A stretch of 64,000 bases of DNA, from the NCBI GenBank assembly GCA_963082975.1, contig OY720344.1:67794546-67858545 (forward strand). Direction: 5' to 3'. Every line of letters starts with the position of its first letter. The stretch's first letter is position 1. The notes beneath the pieces are model-generated. The model had not been told where the DNA came from. It ran no database searches and saw only the letters and a list, made by a program, of their open reading frames with translations. The position numbers and the translations under genes were made by a program. This document shows, in pieces, positions 1 to 64,000 of the stretch. Source of the DNA: Labia minor. Lineage: Eukaryota; Arthropoda; Insecta; Dermaptera; Spongiphoridae.

Positions 1-3000
1 CGACAGGCAAGACTGCAAATACAACTAGAGAAATGTCATTTCGCGGTGGGAGAAGTTGGGTACCTGGGGCATCGGGTGGGGAAAGATGGAGTCCGACCCG
101 ATCCAAAAACAGTGGAAGCGATTAATAACTACCCACAACCGAAAAACGTAAAAGAGATACAACAGTTTCTGGGACTCTCAGGGTGGTACAGGAGGTTTAT
201 CCCTGAGTATGCTAATATTGCGAAGCCATTGACGGTCCTCACGAAGAAAGACCAGAAGTTCCAATGGGGGAAGGACCAGGAACAAGCGTTTCTTTCTCTC
301 ACAAAATTCCTGTGTAGTGACACCGTACTCGTTTATCCAGATTTCACACTGCCGTTTATCTTGGCCACAGACGCCTCGAACGAGGCTTTAGGCGCAGTGT
401 TATCACAGCGTCGAGACGGATATGAAAGGCCGATTGCTTACGCTAGTCGAACGTTGAACAAGGCCGAAAGTAACTACACAGTAACGGAGAAAGAACTACT
501 TGCTGTAGTGTGGGCGACGCAACAATTTCGGTGTTACCTATATGGGAGGAAATTCCAACTGATAACTGACCACGCGGCCTTGAAATGGATGTTAAGTCTG
601 CATGATCCGTCACAGCGGTTGACACGATGGGCGCTACGACTGGCGGAATATGACTATACAGTAGAACATCGACCGGGGAAGTTACATCGGAATGCGGATG
701 CTCTCAGTAGGGTGAAAGTTAGTGAGGAAGGCCCTGAGTCGAAGGTGCATACGATTCGAACTTTATTGAGAACCACAGCGACCGAAAAAGAATGGCGCGA
801 ATCACAAGATCAAGATGAGGACTGTCAGCGGTGGGCACGGAGCGGCAAAGCCCAAGCAAGATCCGATGGGTGTTTGTACGTAGTAGATGATCACCAAACC
901 CGTCTAATGGTACCCCGAGAAAAGGTGCCCATGATATTGGAAGAGAATCATGATAGACCCACGGCGGGGCATAGAGGGGTACAGGGAACCTTATCACGAA
1001 TCCAGCGACAATATTTCTGGGAGGGAATGGAACGGGACGTAGAGTCCTGGGTGAAACAGTGTAGTATATGTACCCAGATGAAGTCGCCAACTGGACTTCG
1101 AGCTCCCGTTCAACCACATGAGATCCCCAGAAGGCCCTTCCAAATGATAGCACTAGATGTCGTGGAATTCCCGAAGTCCACCCGAGGTAATAGATACCTT
1201 TTGACGGTACTAGATCACTACTCCCGGTACTTGGAAGCGATACCCATGCCGAACCAAACAGCGGCCAGAGTGATCCGTGCGCTCACGGAAGAAGTAATAA
1301 GCCGGCATGGGATCCCAGAAATCATCTTAACCGATCAAGGAAGAAATTTCACCTCTAAACTATTCCTGGGACTATGTCAACGTTTAGGAATAAAAAAGGT
1401 ACAAACAACAGCCTATCATCCAGAATCGAATGGACGAGTGGAAAGGGTACACAAAACAATAAATGAGATGCTTCGACCGTGGGTGAGAACAGACGGTAAA
1501 GACTGGGATGTTTGGTTGCCATACGCGTTAATGGCTTATCGGAGCGGACCCCATTCCAGCACTGGGTTTTCGCCGAATGTGCTAGCATTCGGCCGGGAAA
1601 CAGACATTAATATCACCGTAAAAAATCAACATCATCAAGAAGAGCCAGATAGATGGGCATATCTAAACGACTTGTGTGACCGGATAGAACATCTACAACA
1701 ACGGTCGATAAATCAGTCGGAAGCCAGGTTACAGGCGAGCAGGAAACAGGCTAATAAACATCGAAAATTCCGAAGGTTCGAGGTAGGGGATGAAGTATAT
1801 GTATACAACCCCGTCCTGAAAGAGTCAGAAGCTCGGAAATTTTATAAGCCTTGGAAGGGCCCCTACACAATAGCGACAAAAAATTCCGAAGTGGTATATG
1901 GAGTGTGGTGGAGCCCCACTAAGATTGTCAACATACATGTGAATCGTTTGAAACCAGCCAATATAGAACGCCGCGGAGTGAACCGTGTATATGAACACAC
2001 GGGAGATATGTTGATGGCACCCAAAAATTACGCCCTAGCTCATTGCGTATCGGCCGACTTACGCATGTCCCAAGGTGTTGCAAAAACTATACGAGACACC
2101 TATCCGAGGCACCCTTGCGAAAAGATCCCAGAACCAACCATCGGAGAGATCCTAGTGCAATACCACCCAGATAGAGTAATACTTCACTGTGTCACGAAAA
2201 CAAAAGCGAGTGACAAGCCGCGCCCTGAAAACGTGAAAATGACAATCAAGAACCTTCTACTGAAAGCGACCGAGGTAGGAATCCCAGCATTGGCGGTTCC
2301 GCGCTTAGGATGCGGAATGGACGGCCTCAAATGGGTACAAGTCAAGAAGTGGCTAAAAGAGCTAACCCCCGACTACCCGGTGAGAGTACACGTATACACA
2401 CCAGCGGCCATTGGAACCCCAACGCCAACTGATGATGAAGAGGAGAAAAACCGGATTTGGGAGAGCGATTCGGATGACGATGTGTGGTCAGGGGAAGAGG
2501 ACATTTCATTGAGTCCGTGGCGAGAACAGAATGACTCCCAGCCCAATTGGAATGGAGTAGGACAACTAGATTATTCCGCAAGACCCAGCGAGATAGAGGA
2601 GATCGAGCCAGAAGGGGAGAAGGAAACACCCCCTGTAATAAATTTAGACAGCCAAGATGAAATAGACATCGCAGAAGCACTAAGGGAAGAGGAATCCCTC
2701 AGGATTGACAGAAGAGATCCAGAGTCTGGGCGACAGGAGACAGAGACCGGTGAGCACGTTACTCAAGGGGAAACAGGACAAGCTTCGCAGGATGAAGAAA
2801 GTCAAAGGGAGGAGGGGTGGGAGGATATAGATTCCCCGGCTAGCCCGGAGAAATCACCCAACACTCGGGACCAGAATGCACACCCTCCTCACACACCACC
2901 CAATAGAGATGTCCCGGTTAGGGGTAGCGTGGAGGCCCAACCCAGTACCAGTAGCCCGGGGACAAGCCCTCCCACAACAGCCGGGGCGACAAAGAACCCT

Positions 3001-3099
3001 AATACGAGTAAACCACCCGTTGGAGTCCCACCAAAAAAGAGAGGGGTAGGGCGTCCTAAAAAGAGAACCATTTGGAATTTCCATAAAAAAAAGGAGTAA
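1..3099 (+). CDS. pol: Pol polyprotein, 3' part: RT thumb, RNase H, integrase, macrodomain, AT-hook-like tail
   Basis: Replication and integration polyprotein; 1032 codons are visible and the frame is open at base 1, so the true start is upstream. Residues counted from base 1: the RT connection region (KCHF, YLGH, FLGLSGWYRRFI) occupies about 8-110. RNase H follows with acidic residues D124, E165, D190 and D233. The integrase zinc region has H317, H324, C354 and C357. The integrase core has D386, D445 and E481, with the expected D-x35-E spacing. The GPY/F module is near 620. A TARG1-like macrodomain follows directly (about 663-802), then a long acidic, Pro/Ser/Thr-rich, probably disordered tail, ending in a basic AT-hook-like motif (R1014-R1022) before the TAA. 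The domain chemistry is known for the families; the macrodomain's role here is inferred. All visible catalytic residues are present and I see no frameshift or stop. Confidence 0.95.
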   Translation, partial: RQARLQIQLEKCHFAVGEVGYLGHRVGKDGVRPDPKTVEAINNYPQPKNVKEIQQFLGLSGWYRRFIPEYANIAKPLTVLTKKDQKFQWGKDQEQAFLSLTKFLCSDTVLVYPDFTLPFILATDASNEALGAVLSQRRDGYERPIAYASRTLNKAESNYTVTEKELLAVVWATQQFRCYLYGRKFQLITDHAALKWMLSLHDPSQRLTRWALRLAEYDYTVEHRPGKLHRNADALSRVKVSEEGPESKVHTIRTLLRTTATEKEWRESQDQDEDCQRWARSGKAQARSDGCLYVVDDHQTRLMVPREKVPMILEENHDRPTAGHRGVQGTLSRIQRQYFWEGMERDVESWVKQCSICTQMKSPTGLRAPVQPHEIPRRPFQMIALDVVEFPKSTRGNRYLLTVLDHYSRYLEAIPMPNQTAARVIRALTEEVISRHGIPEIILTDQGRNFTSKLFLGLCQRLGIKKVQTTAYHPESNGRVERVHKTINEMLRPWVRTDGKDWDVWLPYALMAYRSGPHSSTGFSPNVLAFGRETDINITVKNQHHQEEPDRWAYLNDLCDRIEHLQQRSINQSEARLQASRKQANKHRKFRRFEVGDEVYVYNPVLKESEARKFYKPWKGPYTIATKNSEVVYGVWWSPTKIVNIHVNRLKPANIERRGVNRVYEHTGDMLMAPKNYALAHCVSADLRMSQGVAKTIRDTYPRHPCEKIPEPTIGEILVQYHPDRVILHCVTKTKASDKPRPENVKMTIKNLLLKATEVGIPALAVPRLGCGMDGLKWVQVKKWLKELTPDYPVRVHVYTPAAIGTPTPTDDEEEKNRIWESDSDDDVWSGEEDISLSPWREQNDSQPNWNGVGQLDYSARPSEIEEIEPEGEKETPPVINLDSQDEIDIAEALREEESLRIDRRDPESGRQETETGEHVTQGETGQASQDEESQREEGWEDIDSPASPEKSPNTRDQNAHPPHTPPNRDVPVRGSVEAQPSTSSPGTSPPTTAGATKNPNTSKPPVGVPPKKRGVGRPKKRTIWNFHKKKE
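1984..2406 (+). other. Macrodomain (TARG1/OARD1-like ADP-ribose hydrolase fold) inside pol
   Basis: Domain of the pol reading frame, about residues 663-802. It shows the macrodomain landmarks in order: a short GD-(L/M) start, LAHCVSADLRMSQGVA (compare the LAHCIS-D-RMGAGIA type loop of the TARG1 group), the CVTK-x-KASDKP-x-x-EN segment, then VPRLGCGMDGLKW and a final hydrophobic strand ending VYTP. TARG1 hydrolases use a Lys in the ITK-K-x-S-x-KP segment and an Asp in the GCG-x-D loop. The matching residues here are K733 (codon at 2197) and D774 (codon at 2320), both kept. TARG1 enzymes remove ADP-ribose from acidic residues and from DNA. What the element uses it for is unknown; countering host ADP-ribosylation or a DNA-linked step in integration are both only possibilities. 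It directly follows the GPY/F module, with no separate start codon needed. Confidence 0.88.
3035..3070 (+). other. AT-hook-like basic motif at the Pol C-terminus
   Basis: The last 20 residues of Pol are strongly basic and contain KKRGVGRPKKR, which resembles the AT-hook core (GRP flanked by Arg/Lys) that binds the minor groove of AT-rich DNA. It follows a roughly 200-residue acidic, low-complexity stretch. A role in tethering the integrase to AT-rich targets is inference. Confidence 0.6.
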
Positions 3100-3100
3100 T

Positions 3101-3125
3101 GTTTCTTTGTTTCTTCTCTCACAGG
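3101..3125 (+). promoter_or_regulatory. Predicted 3' splice site for env mRNA
   Basis: A pyrimidine tract running from 3101 to 3122 ends in CACAG (AG at 3123-3124) and sits between the pol stop (3097-3099) and the env ATG at 3142. Env of errantiviruses is made from a spliced subgenomic RNA, and this is a textbook acceptor in the right place. The donor must be upstream of the window. Confidence 0.75.
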
Positions 3126-3141
3126 CCAAACTAACGATGCG

Positions 3142-4938
3142 ATGGGGAAGCAGGCGAGGGAGAGGGAGGAGATAATGCCACTGGGAGTCTATTTTGAACC
3201 AGTCGACGATGTGATAATTACGGGAGATGAGTGGCGGATTGTAACGGAAGTCGACGTGAAAGAGATTCAAGGGAAGGTATCGGTCATCAGGGATTCTCTG
3301 GAGAAATTACAGGATGACCGATACGCTCTCTTGGAAGGAGAACCTTTGAAGACAATAGATTTTAAGGAGGATATGTCCTATATTAAGACCAGTTTCGAGA
3401 TGACGGAGGGGATTATTTCACATTTGAGTGAAATGCTACCCCCGGCGCGAAGTCGACGTGGTCTGGTGGACGCGGGGGGGCACGTTTTAAAATTCATTTT
3501 CGGAACTTTAGATAATGAAGATCTGGTGGAATTGAATACCAGATTACAAAATTTAAATGAAGTTAATGAACAAATGAGTCATTACTTCGATGATCAAATT
3601 ACAGCATTAGACCAACTCGACCATAAAACTAATCAAAATTTCGACTTGATTAAACAACATGCTAGAACATTATTGGAATTAGCCACTTTGATAGACCAAA
3701 ATTTTAATTCGACACTTGGACGGCAAAACGCAGCCGAAAAATTTTTTCAAGAAGCGTTAGAATTAATGACTAAGACACGACGCCTGGGGCAAGCAGTGAC
3801 GTCAGTTCGAAACTGGTTAGAGGATATCCTCGGGATTGTTCAATCGGCGGCAGCGGGACGCCTCGATGCGCGATTGATCAACCCAAAAATGTTATTAGAA
3901 TTAATGATAGATATAAATAAGAAACTCCCCGAAGGACAAGAATGGCTGACCCCGCTAGAATTACGATTTATTTATAAGTACTATGACACCTCATTAGTGA
4001 AAGTGTATAGTGTCAGGGACGCTATCCGTTTCGTGATCTCCCTTCCGTTGAAGACAGTATCCCAGTCAGGAACAATATATTTCGTTCATGTGGTGCCTAC
4101 AGCTCGGGGGGGAGTGAGGACCAAGTTAGTGAAAATTTCCCCGTGGATCCTAGTAACGCATGACCACCAAAAATATACCACGCTAGAACATAGATATGTG
4201 GACAACTGCCGAGGACGGGAGCCTATGGTGTGTCAACAGCCTATTCCACTCGTAGCCCGATCCCAACTCAGTTGTGTCAGCGCCCTCTTCTTCAAACAGG
4301 CGGAGCATCTAGACAGTTACTGCTCATGGGAAGTGTTATTAGGGGCGGTTACTGATTTTTGGGAACCATCATATTCTGGTTCCCATTGGTATTATAGTAT
4401 ATCACGACCTCAAGTGGCCCGACAAAGTTGCCGTACCGGTAGCGAACCTAGGTTCGATGATATTCAACTACATCGACAAGGCATCGTTACCATTCCGGAG
4501 GGATGTCAGCTACATACAAATCAACATCTGTTGATGTCTAGGAGCGCGGGTCAATCGAGAATCATGATAACAACTCCAGCGATATTTACCGGCCAGAAAG
4601 AAGAACCCCTAATAACAGAGACATCGTGTAAGGAGAACACGATACTGGCGGAGGGACTGAAAAGTTTGGAGTCGATAAGAGCGGAGTTGGGAAGGACCTC
4701 GATGAGTGTTCCATTATCCAGGTTGCGAGAGGAGGCGAGGTTGATACAGAGCAAAAGGAAACAACATCTTATCGCTGGCGGAACCGGTGGTGGAACAGTT
4801 TTAGTGAGTCTATGTGGACTAGTGGGGTATCTTTGGTGGAAGAAGTGCGCACGCAGAAAGAAGGAGGCCGAGGAGCTGCAAAATCAACTGGGAAGTGATG
4901 TGGACATAGACAAAACAGAGGAGGGGTCGAACTGTTGA
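3142..4938 (+). CDS. env: Envelope fusion protein, baculovirus F / errantivirus Env type
   Basis: Class I-like membrane fusion glycoprotein family that gives errantiviruses their retrovirus-like envelope. The frame has 598 codons. A furin-type site RSRR (residues 103-106) is followed by a Gly/hydrophobic fusion-peptide region with the family signature leading into FGTLD (about 107-130), then a long helical, heptad-like region (about 130-225). A Cys-containing ectodomain follows, then a membrane helix at about 543-566 and a short basic cytosolic tail of about 32 residues. The first residues are hydrophilic and the YFE...W-x-x-VT stretch that normally follows the signal peptide begins almost at once, so the signal peptide is missing from this frame and may be on an upstream exon. 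ATG 3142 was chosen because it is the first ATG in frame after the splice site; the frame is open from 3100. No disabling mutation is seen. Confidence 0.9.
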   Translation: MGKQAREREEIMPLGVYFEPVDDVIITGDEWRIVTEVDVKEIQGKVSVIRDSLEKLQDDRYALLEGEPLKTIDFKEDMSYIKTSFEMTEGIISHLSEMLPPARSRRGLVDAGGHVLKFIFGTLDNEDLVELNTRLQNLNEVNEQMSHYFDDQITALDQLDHKTNQNFDLIKQHARTLLELATLIDQNFNSTLGRQNAAEKFFQEALELMTKTRRLGQAVTSVRNWLEDILGIVQSAAAGRLDARLINPKMLLELMIDINKKLPEGQEWLTPLELRFIYKYYDTSLVKVYSVRDAIRFVISLPLKTVSQSGTIYFVHVVPTARGGVRTKLVKISPWILVTHDHQKYTTLEHRYVDNCRGREPMVCQQPIPLVARSQLSCVSALFFKQAEHLDSYCSWEVLLGAVTDFWEPSYSGSHWYYSISRPQVARQSCRTGSEPRFDDIQLHRQGIVTIPEGCQLHTNQHLLMSRSAGQSRIMITTPAIFTGQKEEPLITETSCKENTILAEGLKSLESIRAELGRTSMSVPLSRLREEARLIQSKRKQHLIAGGTGGGTVLVSLCGLVGYLWWKKCARRKKEAEELQNQLGSDVDIDKTEEGSNC

Positions 4939-4980
4939 AAAGGATTGTTTCGGTAAGAATCTTTACCGAAACAATCTTTT
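4939..4980 (+). other. Strong hairpin between env stop and polypurine tract
   Basis: A perfect 14-bp inverted repeat (4943-4956 against 4963-4976) extends to about 18 bp with A-T and G-T pairs. It begins at the base after the env stop codon and ends two bases before the polypurine tract. The flanking A and T runs make it look like a bacterial terminator, but the context is eukaryotic. Its function is unknown. Confidence 0.85.
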
Positions 4981-4982
4981 TT

Positions 4983-4996
4983 AAAGGGTAGGGGAG
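4983..4996 (+). promoter_or_regulatory. Polypurine tract (plus-strand primer)
   Basis: A nearly pure A/G run with one T (AAAGGGTAGGGGAG) directly abuts the TG that begins the 3' LTR. This is where RNase H-resistant RNA primes plus-strand DNA synthesis. Confidence 0.85.
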
Positions 4997-5815
4997 TGTA
5001 ATATATTAGGAATATATATCGCTGTTCACCCATTAAGGGCCCCTAGAGAATGTATTTTTTTCACAAGCTGGCAATTCTCATAATAGAAATAATAGAAATA
5101 ATAGAAATAAGTTAAGGAAAAATGCATGTAAGTGGAAGCGAGATAGGTGATAAGAGATGGAGGAGGAGGTGGGGAGCCCGACGGAGTGGATAGCGGAAGG
5201 TGATGTGAACGAAGGCCGAGAGGAGAGGGAGGACACAGTTGCGCTGGCGAGCTGAGATAGTACATCAGAGGCGAAGTGAATGAATTATCGATAATTATAA
5301 AATGTTTGTGTTAATATTGATCTGTTTAGTGAATATGTGTTCCTGGCCAGGAGAGTGTGAGTAAAGCAAATTTAATTACATCAAATGCATTTGAATAAAT
5401 TCGTATGAAATTGAGTAAATAAATGAATTAATATAAAATTAATTAAATAAGCAAGTTGAATTAAATAAGTTATAATCGAAAGAATTAATGTAAAATTGAT
5501 TGAATAAATAAATTAAATAATATAAATTATGATTAAATGAATTAATGTAAAATTAATTAAATAAACAAGTTGAATTAAATAAGTTATAATTAAAAGAATT
5601 AATGTAAAATTGATTGAATAATTAAATTAAATAATATAAATTATAATTAACTGGATTAATATAAAATTAATAATTGTAACTAAATTAAATAAATTATATT
5701 TGAATTAAATTAAATGATGTTTTTAATAAACAATTGACACATTCGTCGTATATAGGTGGCATGATCTCGTTCCTTCTTTCTAGCATTGGTGCAAGTAAGT
5801 ACGCGGCACGTTACA
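4997..5815 (+). repeat. 3' LTR
   Basis: Begins TGTAA right after the polypurine tract and ends TTACA, so the termini are inverted repeats as expected; length 819 bp. The first about 350 bp are mixed in composition; the remainder is extremely AT-rich and contains tandem repeats. A TATAAAA at 5296-5302 is a candidate core promoter and several AATAAA hexamers lie further on, but neither is proven. No second LTR copy lies in the window, so age cannot be estimated from LTR divergence. Confidence 0.85.
5425..5700 (+). repeat. 114-bp tandem repeat inside the LTR
   Basis: A unit of 114 bp starts at 5425, 5539 and 5653 (the last copy partial). The units differ by only a few substitutions. The array is about 85-90% A+T and makes up a third of the LTR. 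A shorter triplication of a 9-base AATAGAAAT-like unit lies at about 5080-5110. Confidence 0.8.
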
Positions 5816-7998
5816 TATATATATATATAACGCTAATAGAAAAGTTCATCCATTCATAAGAAAGACAATGAACCCTTTTTAAAAAAAGATGAATTTGTTA
5901 ATTTTGTAGAGAAACTAATAATTACCTAACTAATAAGGGCTGTTAACATTTTATGCATTATATAATAGAATAAAACAACTACATACTCTCATTTTATATA
6001 AACAAAAGTGCAAAATACTATTCTAGAAATATACAAACCATAATTTAACTTAATTATTCTCTGACCTTAAAATTATAAATCCTTAAAAACCTTTTCACTA
6101 TAAAAAATAGCAGTTTGTTATAAACTACTGGACAGTTTAATCATATTTTTTAAAAATTTAAAAATAGAAACTCAAAAAGGGAAAATATTTATTATGTTTT
6201 CAATAATATTATTATTATTAATGTTTTCTTTGCATAGATATTTACACCGTTAGTTAATGAAATAAAAAAAAAATTACTTATTTTAGAAAATTTGATTAAT
6301 TGTCGAAAACTTAGTTTGGATGTATATGGTATATGGTATATACGATCTATAGATCAATAGTAATGAAACTTGATGACGAGGTTTCAAAACTAATCAAGTT
6401 CACACAAATATAATATGAAAGTAAATTAAAAAAAAAAATAAGATAAAGATTTAAAATAATATCATAAAATGGTTATTCTAATTTAAATATACTTGCTAAT
6501 GTGGGAGTTGCCATAAGACACAAATTCATGTAAAGTTTTCCCATAAATGATGATAATAAAGATTTATATTATTAAATGTAATTAAAACAGATTTAGTGCG
6601 TAAAAAGTTGAATGCTTTCTGTTTTATTACTTCTATTAGTTTTCCAATAGAGGATCATTTTTTTTACCTATCATCTTACCTAACATAAACGAACAAGTTT
6701 AAAATTTCGTTATAATAAAGAGTGAAAAGGTAGAATTAGAAGAGGTTCTATAACTATAAGAGGGTGTCAATGAGAATCTCCTCGCACATGAATAGATAGA
6801 ATGTCTCTGCCTGTTTTAATTTTCTGAATCATTTGCTCTCCCTGTTCCCCTCCTACCTCTTTCTTTCTGCAAACCATTTTCTTGAACCAATAGCACGCCA
6901 GATTAACTCTTGGATTTCAAACGATTTTATTTTTTTTTTATTCTTTTTTTTGCAACCCGAAGAATTTCAAACTCTTTTACATTTTATGTTCTTAACGAAA
7001 ATATCCAAAGTTTTTTCACTCCGCTCAAGATCATACATAATCACTATTTTTTTTTGTTTTATTTTTAATTATCCCATTAGTAGATTTAAAAGTTTGTTAT
7101 CGCTAACACCCATGCAACATTTAAAAAATTAATTAATCCCTACATGAAAACAATATAATTATTATGATTTTTGACGGATTATATATCAAATTAATTAATT
7201 CAAAAATAATAATTAAAATTAGTTTTCAAGACTAGAATTATGGACAGGTTTGATTTTTGATATACAAAAAAAAAAATACATAGTCCCACACACTGTATTG
7301 GTTTTACAATAACATTTCGCCAGACCATGTCGTTTCACAAACACCGTATTCACCTGATTATACACCGAGCGACCTCTGGCTGAATTCAAACTCATTTCGA
7401 TGACATCGTTTCGACACGACTGAGAAAATAAAAACCTAATCAAGACAAATATTGAAGAGGGATTCAATGAAAAAATATCTACTTCTCTGAATGTTTTAAG
7501 GATTGGTAATATAATGTAGAACTATGGGTAATATTTTAATGGTGGCTAAATTGATTTCTAAGAATAAATAAACATTTTTGATTTTATAAATAAAATCAAT
7601 TAATTATTTATCACTGGGTTATTCTCAATAGTCTGAAATTAAAGAATTCCAATTATTACTTTGTTAAAATTAGTTCTGAAATGAGATGAAGAGTCGAATT
7701 GTCATTATCTTCTCCTAAGTCAAAGTTCAATTGATTATTAGTAATCTAATGGTCAGATTGTTTAATTAGCTTGTCCAACTAAATGTCAGTTCCAGAACAA
7801 TCATGTATGTGCAAATCATTTTGTTGCACAATTATTCATTGATAAAACAGAAAGGAGTTACTAATTTATTAAGCTTAGTTCAATCATTTTTTAATCAAAT
7901 CTTAAATAAAAAATTAAATTACAAATTATCATAGTAATTCGTTAAAAAATTAACATAGCAATTCCAAACATAAATTGACATAGCAATTCCAAAGATAA
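5816..7998. other. AT-rich DNA, no gene seen
   Basis: Starts with a (TA)n tract at the LTR junction. Mostly 75-85% A+T with homopolymer runs. Slightly GC-richer patches lie at about 6730-7060 and 7220-7480; the open frames there are short and match no protein family I know. Confidence 0.6.
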
Positions 7999-8215
7999 AT
8001 CTCGCAAATTTGAATTCAATTAATTAACATATATTATATTTAAATTAAATTTAATTAATTATAAATTATAAATTAAAATTAATAAATATATATTAAACCA
8101 GCGCGTGTTTGGCTCTTTGTTGAGGGCACCACGCCACGTGCTGGCGCGTGATTTGCAGTGTTAAAAAATTAATATATATAGCAGTTTTATCCAATTTTTA
8201 ATAATGTTAAAACCT
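7999..8215 (+). repeat. Interspersed repeat family C, copy 1
   Basis: Matches 54357-54627 (opposite strand) and, in part, 31353-31456. It consists of an ATCTCGCAAATTTGAATT end, an AT-only spacer, a GC-rich module at 8098-8155 (GCGTGTTTGGCTCTTTGTTG, then a CACGTGCTGGCGCG stretch), then a tail with a TATATATAGCAGTTTTAT block. No coding capacity. The class is unknown; the shared terminus with family B suggests a non-autonomous DNA element. Confidence 0.7.
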
Positions 8216-8370
8216 ATCAAACATACTATATCTTTATTTTTACGGTCAGTATAGAGGAAAAAAAATGAAAATGTGGTAGGTAATGATCCTCTTCCGGATG
8301 GGTTACATTTCTCAAAAGTTGAAAGAAAACTACGAATTTTGAATAATGCCCGTGTACTAAATTTCATCAT

Positions 8371-8391
8371 TATTACACACACACACACACA
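8371..8391 (+). repeat. (AC)n microsatellite
   Basis: A simple AC dinucleotide run. Confidence 0.9.
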
Positions 8392-8419
8392 AGTAGGCGC
8401 GGAATAGTAAAAATATATA

Positions 8420-8651
8420 GGGTAAACCTACCAGTATAAGACCTCTGTACCAGTATTCGACCATTTGATAGATTTTTTATTAAAATAAGCTTTAAAATTT
8501 CAAATTAAGCATGAGATATCGGCAAATATCGAAATAAGCCCCTTCCGGATTGCTTAACAATGAAACAGAGAAATTAAAAAGTTTATTTTGATAAAAAATC
8601 TATCAAGTGGTCAATTACTGGTACAGTGGTCAACTATTGGTACGTTTACCC
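8420..8651 (+). mobile_element. MITE with ~75-bp terminal inverted repeats
   Basis: The outer ends GGGTAAAC and GTTTACCC are inverted copies, and the match continues inward for about 75 bp (TACCAGTA, GACCA-TTGATAGATTTTTTAT and neighbours). TA dinucleotides at 8418-8419 and 8652-8653 fit a Tc1/mariner-type target duplication. No reading frame; 232 bp. Confidence 0.8.
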
Positions 8652-8653
8652 TA

Positions 8654-9259
8654 AATAATTTTAAAGAAAATATGAATTAATCAACACATGCTTAAAACAT
8701 TAAGTATATAAATAATTACAATAAACTTTAAAAAATAAATAATTTATCTATAGAAAAACATTTTGTAATAAATTTATAACACCGTCAATAAATAAATTTG
8801 CTAATAACTTGAAATTTTAATATAGAAAATCAATGATTAAAATTAGATTAAAAAATAAAAAAAACAGTTTGGCCTCATATAAGTAATTGTTCCTACATTT
8901 ATATTGATGCCCTTGAGATGAGTCCAGAAATTCCTGCTAAAAGTTGTGAAAGGACTCTAGATAGCCTTCGGGCTGCTAAGTTTAGTAAAAAAAAAATCTC
9001 TAGACGTCTGGATACTAATCCTTAATTGAAAAAAGGTTTTAGAGGTGGAGAATTAGGTTCCTGCATCTTATTTTATATAATTATAGAGAAATTATCGTTC
9101 ATAAAAAAATAAATAATTATTTTAAAACATGTTTACAAAGGTCGAAAATTTTATTGAGATCTTTAATCCATATGAAAATTGTTTAAATATGAAAAAAATT
9201 TCTCAAATAATATAAATTCTCTAGATATGTAAAGAAAAATTAAACCTCCATATATATAT
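8654..9259. other. AT-rich DNA, no gene seen
   Basis: A+T-rich spacer. One more complex patch at about 8910-9060 contains no long frame and matches nothing I recognise. Confidence 0.55.
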
Positions 9260-9482
9260 CAGGGGTGGGCAAAAGCCGGCCCTTTTGCTTATTTTATCCG
9301 GCCCGTTGAAAACGTTTGGCTCTTAGGCTCTTATTTCGATCTTTCATTCAATATGGCTTTAAAAGAAAAAAAAAGGTAAATGGTTATTTCGAAATATAGT
9401 CGCTCTAGGAATAGTCCTCCGGGCCGGGAGACATTTTGAAAATTTCATTTTGGTCCGCCCTTAAAAGTATTTGCCAATCCTC
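9260..9482 (+). mobile_element. Probable hAT-derived non-autonomous element
   Basis: Begins CAGGGGTGGGCAAA, a typical hAT terminus, and ends with an imperfect inverted copy (TTTGCCAATCCTC). ATATATAT lies on both sides, but as this is within AT repeats the target duplication is weak evidence. GC-rich motifs near each end (GCCGGCCC, CGGGCCGGG) add to the symmetry. No coding frame. Confidence 0.55.
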
Positions 9483-11578
9483 ATATATATATTTCTAAGG
9501 AACTTACTGAATTAGACAAAAAATATAATGTATTATTTTTTTATATATTAATATTTTTACATTAATTATGAAAATTCTATTATTCAATTCAATTCTCTAA
9601 ACATAATCAAACTACTGAACTAATTTTAAATCTTCTTAGCAAACTAGTTTGTTGTTTAAATTGGAAAAAAATAAATTAAATGCTTAGTCTTATAAATTGC
9701 ATTATTTATTTAATCATTCTAAATTTTTTTTTTATTTTTTTCACAAGAATACTCATTACTCTATTATATTATATTTTAATCATTAAAAAATTAAAAGCTA
9801 ATTAGTTTATTTAATTGAATTTTTCTAATTTCCTCCAACTTGGTATTATTCTATTTCTATTAGAAAGATAATCATAATTAATTCTATTATAAATATAACG
9901 AAGGGACGAAAGCTTTACTACGATTTTTGTCTTAATATTCAGTTGGCGCTTTGACAAGCCTTCCTCGTTTGACTTCTTTTTCTCTTTCTTTTCTTATATA
10001 TATATTAAGTCGTTTTATTTCGCATACAAAAGCAATTTTATTATTTTCCACTTGGTTGATTTTATATTTCATTTAGTCCCCGAGTCTTTCATTGAAATGA
10101 GCCGTGGTAATTTCTTAATTTAAGACTAGAAAAATTCTATTTCCTTTATAAAATTTAATAGCATTCAAGATTTTTCCATTTATATATATATATATAATCT
10201 AATTTTAATATTAACTATGTTAATGTAATAGTATGTGATGTTTTTAGAGAATAATATCTAGGAGATATGTTTTTAAATATAGTAAGAAAATTTCTCCCCC
10301 TTTCATTAACTAGTCTAAACTCTATGAAGTTGATTATTTAAAGCCTAAATTATAATATTTTTTATAATCAAATTTGATAGACATTGATTCAAATAAATAT
10401 ATTTTGTCGTATATTGGAGGCTTAGAATGGGGTTGGATTATAAAAAATAGGTTTTTAAAATTAATAAATTTGATATTCAATTTGGTAGCACTTTGGTTAT
10501 TGTGAAAGGAATATAGTCTGGTGAATAAAGCGAAGATTGATAGGGAAGATATAAAGTTAAATACAATCAGAATAAAAACCCAATATTAAATTAATATAAA
10601 AAATTAATATTTAATAACTAAAGAATTTAATTTAATTATAATGGGTATCGTTAGGCATTAGAAAATTGTAATTAATTATAAAATAAAGTTATGTATATGA
10701 TATTATAAGTTAAATCAGATTTAGTATTTAATTAGTCGACCACTTAGCTGTTATTGATAAGATAGATAGTTCGGTGTACATAGAGATTCACGTGAGGATT
10801 CTTCAGGTTATTTCTTCCAGGTATCTTTCATGGGCATGCAACTCCTTCGTTGGCCTGTGGAATTATCCTAGTAATATCTCAGTTAAAGATGTCTCTCCTT
10901 CCGAGCTCTGGCGAAGAATATACTACCTTGCGTCCTCCAGGGGAAAACTCATCCTCCTTCCAATAATTCACCCCTATCTTGAAATGAGCCAATATAAAGA
11001 AGCATGCATGTAATTTATAATTATTCAAAAGTTTAATTCTTCTTCACTCGAGAACCTTTCTTTATATTGTTTAATAGGGACATAAAAAAAAAAAAAAATA
11101 GGGACATAAAAAAAATATATTCTTATAGATCGAAATGATTTATAGAGAAGGTATATAACACATAGTATGTGTAATAATCTTTGTATTCAAATCTCTAAAA
11201 TATTATATATAATAATATTAATAATTTATTAATTTTTAATTTGTTTTTTAATTTGTATATATAATATTTGTAATTCAATTCAATTCAAAAAAAAAAATAA
11301 TTTAACCAAAAAGAGAAATCCATTTATACATTTTTTTATTTAATTCAGCTATTCTAATACTAGGGGGAATATCAAAAAGACAATATTATTTTAAAAAATT
11401 GATTAACTGACTAAAAAGAAAGCATAAATATACATTGTGCTATTTTCATTAGTGTTTTTATAATTGGTCTTATATTCTTGATTTTATTATTTATTTTATT
11501 AATAATCTGATATAGTTTTTAATGGATTCTTCGATAGATCTCTCGAGACTATATTATTTTATTCATTAAAGACAAAGG
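9483..11578. other. AT-rich DNA, no gene seen
   Basis: Mostly low-complexity A/T DNA with short (TA)n runs. A GC-richer island at about 10750-11010 has a 79-codon frame with no recognised similarity and no splice context I can support. Confidence 0.55.
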
Positions 11579-11937
11579 AATAAGTCATATTTATTTTTTA
11601 TTTAGAAAGAAAATGTGTATTTCTTGATTCAAAAAAATGTTTCAAGATTCAACATTATTCCTGTTTACTCAAAGTGAAATTGAACACTTCTGAAAATTAA
11701 AGTATGTATATATTCATTTATATATCAAGTATTTATTTATTTTATAATAAATAATTATTTATTAATTTAATAATATTAACTTTTAGTAATGTAATTTTTT
11801 AATTATATATGACATTCAAGGTTGTTCAATTTCAATTTGAGAAAACAGGAATGAATAAAATGTTGAATCTTGAAACATTTTTTTGAATCAAGTAATACAA
11901 ATTTTCTTTTTAAATAAAAAATAAATATGACTTATTT
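11579..11937. mobile_element. MITE-like long inverted repeat
   Basis: Arms of about 110 bp (11579-11687 and 11821-11937) are inverted copies with few mismatches, separated by about 130 bp of AT-rich loop. Landmarks are AATAAGTCATATTTATTTTT on the left and its complement on the right, and TTCAAGATTCAACAT on both. No reading frame. A target duplication was not clear. Confidence 0.75.
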
Positions 11938-11945
11938 AATTTAAA

Positions 11946-11985
11946 CAATACCTCCCTTACTATCGTCGGTTGGTAAAAAAAGAAT
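11946..11985 (-). repeat. Fragment of repeat family B internal region
   Basis: About 40 bp (AATACCTCCCTTACTATCGT and onward) match 32470-32502 and the complement of 20374-20414. Confidence 0.75.
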
Positions 11986-12924
11986 TCAAAATATTCAATA
12001 TACACTCTTTATGTATAGTACCGGGACCCCGAGCCTCGGCTCGGTACTTAAGTTAAAAAAAATGATTCATTATTATTGGGTATGGCTGGTAATATTAATA
12101 CCTGGGATACCGAGCTGTCGCTCGAAAAAATGTTTAGACATTATTATAGACATTTTCATTCTGTAAATTAAATAATTTTATTTCATTTAAATAAATATCT
12201 ATTTTTAAATAATTTTTCTCTACATTATTTATCTAATTCTGACAATATATTAAGATCACACCGGGACCCCGAGCCTCGGCTAGGTAATTAAGTTAAAAAA
12301 AAATAATTCATTATTATATTGGGTTTGGCTGGTAATATTAATACTTGGGACACCGAGCTGATATACAATTCTTTAATTATTTATTACAATTATTAAATGT
12401 TGGATCATTGCATGGAACTTGGGGTCCTCAATAATACATAAATATGTATTATTAGATATGTTTCTAAGTGCATGAATATTTTTTTTTTATTGGAAGAATG
12501 ATAAATATATATCGTAATTTATAATTATAAAATATTATTAAAATATATATTTTTAATTTTATTTCGAAATTAAATAAAAAATTTTAAAATATTTTAAATA
12601 TAAAAAAAATATTAAAACAATATCTTTTAAAAAAAGGCGGGAGTCAAATAAGATAAGTTAATTAAAATATATATATAAACAAAAGCAAAATTAAATAATA
12701 AAAATTTATAAAAAATAAAAAAAAAATTTGAATTAATATTAAATTATTAGTTAATGACTAATAAGTAATTAATAAAATAAAAAAAATAAAATTTATTGCA
12801 ATATTACAATTATTAAATGTTGCATCATTTTAATTAATAAAATAAAATAAAAGAAATTAAATTTAATCAAAGAACAATGAATAAATAAATATAAAATAAT
12901 AGATAAAAAAAAAAAAAATTTTTT

Positions 12925-12990
12925 TCCGCCGGTTTCGATCCTGCTAAGTTGACTATTCAAAACAGTGCCTTTACCCATTAGACTGATATA
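12925..12990 (-). repeat. tRNA-like (SINE-type) module in repeat D
   Basis: On the minus strand a box-A-like TAATGGGTAAAGGCACTG is followed 30-odd bases later by a box-B-like GGATCGAAACC. The aligned copy is at about 49990-50050. Arms do not form a full cloverleaf, so this is a tRNA-derived repeat head rather than a tRNA gene. Confidence 0.5.
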
Positions 12991-13415
12991 TATTTAGTTA
13001 ATTAACATGACATTTTTACTCTCTTTGCAAGAATTATATGTTTTTTTGTTTTTGTTTTTGTTTTTTTTGAGAGTGATTAATAAATATATATATATATTTT
13101 ATTAAAAATAAATATTTTTAATTTTATTTCGAAATTAAATAATGAATTTTAAAATATTTTAAATATATAAAAAAATGTTAATACAATTCATTTAAAAAAA
13201 AGCGGGAATCAACCAACCGTATTTTATTTTGTTAATAATTAATTAATTAAGATTAATAAATATATATATATATATATATATTATTAAAAATAAATATTTT
13301 TAATTTTATTTCGAAATTTATTTTATTTTAAAATATTTTAAATATAAAAAAAATATTAATTGAAGTAAAATTGATGACGTCACACCCATATATAATTTTC
13401 AATTAAGAAATTAAT

Positions 13416-13617
13416 CTTCTTCGTTGTCGATAACTTCCTAGCGGAAGTGTCGTGGCCCTAATAACTCCACAGGAGTCATAGGGTGTTCATGGGAAAATTT
13501 GACCGAAGTGGTTTCCCCTTGCCTTCTTCGGTGGGGCAGCCGATGTTAAATTGAATTAGATTTTTATATTTATTAATTTATTAATTAAATAAATATATAA
13601 TCTTGAGTTCTATGCTG
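13416..13617 (+). mobile_element. 202-bp insertion with 8-bp target duplication
   Basis: AAATTAAT occurs at 13408-13415 and again at 13618-13625, and the sister copy of repeat D near 49895 has a single uninterrupted site. The insert starts with a GC-richer 130 bp (CTTCTTCGTTGTCG onward) and ends AT-rich. Its ends are not inverted repeats, so a SINE-like or short DNA element are both possible. Confidence 0.75.
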
Positions 13618-13830
13618 AAATTAATAATGAAGCTGTAAGTTTCAAGAGATGTGATCAATAAAACTCAATTTTTCTTTATAAATACTATATCTAGTGTGAA
13701 TTTGAAAAAAATCGTTAGAGCGGTTTTTGAGAACCAATGGTTATATATAGAAAGAAATATAGATATATAGATATATATATACAATTTTAGCTAGCATAAT
13801 AAGATAAGATAAGATATTTTATTGAAAGTG

Positions 13831-16800
13831 GGCGGCGTGATGAAAAATAGTATAAAATTGATATCTGGTAATTTATCAATATTTTATTTTTTTCTAATTT
13901 GCTATTTAAAAAACATCCATTTCTTATTATTATTTCTAATAGCTTAATTTTTTATAGAACAAATATAGAAAAAAGATGAAATAAGATTTATTTCATTGTT
14001 TCAATTAAATCGTATTCCCCATGATTCTCATAATAATACTTATTATTTTTTTATTTTATTAATTTTTCTCTTCCAATCTGCTCTAATGGAAATCGATTAT
14101 ATCCTATATCTATTTTCCTCTACCGAATATACACAATCAAGCAAATTTAATTTAAAAGTTAATTCATAATTCATTATTCAATTTGAAATTTGTTTGTTTG
14201 TTTGTTTTTTTATTTTTTTAATCATTTAAATTAATGTCATTTTCTCGCTAAACCGTCTAGTAAACATCTCTCGTTTGAAATTAGCTCCTAGTTTAAACAA
14301 CCAAGAGTCATCCTAGATAGAGAGTTCGCTTTTGGGAAAAACGACTACGGAATTAAAATCAAGAAGATCGCTATTCCTACACAACGAGCCTGGCTTCTCT
14401 CTTTCTCTCTCTCGTGAACGCCTTCATTTCTCATGAATTGAGCTGAGATCAAGGCTCAAAAGGATGGAAGGGGCCAAAATATCCACCCTAGACAAGTCAG
14501 GAGACAAAACAATTAAAATAAAGTTGGAATTTCATCTAAAATGGAGTTAGTTCCCTCTGTCTTCTTGCCAATTTCTTTAAAAACAGAGGAAGGAAATAGA
14601 GTGAAAGAGAGACAATGAGAATCGCACACACGAATGTAAACATAATTTCCATATCTGCAACGAACAACGTGGGAAGGTTTGTCGACGGGCCAACCCCTCA
14701 GGAAAATGAGAATTGGGGGAGTTCAAATTCACCCCCTTCTCATCCCCATTTGCTTGTTCATTCACAAAACAAATAGACCTCTGAATCTTCTAGTTGGTCC
14801 AAACAAATAATAACCCGGAGCTGTTTTATTTAGAATTATTATAAACATGAAATACAACTAAATATATACACACATATGTAACATGAGATAAGCTTTCCGG
14901 AAAGAGTCTCTCTATATCACTTTCATACACAAATGAACCCTTATTGATATTTACTGAATTGAATATTCAATCAAGATATTGTATAGGATATATTTGAACA
15001 TTTATCTTCTTGAAATTATCATGATAATTTTATTTTAAAATTGGGAAACATATTTATTTGACTTCCGTGATGGTTGTTTATTTATTATATAATATCTTAT
15101 ATATTTCAGTTTCAATTTATATCACTTGTTATTGTTGCTTTATCTCTATTTTATGTATTATTCTTTCATATAAAATTCATAGAGAAATCTTGAATACACT
15201 AAGTAAATAAATATCAAATATTCTTACTTTAATTACATTTAGTAATCTTGGCAAGTTTTCAAAAATATAGTCAATAAGATTAGATCTTTATTTACAACGA
15301 CTATCATCTACTCATAAATAAATAGAGGGAGAATTTTATAATTTAGGGTAAATTTACACAGAATATCTCAAAAGTTTCTAATGAAATGCACTCAAAATTA
15401 ATTGAAGATGAGGAAAACTAAAACAATGTAGTACCTCCTCCAAGTGTGCATGCTTATGTATTTAATTAGTCGGATCAAACAGAAATGGAAGAGGTTTTAG
15501 ATAAAAAGCCTAATTATAAGATGGGAGAAAATAATTGAGAAAATTCTAGGTCAACCAACTCTCTAGAACTCTCTTACTTGCTTGTTTCAATTAAAAATAA
15601 TAAACGATTGGATTAAAATAATAGTATATTTTTTATTTTTGTTTTGTTTATACATTTAATTTAATATATATATATATATATATATATACCAGTTTCTTAT
15701 ATTATTTGCTCTAAGTAACTTATAGTTACGCAAATATACATCATCATACATAATATTAATAACAGAATTTCTGCAATACTCATATATATACACACATAAA
15801 TAAATAGATGATACCATACAATATACCAAAGTTAAAAATCTTATAGGGCGTCTTATTAATCACCTTAACCAATCGTATTGGGGACATGATGATTTTAATT
15901 GCTCTGCCTTGATTATTTTGAATTGGGACCAGAAATTTTATTTTCCTTCAAAGTTCGTTCTCGAATTAAAGAAATTGGACGTTGATGGTTGTATTGTTAT
16001 TAATTGTTACAGCAATGATGAATTCTTTTCTCATTGTCAGTATTCTCCCATTACCTCGTTGTTGCATTCTTTCACCCTTGGTATACTTATATAATATACT
16101 AATTGTAAGTAGAGTTGTTTTAATTTTTAATTTAATAAATAATTTGTTCTAATTAAAAGTAACATAAATATTTTGTTTTGCAGAATTCCAAAAATAATAT
16201 TAGTTTGAGAAAAATCTTGGTTTATTATACTAAAAAAATGGTTTTATATAATGATATAATAGTTTAAAAAAATTATAATTCAGAATAACACAGTATATAA
16301 GGTATATTTTATAATATAAAATAAATACTTTATTAGTTTAAAATACAATCAATTCTAATATATTCTCTTAGATTAATTTAGCAGCACTATTTTGATTTAA
16401 TCAATAATTTTTTTTCTTTTCAATTATTATTTATATTCTAGTCAAGAAACGAAAATGAAATACTTGATGAAGCTTCTCTTCTGTATTTGACAATTAATTG
16501 AGTATTGACATAAGCAAATTGTGTATAAGACAAGATGGTAATGGCGGAAGGTCTTAAGAGAAAGGTAAGGGGTTAAATTTGTAATGCGTAGCAACTTAGT
16601 CTGTCTGCAAATAGAGAAGCAAGAAGCATTCTAATGTTTACCACTGTATTGTTTGCCTATGATTAAGGGGAGAGGGAAGCTTAAATTGAAACAGCGGTGC
16701 ACGCTGGGAATTTTGTCCCCGTTCTGTTTCAGATATGCATCAAGAGAGGTTGAACGAAAGCAACCCTTATTCGAAATTCATATCGCGACTTTCTTCTCCA

Positions 16801-17188
16801 ATTAACATGTTGTTTCGGTCTTTCTCTTTTCTCTTGTCTCTTTGTCTCTTTCACAAACCACTTCTTAAGAAAGTTCACAAACGAAAAAAAAAACAAACTG
16901 CTGAATGAGATAAAAAAAGAAATGGTAATGAATGTTAGTTATCTCTATTCTTGGATTTCGAGTGTAGCGCTGAAGTATCTTAGAGTTCAATCTATAAAAG
17001 GGAAGATTTTTAAAACTAAAAAAAAAATCTAGGTTATTCGAATTTTCTACATTTTGCAAATAGATTATTCTAGAGTTTCTTTAAAGGGTCTTTATCGTAG
17101 GTTTATAAATTGTAGATAATATTATGATCAAGATATTTTCTTTAAATATTTAAAATATAAATAAAATAAATAAATATATTTATATATT
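13831..17188. other. AT-rich DNA with GC-richer islands, no gene seen
   Basis: Long A/T spacers, a (TTTG)n run near 14190 and a (TA)n tract at about 15664-15688. More complex islands lie at about 14270-14830 and 16500-16880. They have no long open frame and match no family I recognise. Confidence 0.55.
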
Positions 17189-17190
17189 TA

Positions 17191-17904
17191 CGAGAGTCAT
17201 TCAATCAAAAAAGAGACAAATGGCTATAGCTCAAAAGCGGGTTAATTGATTTTTACAAAATTCAGGCGATTTTTCAACATATCACTCCCCCACCACCAGT
17301 TATGCACTTGTCCCATCTTTCAGATTTTGCCCCGCTTCCTTAACTTCCTCGTTGTCAGGTAAAAATCAGATGGAGCAAGGTTGAGACTGTAGGCAGTATG
17401 AGGTAAGATCTCCTAACTTAATTTTTGAAGCTTATAGACTGTATGAGGGCGTGTGTTATCGTTATTTATACAAGAGTCCACGGCGTTTGTTCCTGGTAGC
17501 TGGTCTAATCTTGTGTTCTAGCATTTCAGAGTAGTTTTGGCTATTCATAGTAGTTTATTACAATGATAAAGAAATCGCTGGACGTCCATTTCCACGGTTC
17601 ATTACCTACACTTGTTCGGCCACTAACCAATCAACCCACATGTAAAAATTAGCACGGTTCATACAATTTTACCGTACTGTATCAACATTCGAGAAAAAAA
17701 TTCACTTGGTGTTACAACTTCTGCGACTAAAAGTTGACTTACTATGGTAAATTTGAAAATTTTTAGATTTTGTTGACATAAAATGATGAAACAGATAATC
17801 AGAGTATATTGGTAACCAACTAACACCACTGTAAAGATAGTACACATTCATTGAATAGGTTTTGAATTAGAGAATTTGTTTCTTGCCTTAATGAATAACC
17901 CTCG
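17191..17904 (-). pseudogene. Mariner element with decayed transposase
   Basis: Termini CGAGAGTCATTCAAT and the inverted CGAGGGTTATTCATT are flanked by TA at 17189-17190 and 17905-17906, as for Tc1/mariner insertions. Read on the minus strand and across frameshifts, the body shows mariner transposase landmarks: MNSQNYSEMLEHKIRPA, then LPHTAYSLNLAPSDFYL (the PYSPDLAPSDYHLF block with the third catalytic Asp), and ERWDKCI near the C-terminus. The N-terminal half is poorly preserved and total length is 714 bp, about half of a full mariner, so it is deleted as well as frameshifted. Inactive. Confidence 0.85.
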
Positions 17905-17906
17905 TA

Positions 17907-20373
17907 CATATTACTAATATTACTAGAACTACTACTACTTAAAAATAAGTCTAATATTTTATTTGTCAGTTTGTTACATTAGTTTGTAGGGTTTTTTTTA
18001 ATTTCATATGAGATAAACGTATAAAAAAATTATTTCTATCAGATTTTATTACAATTGAAAGGTATTACTATTTAATTAATTATAATACTGTGAATATTTA
18101 ATTTTAGTAAATAGTAAATTATATGATAAAGATAAAATACGAAATCTGAAAAAATACTTATTATTAAATTCAAAAAATTTCAAATATATATATATATATT
18201 GTTTATTATCTATTCATGCCTATCCTATAATAATAATATAACTAATACCTATAATTTTATTTGTTTTATCAGTAAAAATATAACAAGTGGTTTTTCTTCC
18301 CTCAATACTAATAGAAATGCTTAGTCAATTTCTAAGAAGATAAATACCATGAAGAGTTAAATTACAAAAATGCTTAATATTCTTTATAAAGATATTATAT
18401 AAAATAGTTCTGAGAAAGGATCCTCGATTTCGTTATTTGACCAGTTCATATATTCTTTAAAACTTTTTTGATCGTATGTAAAAGAATATAACTTTCAATC
18501 TCCAATACCATTCGTGTTTTTTTATATAAAAAATGTCTTCGAAAAGGTCAGAAGAAGTTTGAAAATCTCTAACATCCTTTCGCATCAAGTTTCTACTTTT
18601 GATTTGTAGTGAATCTGTGCATCTGTTTATTTGAACATATGCAAACAGATATAGATATATAAATATATATAATTACTTTACTATATATATGTAAAATATT
18701 TTCATATTTCTAGCCAGCTAGTGGGCTGTGTTTAATAGAGCAATAACGTTTGTAAAATTTGTAATAGTAATTTGAATAAAGACTTGAAAAACAATAAACT
18801 TTGATAAAACAAAACAAATATTATATTATATTAAATTATTCTAGATTATATTAAATTACTTTCATATTGTATTTATTGACTATAAAAACTAATTTATTTT
18901 TAGGTAAATATTAATTGATACTTGTAATTGTCATTAGTAACTACGGTTTAATAAAAGTTAATGTTTTTGGGAACAAATGTTTATAGTCATTAACCACATT
19001 AAATATATATAAATAGTTTTCATATTGATTTTTTTTACACTTTAAAATTCATAATCTATCGTATAATCTGAAATTGATAAATATAATTCATTCGGTCAAA
19101 AGGAATTTAATAAAATATTTTTTTTAAAATATAAATTATTATAATATTAAAAAAAGTACTTAAATTTTCAATTTTTTTTATTAATGTTGTTTTATCATTG
19201 ATATGTATTTTTCAGAAAAAAGTAAATAAAAAAATTAGTACATTTTAAAAAGAATGATTCTTATTAAAATTTAATTATTAAAACAATTTAAATTTTAAAA
19301 ATACAATATAAATAATAAAAAAAACATGAATTTAAATTGTTAATCCGTTTTCATTAGTATTCTTATATTGTTTTAAAAAGGCATTTATAAGTGTTTGATT
19401 ACTTGAAGTAGGGAAAAAAAAGAACTAGACTGTACTAAAAAGGACAAAGTTAAATTAAAATCAATTAAACAAGTAATATGCAAGTGGGTTCTATTAATTT
19501 TCCCCTGCGAACGAACGTGATAATAGTTTTAAAAAGATTATTATCCAAAAGTTTAAAGAGTTTTTTTTTTTAAAAATGATTAAATTTACTTTAAAGCATC
19601 TAGTTTAAAATATTATATTAAAAGATAAAATAATTTAATACATATTTAAATGATTTACTTATAATCTTATTATAATAACTGTATAGTTTTGATTAAGTGT
19701 AACTTTTAAATTGGATTCAATTAATTAAGTTAGAATATGTAGAATTGATTTTTCAAAATTGTTTTATCGTGTTTTTATCGTTTTCACTTTTTAATAATTG
19801 AAATCGTATTTTATCTATACTTAATTTGAAATCTTTTAAAAGTATCTATTCATGCAAAGGCTTGAAAGGAGGGGATACATAGACCTCTCAAAATAAATCA
19901 TGGGGTAACTAGTAAATCCGATTGCATTACAATTCGACAAGCTCTTTCTTTTCAACTGAAGATTAAAATGTTTTCAATTGGAACTAAATCGATTTATCTT
20001 TTTTACTTTTTCTAGTTAACTTTGATCACTGTTGTGAGATGTGCCCTAACATGTGGTCAGGGTGAACGAAAAAGACATTTAGGCTTTCAATTAAACAAAC
20101 ATGAATCATTGAAAATCAGAACAATTATATTCAGAATTAAAATAAATTATCAATTACTTATCTCATTGGGTATACTTAGTATAAATTTAAACACAAAACT
20201 TTTTCACATTTAGTACATATAATATACATACGAGTACATTGTTATATAGATAAAGAAAAACCCCTAGAGACTATGCAACCAAAAATATTCATCCAAACTT
20301 CTGTAAAGAAAGTGCTGCAAAATCTGAACCCAATTTATTCTTAGAAATATTTAATTTATAAAATCGCCTATTT
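17907..20373. other. AT-rich DNA, no gene seen
   Basis: Low-complexity A/T DNA with poly-A and poly-T runs. A slightly GC-richer patch at about 19855-20080 holds a 63-codon frame without recognisable similarity. Confidence 0.55.
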
Positions 20374-20918
20374 TTACCGACCGACGATAGTAAGGGAGGT
20401 ATTGTTTTCACACCAAATTTCACATGTGGAGATTTTTACATATCTCCACGAATCATGCATTTTCTAAACAGAAAAAAGTATTTTTAGCATGATGTCTGTC
20501 CGTCCGTCCGTCTGTCCGTCTGTCCGTCCGTCCGTCCGTATAGATGTGTACAGCCTGAACGGCTCAACCGATTTTGATGAAATTTGGTATATTTACTTAA
20601 TGCATCAGTGGGATGAATTGATCAACTTTTGGTGCAATTCCGGAAACCGGAAGTGGTAGTATTAGCGATCGACGATAGGAAGGAAAGGGTTATTTTCACA
20701 CCAAAGGAGATTTTTTTATATATCACCACGAATCATGCACTTTGTATTGGTTTTATCCTCGAGAAAAATCATATTTATTAGTTTTTTCTTGATTTAAAAT
20801 TATATGACGTCATCCAGCCATTCATGACGTCACAGCCTGGTCTTGCATATATATTATAAATAAAATAAAATTAAAAATGTTTATATTTATTATTTATGTA
20901 TCCATATCTGTTTTTTAT
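20374..20918 (+). repeat. Repeat family B, truncated copy
   Basis: Matches the reverse complement of 31992-32502. Contains a (GTCC)n-rich run at about 20497-20540, CCGGAAGTG (20647-20655), the phrase CTCAACCGATTTTGATGAAA typical of arthropod interspersed repeats, and two TGACGTCA octamers 20 bp apart (20805-20812 and 20825-20832). Neither family terminus is present, so this copy is truncated at both ends. Confidence 0.8.
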
Positions 20919-23900
20919 TACATTAATAGATATATGAAAATTATTTGAAATTGTTTCTGTAGCTGGAAATTAATTTATTTCAAACCGTCGGTCGGTTCGG
21001 ACCTGGCCACAGGTCAACTTATTTCTGGTGGTTCTTGTATTATTATAAAAAATTAAACTATTATAAATTACATTCATAAAATATTTCTTATATAATAAAT
21101 GTATAATATTTTTTTTTAAATTTATTAATTTTAACGAATAAAATATTAACACTATAAATAATAGTTAATTAATTTGTTTTATATAATATTCATATATCTA
21201 TATAGTATTCCTTTTTATTTATAATTTGGATCGATGCAATAATCAGGAGTATACATAAATATTAACCATGAGAGAATTAAAAGAGGATGGATGTGGATTA
21301 AATCTGCTGAAGAAATGAGATTACTGCTGTAAAATATTTTGAGTTCAAGAACTCTAAAATTATAAATAAAAAATAAATAAGCTTATTAAATAGTTTTTGT
21401 TTTAACATCACTCTTGTTTAATTTACAATATCATTTATTTATGTATTTATTCAATACTATTTATAAAAATTATTTTTTATTAAAGTACTTAATATATAAA
21501 TTTGTTATTATTTTCATTATTTTGAGATAAAATATATGTAGGTATTTATTATGAATTATATTATTGTACATATATGTATGTAGTATATATATAAATATAC
21601 ATATATATTTTGAAGTTAACTCGATATGGGTATCATAATTTGGTTGATATTTTGTTTTCCATTAATAAAAGCAAGGATAGAATCGATGAGCAACTTCTAA
21701 TTTGACTAAACGACCTTGACAGGCGATTAATCTTGAGAGAAAAAGCAAAGCAGCCTTCGCGGTTTAACTTTGTACGTAAATTATGAAGCGAATATTTCAT
21801 GGAACATTGGGCTTTACCGGTTTCGACTCCCCAAACACGTTTATAATATGTTTCTATAGAATTGTAACACTTGTTAATTAATCAGTCAGAATGGAATTAA
21901 TATTGAGAGTCGCTCTAATACCTACCTCCTCTTGAATCAGAAAAGTGAATGAATGGTTTCTATAATCACACACGATAAATGCACAAAGTAAAATACAATG
22001 GCCGATTATAAATGGACGTTTCCCGTCCAAGCTAATTAAATTATTATTATCTTCTATGACTTTCTATAGGAATGAATACAACTTTTTAAATATTACAAAT
22101 TATCTGTTCATTTTTTTTTTAATTATTGATAATTGTTTATTTTTTGATTTCGATTAATCAGAATCCTATATAAATATTTTTATTTAATTAAATAATATAC
22201 CAATCTAGAATATTTACAGATTATATATATTTTAGTATAAAATAAATTAATAAAATAAAATAAATAAACTAATATTAGTATTGACAAAATTATTTACTAA
22301 TATACTTAATAAGAAATAAATTTGTCACCCACTCACTAGATAAACTAGTTTTAATTATGATTATTAATATTTAATATTACTTAAAAAATTTTAAACCAAT
22401 CTGATATGCAAAAATTATACGCAAATATACTTACATACATATATCTTTAAATATAATTATATAAATATCAAACAAAAAATTCCTCCAAGAATAAAACATA
22501 AAGAAATGGATAAGAGTTGTTCTTGATTATAATAATCACAATACTCTTCTTTTTAAACAATAATAGAATATTTATATACAAATTAAAATAGAAATTTATC
22601 TATCTCTGTATTTAGATACACTTAATAAAATATAATATTCAAATATTAATTTAATAATATAATTACTAGTTTAATTTCATAAATCATTGTCAATGAATTC
22701 AAATAAAACAAAAAAATGCGGTGGTATCGATTTTCTTACTTGTAATTTATAAATTTCGAACGAATTCGGCCCAACGTGTTGAAAATTTAGAATCTACTTG
22801 AAATAAAGAGAATCAACTCCAATCAAGAAAATCAATTTAAAGGTTGTGAAGTTCCGCTGTACTGATTACTTAACACCTTTATCCCGCTTAGGCAGCAACT
22901 GTATTTCATAGGATCTACAAGAGTCGAAGGAATTTAAGTTACACATTTCTGTTTATTCATTTTTTCTAATTTTTCTATTTATTTTATTTTATTTTTTATC
23001 ACAAAAATATATGAATTAAAATATTGAAAATTTCGCTTTTTCTTTTTTATTTAAACTTCACTTCTATTTTCCAAAATAATCGGTCTGTTATTCACTTTTA
23101 ATTATTGTTGTAATTTGGAAAAATTAGAATGTTATCTATAATATTTTTATAATTTCCAAATGGCAAAATATATAATAATCTTGTAACTAGCTATTATCAG
23201 GAAGGAAATCTGTTAATGTGAATTTGTTTTCTTGTCTCTTAGTTTCACCTTTCATATCCATCTCTCGAATTGTGTCCCTGAACTCACTTGTCATATAATA
23301 TTTATATATATATATATGGTGTTGTAGTAATAAAAAGAAAGTTAAAAGTTGATTCTTTCGTTTAATACGGACTCGCCCCTTGGCTCTTTCGACTTAAGCC
23401 CCTGGGCCCAAAGATGGCTGCTTTTGCTGGTTTGCCGCTCGCTCGCGGTTTATAACTTCACTTTAACCTCCTTCATCTTCCACTTTTGTTACAAAAACCC
23501 GTTCATCCCCCTCCTCCCAACACAGAAAGGAAAATGTAGGAAGAGCAAGGGGTCTCTTGGAGGCTCAAGTTTTGTTTTAATACCTCTTTATACTTGTTTC
23601 GACTTGAGTGGTTTTTAGGCTTCATCCGAGTTACTGTGGCGTGTTTTGGTTTACTACGAAGGAATTGGGATGTAGTAATCAGTAATATATATATAATATA
23701 ATATATATATATATATATATATAATCCATATAGAAATAAAATTTAGAGATAGTATATAGATATAGGTATATTAAAATTGACAAAAAAATAAAAAATAAGT
23801 TAATTATCTTTTTTAATTGAATCCCAATATTCATTATTTTTCTTTTTTTATGTCACTCCCTCATCATTTGGCTTAAGATTTTTTTTTTATAAATCTTCAA

Positions 23901-26654
23901 TTATGACAATTGCACACAGTCAGCCTTTATGAATAATGAATTAGTATAGTACAAACTTCTGATTATAACGTAAATGTCAAAATGATTATTAAGCTCAATA
24001 AAAATTTATATTGAAACGTAATTCCGTGTATTTTTAATAATTTTATCATTAATTTTTGGTTCAATTTGTAAATTGAGATTTATGAAAAAAAATACAAGTT
24101 GTGAAGTTCCATATAATTAATTTTTAAAATTTGACAAAATTCATGACATGTTCATTTGATATTTACTTAATTATATAATAATTCTTTCCTTTGTATAAAC
24201 GCTAATTAATTATACCATAAAATATGATTATCCAGATAAAATTAAGAATTCAATTTAATATCTTGAAATTATTAAATTTTAAATATGAAATTTTTCATAT
24301 CAGGGTTTAAAAAAGATATTTATTTTTAGAGTAAATAAAAAAAATCATTATATTTATAAAAATATTTCTTTATCATCTTTATCTATAAAAATTGTAATTG
24401 TTAAATCAAAATTCTTCTTCAATTAAAAGAAATAAATTATGTAATGTAAAATTTGATTTCACCGATTTATATTATAAAAAATGTAATTTTTATTTTTAAT
24501 AATAATATTAATTAATAATTGGAAATTTCAATTGAGAGAAATTTCATATCAGTAGAAAATTTAGTTATTCATTTGTAGTTTACAAATTCAGTTTTAAATC
24601 AATTTTACGAGATAAATTTAATTATTATAGGATTAAAGTTTAGTTAATAACTGCAAAAAAGCCTGGGGAAATATTAGTTCATATCTATCATATAGTTAAT
24701 TTGTATTTTGTAATTTTTTTTTTTTAATATTATATTCGTTTTTACTACTAAAGGAAATTTATTTTTTATTTTGTATAATTGAAAATTATGAAATTATATA
24801 AATTTTTCTATTAACTTGTATAATTCATCTGCAAGGTTAAAAATCAAAAATACTATATTTTCCTAAATTTAATACTCTCTCTTTCTAAAACTTTAATAAC
24901 AATATTAATTATCATCTAAATATATATTTATATCAATGAATATTCTTGCTTTGATCAGATGTAATCGAATCTTTTAGAATTTATGGATCCTTAATTTGAC
25001 TTGTCTGAGAGTTCGGCCCTCATTAATATATTAGTAATTTATTACGGGTTTAATTTCACTATTATAGTATAGTTCTCCAAGTCATTAAAATCTCATTTCT
25101 CAAAGTCGTTGCTTATTTAAGTTGCATGCTTTTCTAAAGCTTCCGACAATGATACCAGACCTTTTGGCACTTTCCTTAGATCACCAAACTCAAATAGAGA
25201 AGCAAAGATATTGATATCAACACCGATAACGTTACTTTTGACTTGAAATTGACTTTATTATAATCATCAAAAATATTTACTTTGTTATTAAAAAAATGAT
25301 TTGTTTGATGAAATGAGATCTTCATGGATCCACGTAATGAATTAAAAAATATAAACAATTAAAAATACAATAATAATAATAATTATTATTATTAAATTAA
25401 TCAGATTCACAAAGTAATTTGAAAAATCTTTTTTTTTTGTCTATAAAATTACAATTAATGATTTTATTTTTATCACCATTCATTATATTCTATAACAAAC
25501 AAATAATTTTGAGGGAGGAGATTTCATAATACAATAGTTTCGAATACATGGTCTTTCTATGTTATTATGATAATACCATATTGCTTAGAAAATGAATGAG
25601 TTATTGAATCATTTTATTGAAGAATCATAAAAAAATAATTACTTTCACTCAATATCATTTAAATATAGTAGAACAGAATATCCAGTATGAGCACAAATCC
25701 GACAGATGTTTTTAGGTTAAATTTTGGAAGGGGATTTTACTTACTTAAAAAAATAAACACTCAAACACAAATATATAATTATCATTTTTTTGAATAATAA
25801 AGTTCTGAATTAGATTTAATTCAATTCATTTTAAATAAACTATAGTAAAAAAGAAAATCAAATGAGATAGGAAAAAGGATCCATCTCCTGTCACGTTAGA
25901 GTGTCCGAATGATTTGTACCTTAGTACCAAAAGAGAAAGGATGGCCAGTGAGATCAAAGACATGACTGGAATGTCATTTCAACAATGTTGAGTAAGACAT
26001 ATAAGGCCTTTATAGCAATCTATAAACTCCAAAAGCATCGTCATATCATCCACAAGCCCATACATCTATTGACAAAGAAAAAATAACAAAGAAAATCATT
26101 CGGCAATTGATGGGAATTGTTCTCAGGAGGGGCTGACACATTGGCAATAAAATCGGTTAAATTGACGATTATCTTCTAACCTAACTTAGGCAAAGAATTT
26201 TGATCATAAAAAAATGGATATACAATTTTTAATATATTTTATAGAAGGGTTATCAAAGTTTCTGTCTTGTTTTTTTCATGGTGGCTCAAAAAAGATACAA
26301 CATTCTAGGAGTTAATATTGTTTTCTAAATTAGAACGTAATATTACTATAATACTTATATAAAAGTTTTAAATATTTTATAACTTTAAAAAGTATATTAA
26401 AAATAAAAGTTTTCCAATGATTTAATCAATACATCTTCTAAGTAAATAATATTTGTTTTGGTTTTGATTTTAAATATTAAGCGAATTTTCTTTTTCTTTT
26501 TTTTAATTTCTTCCATAAATTTATTATTATTTACCAAATGTAATTAATTTTTATAACTTTGACGTTTAGTCACTCTACTATAAAATAGATCAAGAGTTAA
26601 CTCAGTGTTCCATTCTAGAAATGATAAAGAGTTAGATATACCTGCCAAAGGGTT
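20919..26654. other. AT-rich DNA with GC-richer islands, no gene seen
   Basis: Extended A/T sequence with (TA)n at about 23695-23722. More complex islands at about 21680-22050, 22700-22940, 23220-23650 and 25860-26200. The longest frame, at 23349-23618 (89 codons), matches nothing I recognise and has no convincing splice context. No RNA gene seen. Confidence 0.5.
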
Positions 26655-26662
26655 ATTATATC

Positions 26663-26907
26663 CAGTGGTGTATTTGGAACCACGTTCCCTTACCTTTTTT
26701 CAGAACCCGTTATTTCAGTACTTTTTCATATCGCGATAAATCCCACTTAAATCTACTGTTTCTTTTTTTTTGTGTTGTAAATATTTTGTATAGTAAGAAT
26801 AAGAAAAAATAATAACTTATTTGTAACAAAATAGTTTGCTGAAAATAGGACTATTTTTTGCTCCCACTATTCGTTCCATTACTTCTTATTTTACCAATAC
26901 ATCACTG
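26663..26907 (+). mobile_element. hAT MITE with exact 8-bp target duplication
   Basis: Termini CAGTGGTGTATTTGG and the inverted CAGTGATGTATTGG mark a hAT-type element of 245 bp. ATTATATC occurs directly on both sides (26655-26662 and 26908-26915), an exact 8-bp target duplication. No coding frame. Confidence 0.9.
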
Positions 26908-26915
26908 ATTATATC

Positions 26916-28239
26916 AATTTACTCCAATGGGTGGGATTTACCCAATCATAAGTCCAATGAAGTTCTATAAATCTACTATTAAAATACTAGCATTATATCT
27001 CAAAATTACAATATCAAAAACATGAATAATCAGTTAATTTAACCATCAATCATCATTATTTATTTATTTTCTTTTTAAATAAAAAATGAATAACCTATAT
27101 TTTTTCTTTTTACATCATATTTGTTGAAAGATCTGACTTTTATAGGGTTGATTTAATTTGATTTAACATATAAATACCATACTACCATAATACCATCTCG
27201 TATTTGTATAGTATTTCGACTGTTTTTCACTTGATCAATGTATATATATCATTTTGCTTTTTAAGAACTATGAAAAATTGGTTTTGTATATATCATTCTT
27301 TTCGAATGATAAAATTTCAAAATAAAAATTTACACAAAAGATTATACATTTGTTTCATATGAGTTAAATCTTACTTTCATATATATATATAATAAATGTG
27401 GTGTCGTATATGTATGTTTATTCAGGCAACCATAAGCTCACAATGGAGAGCCAGTCGAATACACAGCAAGCAAGCAGCAAACCATAAGATAGATGGAAAC
27501 ACACACAAATAGGTAGAGAGAAGAAAAATAACTCAGTCATATTTCATTTGGAAAGGGGGAAGAATGAGAGGAACGTGCCGGAAGATTGGAGGGTGAGTTC
27601 AAGGGGATGGGATTATTTTTTTTTATTCCCCTTGCCTCATAAAGCACACCGAATTCGGATGGCGGAAGTGAGGGGTGGCATGGGGTGTTAAGGATCATAA
27701 AAGGAGGGGAGAGGTTACTCCTAAACGAAGAATAAGGAAGGAAGAATAAAATCTCAGAGGATCAACATTTTAAGAAGACAGATTTTACCACCACCTTTTC
27801 TCTCTCGCTCCTCAAAAATAATGATAATAAGTTTTTTGGGGCAATTATAGAAAATATCAAAATGGTAGTTTTTTTAGATTTCAATTATCTTTTTATTTTA
27901 TTTATTTATTAATTGAATTAAATAATTTAATTTAATTTTTAAATTAATTTTCAGAATTAATCGATTCATTTTTCTCATATAGATATCTTGTTAAATTAAT
28001 TACTTAATACAATTTAAATAATTACATTTAGAAACATTTATTACCTATTTTATCATTTCATTTGAAGTTTCAAAATTATTCAGAACACATTAATTATTTA
28101 AAAATAAAAATCTAACTATAAAAATGGATTGTGTTGCTTATCCAATTTCAACGAATTAACTATGATATATGGAGCTTCGCTTCACTAAGAGGATTATAAA
28201 TTAATTTCATAATGTGAAAAATCATAAAAATTAATACAC

Positions 28240-28272
<33 letters not shown>

Positions 28273-28573
28273 TCATATATTTAATATACCAAAATATTCC
28301 GTTTCCTTGATTATATTATTAAATATAAAAAAAGCAATTTAAATTTAATATTCAATATAATATAATTTATTTATAGTAATTTGTTAACCCTTTCACTGCT
28401 AAGTTAATTTAAGAGTAACCATATGCCCTATGCTGAATATTTTTCCATATATTATTATATAATATTATACATATAATAATTATATAATATAATAATAATA
28501 TAATATATATAATAATATTATAATATAATATAATAATTGTATAATATAATATAATATTATATATAATATTATA
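26916..28573. other. AT-rich DNA; one GC-richer island; TA/TAA-only block
   Basis: An island at about 27425-27830 is the least AT-rich part and includes purine-rich stretches; I see no coding frame in it. (TA)n lies at 28243-28271. A 130-bp block at 28440-28573 is almost pure A/T and abuts the following mariner terminus. Confidence 0.55.
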
Positions 28574-28870
28574 CGAGGGCAATTCACAAAGTAGGTTACG
28601 TTTTGGAATTAAGATACTTCACGTGTTTTACCCAAGTCTCTTATCCCTTTACGATTCGATCAAGGAATGAATCACCGTGGTATTCGTAGGACTCCAAAAA
28701 TGACAAAGAGGCAGCCATTCGCTGAGCCTTGTGATGGTCTGTCAGAAGCTTTGGTACCCACCTGACACAAAACTTATGTTAGGCTAACTTTTGAGAAACA
28801 ATTTCGTACGATAAAGTGCGTGAAATTTGCGGAAAACTGACGTTATGGTGAAACGACGGTTTCATCTAAC
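28574..28870 (-). pseudogene. Mariner transposase fragment (second mariner)
   Basis: One terminus, CGAGGGCAATTCACAAAGTA, begins at 28574 after TA. On the minus strand the sequence reads CVRWVPKLLTDHHKAQRM followed by a block ending FLDRIVKG-stop-ETWV, the well-known mariner segment (VPKLLT motif, then the GDETWV motif holding the first catalytic Asp). In-frame stops, including one replacing that Asp codon, make it a pseudogene. The other terminus is missing. Confidence 0.85.
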
Positions 28871-29197
28871 AGGCGGCGGATTTCTATGAGGAAGGAATTT
28901 CGAAGCTCCAGAGACACTATCATCAAACTTATGGATAATGGGAGTAAAATTATCGTCTTTCCCCATTGGAATAATGGCACTTCATTCGATTTTCGGCGTC
29001 TTTTACCTGCTCGTGATGTCTATGTGGCTCATTTTCTATCTCACTATCAGATTCACAATTTTCACTCGAAACAGTAAAAAACAATCACTATCGCTTATAG
29101 AAATATCCCCTTCCGATTCAAAAGTATTCAAAATACCCTCTATTTCATTACTCGAAAGATTTTTCTGCGATGTACTCGTACTAGTCGAAGGCATCAT
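28870..29197 (-). pseudogene. Probable piggyBac-like transposase N-terminal fragment
   Basis: On the minus strand from 29197 a frame begins MMPSTSTSTS, then a LSSNEIEGIL-type segment and an acidic Ser/Asp stretch, which resembles the acidic N-terminus of piggyBac transposases. After a frameshift the text FDDSVSGASK...P..NPPP resembles the next conserved block. Catalytic Asp residues are not present. It abuts the mariner fragment. The identification rests on motif shape only. Confidence 0.4.
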
Positions 29198-30981
29198 ACA
29201 ATAGTGCACTGGCGTGAGGATCACTGCCGCTGCCCCCCGCAAATTATATGACGATGAGACGAGGACAAACACTACTTTGAAACTAAATTTATTGTGAAGC
29301 CAATAGATGATCCTACATGTCATTATATATATTTATATATTATAAACGTATAAACATATAAAAATATAAATTAAAAATAATAATAAAAAATTTACCCAAT
29401 CTTTCTTTAAATAAATAAATAAAGTATTAGTAGCAACTAAAAACTAAGACTACACAACACCTTGAACATTAATTAGCTGTTCTATCCTTTGATACCTATA
29501 TCATATACTTCTTTTTAAACTGATTGAAAATATTTGTGAAAATAATATTATCTTTTTATTGACAAACCACAAACTCTGAAGATTGTCTTAACAAAAAACC
29601 GAAACGTCGGCATAGTGTGCAATAAATAAATGAAATAATACAAAATTCCTTTTTCCCCCATTAATTTTTTTTTAAATCACAACCCTCTAAACCTCAAATT
29701 TTCAATAACATTTGAAAAAACTAAAAATTAGTTAAATAGTTAAATAAACCAACAGTTGAAGTTTAATAAAATAAATGAAAATGTTATATATCACTGTAAA
29801 TTTATATTAAAGGGTAGTTATTGAATATTTTTTTCTTTAATTCATATATGAAAAAAGATTCTTTTTATAATTTTTGTTTATAAATTAAAATGAAATTTTT
29901 AATAAAATAAAATTGAACTAAACTATATTATCTCTTTTCGAAAAATATTATTTTAATTAAAATTAGAAAATCAATACATGAAAAATAAATAGAAGGATTT
30001 TAATTTCGGAAATATTGCTTCTTAAAATTTCTAAGCAAATCTCCAAAAGTTTCATAATTCTTTTCATTATTTTTTTTTAACAATTAATTTTTAAGATTAA
30101 ATTTCAAGTTAATATTTGGATTAGTTATAAAGGTTTTATATAAAAAAATCTCTCTAAACAAAATACAACATTACATTCCTTTTTTAATCTTTTAGTGTCT
30201 GATATTTATTTGTGCTGTTGAATTTATCCAAAGCATTTGTTTTAATTTTAAAATACCTACATTTGTTTGCTCTTTTTTTTGTATTAATAATTTACATTCC
30301 TAAGAGGCCACTTAAGAATAAAAAAAATACTCAAATATTAATAAAAAAAAAACTTTTAATTAATTGAACAATGTTTAAACGGAGACATAATTTTTTTTTT
30401 TTTGTTAAATTACCTCAATGAATCACTTGAAAAGCATTCATTATTTTATTTTCTCTAAATATAATGCGAAACTTAGTTAAAGATATTAGATGTATGATTT
30501 TATCAAATACTTTTATTCTTGGTTATTGTTATTTATTATTTAATAATTTATTAGTCTTAGTATTTTCTTTAATTTGTATTTTTTATACTCATTTAAATTT
30601 TATATATTAGTAGATTTATCTAAATTTTATACCTAATCTTCTGTCACCATTGATTAAAGTAGTAGTAAAGATATAAAAGAAAAGAAAAACAAAAATCAAT
30701 AATTATTTGAAAAGAGATTAATTTCTGACATTTTGACGATTATATATGTTTGTTGTATTGTATATAAATGTTCTATCATCTTATACTAATTGAGTATTTT
30801 ATAAGTTATAAATATTGAAACAACAGTTGGTTGTCAGTCTTCCTTCTTAACTGAGCCCGTGTGCGTGATATTTTAAACATTGCACATATATTCATTCATT
30901 TGAATGGTATACTATTGATTTTAAATGACCCTGAATGCTACATAGCTAAAATAATTCAAATCTATCTCTGCACTAAATTTC

Positions 30982-31012
<31 letters not shown>

Positions 31013-31352
31013 ATATTATACTATTGGTGATTACATTTCATTTGTTTTTAAATTCTGTACAAAAATAATTTTTTATCGAAAAAAATGCACACAATTTTTA
31101 AAAAATGTGCACACAATTAAAAAAATAAAATAAAGTAAACAATATTTCTTACCATTTTATCCTTAATTCATTTTGATAATATAACGATCTTTTTAGAATA
31201 CTCAACTATTAAATATCAAAAAAAAAATATAATCAATTAAATATTGAATAATGAAATCATCATTTTCAAGTTTTAATGTTAAAAGAAAATTTTCTATCGT
31301 AATGATTATATTTAATGATATTAGGAACGAAAAGAATTGCAAAGGAAAATAA
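29198..31352. other. AT-rich DNA, no gene seen
   Basis: A short more complex stretch next to the piggyBac-like fragment, then A/T-rich spacer. Contains a hammerhead-like motif at 29576-29612 (separate entry) and (TA)n at about 30985-31010. Confidence 0.55.
29576..29612 (+). ncRNA. Hammerhead-like motif, probably a Penelope-type relic
   Basis: CTGAAGA (29576-29582) fits the hammerhead box CUGANGA. 18 bases later GAAAC is followed directly by GTC (29601-29608), as in the minimal hammerheads carried by Penelope-like retroelements. The intervening stem II is eroded and the flanking stem I was not found, so catalysis is unlikely. Also compatible with a chance match. Confidence 0.35.
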
Positions 31353-31456
31353 GCTGGAGTGTCTCCACTCGACTATCTCGCAATTTGAATTGGATCAAAT
31401 AACATATATTATATTTAAATTAAATTTAATTAATTATAAATTATAAATTAAAATTC
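31353..31456 (+). repeat. Repeat family C, terminal fragment
   Basis: GCTGGAGTGTCTCCACTCGA at the end, then CTATCTCGCAATTTGAATTG and the AT-only spacer shared with copies at 7999 and 54627. The fragment stops before the GC-rich module. Confidence 0.75.
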
Positions 31457-31790
31457 TATCTCAAACCGTTTTTGCGTAATCTTGTCTACATACACTCACA
31501 CACACACAGAGAGAGACAGATATTTTTCTCAACTTTAGTGAAAATGATTCTGGGACCTTCAAAACGTATAAAAACATCAAAATCTCGACATCGAATATTT
31601 TCATGATCGCAATACTGGCGAGATATTAAAAATATAATATAATTGTTTTTAAAAACAATTAAATTAATTAAAAAATTTAATATTTAATATATTCCCCTTA
31701 TATAATAAATTTAAATTAATGAATTTAAGAATTGTAAAAAAATAAAATTGTATTTTTTAAAAGTCAGTTTGATATTAAATTGTAAAATAA

Positions 31791-32799
31791 GCGGGAGTGT
31801 CCTCCCCTAGACTTTCCCGCATATAAATAGGTATAAAGAGTTGTGAATGAATATTTAGAATGTGTAAACTTGGTATTGATAAAGAGCCAGTTCGTATTAG
31901 TTTATTGGTGTCAAATTTGATATTTGGTAACATTTATATATATATATATAGAATAAAGTGCTACTTCCGGTTAACTGATATTTTAAATGTAAAAAAACAG
32001 ATATGGATATAATATAAATATTTTTAATTTTATTTTATTTATAATATATAAGGGCTGGCTGTGACGTCATGAAGTGCTGGGTGACGTCATATAATTTTAA
32101 ATTAAGAAAAAACTAATGAAGATGATTTTTCTCGAGGATAAAACCAATACAAAGTGCATAACACGTGGAGATATGTCCTCACGTGAAATTTAATATGAAA
32201 ATAACCCTTCACTTCCTCTCTTCGATCGGCAATACTAGCACTTCCGGTTTTCGGATTTGCACCAAAGGTTGATCAATTCATCCTACTGATGTATTAAGTA
32301 AATATACCAAATTTCATCAAAATCCGTTGAGCCGTTCAAGCTGTACACATCTATACGGAAGGACGGACGGACAGACATCATGCTAAAAATTCTTTTTTCT
32401 GTTAAGAAAATGCATGATTCGTGGAGATATGTACCTAAAAATATCCACAGATGAAATTTGGTGTGAAAACAATACCTCCCTTACTATCGTCGGTCGGTAA
32501 AAAGGAAATGCGCTACTTGTATAGGTAAAATGTCACTTCCGGTAGTCAGATCATGATGAAATTTGGTATCTGAATTTTTTTCATATTTTTAAATCTATAT
32601 ACAAAATATGAAGCAAATATCTCGAAGCAAACTGTACTTTACTTGAAAGGTAAACGCAACCAGTGTAGGTAAAGTACCACTTCCGGTTAACCGATTTTGA
32701 CGAAATTTTGATAGAAATCTACAAACTGTGAATAATATCGGTGTACCAAATTTCGAAGTCCTAGCTTGATTAGTTTTTGAGTAAATTTGCTTACAGACA

Positions 32800-32830
<31 letters not shown>

Positions 32831-32950
32831 CACACACACAGACATAATTCGAAAAATGGTATTTTCCGACTCAGGGAGGTCTAAAACGTCAAGATCTATC
32901 GAAATTTTTGACGATTCCAATACTTTCCTTATACGAATATGCGGGAAAGT
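31791..32950. mobile_element. TIR-bearing repeat family B, longest copy
   Basis: Inverted termini ACTTTCCCGCATAT (31811-31824) and its complement (32937-32950) enclose 1140 bp. Outside the left one lies a further hairpin arm, GCGGGAGTGTCC, so the true end may be at 31791. The interior contains four CACTTCCGG or ACTTCCGG motifs (31963, 32239, 32534, 32678), two TGACGTCA octamers (32062, 32082), a GGAC/CAGA-rich run and a (CATA)n run at about 32800-32830. No frame with transposase similarity, so it is non-autonomous. An internally deleted copy lies at 43169-43742. Confidence 0.8.
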
Positions 32951-33265
32951 AAAAAGAGAAAAAAAATGAAAAATTCTGACTGTTAAATAAATTTCGTCTG
33001 ATAAAATTTCTATGAAAACCTCTATTTTCATGCTTTAATTCTCTAATTATAATTTCAAATACCATTGTGTAAGCAGTTTATCATTCACTGATGAAACACA
33101 TCCAATTATAAATTTATTAAGAACAAGAAAATCGACAATAGAACTCGGATGCTTGAAAAAGAGACCTGATATTTTCCAATACCTCTCTCAATCCTAGAGT
33201 CATTAAATATCCTGGTGCCATTTCCACTCATGCGTCATTTGCAGAACGCAGAGTATATATATATA

Positions 33266-33302
<37 letters not shown>

Positions 33303-35063
33303 ACAAAAGGTTTTTATTTAAGTGGACATTGCAAAAGAACTCGGTGAGTCCAAATAATGTTATTAATAATTCATTCTATTCAGTTTTGTGGTAGTGCGAA
33401 AAATAAAAGGCACAATTAATTCTGTCATTTACAACGGAAATTAAGCCATACATTTACCTAATTTTTTTTTTATTTCTTTTTTTATCGTGAAAGATAAAAA
33501 TATATCATTACAGAAAAAAGTGAATTATAACACTGGATCAATGGTTCTTTTCTCCAAGAGGTTCGTATCTTCCTCCAGGGGTCAATTCGAAGGTCCAAAA
33601 GGCTCTCTAAATCTCAAGAAATCTAGGGACTCCTCAGGGAACCATTTGTGGAAAAATTTTCTTGTTCTTATGCAAAGAATATATAGATCATTTGAACACT
33701 TGACCTTATAAAAATTAAAATAATATCGATATGAAATAGATATATTATCATGTATGTATCCATAGAGAATACAATTTATTTTCTTCATTTCTTTCATGTA
33801 ATAAGAAACAATAAATGAAAAAATAATATAATCAAATAATTCATAGAAATGATATACTTAAATAATTTTAAGAAAAACACATAATGATAATTAATAATAT
33901 AATTAAAAGTTTAATTATTATAATGAAAAATCTACAAAAAAAAGTCAAAAGAAAGAAACTCGCATTTACTGTCCTTTAAATTTAAGCAAAATATTTTTTT
34001 GTCAGGTTGAATAAATTAAATTTTCTCAAAAAAAGTAAATTAAATCATTATAAAATTAAAGATGGCGTGAATGGTCTATTGAAAGTATATATCTTATCAG
34101 TATTTTATTTAACAAAACATCTTCATTCTTCTTCTTCGTTAAATAAATAAACATATATATAAATAATCTACTAGCATTGGAATTAAGACGCTTCGCAGTC
34201 TGAGGGAGAACACGCTTGGTTCCATGACCGGTAATGGTATTTCTCTCTAACTGATACCTATAGGTACATGGTACATCAAGCCTAAGTGATCAAAATTAGG
34301 AAGCTAATTGAAGTATCTTTCTCTGATAAAGAAAATCAAAATAAAGGATACGAGTATTCATTGTTCTGATCATACAACACATTTACCCTTCTTAGACTAC
34401 AACGGTTTTGATAGGCGGTGTCTTTTCTTAATATTTAACAAAAATTAGAGCATCAACAAGATAATAAGTATTTTTTCTTATTTATATTATTATGTTTTTA
34501 AATATTTATTTTATTTTCATTTTTTTAATATCTTAAAATTTCATTAACTCAATGTTTTGTACAAAAAATTATCAATCTGTCATAAGGATTTGACAATCTT
34601 TTTTTTTTTAAAGACAAGCCACTTTTTCCTTAAAATAGAGCCCGTTCGATAAACGTATATCACCAGCCCAACCATGCTATCATGTTTTGAATCGAGTTAT
34701 CCCTTAAAACCTAGTTTACCCCTGACTTATCTTGCAACGTAACGGATTGCTCTTAAAAAACGGCGATTTTTAAAATTATTAACAGTAATCTAATCAAACA
34801 TCTTTGAAACAAAGGTTATTTCTAATTTTATTATTATTTATTTATATTTTGTTGTGGACTTTCGGTATCATTTACAAGAGGTTTTTAAGAACATAATTTT
34901 TGGGATTTTGGGTCATAGTATGTGGATAATCTTTGACTTACTGCGTTCTGATGCTCGGAAGAATTCTCGGCAATAATACTAACACTAAAACACGTCTGGA
35001 TCGTACTACAAATGTCGAAATTTTAATCTTCTAATAAAATGTGAAAAAAAACCGAAAATAACT

Positions 35064-35100
<37 letters not shown>

Positions 35101-36356
35101 AATCAATTTATTATTTTAGATTAATATTAAAAAAAATAAATAAAAAGATCTAAAGAATTAATTTTTAAAAATTGAAAATCTAAATAATACTTTTTAAATA
35201 GACAAGACAAGAGATTATTTTATAATTTTAACTTTTATATTTTATTAACTAAACTACTAGTCAATAAACTTATATAAAATAAAGTTAAATTTCGATTAAT
35301 TCTAAAACTATTTTATTTTATTTTTTTTTAATATAAACTTTTTAAACATGAAATCTGCTAAATCTTTTTCTCACTTTCTCATGGCTTTAAAGACTTTCTA
35401 AAAATTACTTCCGAGTAAAGTTAAAAGCTGCTTGGTTAGCAGATTCGTTTTTAGAAACCAAGTTAAGTCAAAGTTTTAGAAATTTTACAAGTTATATTTA
35501 TTTAATCTTATTTAATAAGTTTTATTAATAGAAAAGTTGAAAAAAAGTAAGCGAGGAAGAGGTGAAAAAAAAATCTTATCAATTCTTTTATTATTGTATT
35601 ATTATTTTCAATTTGATTTTATCAGAAAGAATATTACTAATCTATATAAGTCTTAGTAACAAGTATAAGTAAAACAAAATATATTATTAAACTTTTAGTG
35701 ATTTCTATTTATAAATTCGATCGATATTCAATTTAATATAATTAAATTAAAAGGAAGTCGTCAACGTTTTTGCGGAAACTTACTTCCTCATTCAATCGCC
35801 CATTTCCGGTGGCGTTCAATTATTGAGATAGCTTGATAGCTAAAACAACCCCTTCAAACCTCCTTTCTTCTTGTCAATTAGACTGCGGGCTCTACACATT
35901 TCGTATACATACGAGTACAAATGCAAACAAACTAGAAACATGCGTGCTCTCGAATGAACGCAATGCCATTCGATGCTGAAGAAAGGATTTATATTAGATT
36001 TCAATGTTTGCACAAATCCTGTTTGTTTAGTTTACATCTCGCTAAATTAATTATAATTTCACATTTAATTTAAGATATTCGTTTCAATTTAAGTAAATAA
36101 TCTTCATCAAATGTATTGTTATTAAGGTTTCTTTTTAAACTATTTTTTATATTATTTATAGGTATTATTAATATTTATTAAGAATATCCTATACTTCATA
36201 CATTGTATATACTATCAAAAATATTGAACTTTTTCATTTTTATAGTTATCACGGAAAATTATTCTATTATAATGATATTCAGGGTCTATGTGCCAGGTAA
36301 TTAATGCTATGTACATTCAGATTAATTTTTAGCATTTAGAAAAATAATTAAATAAA
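32951..36356. other. AT-rich DNA with GC-richer islands, no gene seen
   Basis: Includes (TA)n tracts at about 33255-33300 and 35070-35098. More complex islands lie at about 33110-33250, 33535-33710, 34180-34400, 34620-34760, 34860-35010 and 35750-35990. None has a long frame or a family match I can support. Confidence 0.5.
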
Positions 36357-36745
36357 TCTATCTATCTATCTCTGTGGCTGTACGGAATTCGAAAGTTATT
36401 AAATATATTTTTCGCCATTCTTTCATCTCCCATTCTAGCCACGTGCCCTGTCCATCGCACACAGCCTTCTCGATTTTATAATTCTAACTATATCTGGAGC
36501 TGAATAGAGATCATGCAATTCCTCGTTATGCAGTCTCCTCCATTCTCCGTGACCTCATCTTTCTTTGGCCCATAAATACTTCGCAGAATCCTATTCTCAA
36601 GTACTCTAAATCTACTCTCGTCACCTAAGGTCATAGATCATGCCTCACACCCATATAATACAACCGCCAAAATAATTGTTTGTTATATTTTAATTTTTAT
36701 CCCCTTGATAATAATTTTGACGCGATAAGCCCCTTTACTGCATGA
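36357..36745 (-). pseudogene. LINE family 1, 3' fragment with deletion
   Basis: Reading on the minus strand: the ILPVALYG-C-E-type segment, the GDESRFRV-ENRI-R block, PKKDEV, RLHNEELHDLYS, then RRL--WTGHVARMG. It then skips part of the C-terminus and ends NFRIP before a GATA-type tail. Homologous to the copies at 46759, 55610 and 61462. 5'-truncated, internally deleted and frameshifted. These are the last residues of a non-LTR retrotransposon ORF2. Confidence 0.85.
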
Positions 36746-39700
36746 AATTAAATAAATAATTATATATATTAGGAGTAGTGTATAAGAAGATAGCATTAAA
36801 ATCCAACATCCGAGTTCAAAACCAACCAAGAATAGGATATTTTATAATTATTAATAATAATAATTAAATTAATCCCGGTTTCAGGAATTATCTTGTTAAA
36901 TATATAGGAAAGTGTCTTAATATTGGATACTTTCTTTTGTAAAGGGCATTCAATTCTTTTTTTTCAATTTTGATTTTTTACTATTTGTTTAGAAAAATTA
37001 TCTCTAGATTAATATGTGTAAACATATATCAACTAATTTTCATTAAAACGGTTGAAAAAATTAATTTAGGAAAAATGTTATGTTTATCTTATTAAAGCTT
37101 TGGTGGTTGTTTTTATTTATAATGGAATTTTGTAAATTAAACCACATATTGATATTTGTTATTGTAAATTTATTAAAAAAATACAAACATATACACAACG
37201 TTCGATTGCTACTTCTGCAATCGTTATCAAGCGACTGCACTGTTCGAGTGTCCAGTGACATATTTATCTGTTTAGACGGCAGGTTACCCAATATACTAAG
37301 AAGATACTAAATTTTCCTGCCTGTCTTATATTAGGTCAATTTTGAAAATATTTTCTGTAAAATAAGGTATTTGGAAATATACAAATTTTGTTCAATCAAA
37401 ATTGTTTAAGTTCTTAACTAGATTGTATTGTAGATTGTCTTGAAAAGTGTATAGATATACATTTGTTTATCAGTTGGCACCAATTAATACTTATTAGGAA
37501 TTCTAAGAAAAGGTGGTTTGAAGATCATTCGCTATAGTTCATTCTTGGGAATCATTTAATAGGGAATTCGTGTGGAAGTAAGGGTACATAGAGGTTGTGG
37601 AGGACTATCTCATATTAGAACTACAGTATATCTCATAATAGGGAACTTTCCCCTATAAACTTGTAAACTCAAAACTTCAGAATCAACCAGCAACCTGTCA
37701 TTCAGATTCTTGGAGATACGAACTATTGCCAGATCAGGAGAAACAAAGTAGAACAACTTCTAAGATCTATACCTACGTAGAGATCTTTTGAAAGAAATGC
37801 TTGAGTGATGAATAGTTTTACCAAAGAGAAAAGTAAGAAGCTCAGTACGAAATGCTTACATGTTCTTAGGTGCAGATCCTCGAGTAAGAATTGATCCTTA
37901 TGGTTTATTTTACATAATAATAATTATATATATTTATATATAAACCTCAATTACTTAATTTTATAATTACATAATAATAATTATATATATTTATATATAT
38001 ACTTCAATTCCTTAATTTTATAATAATATAATAAATAATTGAATTATAATGATATTTATTAGATATGTTCCCTAAAAATAATATTACCAAGTAAATTTAC
38101 AACCAACTATAATGTATGATGGAAGATAAAATAAGTACGGAGGAAATTATTGATAGTGGCTAGATTCCACGTGCTTTGTGCTGGTCTTCAAACCGCTAGG
38201 CAACCGAGTGCTTAAGTCATGTTGCGTGCTCCGAACTAAATAAACTAATGAGGCTTGACTGGGATTGCAACCCTTATCGTAAACAAGTCCGCAACTAATC
38301 TTAATTGCTTCCTATCTCGGTTCCTCTCTTTTCTTACAAGTTGGATATACCACAATCGAAACAAATGATTGATTGATTTATTATAGAAATTTGTTTGTTA
38401 CAATAATAATATTTCTGTACTATTCTATTAATATTTTTTTCATTGAAATTAATTATTTGTATTTTTAAATTTTTTAAAATCAAACTTTAATAAGCAATTA
38501 TAATTATCATATTTTCAATAAAAATAAATTACATTTCATTTCATAGTTTAAATAAATTTATCATTGATTAATAAAATTAAATTAGACTTTTCTAAATTAT
38601 TCATTAGTCATTTAATAGTTCGTTTTAGCCCGTTTTTTAATTTATTAATATATACAATATAATTCTTAAAACTAGATAAATTTCATTTGACATCAAATGC
38701 ATTGGAAGTATAGCAAATTATCATTCTGTTCAAATCGAACTTAACAATTCAAAATGCAATTCTGAAATATTTAAATGTCAAAACATCACATTATTAATTT
38801 TAGAGTATTTTAAATTTTTATTTACTTTTATTTAAACTGGTAAGAAAAATTAATATATAAAAATCAATTCCTTGAAACACCCAATCAAAATGAAATTAGA
38901 AAGATTATTCAATTTTATTGTCTAGATGTTAATTAAATTTTCTAATTGTTCTCATGCTAATCTTAAAAAGAGTAATTTAAGAGCATTCAGGGTTGGAGGG
39001 AGATAATTATTATATTAATATTGTATTAAAGATATAATATAATAAATTTGGAGTAATGAAAATATAGAGGATAGTTAGGTTTTTTGTTCTTTAACATTTT
39101 AAAAAATATAAGAGATATTTTTAATTTAATTTTTAACTATAATGTGTATAAATCTTAAAAAGATTTTTATTCAAATTAATAAATATTACAATCGAGATAA
39201 CTTGTAATTGTTAATATTGTTAATATTACTCAAAAATTCATATTTCTAATTTTACAATTGTTAGCAGAGTTGTATGTTTTTATGAAATGAATGAATTGAA
39301 ATGTTGAATCATGACATAAAATTTATTGAATTTTTGATTTTTTCTAATTTGTTTTTATTGTTTTTTTCCCATGGGCATCTTTTAAATATATTCTTATATT
39401 TTTGATAAATATTGTAGTAACAGTTGGATATCAGTTTTACAAATTTATATATACATATTTTCCAATAAACTTATATATTTATTTCAATTTGTTATTAATA
39501 TTTTCATTCAAAATATAAGAAAGAAATAGCTAATTTATTTACAGTCAATTTTAGATATTATATTACATAAAATTTATCATAATAAAATTATAATTTATTA
39601 ATTATAAATTATTATTTTTTTATTTTTTAAATTGCAATAAAATGTATATTCTTGTAAAGGTGCCAAATTTTGTTTTTCCGGGAGCGCTCAATACCCTAGA

Positions 39701-41415
39701 ACCGGCCCTGGCCTGAGTTTAAAATTTTTTAATAGCATTTAATCTTATTTTATATCATTAATAATTTAATCATTTATATTTGTCTATATTTACATTATTT
39801 ATTTTATAAGTGGTTTTCTATCAATTTACATATATATGTAGATAATTATTTAAGATAAATTATGTATCTTTTTACAAAAATATATTTTGCATCTATCGTA
39901 AATTCGTTAATATCAACTAACTAATAGAGATGTATATTTTAGGTAGAAGTAAATTTTTCACTTCTATTGAATTCTCTGTTCACATACACTCACAGAGAAC
40001 ACTTCCTAAAATAGATTTTTCTTTTTTATTTCAGAAACTCTTAAAATGTGTATATCTTTTTTTATTTCTTTTTTGTATATTCATATTTGTTTAGTTTTTG
40101 TGAAAATATAATATTAAATTTTTATTTATAAATACCCTCATTAGAATTTTAAATAAGGATTCAATAAAATTTGGTCGTTTAAAAAAATTATAAGAAATTT
40201 CGTCTTTAAAATAAAATTTCATTATTAATTCCATCAAATTAAATTTAGACTTCTTTTGACCCTATTAAACCCTCATACCTTAAGTATAAATTTAATTATA
40301 AAAAAATAGTAAATAAATAAATAAAAAATTCAATAAACATAGTTCAAAACAGATGGTCAAGAACATTGCTGATAAGTCAATTCTCACCCTTAGTTCTGTT
40401 CAACTAAAAAGAAAGTCCTCTCTATTAGTCAAAACTCATGAAGCGTAACGAGAATATAGAAGAAAAAGGAACAGGATATAAGAGGATGGAGAGGTGAATC
40501 GGTAAATCGAGCAGATGACAATAAATTATTTAACAATCAAGTGGAAATTTTTGCGGTCTATTAAGTTACACATCAGCGAACAAACAGTAAAAATGTCGTT
40601 CATTCGTTCAGAGACACTTATTTGAAAACGACACATGAATCCAACCCCACATCTCTACTCCGCATCTCTCTAACACTCAGCCTATCCACCTCTCCCATTC
40701 TCTCCCAATACCTCAACACTTCATAAAGAGAGCCCTTGGTGAATCAACACACTCATTTTTATCCTTTATAAAGTTGTTATTTGAAAAGCAATTGACAAAC
40801 AACTCTCTTTAGGAATAATATTATATATAAAGAGAGAAAATCGTTATCACAAAAAACACACCCAAAAATAAATAAAAAAAAACACCTAATACTCAATAAT
40901 TTATTAAAGAATTAATTTATATTTAAATAATCATCTCTGTTCTTTAAAATAATTAAGTATTTATAATATCAAGATTTAAAAATAAAAATCCATTAGTGAA
41001 ATTTAAGTATTTTACCTCTTAATTTACTAAAAAATTAACATATTATATATATATGACTTTTAACAGCAGAAGATAAATAAATAATATTTTAAAAGTGAGT
41101 AAAAGTATTTAATTATCTACACCAATCCAATATAAAGAATTTCCTTCTTATTATTTATTAATTAAGAAAAAATTAATGTTTATTAAATTTTTATTCATTG
41201 AATTTAATATCTATAATTAAGTAGTACCAATAAAATATAATATTCTATAAAATAAATATTTGATTTTACAAATTAGTTTTTCCTCAAAAGTAAATTATGC
41301 TTATATTTAACCAAAGAAATGCTTACCTTTTTGAAATTTTAATTAATATTCATTGTTTTTATTACTTTGATTTTTGAATAAAAATTAATTAAATAAATTT
41401 GTATAATGGATTTTT
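36746..41415. other. AT-rich DNA with islands, no gene seen
   Basis: A 57-bp unit is tandemly duplicated at 37911-38025. Islands of more complex sequence at about 37190-37300, 37460-37910, 38150-38350 and 40360-40800. A short stretch at about 39655-39712 ends CTAGAACCGGCCCTG, which resembles a hAT-type end fragment. No coding frame I can support. Confidence 0.5.
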
Positions 41416-41423
41416 TTCTAAAT

Positions 41424-41598
41424 CAGTGTTTCTCAAACCTTTTTATTTCAAGTTCTACCAGACTTTAAAACTTAAAATATTCCTTCATATTACATATGAA
41501 TAATTTTAATATTAACAATTTTTATTTGTTCACTAAGTAGCCTAAATGATGAACTTTTGATCGCTCATCAATTTTTTCTATTGCGTTCGGAACCACTG
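41424..41598 (+). mobile_element. hAT MITE with exact 8-bp target duplication
   Basis: Termini CAGTGTTTCTCAAACC and the inverted CAGTGGTTCCGAACGC enclose 175 bp. TTCTAAAT is duplicated exactly at 41416-41423 and 41599-41606. No coding frame. Confidence 0.9.
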
Positions 41599-41639
41599 TT
41601 CTAAATAAACTAAATGATACATATATATATATTATATAT

Positions 41640-42540
41640 CTTCTTAATCTTATTGCGCCGTCTCCCTGCGAAGGTTGGCGATTCAAATAGCAATCATTGC
41701 ATTTGAAACACCAGTTAAGGTGCATCTGAACTTAGATCTTTTAGCCAGGAATTTTGGCGTCTACCGATAGACCTTTTGAACCGTCGGAGTCTAAAATCAA
41801 CAACTACTAGGTAGTGATCAGAGTTAATGTCTGCTCCAGGGTATGTCTTAACTGATTTCATGTACTTCTTTAAATTTTGATATAATACAAAATCTATTTG
41901 ATTTCTTATAAACTTTTTTTTATCCCCTGGCGAGATCCGCGTGTATAATCTTCTTGGGTGATGTTTGAAGAAAGTAATAGTTAGTAATTAACAGAACTGA
42001 ACCAAACTGTCTCCTCTGATGTTTCTTTCTCCGAGACCTTATCTACCGACAATGTTCCCTCAGCTTCGGAACCTACATTGGAGTTAACATCACCCATAAT
42101 AAATGTTAGTTCTCCTCTTTTCGTAGATCATAAAAGTTCTTCTATTCTTGTGTAGTGGGATTCGGTTTCTTCGTCAGACATGTCTTTTGTAGGAGCATAA
42201 ACTTGAATTATTGATGTTCATTCTGCTCATTTCGGCCTGGACTTTCGAAAGCTTTCCCGCCATGAACAAACTTCGTACATTCTAAGTGGTTAATTCGATA
42301 GTTTGGTTATATACTATTACTTTTTCTCTGTTGTTTCCATATTTTCCAATAGTAGACGACAGGGAAATTCTTAACACCCTCTAATCATCTAATAAGTGCC
42401 CGGACTGAGGGCCATGGTTATTGTATTTTCGTCTTCCATTATGGATTTTATGGAATAAATAATACAGTTCCGTTTTCTTTCTGAACCGCAGATCGAAAAC
42501 TGTAGAAGCTGTTACAGCTGCGCTTTTCTTTGCTCAATAC
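41640..42540 (-). pseudogene. LINE family 2: AP-endonuclease domain joined to 3' end
   Basis: Minus strand. The endonuclease part reads VYAPTKDMSDEE, then FIMGDVNSNVG, YTRISPGDKKKF, RNQIDFVLYQ and PGADINSDHYLVVVDFRLR. These are the conserved motifs of apurinic-type endonucleases of RTE/Jockey-like LINEs, including the GDxN and SDH catalytic segments. After about 41750 the sequence jumps to the element's 3' end (shared with 47395-47460), so the whole reverse transcriptase is deleted. Stops are present. Confidence 0.85.
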
Positions 42541-43168
42541 ATCTACTTAAAACTTAAATGGTCTTTAGTAAATTGAATCTTTCAAATTATACTACTATTT
42601 TAATAGAAACAAAATCTAGTCATTTATTACATTTAATATATGATTCAATTTATTTATTTAAATTAATAATAATATAACATTATAAGTTAATAAAATCTTT
42701 AGAAACGAACTAAAAATTATAAATGTTGATTTAATTATTTATTTATTAAAAACACTGCAATTTTTATAAAATTTGAATATTCAAATGGATGAATTTTCAT
42801 TTATAAAAATAATGAAAAAAATAAAATAAAATACACATAAATCTGAAAAAAAATATTTTTAAATATTATAAATTCTTTACATTTTTTCTTTTTGTGGAAT
42901 TTTTAATATTCCAAATTATTATTAAAGAAAATGTAGATATATATATATATATTTTAATTATAACCCTCAATAATAAACTATTTAATCTCCGAAGTATGTG
43001 TTGTTGAAAATATTGCATATGGACAATACAAAAAAAAATTATGTAAATAATAACCAAAAATCTTAATTACTTTTTAGATATTTATTCTTACTCTTGTTTG
43101 TTTTAAGTATAAAAGAGAAAAGATAAAAAACGACTAAATAAAAAAAAAAAAATATTTATTTTATAATT
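42541..43168. other. AT-rich DNA, no gene seen
   Basis: A/T-rich spacer with poly-A runs and a short (TA)n; nothing recognised. Confidence 0.6.
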
Positions 43169-43742
43169 ACTTTCCCGCATACTTCGTATATGGGAAGTAT
43201 TGGAATCGTCAAAAATTTCGACTTCGAGATTTCGATAGATCTTGACGTTTTAGACCTCCTTTTTCGAATTATTTCTGTGTGTATATGTATGTATGTAATG
43301 TCTGTGAGCAAATTTACTCAAAAACTAATCAAGCTAGGACTTCGAAATTTGGTACACCGATATTATTCACAGTTTGTAGATTTCTATCAAAATTTCGTCA
43401 AAATCGGTTAACCGGAAGTGGTACTTTACCTACACTGGTTGCGTTTACCTTTCAAGTAAAGTACCAGTTTGCTTCGAGATATTTGCTTCATATTTTGTAT
43501 ATAGATTTAAAAATATGAAAAAAATTCAGATACCAAATTTCATCATGATCTGACTACCGGAAGTGACATTTTACCTATACAAGTAGCGTTAGGTGTAAAT
43601 TATAAATATATATAATAGTGTTAAACCATTTTACTTTATAATTTAAATTAATTAGTTTGTTTATTTTTTTGTTGTTAAAACATAATAATAATAACCTAAT
43701 TACCTATTTATATGCGGGAAAGTCTAGGGTAGGACACTCCCG
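43169..43742. mobile_element. Repeat family B, internally deleted copy
   Basis: Termini ACTTTCCCGCATA (43169-43181) and its complement ending 43723, followed by an outer arm GACACTCCCG. Interior matches 32506-32950 in inverse orientation, including two CCGGAAGTG motifs (43412, 43557), but lacks the part found at 31992-32502. It is thus a deletion derivative of the 1.14-kb copy. Short frames are the product of the repeat, not genes. Confidence 0.8.
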
Positions 43743-45557
43743 AATTTTTATAATTGTATTATACAAAATATTTATAGATAGAAAAAAATATTTCAAATCT
43801 GACATATTTATCATTATATACATATATATATATATATATATAATTTTATTGAAACTAAATTAATTAATAATATTTTATAAAAATTTTATTTAGATGTCAT
43901 CAGCACACAATAGAGATAGATATACTTTTTATTTAAGAAAAAAATATTTAATTTTTTTTATAATATTTATTTAGTATTATTTTTACTTTTTAAGAAATTT
44001 TTCGTTGCTTTAAAAAGTTTAAAATGTACTATATTTATTCAATCCTGCTTATTCATTTTTGTTTATTTAATATAAAAATTTATTGTAATTTGAAATTATA
44101 TTAAAATGAATTCAAAATAATGTTATTTCAACGATTATTGTTTACATTGATATTCAATTGCTGCCTATTTTCTAATACTAGTTTTGTATTCCAGTCGGTT
44201 TCTAAATTGTCGAATAAAATTTCAATTATATCAAGAGAAGCTTTTAAGTTATTTAAAATTGATATTGAACAATTGGCCATATATTATAATTTATGAGAAT
44301 AATGTTTCCAAATAGAATGGTTTCTAATTCATATTTAGTAAAAAGTGAATAGCCAATTGATTTTTTTTTTAAATTAATAATTGATAAAAACTGCCATAAT
44401 AATAAATAATAATCAAGGTTATGAAAATATTCCACATGTAAATTGATAAAAAAAATTCTAATAAAAATTGTTAAATGTTTGATAAAAATTTTTTCAATCA
44501 AGTGATAAATTTAGATATTTTATGACTTAAATTATATTTGAATATACAATATACTTATATACATTAAAAAAATCAATCTATTTCATGGAGGACAAAATTT
44601 TTATCTTAATTTACTATAAATTAAAATATATTAAATACAATACATATCATTTATTATTACTAAATATTATTATATTGAAATTATATGTTGGGGAATTTTT
44701 AATTTTTTTTTTATAAGTAAGTAAAATTCCCTTCTATTCCTTTATAATCAGAGAAGTAGTTATTTGTGTTTTTTTCTAAAATTTTATTTATTACAATGAA
44801 GTTATTCAAAATTAAAACTTAATATAATACGCAAACTCTATAATTTTTTTTTAATTGGTAATATAAATTACATTTATATTCTTAAAAAAATAATTTTCTA
44901 GTTGTAGAGCCATTTCAAATGCAAATGCTATATCTGCGTCATTTAAATAAAAAACTTTTAGTTCCTTCTCGATTAAGGTTTTTTTTCTTTTGGATGAAAT
45001 CCAAACTGTGAAATAATGTTTATTTAATAGGGATGCCATCAAATTGATTTTTTTCCTTAATGAGACTTTCTATTTTTATAGAACTTTAATAATATCAGGT
45101 ACTATAATGTATAATAAAAAATTATAAGCGTTTTATATATTAAATTTTCATAATTTTTTACTTATCTAGGCTTCAGGAGTGAGTTAGTGGGGAAACTAAA
45201 TCCTATCAAAACCCAATTCACATCTCACCACCCATTTATATTTTAAATTTCATTCCTTTAATGATTCTGAAAATTATATAATTAATTGTTTTTTCGTTAA
45301 AAAGAGAAATGGTTTCTGTTTTTTTTTACATTTTATTATAATATACCTAAAGCGAAATATTTTTATATTTAAAAAAGGTACCCCTCTTATGCATTTGAAT
45401 AGATACAATTTTATCTTTTATCTCTTTTTCCCCATTCATTCGAAACCATGTTGAGACTACTTCAGTCGTTTACTGTTTCCTCTTCTTATGACATTTACTT
45501 TGTTCCTAGATCCCTTTCATGAATCTTTTGTTATATCTACCTACATATATATGAAAG

Positions 45558-45603
<46 letters not shown>

Positions 45604-45718
45604 TAAATGTGTTTCTCTTGAGAGGCTCAACAGATGGAGGATCCAATGTTTCTATTATTCCTATACATCCATATTTATATATATAATAAAGCAAATAATT
45701 TTATACATTCTAAAATGG

Positions 45719-45769
<51 letters not shown>

Positions 45770-46758
45770 GTTTAATATTATTATGAATTGTTACTAAAAA
45801 TATTTTTTTAATTAATATTGATATCATAAGAAATAATTAACTTCTGACTTTTGTACATTCTATGAAAGGTCAACGCCTATCAGGTTGCTATCTAAGTTGG
45901 GTAAAGATGTATAATCAGTACAACGGATCTTTTCAACCTATTTGAACTGGGAAGCTTTTTTTAAGTACAAATTTTGATCATGTAAGCTTGGTGGACCTCG
46001 TTTCCATAGACCCCAGTTTGAGAGAAATTTCCTTTCTGAACTTTGGTCTCCTCCCTATACTGCGTGGTATTTTGGGATAATATATATATATGTATGTAAT
46101 TTTAAAATTTGTTTACATTCATAATTTTCTTTTTATGATAACTAGTTTGTCGAAATCTCAATGATCATACATTATGTGAACTTATTTAATATTACCATAT
46201 ATTACAATATATTTCTATTAGAATTTTAGTATACAATATATTTTGAATTTATTCACTTTAGAGTAAAACTAAGACCCATTTCAACTATTTATATTTATAC
46301 AGTATGTAATTTAGAGAAGGGTTTTCTTACAAGCAACCATAACAGCATTTACATTTATTTCATAAACATATACATTTTGTTCTTTTACACTTTCCTCCTC
46401 TATTTTGCATAACATATTCATGGTTGTAATAATTTTGTCTATTCCATTTTACTTGAATATTATCTCGATTCTGTTCGTTCTTACTATTTTCATCTGCGAA
46501 TAAATCATATTTTTATGGGCGATTCTAGCTTTATATTCTTGATTATCATTTATTTATTTACAAGAAAAAATACTATACTAACATATTTATTTTAATTACA
46601 TTCTTAAAATGTTGACAATAAAAATAATAAAATAAATGAATTTATTCTTTTTTGATTTATTTAATTGAGTATTAATTTAAAAAATAAATAAAAAATAAAA
46701 TAAATAAATAAAATTTTTAATATATTAAGATATTTTAGTTATACCAGACTATAGGGTA
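43743..46758. other. AT-rich DNA, no gene seen
   Basis: Extended A/T sequence with large (TA)n tracts at about 45565-45602 and 45722-45767. One more complex island at about 45860-46080 has no recognised content. Confidence 0.55.
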
Positions 46759-46975
46759 GATATGTATCTATCTATCTCTGTGACTCTACGGAACTAGAAA
46801 GTTCTTGGCCGCAGCAACCACACCCCTCCCAAGTATTCCTATTCTGAGCCACACAACCCTCCAGTCCCTAACCTCTCCCATCTCTCTCATATTCCCTCCC
46901 TCATTATCCACCCACCCCGTCCTTGGTCTTCCATGTGGTCATTTCCCACTTGGTCTCCCCACATGCGGATGATAT
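46759..46975 (-). pseudogene. LINE family 1, short 3' end
   Basis: Only the C-terminal segment (from the GRPR-RW region, then EMGEV-DW, W..VVAA..) plus a GATA-type tail is present on the minus strand. Same family as 36357, 55610 and 61462. Confidence 0.8.
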
Positions 46976-47249
46976 AAAGAAATTTGCTAAATTAGAGAAT
47001 TAAAAACCTATTGTCATAAAACATCAAGTGAACCAGCCGACTGATACAATAGAAGGATCTTTCAAATAAATAGTTAAAAGTTCTTTAATTCATAAAATGC
47101 AGCTCATGTGATCTCCAGATGTACAGAGACCCATCCAAAGTGGGGAAGGGGTGGACAATGCTCCAAGGTAGAATGGAAGGGATGAAGAGTTTTCTTTATT
47201 GATGTAACAACAATTTTTGGATCAGTCTTGATTAGAATTGGAGAAGGAG
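46976..47249. other. Spacer, no gene seen
   Basis: Moderately AT-rich; nothing recognised. Confidence 0.5.
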
Positions 47250-47930
47250 GCACTAATATCCCGGCCACCCCCCTGAGGAGTGCCGCCGTCCAAGAGATGT
47301 TCCAAAGAAATCTGCAAGAAGACTCTCAAAGCTCACGTCTTTAATAATTCTCCATCCATTCCTATCAATCATACAGCTAAGTGGTCGACCCTTCTTCTTA
47401 TTATTATTACGCCGTCTCGACCGGTTGGCGATCCACATGGCAATCATAGTCCCCGACACAGATGCTCGGAAAACATTGATAGAGAAGCATCCCAACCATC
47501 TTCACAGGTCTTTCAGCCATGAGTTTTGGGGTCATCCAACTGATCTTTTTCCCTGGATTTTACCCTCGACGATCAATCTCAACATCTCATATCGTTTTCC
47601 TCTCATGAAGTGTCCCAAGTAGCAGATCTTTCTTTCCTTGACGGTAAGGAGTAGTTCTTTTTGCTTATTCATGCGTGATAGAACTTCTCAATTGGTCAAG
47701 CTATGCACCCAGAGTATTCGATTCGGTATAAGTAGAGCTCGTTGATTTAAGCCAAGCAGATGGAATTTTCCCTGTATTATATATTCGGTTGAAGAGTGTT
47801 ACAAGAAGATCAAGACCGTCGGCTTCTTTTTCTGCCTTTAGTTTTAGAACTTCTGCGTATATTTTGTCGGGGCCAGGGGCCCTTCCGTTTTTTTATAGTT
47901 TTATTGCATGCAGTTGTTTTTTTCTCGACC
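47250..47930 (-). pseudogene. LINE family 2: reverse transcriptase fragments
   Basis: Minus strand from about 47900: APGPDKIYAEVLKL, then EADGLDLLVTLFNRIYNTGKIPSAW, the start of the LINE reverse transcriptase. After a deletion the C-terminal part follows: ERKICYLGHFMRGKRYEMLR, IVEGKIQGKRSVG and SVSGTMIAMWIAN. The 3' end at about 47395 has an AATAATAAT tail. A further 150 bp (47250-47395) looks like related RT or adjacent sequence. Stops and frameshifts occur; the YxDD core is lost. Confidence 0.85.
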
Positions 47931-48784
47931 CTTGCTTATTAATATATATAATTTCAATTGCTTAATAAATAAAATTTCATTTAATTTATCAGATTTCTAA
48001 CTGTACCTTAAATTAACAAACAACTCTTTATAATTACTTTGTTATCAATTATTATAATATCAATTCTTTAGTATTAAATATTTTATTTTATTATAATTTT
48101 ATATCTGTGTGTGCATTTTATTCTGAACGAATTCAATTTTACCCTTTCCCTCATCAATCTTCGCGGATTCATTCCCCAATTATTCTTCAAAATTTAACCA
48201 GAGTCCTACCAAATTAATTTAATCTTATTATCAACCCATTTTTTTTTATTTTCAATTAATTATTTAATTTTATATCAAAACATCACATTTTTTTTTATTA
48301 AATCAATTTAAATTAGAATAATTGTTGTTTTATAAATGAAATAATAAAAAATTAATTCATTCATACATTTATAAGTATTTTTCCAAACAAATCAACTTCA
48401 TAAAATTAATAACATGACTTGAGGGATAAGGAAATAAATAAAAAAGCCCCGGGAAATCAATATTCAGAATTGAATTAGAATTAATGCTCCTGGATGGTAA
48501 GGTGCCCAGATCGTTTCTCTTATATCAATTAATCAAAACCATTTAACAAATATCATATCTTATAAAAATAAATAAATATATAAATTAAAAAAGAAGAAAA
48601 CTTGTACCTAAAAATTATTAAGAATTGAATATTCAAAGAACAATTATTATAGATTTATATATATTATATTTATTTAATTACACAATATAATTTATATAAT
48701 GATATATTTCGGTAGAAATCCTTTATTTTAATAAATTTAATAAATTAATATTAAAACCTTGTTTTGGAATATCTAAATAAACTC

Positions 48785-48833
<49 letters not shown>

Positions 48834-49295
48834 AGGAAACAAATACATAAGCAAAACAACTGTCAGATTGTGTTAGAAAAAAATCGTGACGTCACTGGAA
48901 GAAAATAGCATGGTTATTAATTGTGTAGCGTGTGGTTGTGAAAGCTAATATTTTCCTGGTAAAAATTTGGGTTTTTTTCGAATTTCAAAATATTTCCACT
49001 TGACTGTTATTTAATTAGGTCAAAAAAAAATTTTAAACAAGCCTCTCCTTATCTTAGCAACGTTTTATTACCAACTATTGACTATTCCAAATACCATATA
49101 TAAATATAAATAGGACTTTCTTCTATAAAATACAATATATACATTTCTAAAAATAAATTATTATTTTTATTTATGTTTTATCCGATATTGAATTATTATA
49201 AAAATATGATATCTGAACAATATTTAAAGTCATAGGAAAAAAATTCTAAAAAAAGTTTTTATCGTCTCTCTCCTCATAATCATAGGTTTTTTTTT
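47931..49295. other. AT-rich DNA, no gene seen
   Basis: A/T spacer with (TA)n at about 48790-48820 passing into (GA)n at 48820-48833, and an isolated TGACGTCA at 48887-48894. A patch at about 48420-48540 is more complex but unrecognised. Confidence 0.55.
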
Positions 49296-49299
49296 TGTA

Positions 49300-49600
49300 T
49301 TATTTAAAATGGTATTCAATATCACTCCTGGTGAAATAGGAACTAGTCCATGGTATTGAACCTTCCCCCGACATAAAGAAGTTTCGAAAGAAGCCCTGGT
49401 ATTTTATCCTGGATGGAAAATGCAACCAAAGTGCCCTCCGGGTGTATCTGCGAACGATTGAAGGAATGATGGCCCGCGAGTTCGTGACTTGCTTTCGGAA
49501 GTGCAGGGGTGAAAGGGGCATCCAGTGGGAATTGAATCTGAACCCTGTTAGATGTGTAACTTCTTGGAATCTAACAACAGCACAGCGTGAATAATTTACA
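49300..49600 (-). repeat. Probable tRNA-derived SINE
   Basis: GC-richer than its surroundings, with a box-B-like AGATTCAATTCCC on the minus strand near 49530, followed by a body of about 200 bp and an AT/poly-A tail at its 3' end (about 49300). The 105-codon frame across it has no protein similarity. Box A is weak, so SINE identity is tentative. Confidence 0.45.
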
Positions 49601-49989
49601 TCAATATACAACAACATGGTTGCTCAGTTTTTATTTTATAAAAAAGGTATAAAATGGTATGGAAAAACCTATCACTTCATCAGGTGCCAATAAACTACAA
49701 TCATCAATTGAAAATATATTCTAAAGACTATCTTATCTTATTATGCTAGCTAAAATTGTATATATGTATTTATCTATATATATTGGTTCTCAAAAACCGC
49801 TCTAACGATTTTTTTCAAATTCACACTAGATATAGTATTTATAAAGAAAAATTAAGTTTTATTGATGATATCTCTTGAAACATACAGCTTCATTATTAAT
49901 TTCTTAATTGAAAATTATATATGGAAAACGTCAAAATTTTTAATACTGCCTGCTAAGACAGTAAAAAAATGACAATTTTTTATCTAAAT

Positions 49990-50060
49990 ACATATAGTCC
50001 AGCGGTTGGACTGATGTTTTAACGAGTGGATTTCGTCGGTTCGAAACTCGCCGGGTGAAT
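49990..50060 (+). repeat. tRNA-like module in repeat D, copy 2
   Basis: TAGTCCAGCGGTTGGAC resembles box A and GGTTCGAAACTC resembles box B, spaced as in a tRNA. A complete cloverleaf does not form. Equivalent to 12925-12990. Confidence 0.5.
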
Positions 50061-50596
50061 CGTTATTTAAAAATGAAAATAATGATTTTGTTATTTTTTT
50101 TTCTTTTTATCTATTGTTTACTTTTTAATAAATTACTATTCTATATTTATTTATTCATTGTTCTTTTATTAATAAAGTTTTAGATAGTTTTATAAGTTTT
50201 AATATTTTTTCAATAAAATATTATTCAATATATTTATTAATATTATTTTATTTATTATTATTGAGTACCCGAAGTTCCATTCATTTTAATCAGATTGATG
50301 CAATGATGCAACAGTTAATAATTGTAATATTGTAATAAATTTCTATCTTGAAAATTGTTACATATTATTCAGGATATTTTAAAAACTATTTCTTTCTTTA
50401 ATTAATATTCATTTTTTCTATAAGTCAGATATATTTCCAAATATTAAATAATTTTTGAAGTGAAAACTTCTTTAGCGGCGTTGAGCACTTTTGCGGGATG
50501 GGGAAAAAGTATAGAACTCGCGTGATCGTGACCAACACCATGAAACCATCTGCTTTCAAATTTCTTATAACAGAGCGCGAAATTTGAATTGTCATT

Positions 50597-50748
50597 AGAA
50601 CTGTTTTATAAATTATCTCTAACATATAAATATATATTTATTATGTAAAGTTCATTTCATATATACATATATAATCAAAATTATACGAAATGAACTTCAC
50701 ATAATAAATATATATTTTATGTTAGAGATAAGAATTATAAAACAGTTC
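50597..50748. repeat. Near-perfect inverted repeat (foldback/MITE)
   Basis: Arms 50597-50660 and 50684-50748 are complementary with few mismatches (GAACTGTTTTATAA at the tips) around a loop of about 23 bp. It sits inside the extra sequence of repeat D copy 2. Confidence 0.8.
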
Positions 50749-51335
50749 GTATTGCAATATTTTAAACAAAGTTGTGTATTTATATATATATAAATATAAG
50801 TTACAAATTTGTTTAAAATATATGTTTAAAATAATATATAAGTTATATATATATACATGCATATGAAATTCATCTTTCTCGTGAAATAGCGCGAATTTCG
50901 TCTGTTTTAAAATTTCTTACGCAGAAGTTTTCACTTCTGTCGGCCAGTCCCACGACTGCCAATTTTGCTTTTTTAATTCCGAAAAGCTGCAAAGCACGTT
51001 TTTTTGTCTTTAGTTTGTTTTATAACCACTTGGGGCGCTAAACAGTTTTTCAAAAAAACACTATAGAAAAAAAATATATGTACCTATATATTATATATTT
51101 ATGTATTATTGAGGAGCACAAGTTCATTAATTTTAATCAGATTGATGCAAATGTGTAACATTTAATAATTGTAATAAATAATTAAAGAATTGTGTATCAA
51201 TATTTTTTAAAGGGTAGAGCGAGAGCTCGGTGTCCCAGGTATTAATATTACCAGCCAAATCCAATAATAATGAATCATTTTTTTTAACTTAAGTACCGAG
51301 CCGAGGCTCGGGGTCCCGGTACTGTGTTATTATAT

Positions 51336-51562
51336 GAGCCCCTCAGAAGCCAAACCTATTAACTACAATTTTTAAAATTTTGCTAGTAATGTAATGTGCA
51401 ACAGATGAAGTGAATATTGAACTTGATAATCTTAATATTGCAATGCAATATACATTTTTCTGTAATCAATAACCGTGAAATTAATACAAACTGTGAACTT
51501 TGAGTTTCATTTTCTCAGTTTGTTTATTTGTGGAGTTAATCGCTTTGGCTTCTGAGTGGCTC
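51336..51562. mobile_element. MITE with ~20-bp inverted termini
   Basis: GAGCCCCTCAGAAGCCAAAC at the left and the complement of GAGCCACTCAGAAGCCAAAG at the right, 227 bp in total, directly beside repeat D copy 2. Flanks are TA-rich, so the target duplication is ambiguous. Confidence 0.8.
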
Positions 51563-52850
51563 ATATATAATAAAGGTATATACATATATAAATATATACT
51601 ATTATCAATTCTAATTTCTATTTTAATATGAAATAAACATTTGAATTTAAACATAAATAGATATTTTCATCTTCACTGAATATAAGAAATCGATGTTTGT
51701 GGAAGTAATATAAAAATTTTAAAGGTTTCAAATTGTATAGGATTCTTTATTTAAAAAGATATTTTTTATTAAAAATAAAAAAAATAAAATAAAATTTTCT
51801 TGTTATTATTTTTAATTAAAATACTTCAATATATTTTTACATTTTTTTTTGTTTTTTTTTTAAAGATTTTAAATTAAAATATCTATGTATCTGTGTTTTA
51901 AGCTAGAAAATTTTCAATTAAAATTGTATATCCAGAAATAACCATTAACGTTACTGGAATAAATAGATAAGAGATTAAATACCTAATTAATAAAATATAT
52001 AATTATAATTTTATTTCGAAATGCTATTATTATTATATTTATTATTAAAATTCTTATTAATTTATATTACTATATTACTTGTATATATTTATTTAAAAAA
52101 AATCCAAATTAACTTATTGGAATTTAATATATTCCAATGTAGCTTATTGTTATAGTCGTGAGATTTGAGAGTATTCGTTGAAAACTCTTTAATTTCCTCA
52201 CAAATTAAAAAAATATTTAATATAATATTACTTTAGAAAATATAATTAAAAATTAATAAATAAATGTGTAGAACGTTTAAATTGATTTTAGTGTCGAAAC
52301 TCAATAATAAATAAAAGATCTAATCTTTAATTAAATTTATAGATTTTTATATAATAGTTTTATTATTTTCATTAGTTTCTTTAGATGATAAGCAACCTGT
52401 GTGATAAGTTATAAGTGAAATATTTAACTTAAATTTTATTTTTGTAAAAATGTATCTATTAATTTTATCTCACACATGTCTTCTTTGAGATATTTCCATT
52501 GACAAATGATTTTATGTCTCCTTTTAAATTTACATAAGATTTTTATTGTGATTAATTAGAGTAGAAATAAATTATAATTTTAATTTTTTAATTAAATATT
52601 ATATTTTTAAATTAATTTAATTTTTCACTTGGCGTCTTTTCCAACCGTGAATCAACATTTCTTTGAAAAAAAAAATTAAACTGGAATTTATTCATCCAAA
52701 ATATTTTTATTTCTCAGAATCTGTTTAATTATAAGTATAATTTAATCTGTGAATAAACAATTTTAGAAACAAACAATTAATACATAAAAATATATAATTA
52801 CTCTATAATTTATAATATATAAAATGATGATGATTATTATTATTTGGAGC
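51563..52850. other. AT-rich DNA, no gene seen
   Basis: Low-complexity A/T spacer; nothing recognised. Confidence 0.6.
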
Positions 52851-53050
52851 TCGAGGTACATCAGCAACAAAGGTTATTTGTGCCTTGAAGAAATCATCCA
52901 TCATAAATGATTAATCTTATTCCTCTCCAAGCAACCCCTTCAGGGAAAAATTCGTCTTCTTTGCCGGGGCACAGCCAGACAAACGGTAATCTACTGAATC
53001 CTTACCGATTCCAGTGTGTCAGGCCTAAAGGGGTCTCCGGATAGATCACT
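52850..53050 (-). repeat. Unclassified interspersed repeat, SINE-like
   Basis: A sharply bounded GC-richer 200 bp whose minus-strand 3' end runs into an AATAATAATAATCATCATC-type tail, as retroposons do. The body (GCCCCGGCAAAGAAGACGAA) resembles insect SINE bodies, but I find no clear box A or box B. Confidence 0.35.
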
Positions 53051-53382
53051 TAAAAAGGACGAAATTTTTCTACGAGCAAAATGTTTTTTCGAATAAATAA
53101 ATAAATAAAATATCCAAATATATATAAATACAGTAATACCCCGTTTAACGCGGGGGATACGTTCCATCAAAAGAGAGCGTAATGCGAAACAGCGCTAAAC
53201 GAGGCTATTTTAACATGTATATAATAGGGTTAGGGGAAGATGGATAGAAAATTGGTTAGGTGTTAAATTTAATAATTCTGTTTTTTTTAATAAAAATAAA
53301 ACCAAACATTTATTTCTTACAAAAATAAAAACAATATAAACGAAAATATAAATTAAAATCTAAGTCAGACAAATAATTCAGT

Positions 53383-53793
53383 CTATTCTGTGTTTCTAAT
53401 TTTCTGCCTTTTTATCAAGAAGGCATCTAATGTAGTTTGCGTTTTCCTTGTGAGTTCTGTTAGAAGTTGTTGATAAGTGGATAAAACATCTATAACACCT
53501 CGTCTTGCTTTTGAACTCCTGTCAAAATTTGGATCATTTTCAACAAATTGGTCCATAATTTCAGTTATAGTGGTCAAACTGCTTTTTACAAACGCCATCG
53601 AAAGTTCTTTTTGCTCTTCGGAATCATTACTATTAATATTTTTGTTTTCTTCTTGCTCAGTTAATTCCTTGAGCTCATCATTAGAAAGACTAGCTGCTGT
53701 TTCTTGAACTATTTCTTCGACTTCTTCCACATTTACCTCATCTAAACCGGTTTGTTTCGCTAATTCCACTATTTCTTCCAAAATTTTATTCAT
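53383..53793 (-). pseudogene. Tigger/pogo transposase C-terminal tail
   Basis: Minus strand; the open frame extends upstream to about 53865 without an ATG. It has EEIVELAKQTGLD, NDELKELTEQEE, an EIMDQF segment, a SKARRGV block, then ELTRKTQTTLDAFL near the end. That order (acidic linker, helical tail, TTLDxFF end) is the C-terminus of Tigger/jerky-like transposases. No catalytic Asp. An uninterrupted 136-codon frame could be mistaken for a host gene. Confidence 0.85.
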
Positions 53794-53825
53794 ATCGACG
53801 GAGTGTCCAATGTCTTCACTCTTAC

Positions 53826-54035
53826 TTAAATCTGGCCAAATGTTGAAGTTGCCGATGAGAGTATCTTTTTTTTATTCTTAAGAATTGTTCTTATTGTTGA
53901 AGTTGACAAATTCAATGTAGCACTAATTTGAGATTGACGTTCACCAGAATCTAATCTTCTAATCACTTGCATTTTAGTTTCCAGTGAAATGATTTTTCTG
54001 GTTGCTTTCTTTTCTTGTTTTTCGTTATTACCCAT
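53826..54035 (-). pseudogene. Tigger/pogo transposase N-terminus (HTH), 69 codons
   Basis: Minus strand, reading KIISLETKMQVIRRLDSGER, then ISATLNLSTSTIRTILKNKK: the first helix-turn-helix of CENP-B/pogo transposases, which binds the terminal repeats. The frame then ends in a stop after a run of eight A (minus strand), where a one-base slip would join the C-terminal frame (53383-53793). The rest of the DNA-binding region and the DDE domain are deleted. Confidence 0.85.
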
Positions 54036-54356
54036 GTTAAAAACTAAAGATCATAATATTTGTCACTGTATTAATCGTTATACATATGATATAAATTTAT
54101 ACTTACAATAATGTCACCAAATGTTTCAAATAATAAAATTGCGTTCGCACAGCACCGTACCAAACAAAAAACACAACTAAACTGTTTCGAATATTGGAAA
54201 ACCTAGTGCTGCGAACGATTTTGGGGAATCCCCGGGTTCAAATAAAAGAGCGCTAAACCGAAACAGCGCTAACCGAGACAGCGTTAAGCGGGGTCTTACT
54301 GTAAATAGTTTAATAAATAAATAAATAATATCATTAGACATTATCATCAATAGTTT

Positions 54357-54627
54357 TTCACATGATTAAAAATTGTATAAAACTGCTATATATATAATTT
54401 CAGCTTGATTGAATAGCTGAAAGTACCAGAATTAATTTTTTAACACGTTGGCTGGCAATCACGCGGCAGCAAGTGACGTGGTGCCATCAACAAAGAGCCA
54501 AACACGCACTTGTTTAATAAATATTATTTATTAATTTAAATTTATAATTAATTAAATTTAAATTAAATATAATATATGCTATTTCATCCAATTCAAATTT
54601 GCGAGATAGTCGAGTGGAGACACTCCA
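54357..54627 (-). repeat. Repeat family C, longest copy
   Basis: Matches 7999-8215 in reverse: terminus with GACACTCC (54619-54626), GCGAGATAGTCGAGTGGA, AT spacer, GC module (54440-54530, with GTTTGGCTCTTTGTTGATGG on the minus strand) and a tail with the GCAGTTTTATACAATTTTTA block. Confidence 0.75.
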
Positions 54628-54644
54628 GATTTTTTTTAAGTAAC

Positions 54645-54780
54645 TTCCCAATTTTGATCCCGAAGGCTGGATTGATTATGTGTCCCATAGAACCCAGCTA
54701 GAAAAATGTCCTTGCCAGACCCGGAACTTGAACAGGAGACCACAAGAATGTCGATTAAGACAGTTAACCAATATCGTATG
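54645..54780 (-). repeat. tRNA-derived SINE
   Basis: On the minus strand: TTGGTTAACTGTCTTAATCG, a box-B-like GTTCAAGTTCC, then GGGTCTGGCAAGGACATTTT, a phrase typical of insect SINEs just after the tRNA part. It sits 40 bp downstream of the tRNA-Lys gene on the same strand. Confidence 0.55.
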
Positions 54781-54822
54781 AGGTGTTATCAAAATGATGC
54801 ATAGGCCGTGAAAAAAAATATC

Positions 54823-54895
54823 CGCCCGAACAGGGACTTGAACCCTGGACCCTTAGATTAAAAGTCTAATGCTCTACCGACTGAGCTATCCAGGC
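54823..54895 (-). tRNA. tRNA-Lys(UUU)
   Basis: 73 nt, minus strand, decoding Lys AAA/AAG. Anticodon loop CTTTTAA gives UUU. All arms pair: acceptor GCCTGGA with TTCGGGC (7 bp, with U-G and G-U wobbles), D-arm GCTC/GAGC, anticodon arm TTAGA/TCTAA, T-arm CAGGG/CCCTG, discriminator G. Box A (TAGCTCAGTCGG) and box B (GGTTCAAGTCC) are intact. A run of T follows shortly after the 3' end as the RNA polymerase III terminator. Two acceptor-stem wobbles relative to the usual eukaryotic sequence keep pairing, so function is plausible. Confidence 0.93.
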
Positions 54896-55385
54896 TCTTA
54901 ACTTGCTAAGTCATAGCAAGAATAAACTATACAATAAATATCATCAAAAATATAACAATTTATATATATACAAATAAATAGTTAATAAATAAATAATTTA
55001 AATATTATATTTGGTATAACAAATTAATCTTATCCAGATACTTAAATAAATTCTCAAATTTAGCCTTTCCTAATAGATTCCTGATATCTTATTAAAACAA
55101 TAATACATAAATCATCAATATTAATTTTATTTTTAATCAGATTAACTTAATTAGTTTATAATGTTTAATATCTATTGAGAAAATAAAAAAAAAAAAAATT
55201 TCAAATATATAAAAATATACTTTCCCTAATTGTCAAAATTTGTTTAATCTCATAGATGGATTTTCAACAATTAAATTATTTAGTTTTAATATGATTTGTT
55301 TGATTCTGATGGTGGTATTATTAAAGAACGCCTTAAAATAAATAAATAAATCAATTCCACTCTACTTAAATATAAAATTATTCTA
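54896..55385. other. AT-rich DNA, no gene seen
   Basis: A/T spacer upstream of the tRNA gene (minus strand); no other RNA gene seen. Confidence 0.6.
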
Positions 55386-55386
55386 T

Positions 55387-55450
55387 ACTAGCTGCTCAGA
55401 GCGCCTTCGGCGCTCTTCACACCTAGACGGGGGCTCCGCCCCCTGTACCC
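55387..55450 (+). repeat. GC-rich double hairpin, head of an interspersed repeat
   Basis: GAGCGCCTTCGGCGCTC (55399-55415) is a perfect 7-bp hairpin with loop TTC, and GGGGGCTCCGCCCCC (55429-55443) a perfect 6-bp hairpin with loop TCC, in strongly AT-rich surroundings. The preceding ACTAGCTGCTCA and the hairpin pair resemble the 5' end of a common arthropod interspersed repeat; class not assigned. Confidence 0.65.
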
Positions 55451-55609
55451 CCGAGTTGTACATAGTATTTGGTGGTTGAAAGTATTAAAAGGTTTTCATC
55501 CATTTTGTTTCAATCAGTATATTACATAAAACATTCATTTCTTTTTGTGTTCTTATTTAAAAAATATATTTTAATTTAATCACTATATTAATTATATATA
55601 TTATTATTG

Positions 55610-56430
55610 TATATGTTATATCTATCTACCTATGTGGCTCAAAGATACTCGAAAGTTCTTAGCCGCAACAACCACATTTCTCCAAGTGTCCCTATCCTGA
55701 GCCCTTATTCCATCTCTCTTACGTCCCTTCCTACGCGTCATTGGTTTTCCAAGCGGACGTTTTCCAATCGGTCTTCCCACCAATATCTTTTTCCTCTCCC
55801 ATTCTAGCCACGTGCCCTGCCTATCGCAGCTTTTTCCCTTTTATAACCCTAACTATTTCTGAAGATGCAGAGAGGCCATGCAATTTCTTGTTATACAGTC
55901 TCCCCCATTCCCCGGTGACCTCATCTTTCTTTGGCCAATAAATGCAGGGAAGAATCCTATTCTCAAACACTCTGAATCTACTCTCATCTCCCAGGGTCAT
56001 AGACCATGCCTCCCACCCATATAATGCAACAGGCAAAATAATCTTTTTATATATTCCCTTTGATAATAATTTTGAAGAGATAAGCCTCTTTATTGCAGAT
56101 AACAGGCGTTTCCCGATTGCAACCCCGATTTAAATTCTTCTCAAATATTATTATCCTTCGTGATTACATTCAATTTTTCAACATATTCAAATTCTACATT
56201 TTGCATCTTAAGATTTTGTATGTTAATACTCTTCCTCTTTGTTACTAAATATTTTTTCTTATCACTATTAATTTCAAACCTCCATTAAATTTTCCTCGCT
56301 ATCTGTAATTGCAATTGCCGAATCTCCTATTATATTTAAGTCGTCTGAGTAACCTAATATTTTACAATTGATTTCCGCATCTTATTCTTTCTTTACTACC
56401 TTCAAGAGAAATTTGAAGATTGAAAATTTG
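55610..56430 (-). pseudogene. LINE family 1, longest copy with RT core
   Basis: Minus strand from 56430: YSDDLNIIGDSA (the YxDD catalytic box, with Ser for Ala), then MQNVEFEYVEK, GNACYLAIKRL-type segment, LPVALYGWEAWSMTLGDESR, ENRIL, PKKDEVTGEWGRL, LHGL and a C-terminal part, ending in a GATA-type tail at about 55620. Upstream, 56440-56620 continues with an FNISVHYLFVDFSKTY motif, the RT motif that carries the first Asp. Several frameshifts. This copy best defines the family. Confidence 0.88.
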
Positions 56431-57889
56431 AAAAAGTTTATCCGGATCTATTGAGTTATGTGTATGTTTTACTAAAGTCTACAAATAATTAGTGAACAGA
56501 AATATTGAATTCGCGGTTTTGTTCCTAATATCTGTCATAATGAAAATATCTTAATTAATGTTGGTCGATTTGGCCTGAACCCGCAATGATATCTCCTAAT
56601 ATTTCCTCCGCCTATAGTTTATAAGTATTGTATATGTTATAATAGAGTATAATATTTCTTGATCATTACATTTTGGTATTTTATTTTCATTGCTAGATTA
56701 TTATTGAATATTTTTAATTATAATGAAACTTGAGAAAATGCAAAAATAGAGACTTGAGACAATTTATAAAAATTAACGGTATAAAACTATAGATAAATTA
56801 TCAATATATACATTCATTAATAGTATTAATTTAAATTAATTGATTTATTTGTTTTTTTATTATTAAGTTCATTTATTAATTTTTTTAGATCATAGTTATT
56901 TTCCTTAAAAGAAACTTAAATTCTGTTGTGCTAGGGGATTTGAAAATTATTCGTCGCAATATGAAGATTTCGCTTACAGTTTCTGTCATGTCCGACCTCC
57001 ATCCAACAGTTATTTTCTGTTAAGTTTTTTGCTTCTCTTAATGATGTGATCTATATATTTAATTTTTTTTGATTCATTATAATAAAATTTAAACAAATAA
57101 AAATTTTTACTTTGTTAATTTATATAAATTTCAATATTAACTGATTGTGAGTGATACGCTTAGCCAATACTCTGAATAATTTGTGTACAAAAATATTGAA
57201 TGTTCTTAGCGAGATTTGATATAATGTTGTACGATTTGTCCTAAATCTGAATTAGAAGAAAATTATAAATTGCATTAAAATGAGACCTTTTAGAATAAAT
57301 TATTTAATTGAAATGATATTTAAATATAAGAATTTAAAAAAATATTATATTCTTTGTTTGGCAATTGTTATTTAATTATGTGCAACATGTTTCGACTTGC
57401 ACAGAGCATCGTTATTTTTTATTAATATCACATAATAAAAATGAATCTTTTAAACATAATAAATAAAAAAGACATTTTAATAAATTTAAAAAATATACCC
57501 AATTTAAAAATGTCAAAAATTTAAAACAACTTTATATCATCATATTTTAATTTTTATATAATATATATATATTTAGTAATTAATAATAGAGTAATTAAAT
57601 TAAAATAAAAAACAAAGATAATATAATTCAGTCATTTTAATTCAGGTTAAATAATATTTTTTTTTATTATTCAATGATAAAATTTATATATTATTATATA
57701 TATATTATAGAAAAGAAGAAATATTCAATTAAATAAAAAATAATTTAAGATAAAAATATGATCTAATAAATATTTTAATTAAATTGAGAACTTTTAGAAT
57801 AAATTATTTAATTGAATTGATATTTGTATATTAGAATTTAAAATAAAAAGGGAAATATTATAATAATTCTTCGATTGGGAATCTCTATG
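56431..57889 (-). pseudogene. Further degenerate LINE RT pieces and AT spacer
   Basis: 56440-56620 continues the RT of the preceding entry. 57130-57250 resembles the FRPNRST...QI and FIVH-LF segments of LINE RT on the minus strand, heavily decayed. The rest (56640-57130, 57260-57890) is AT-rich spacer without recognised content. Confidence 0.5.
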
Positions 57890-58121
57890 ATAATTCATTG
57901 TTTGAAATGATTCCGCTAGGCCGACAGTGAGCCGCGAGCTGCTCTTGAATGAACAACACGGAGAATTATATAAACTTTAAAAAATTAATTTCTGCGGTTA
58001 TTGATAAGATATTAATAAAATTTATAGCCTATGTTACTCTAGAGGTATATAAGAATATTCTGATGTAATTTCAAAGAAATCGGTTCAGCCAATTCTGAGT
58101 CTATAAAATAGTAATTTTCCG

Positions 58122-58188
<67 letters not shown>

Positions 58189-58305
58189 GTGAAAAATTCT
58201 AAAGTCACTTTTGGATTCTAGAGGTCATGAAACGCGAAGATATGCAAAAATTTTTAAATTCTGAGCAATGTGCAGACAAAAACCTTTTTTTATATATATA
58301 GATTG
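57890..58305 (+). repeat. Interspersed repeat tail with (ACAG)n
   Basis: Contains GAAATCGGTTCAGCCAATTC, then a 16-unit (ACAG)n run at 58122-58188, then a conserved-looking 100 bp ending in TTTTTTTATATATATAG. Such a layout is common at the 3' part of arthropod interspersed repeats and may be the other end of the repeat whose head is at 55387. Confidence 0.55.
58122..58188 (+). repeat. (ACAG)n microsatellite
   Basis: About 16 uninterrupted tetranucleotide units. Confidence 0.95.
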
Positions 58306-61300
58306 TTTTTAAAGTTTAATTTTTAACCATAATATTCTTAAAAACATTATCAAATATATATATATTTGTTCAATATAAAACATTTAGTAATCTATTCTTT
58401 TTAAAAAGAAAATAAAAAGTTCCAATTTCAAGATTAGATTAATTCTGAATTCTAATTGAATACTAATTGGGTCTCATTCTGTCCTTATGCGACGTAACGT
58501 AATCAACTTGAAGATAGCAATATTGAAATATTAATTAAAATATTATATTTAGATTTATATCTATAGGGAATCAAAAGTAGTAAGTAAAATAGTCTTCCAA
58601 AATTATAACCTGAAAATATCTGTCAATCCTTTGATAATCATTGTATAAAGATAAATCTTATCAAAATTAAAGTGATTTCTCTTATCTAACCTTATTTTTC
58701 ATTTAAAGAACTCAATCTATATACTGTCTCTCACTCTTGATTTTTACTGCTTCGTACTTTGATTGGTAACCCTGAGTAAACAACCCATTTAATAGTAAAA
58801 TAAAATAAAAAAATAAAACAAACTTTTATTCATCTCGTTTAGAAATTCGCTTTTGCTTGTGATAGTAGTTATCCTTGTGTGTGCTTGGTTCTTTTCGATT
58901 TAAGTTATCTCAATCTTTGACTCAATGTTATCCTAGAAGCTATAATTAGATTTTATTCTACAAAACATCCATTTTTTCTTCCATCGTTGTAAAAATAATA
59001 TAGTTAGATGTTTTTTTCAGATAGTGACTCCTTTCTTCGTTTCCTCTAGCGTTCTTTATGCATATGATAGAATAAATGTTATTACTGCAGCTCGTTATTA
59101 TATTGTAATTCCAGCCCAAGTTAATGTTATTGTTATTATGGTGCATCTTGTTCATGGCCCATCTAATCAGCCGTTCGGCGAACTAGTCACGCTAGGTCTC
59201 TCATAACCACAAGACAGGAAACTTAGTCGTAAAAATGTTAAAATTCGATTAGCCAATTTGAATTCATTATACTTAAAGAAGATTTCCATTCAATCATAGT
59301 TAGCTTTTATTTCATTGAATTCTTTTTTTGAATAGAAATTGATTATTATACTAAAATAAAACATATAACTATATATTGTATATTTTATTTTATGCAATGA
59401 ATATTTAGGACAAGGTTTCTATTTTTATCATATCGCCTATACTTAATAACTAATGAATAAAATGAGGAAATTTTGAATAATATTTAAAATAATATAGTAT
59501 GATTAAATATTAAAAAAATAATTATTGAAAAACAATTTTAAATGCATACAAGTAAAAAATTTATTATATATATATATTAAAAATGATAATAAAAAGTAGA
59601 TCTGGAATTAAACTTAAAAATACCATTATATTTTACAATTGTTTAAATATTCAATTTTTATATATGTGTACATATTTATCTTCAATATATTATAATCAAT
59701 ATTATATACATGGAATGTCTATGTGTTTTTAAAATGGTAGAACCAGTATAAAAAATTATTCAGATATTATATTAAATAATGATTAATTATAATTAATAAA
59801 AGTAACATAAAACTGAAAATAAAATGCTAAAAAATCACACAATTTAAGAATGTTTGGAATATATTTTTTTAGAGAATAATAGACATATTTATAAGTCCAA
59901 TTTAACAATATTAATCATTTTACTAATAATTTAAATAAATCATTTATTGACAAAAAGCTAACTAAACTATTTATGTTGAATATCCATTGTTTCCCAAATT
60001 GATTGTTGACTTATAAATTTCTGAAACTATATTATTTACTAATTTTACTAATTTTTTACTAATTTTTAATACTAATTTTTTTTTTAGTTTATTAAATTTT
60101 TCTGTTAGTAAGTATTAAAAGTATTTTTTTCTAATTAATAAATACATTTGCTAAATTATAGTTTATTAACTTAGCAAAAATTCATACATTTCAATTACAT
60201 CTTCATATTTTTTATACTTCTAAGAAAATTGATATGTTTTAAACATTTTAATTATACTAAAATTTCCCTTTAGATTTAATTAAATAAATATATAAACGAA
60301 AATATATGTATTATAAGAATTCTCAATAATTTAATAATAATATAAATTATACACTATATAAATTTTTTAAAAAATATTTTTAATAAATATGTTAATTATG
60401 TAAATATTTCAGTGTAATATTTTAGAAAAAAAACTTTATTATAATTAAAAAATATTATTTATCTCACACAAATTATAATTTTAATTATAAAAAATCAAAA
60501 TGAACTTATATTATTATCCTAGCTATTTTTTTTATTTTAAATATATATACATAATTATTATATAACATATAATGAAGAAAAATTTAATAAATTAAATTAT
60601 TATTTTGAGTGATTTTATTGGCTTATCAATCGAAGGAGAAAAATATTTAAATCTGAAAGATAGATATTATCATTTCGTTTCAGATTCCAATGTTTTCAAT
60701 TCCTTTTACCAATGCTTCCCTTTAATTTGATTGTTACTTTGAACATGCGAACCTGAAAAATAAAACTTTTAATTTTCAAATCAAGTCACCTCAACAAAAG
60801 ACAATCTAGAGTGGGCTGCTGACCTGTCCTTAGGGCTTCTCTTTAATTGACGCTTGAAGCTCAACCGTCGTCTCAGAAGAGAAACTCCGCGTGGATGGTA
60901 AGGGTGAAAACCACCCATGGGTTGGCAGCCACCCGCTTTAGACTGACAGCTCGAATTAAACTCACCACCACCCTACCCATTTTGAATTAGTAGCATCCCT
61001 ATCTGTTCGGACCCCAAAACCTCTCCCAAGTCGTTTTTCTTTTGAGCAAAATACACAAACCCACTTTTTCTTTCAATTTCATCTACTCACTGTTTTTTTT
61101 TATCAATCAACCCTCTTACGGAAACGATGTAATGAAAGTACAATGATAGTCTCATGAATCATAAAAGTCATTAACAATCAATTTTTAAATCTAAATGTTC
61201 GGTTTAACGAAATCAAAACGATTTTGGAGGAAATGAAAAAGGTTGACTTATTTGAATAACATAAAAACATATTCTAATCAAAAAGGACTATCCTCATCCA

Positions 61301-61461
61301 TTTTAATTTTATTGAACTCTTAGATTTCTTTAAGATTATTAAGATTGCTTATCGGTAATTAATCATCTTGGATTTTGATATTAATGTATTTTCGTTTTAT
61401 ATCCTATAATTATAAAATTATTATCAAAGTGACTAAAAATTAAAATATAAAAAACAATTAT
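58306..61461. other. AT-rich DNA with islands, no gene seen
   Basis: Long A/T spacer. Islands of more complex sequence at about 58730-59230 and 60770-61080. The second is the GC-richest of them and has no open frame; it could be a conserved non-coding element, but nothing proves this. Confidence 0.5.
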
Positions 61462-61936
61462 TTTTCCGGATGTATTATATGGGTGTGAGACATGATCTAT
61501 GATCTTAGGAGACGAGAGTAGTTTTAGAGTATTTGAGAATAAGATTAGTCACAGCATTTATGGGCCAAAGAAAGATGAGGTTACCGGGGAATGGCGGAGA
61601 CTGCATAACGAGGAATTGCATGACCTCTATGCATCTCCAGATATAGTTAGAATTATAAAATCGAGAAGGTTGCGATGGGCAGGGCACGTGACTAGAATGG
61701 GAGAGGAAAGAATGGCGAAAAATATATTGGTGGGGAGACCGAGTGGGAAACGTCCGCTTGGAAGACCAAGGACACGGTGGGCGAATAATGTGGGAAGGGA
61801 CGTGAGAGAGATGGGAGAGGGTAGGGATTGGAGGGTTGTGGCTCAGAATAGGGATACTTGGAGAGGTGTGGTTGCTGCGACCAAGAACTTTCGAGTTCCC
61901 TAGAGCCACAGAGATAGATAGAAAGATTGATAGATC
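61462..61936 (+). pseudogene. LINE family 1, 3' end, plus strand
   Basis: Plus strand: PDVLYGCET-stop-SM, GDESSFRVFENK, PKKDEVTGEWRRLHNEELHD, RRLRWAGHVTRMGEER, GKRPLGRPRTRW and NFRVP before the stop at 61901-61903, then a short 3' UTR and GATA/AGAT tail to 61936. The frame is open for 134 codons after a Trp-to-stop change, so it is a 5'-truncated, dead insertion. The best-preserved C-terminus among the four copies. Confidence 0.88.
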
Positions 61937-64000
61937 CTATAATCATATTTATTGAATGGATTTATTATATATCTCTATATATAAAACTTTTTGTTTAATT
62001 TATTCAATGTTTCATTATCCTTTTCATCTCTGTTCTTTTGTTTCAATGTCATCATCTAATTAGCATTACTGAGAAGAGAACATTTAGCATAATAAGTTAG
62101 AATAATGCATTCGATAGACATTAAAATAAGATTGGGGGTATCATCTGTTGGTAATGACAACGATAATTCTTCTTATTGTTTATAAGAGATGCCTTGTCGA
62201 TGCGGAGGTCTATGTTAGTATTTGAACCCCGTTTAACGGATAGAAATTACATAGAATGAACAACACGAAGCAATGGTCTAAATAGGCTATTCTAACACTT
62301 GCAAACATCCATTCTCAATGCCAACAGTATCAAACGCAACACGCACTCCGATTGCCATTTCAAACTAGAATTCAACGACCCTCTGTCCCAAATTCAAATC
62401 TCTCTCCATCCCTTTCACTCATAACATTTGCTAAATCCGTCTGCCATTATTTTGAAACCGATTTTAGTGCGAGTCACCATCATTAATAATAAATAGACGA
62501 GCAGCAGAAGATCGCCTCTAATCATTGGAAAGGGGGATGGGGTGGGGTCAAAATATGATAAATCAGTCCTTTAATGATATGTATACGAACTGCCTGGAAT
62601 GACGCTTAAGAGATAACAATCCGCATATACATATTGACATCTGAATAGCATATTTAAGCCGTTGGACAATAACATGTTAAGCCGGGGAAAATCCATTCAA
62701 AATTCATTTATATGATTTATTCTTAAATTGAGAATACCAACCTCTCTCTCTCTCTATTTGCAAATCAATTTTTAAACAATTGGTTTCTCTTAATTACAAA
62801 ATTAATTACCGATATCTCGTATTTCTATTTACACTATTATGAATCGATAATTAAATTAATTATCTTATTACTAAAAATACTTATTATATTATATAGTATG
62901 ATCGACCTCTTGGTTTGTTAGTATATGTTTAATTCTTTATTTAACCCATAATTCATTTTTTTTTACTACTAGCTTTTTAAATTTTAAAATCATTATATAT
63001 AATAGAAAATACAAAAAAAAAACATCGAAAAATGAATATAAAATATATAATAACAAAGAATAATTAATTATACAAGAAACGAGATTTAATTAGAGTAATT
63101 AGGTCAGGTAGTTTTAAGATGAGCAGGTTGGATTTAATTAGAGATGGTAAAAAAGAAACATCATTTATGAATAAATATATGTATTTTTTTGTTTTTTTTT
63201 AAATTTATTTCATTTTAATCTTCAACTTTCTGGGTTATTGGGGTTTTATTAACAAATATTGTCTAATTTTTTCTTGTATTTTTATATTTACAAATTATTT
63301 AGATGCACAGAAATTATTTGTTATTTTTTTGCCTTTTATAATATAAATAATGATTATTAAATATTAAAAACATTTTGTGTTGTGACTTTAGTAAAATCAA
63401 TAAATAAATACATAAATTCATATAAATTTTTTTCTGTAATTATGTTATCACTGATTTTAAATATCTTTATCTAATAATCATATATAATATACTAATTTTC
63501 ATTTATCTCAATACCTTAAAATATCTTAAAATAAATTTACATTTTTTTGGAAAAATATAAAGATTATCGTTTATTATCTGAATAATAATAATCTACAATA
63601 ATTCCATAAATTACTTTAATATTTTGAAATTTATATTTTAATCTGATGAATTGTTATAGATAATGATCTTTTAACGTTTTATTACTTTAGAAAAAATTCA
63701 ATTACAATTTTCTTGATTAATTTATTGATTAAACAAACGAATTGTTGTTACTTTATTAATATCTCAATCATATTATTCCTCTTAACGGGTCCCATTGTTC
63801 GTTTGTAATGGCTGTTCAAATTTAAATTTATATTGTTTACTTTATGACCTGACAGATTTCTTCTGCATTAAATATGCCTTGACTATATTATTTAATTTTA
63901 GTACAATTAGTTTTAATTATTATTAGTATTATTATTTTTAAAAATGTTATGTAGGGGTGGAATGAATATTTTTTTTTCTTTTAGTTAAATTAATGTGTAC
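61937..64000. other. AT-rich DNA with an island, no gene seen
   Basis: An island at about 62190-62740 has balanced composition but no long frame. The remainder is A/T spacer with poly-T and poly-A runs. Confidence 0.5.

What the first reader, a model, noticed from the sequence alone, without database searches (positions are those of the whole stretch)
1984..2406. Macrodomain with intact catalytic residues fused to a retroelement Pol
A TARG1/OARD1-like macrodomain follows the integrase GPY/F module in the same open frame. The RMSQG loop, the VTK segment and the GCG-x-D loop are present, and both residues needed for TARG1-type ADP-ribose hydrolysis (Lys codon at 2197, Asp codon at 2320) are retained in an otherwise intact element. 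Viral macrodomains (alphaviruses, coronaviruses) counter host ADP-ribosylation. I know of no described errantivirus that carries one, so this may be a captured host gene acting in defence evasion, or in processing ADP-ribosylated DNA ends or integrase.
Basis: partly seen in the sequence, partly recalled or inferred. Interest (0 to 1): 0.95.

Follow-up and report, generated by a model that had tools for sequence, protein, structure and literature searches.

The report
Integrase carrying an ADP-ribose-removing domain
A virus-like jumping element, probably from an insect, has an enzyme domain of the kind that strips ADP-ribose marks from proteins and DNA joined to the tail of its integrase, which suggests that it may clean or read such marks where it inserts itself into the genome.

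Summary

Best reading: an integrase-borne TARG1/DarG-type ADP-ribosylhydrolase, placed where chromoviruses carry a chromodomain, acting in the integration complex on ADP-ribosylated DNA or proteins. Domain identity is well supported; the mechanism is inferred. Other copies could not be sought in the host genome: that search was unreachable in all 21 tries.

The parts
265..651 (+). RNase H domain of Pol
   Evidence: RT_RNaseH E 3.8e-42 and RT_RNaseH_2 E 9.8e-38 in the piece 1-660
910..1086 (+). Integrase zinc-binding domain
   Evidence: Integrase_H2C2 E 1.1e-21
1129..1441 (+). Integrase core with D (1156), D (1333), E (1441), 35 residues between the last two
   Evidence: rve matches in two pieces (E 4.8e-8 and 8.7e-5); alignment to Ty3 and foamy-virus integrase; codons located
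1858..1956 (+). Integrase C-terminal module with the GPY motif at 1858-1866
   Evidence: Integrase_p58_C E 7.1e-5, 23.3 bits, under its cut-off of 27; motif located
1981..2403 (+). TARG1/DarG-type macrodomain; Lys codon 2197-2199, Asp codon 2320-2322
2404..3096 (+). C-terminal tail of Pol: acidic, then a basic end with an AT-hook-like RGVGRPKKR at 3040-3066 (motif recalled, not tested)
   Evidence: no Pfam family in 2461-3096; charge counts; motif position
3142..4938 (+). env ORF, 598 aa
   Evidence: Baculo_F E 1.3e-28; open frame
4983..4996 (+). purine-rich tract before the LTR
   Evidence: read from the sequence
4997..5815 (+). probable 3' LTR, TGTAA...TTACA, followed by a TA run; ends not confirmed because the 5' LTR is outside the window
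   Evidence: read from the sequence; composition

Best explanation
An env-bearing Ty3/gypsy-type retroelement carries a TARG1/DarG-type macrodomain as a C-terminal module of its integrase. Shown: the domain, its predicted fold, its catalytic residues and its place directly behind the GPY motif in one open frame. Inferred: it is an active ADP-ribosylhydrolase that stays with integrase in the pre-integration complex and there removes ADP-ribose that host PARPs put on cDNA ends, on gapped integration intermediates, or on integrase and nearby chromatin proteins, so that the ends stay usable and the site repairable. The confidence given is for this eraser mechanism; for the domain being a TARG1-class macrodomain with an intact catalytic pair it is about 0.9.
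For: Domain: Pfam cut-off passed, TARG1 best by sequence and fold (again 100), DarG next. Catalysis: Lys and Asp kept, and 12 of 15 columns invariant in 87 relatives, against 19 of 97 columns under 80% conserved that match the commonest letter (Fisher p 8e-6; columns are not independent). Context: intact D,D-35-E integrase in the same frame. Position like that of the chromodomain in chromoviruses (PMC3605345, passages). TARG1 and DarG remove ADP-ribose from thymidine in DNA and their lysine mutants fail (PMC8501950, passages); TARG1 removes PARP1-made ADP-ribose from telomeric DNA (PMC11102865, abstract) and acts on nucleic-acid termini (PMC7050489, passages).
Against: No activity, substrate or location was tested. 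The binding loop reads RMSQG where relatives mostly read MGAG (Ser at that Gly in 3 of 87, Gln at that Ala in 0 of 87), so substrate or turnover may differ. Three of the 15 invariant columns are changed. Only one copy was seen, and no fused relative was found. The model of integrase tail plus macrodomain is poor before the macrodomain, so nothing is known of how the modules sit together. Protease might cut the macrodomain off integrase.
Confidence: 0.4

Rival explanations
1. Defence evasion apart from integration: the macrodomain, still on Pol or cut off from it, removes antiviral ADP-ribosylation from element or host proteins, as the macrodomains of some RNA viruses do.
For: Coronaviruses, togaviruses and hepeviruses carry ADP-ribosylhydrolase macrodomains (PMC7050489, passages). 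Fold matches among predicted viral proteins include Kadipiro virus VP8 and negev-like and virga-like viruses of thrips. Fish ERVs carry macro-domain ORFs (PMC4977317, passages).
Against: Those RNA-virus enzymes are of the MacroD type by the same review, while this one is closest to TARG1 and DarG. The domain sits in frame behind integrase, a nuclear protein, and not as an ORF of its own.
Confidence: 0.25
2. One reading: the domain binds ADP-ribose on chromatin at PARP-active sites and steers integration there, as chromodomains steer chromoviruses; hydrolysis is secondary or lost.
For: Same place as the chromodomain behind GPF/GPY (the title of a paper in that reference list says that chromodomains direct integration to heterochromatin). 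A tail with an AT-hook-like motif (motif recalled). The altered RMSQG loop.
Against: Lys and Asp, needed for hydrolysis and not for binding alone, are kept along with other invariant positions.
Confidence: 0.2
3. Passenger or artefact: a chance fusion in one copy, or an assembly join, with no function for the element.
For: Only one copy seen. Synonymous codon use of the domain fits that of Pol (-1.255 per codon) worse than any of eight Pol windows do (-1.093 to -1.237) and worse than uniform use (-1.187). No fused relative in one protein search or in three viral-contig scans.
Against: The frame runs on through a tail of about 230 residues to the stop before env. Base composition is that of the element (G+C 50%, A 33%, T 18%) and not of the flank (G+C 26%). 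The domain is far diverged, 31% from TARG1 and at most 37% from the rows of the tree, yet keeps 12 of 15 invariant columns; a young passenger would show this only if its unsampled source was already so divergent.
Confidence: 0.15

Closest known systems
TARG1 / OARD1 / C6orf130 (ALC1-like macrodomain hydrolase)
   Different: 31% identity; fused behind integrase in a retroelement; RMSQG instead of a loop like MGAG
DarG, antitoxin macrodomain of DarTG
   Different: 43 bits against a cut-off of 250; DarG belongs to a bacterial toxin-antitoxin pair
Fish epsilon-like endogenous retroviruses with macro-domain ORFs (Basta et al. 2009, known here only through the review PMC4977317)
   Same: Retroviral element that carries a macro domain
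   Different: The review speaks of additional open reading frames, not of a fusion to integrase; vertebrate hosts; macrodomain class not stated there
Chromoviruses
   Same: Extra domain at the integrase C-terminus behind GPF/GPY (PMC3605345)
   Different: Macrodomain instead of a chromodomain; env present
Errantiviruses (gypsy, ZAM, Idefix)
   Same: Baculovirus-F-like env behind pol
   Different: GPY present and probable TG..CA LTR ends, both unlike the description in PMC5408687; macrodomain

Membership tests
TARG1 / ALC1-like macrodomain hydrolases | Macrodomain fold closest to TARG1 and DarG | tested here: met
TARG1 / ALC1-like macrodomain hydrolases | Catalytic Lys84 and acidic partner at 125 | tested here: met
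   Lys codon 2197 and Asp codon 2320 align with the human chain and are invariant in 87 relatives. The review prints Glu125; the aligned human chain has Asp at that place
TARG1 / ALC1-like macrodomain hydrolases | ADP-ribosylhydrolase activity | not testable with these tools
   needs an enzyme assay
DarG antitoxin | NCBIfam equivalog cut-off | tested here: not met
   43.3 bits against 250
Ty3/gypsy-type element (Metaviridae) | RNase H before integrase, integrase of the Ty3 kind | tested here: met
   domain order; Ty3 the best PDB match of the integrase, E 1.1e-30
Errantivirus | Baculovirus-F-like env | tested here: met
   Baculo_F E 1.3e-28
Errantivirus | Integrase without GPY/F motif (as stated in PMC5408687, for Drosophila elements) | tested here: not met
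   GPY at 1858-1866, Integrase_p58_C weakly matched there
Errantivirus | LTR ends AGT/AnT | tested here: inconclusive
   probable ends TG..CA, but the 5' LTR is outside the window
Chromovirus | Chromodomain behind GPF/GPY | tested here: not met
   Pfam finds Macro and Integrase_p58_C in 1780-2460 and no family in 2461-3096 at E up to 1; a strongly diverged chromodomain could be missed

The most novel reading that the evidence does not exclude
A lineage of env-bearing gypsy-type elements has made de-ADP-ribosylation part of its integrase: a TARG1/DarG-type module that clears ADP-ribose from the element's own DNA ends and integration gaps. This would imply that host ADP-ribosylation of DNA restricts retroelement integration.
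Probability: 0.25. Interest if true: 0.88.

Novelty: new variant of a known kind. Interest (0 to 1): 0.68.

Why it matters
If the domain is active and travels with integrase, ADP-ribosylation would be a battleground at retroelement integration, and ADP-ribosylation of DNA would gain a natural setting in animals. It would also be an unusual swap of the integrase C-terminal module, a macrodomain where chromoviruses have a chromodomain, which makes the question of what such a tail reads or erases directly testable.

Tried and rejected
Other copies: the genome search on the window's own assembly with P0001 was unreachable in all 21 tries, so copy number, selection between copies and fusion in relatives remain untested; whether the assembly is held at all I do not know. 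No second copy lies in bases 6001-64000 (blastn with bases 1-6000 gave one AT-rich match of 82 columns; tblastn gave nothing for integrase, two matches at E 4.1 and 7.3 for the macrodomain and one at E 0.99 for env).

Fused relatives: a protein search with the piece 1300-3096, scored on the macrodomain, gave 156 candidates and none at E <= 0.001; proteins longer than about 1048 aa, such as most full-length Pol, were outside its length range. P0001 alone gave 1 of 18 candidates, a stand-alone macrodomain. Viral contigs: none with P0001 (7 pattern matches, none confirmed), with a motif pattern or with the integrase piece. With alignment A1, 67 loci of viral contigs and 20 of prokaryote genomes (18 Paenibacillus, 1 Saccharibacillus, 1 Desulfobacteraceae by title) encode a related macrodomain; I did not examine their neighbouring genes. 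tblastn found related macrodomains in 18 phage records and 11 plasmid records.

Origin: a quick tree of 63 of the 88 rows of A2 gives the window row an end branch of 4.0 and no starred set that holds it, so 'captured host gene' is neither confirmed nor excluded. I fetched no insect TARG1 sequence.

Rejected: chance similarity and chromodomain. A second model, of 1750-2460, gave the macrodomain again but low confidence before it (no rows of its alignment cover integrase), so it says nothing on how the two modules pack; VIA on it ranked TARG1 first. Pfam on three ORFs of the flank gave nothing above cut-off.

Literature: searches that combined macrodomain, macro domain or Appr-1-p processing with retrotransposon, gypsy, errantivirus, LTR retrotransposon, integrase, endogenous retrovirus, insect, transposable element or fish retroviruses (one search listed 20 of 36 papers, one search listed 15 of 16) showed no integrase-macrodomain fusion in the titles and abstract starts listed; the one precedent that emerged is the fish ERV sentence. 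The library holds open-licence papers only.

Full report
What is there. The first 3099 bases of the window are one open frame on the + strand, cut at its 5' end by the window. Scanned in pieces, it holds RNase H (RT_RNaseH E 3.8e-42), the integrase zinc-binding domain (E 1.1e-21), the integrase core and a weak Integrase_p58_C match. The integrase aligns with Ty3 (E 1.1e-30) and foamy-virus integrase (E 2.7e-23) among solved structures, with the acidic residues lined up; they lie at codons 1156 (D), 1333 (D) and 1441 (E), with 35 residues between the last two. The GPY motif lies at 1858-1866. Behind the frame come a 598-aa env ORF (Baculo_F E 1.3e-28), a purine-rich tract and a probable LTR, TGTAA...TTACA, 4997-5815. 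The flank beyond is 26% G+C, while the coding parts of the element are 45-52%. That the host is an insect is my inference from the env type; no call shows it.

Catalytic residues. The Lys at codon 2197 and the Asp at codon 2320 align with TARG1's pair. The review prints 'Glu125' for the second residue, but the aligned human chain has Asp there. I aligned P0001 with 87 of the 120 proteins listed, out of 1297 found. Fifteen columns are the same in all 87 relatives (columns with at least 60 letters), and the window keeps 12 of them, Lys and Asp included; the changes are F to L, L to M and F to T. Of 97 columns under 80% conserved it matches the commonest letter in 19 (Fisher p 8e-6, a rough measure as columns are not independent). 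Against this, the binding loop reads RMSQG where relatives mostly read MGAG: Ser at that Gly occurs in 3 of 87 and Gln at that Ala in 0 of 87.

Is the fusion real? The frame runs through integrase, macrodomain and a tail of about 230 residues without a stop, the window has no N, and the base composition of the macrodomain is the element's (A 33%, T 18%, G+C 50%) and not the flank's. One result goes the other way: its synonymous codon use fits Pol's (-1.255 per codon) a little worse than eight Pol windows do (-1.093 to -1.237) and worse than uniform use (-1.187), with more C at third positions; it fits the flank's base composition worse still (-1.346). I could not check other copies, since the search of the window's own genome was unreachable in 21 tries.

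How it may work. The macrodomain begins about 38 residues behind the GPY motif, where chromoviruses place the chromodomain (PMC3605345, passages). The tail behind it is acidic and ends in a basic stretch with an AT-hook-like RGVGRPKKR (motif recalled, not tested). A catalytically complete TARG1/DarG-type domain held on integrase would sit on cDNA ends and integration gaps. TARG1 and DarG remove ADP-ribose from thymidine in DNA, and their lysine mutants fail to rescue cells from DarT (PMC8501950, passages). TARG1 also removes PARP1-made ADP-ribose from telomeric DNA (PMC11102865, abstract) and acts on ADP-ribose at nucleic-acid termini (PMC7050489, passages). I therefore favour an eraser inside the integration complex (0.4) over defence evasion apart from integration (0.25), a reader or tether (0.2), and a passenger or artefact (0.15). 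Activity, substrate and location are all inferred.

What it is and is not. It is a Ty3/gypsy-type element with an env. I do not file it as an errantivirus: a review states that errantivirus integrases have no GPY/F motif and that errantivirus LTRs end AGT/AnT (PMC5408687, passages), while this one has GPY and probable TG..CA ends; its env is of the errantivirus type, and the rule is drawn from Drosophila elements. Retroviral capture of macro domains is not new in itself: a review reports macro-domain ORFs in fish epsilon-like ERVs and cites Basta et al. 2009 (PMC4977317, passages; the original is not held). What I did not find is a macrodomain fused to an integrase (paper searches; protein search; viral-contig scans); none of these covers insect genomes well. 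Matches of the model among predicted viral proteins include Kadipiro virus VP8 and negev-like and virga-like viruses of thrips, so transfer between invertebrate viruses is as open as host capture; the tree cannot place the domain (end branch 4.0).

Verdict. It is worth following because copies in other genomes and a simple enzyme assay would settle most of it.

Noticed in passing
window 5420-5704: A 57-base AT-rich tandem repeat inside the probable 3' LTR; the LTR is far richer in A+T than the coding part of the element.
   Followed up: no
window 3040-3066: AT-hook-like RGVGRPKKR near the end of Pol, behind an acidic stretch; motif recalled, not tested.
   Followed up: partly
window 55821-56129 (-) and 61496-61903 (+): Two ORFs that share a stretch beginning DEVTGEW (seen) and look, from recall, like the ends of non-LTR retrotransposon proteins; Pfam gave nothing above cut-off.
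   Followed up: partly
window 53383-53871 (-): The longest ORF outside the element, 162 aa; only matches under cut-off in Pfam.
   Followed up: partly
window 54823-54895 (-): tRNA-Lys gene, anticodon TTT.
   Followed up: no
fold search of the macrodomain model: Predicted proteins of invertebrate viruses (Kadipiro virus VP8, negev-like and virga-like viruses of thrips) match the macrodomain model at E 1e-14 to 1e-10, which suggests that TARG1-like macrodomains are spread among such viruses.
   Followed up: no
L071-L084, L086, L088-L090: 18 of the 20 prokaryote loci found with the alignment are Paenibacillus, a cluster of TARG1-like macrodomains whose gene neighbours I did not examine.
   Followed up: no
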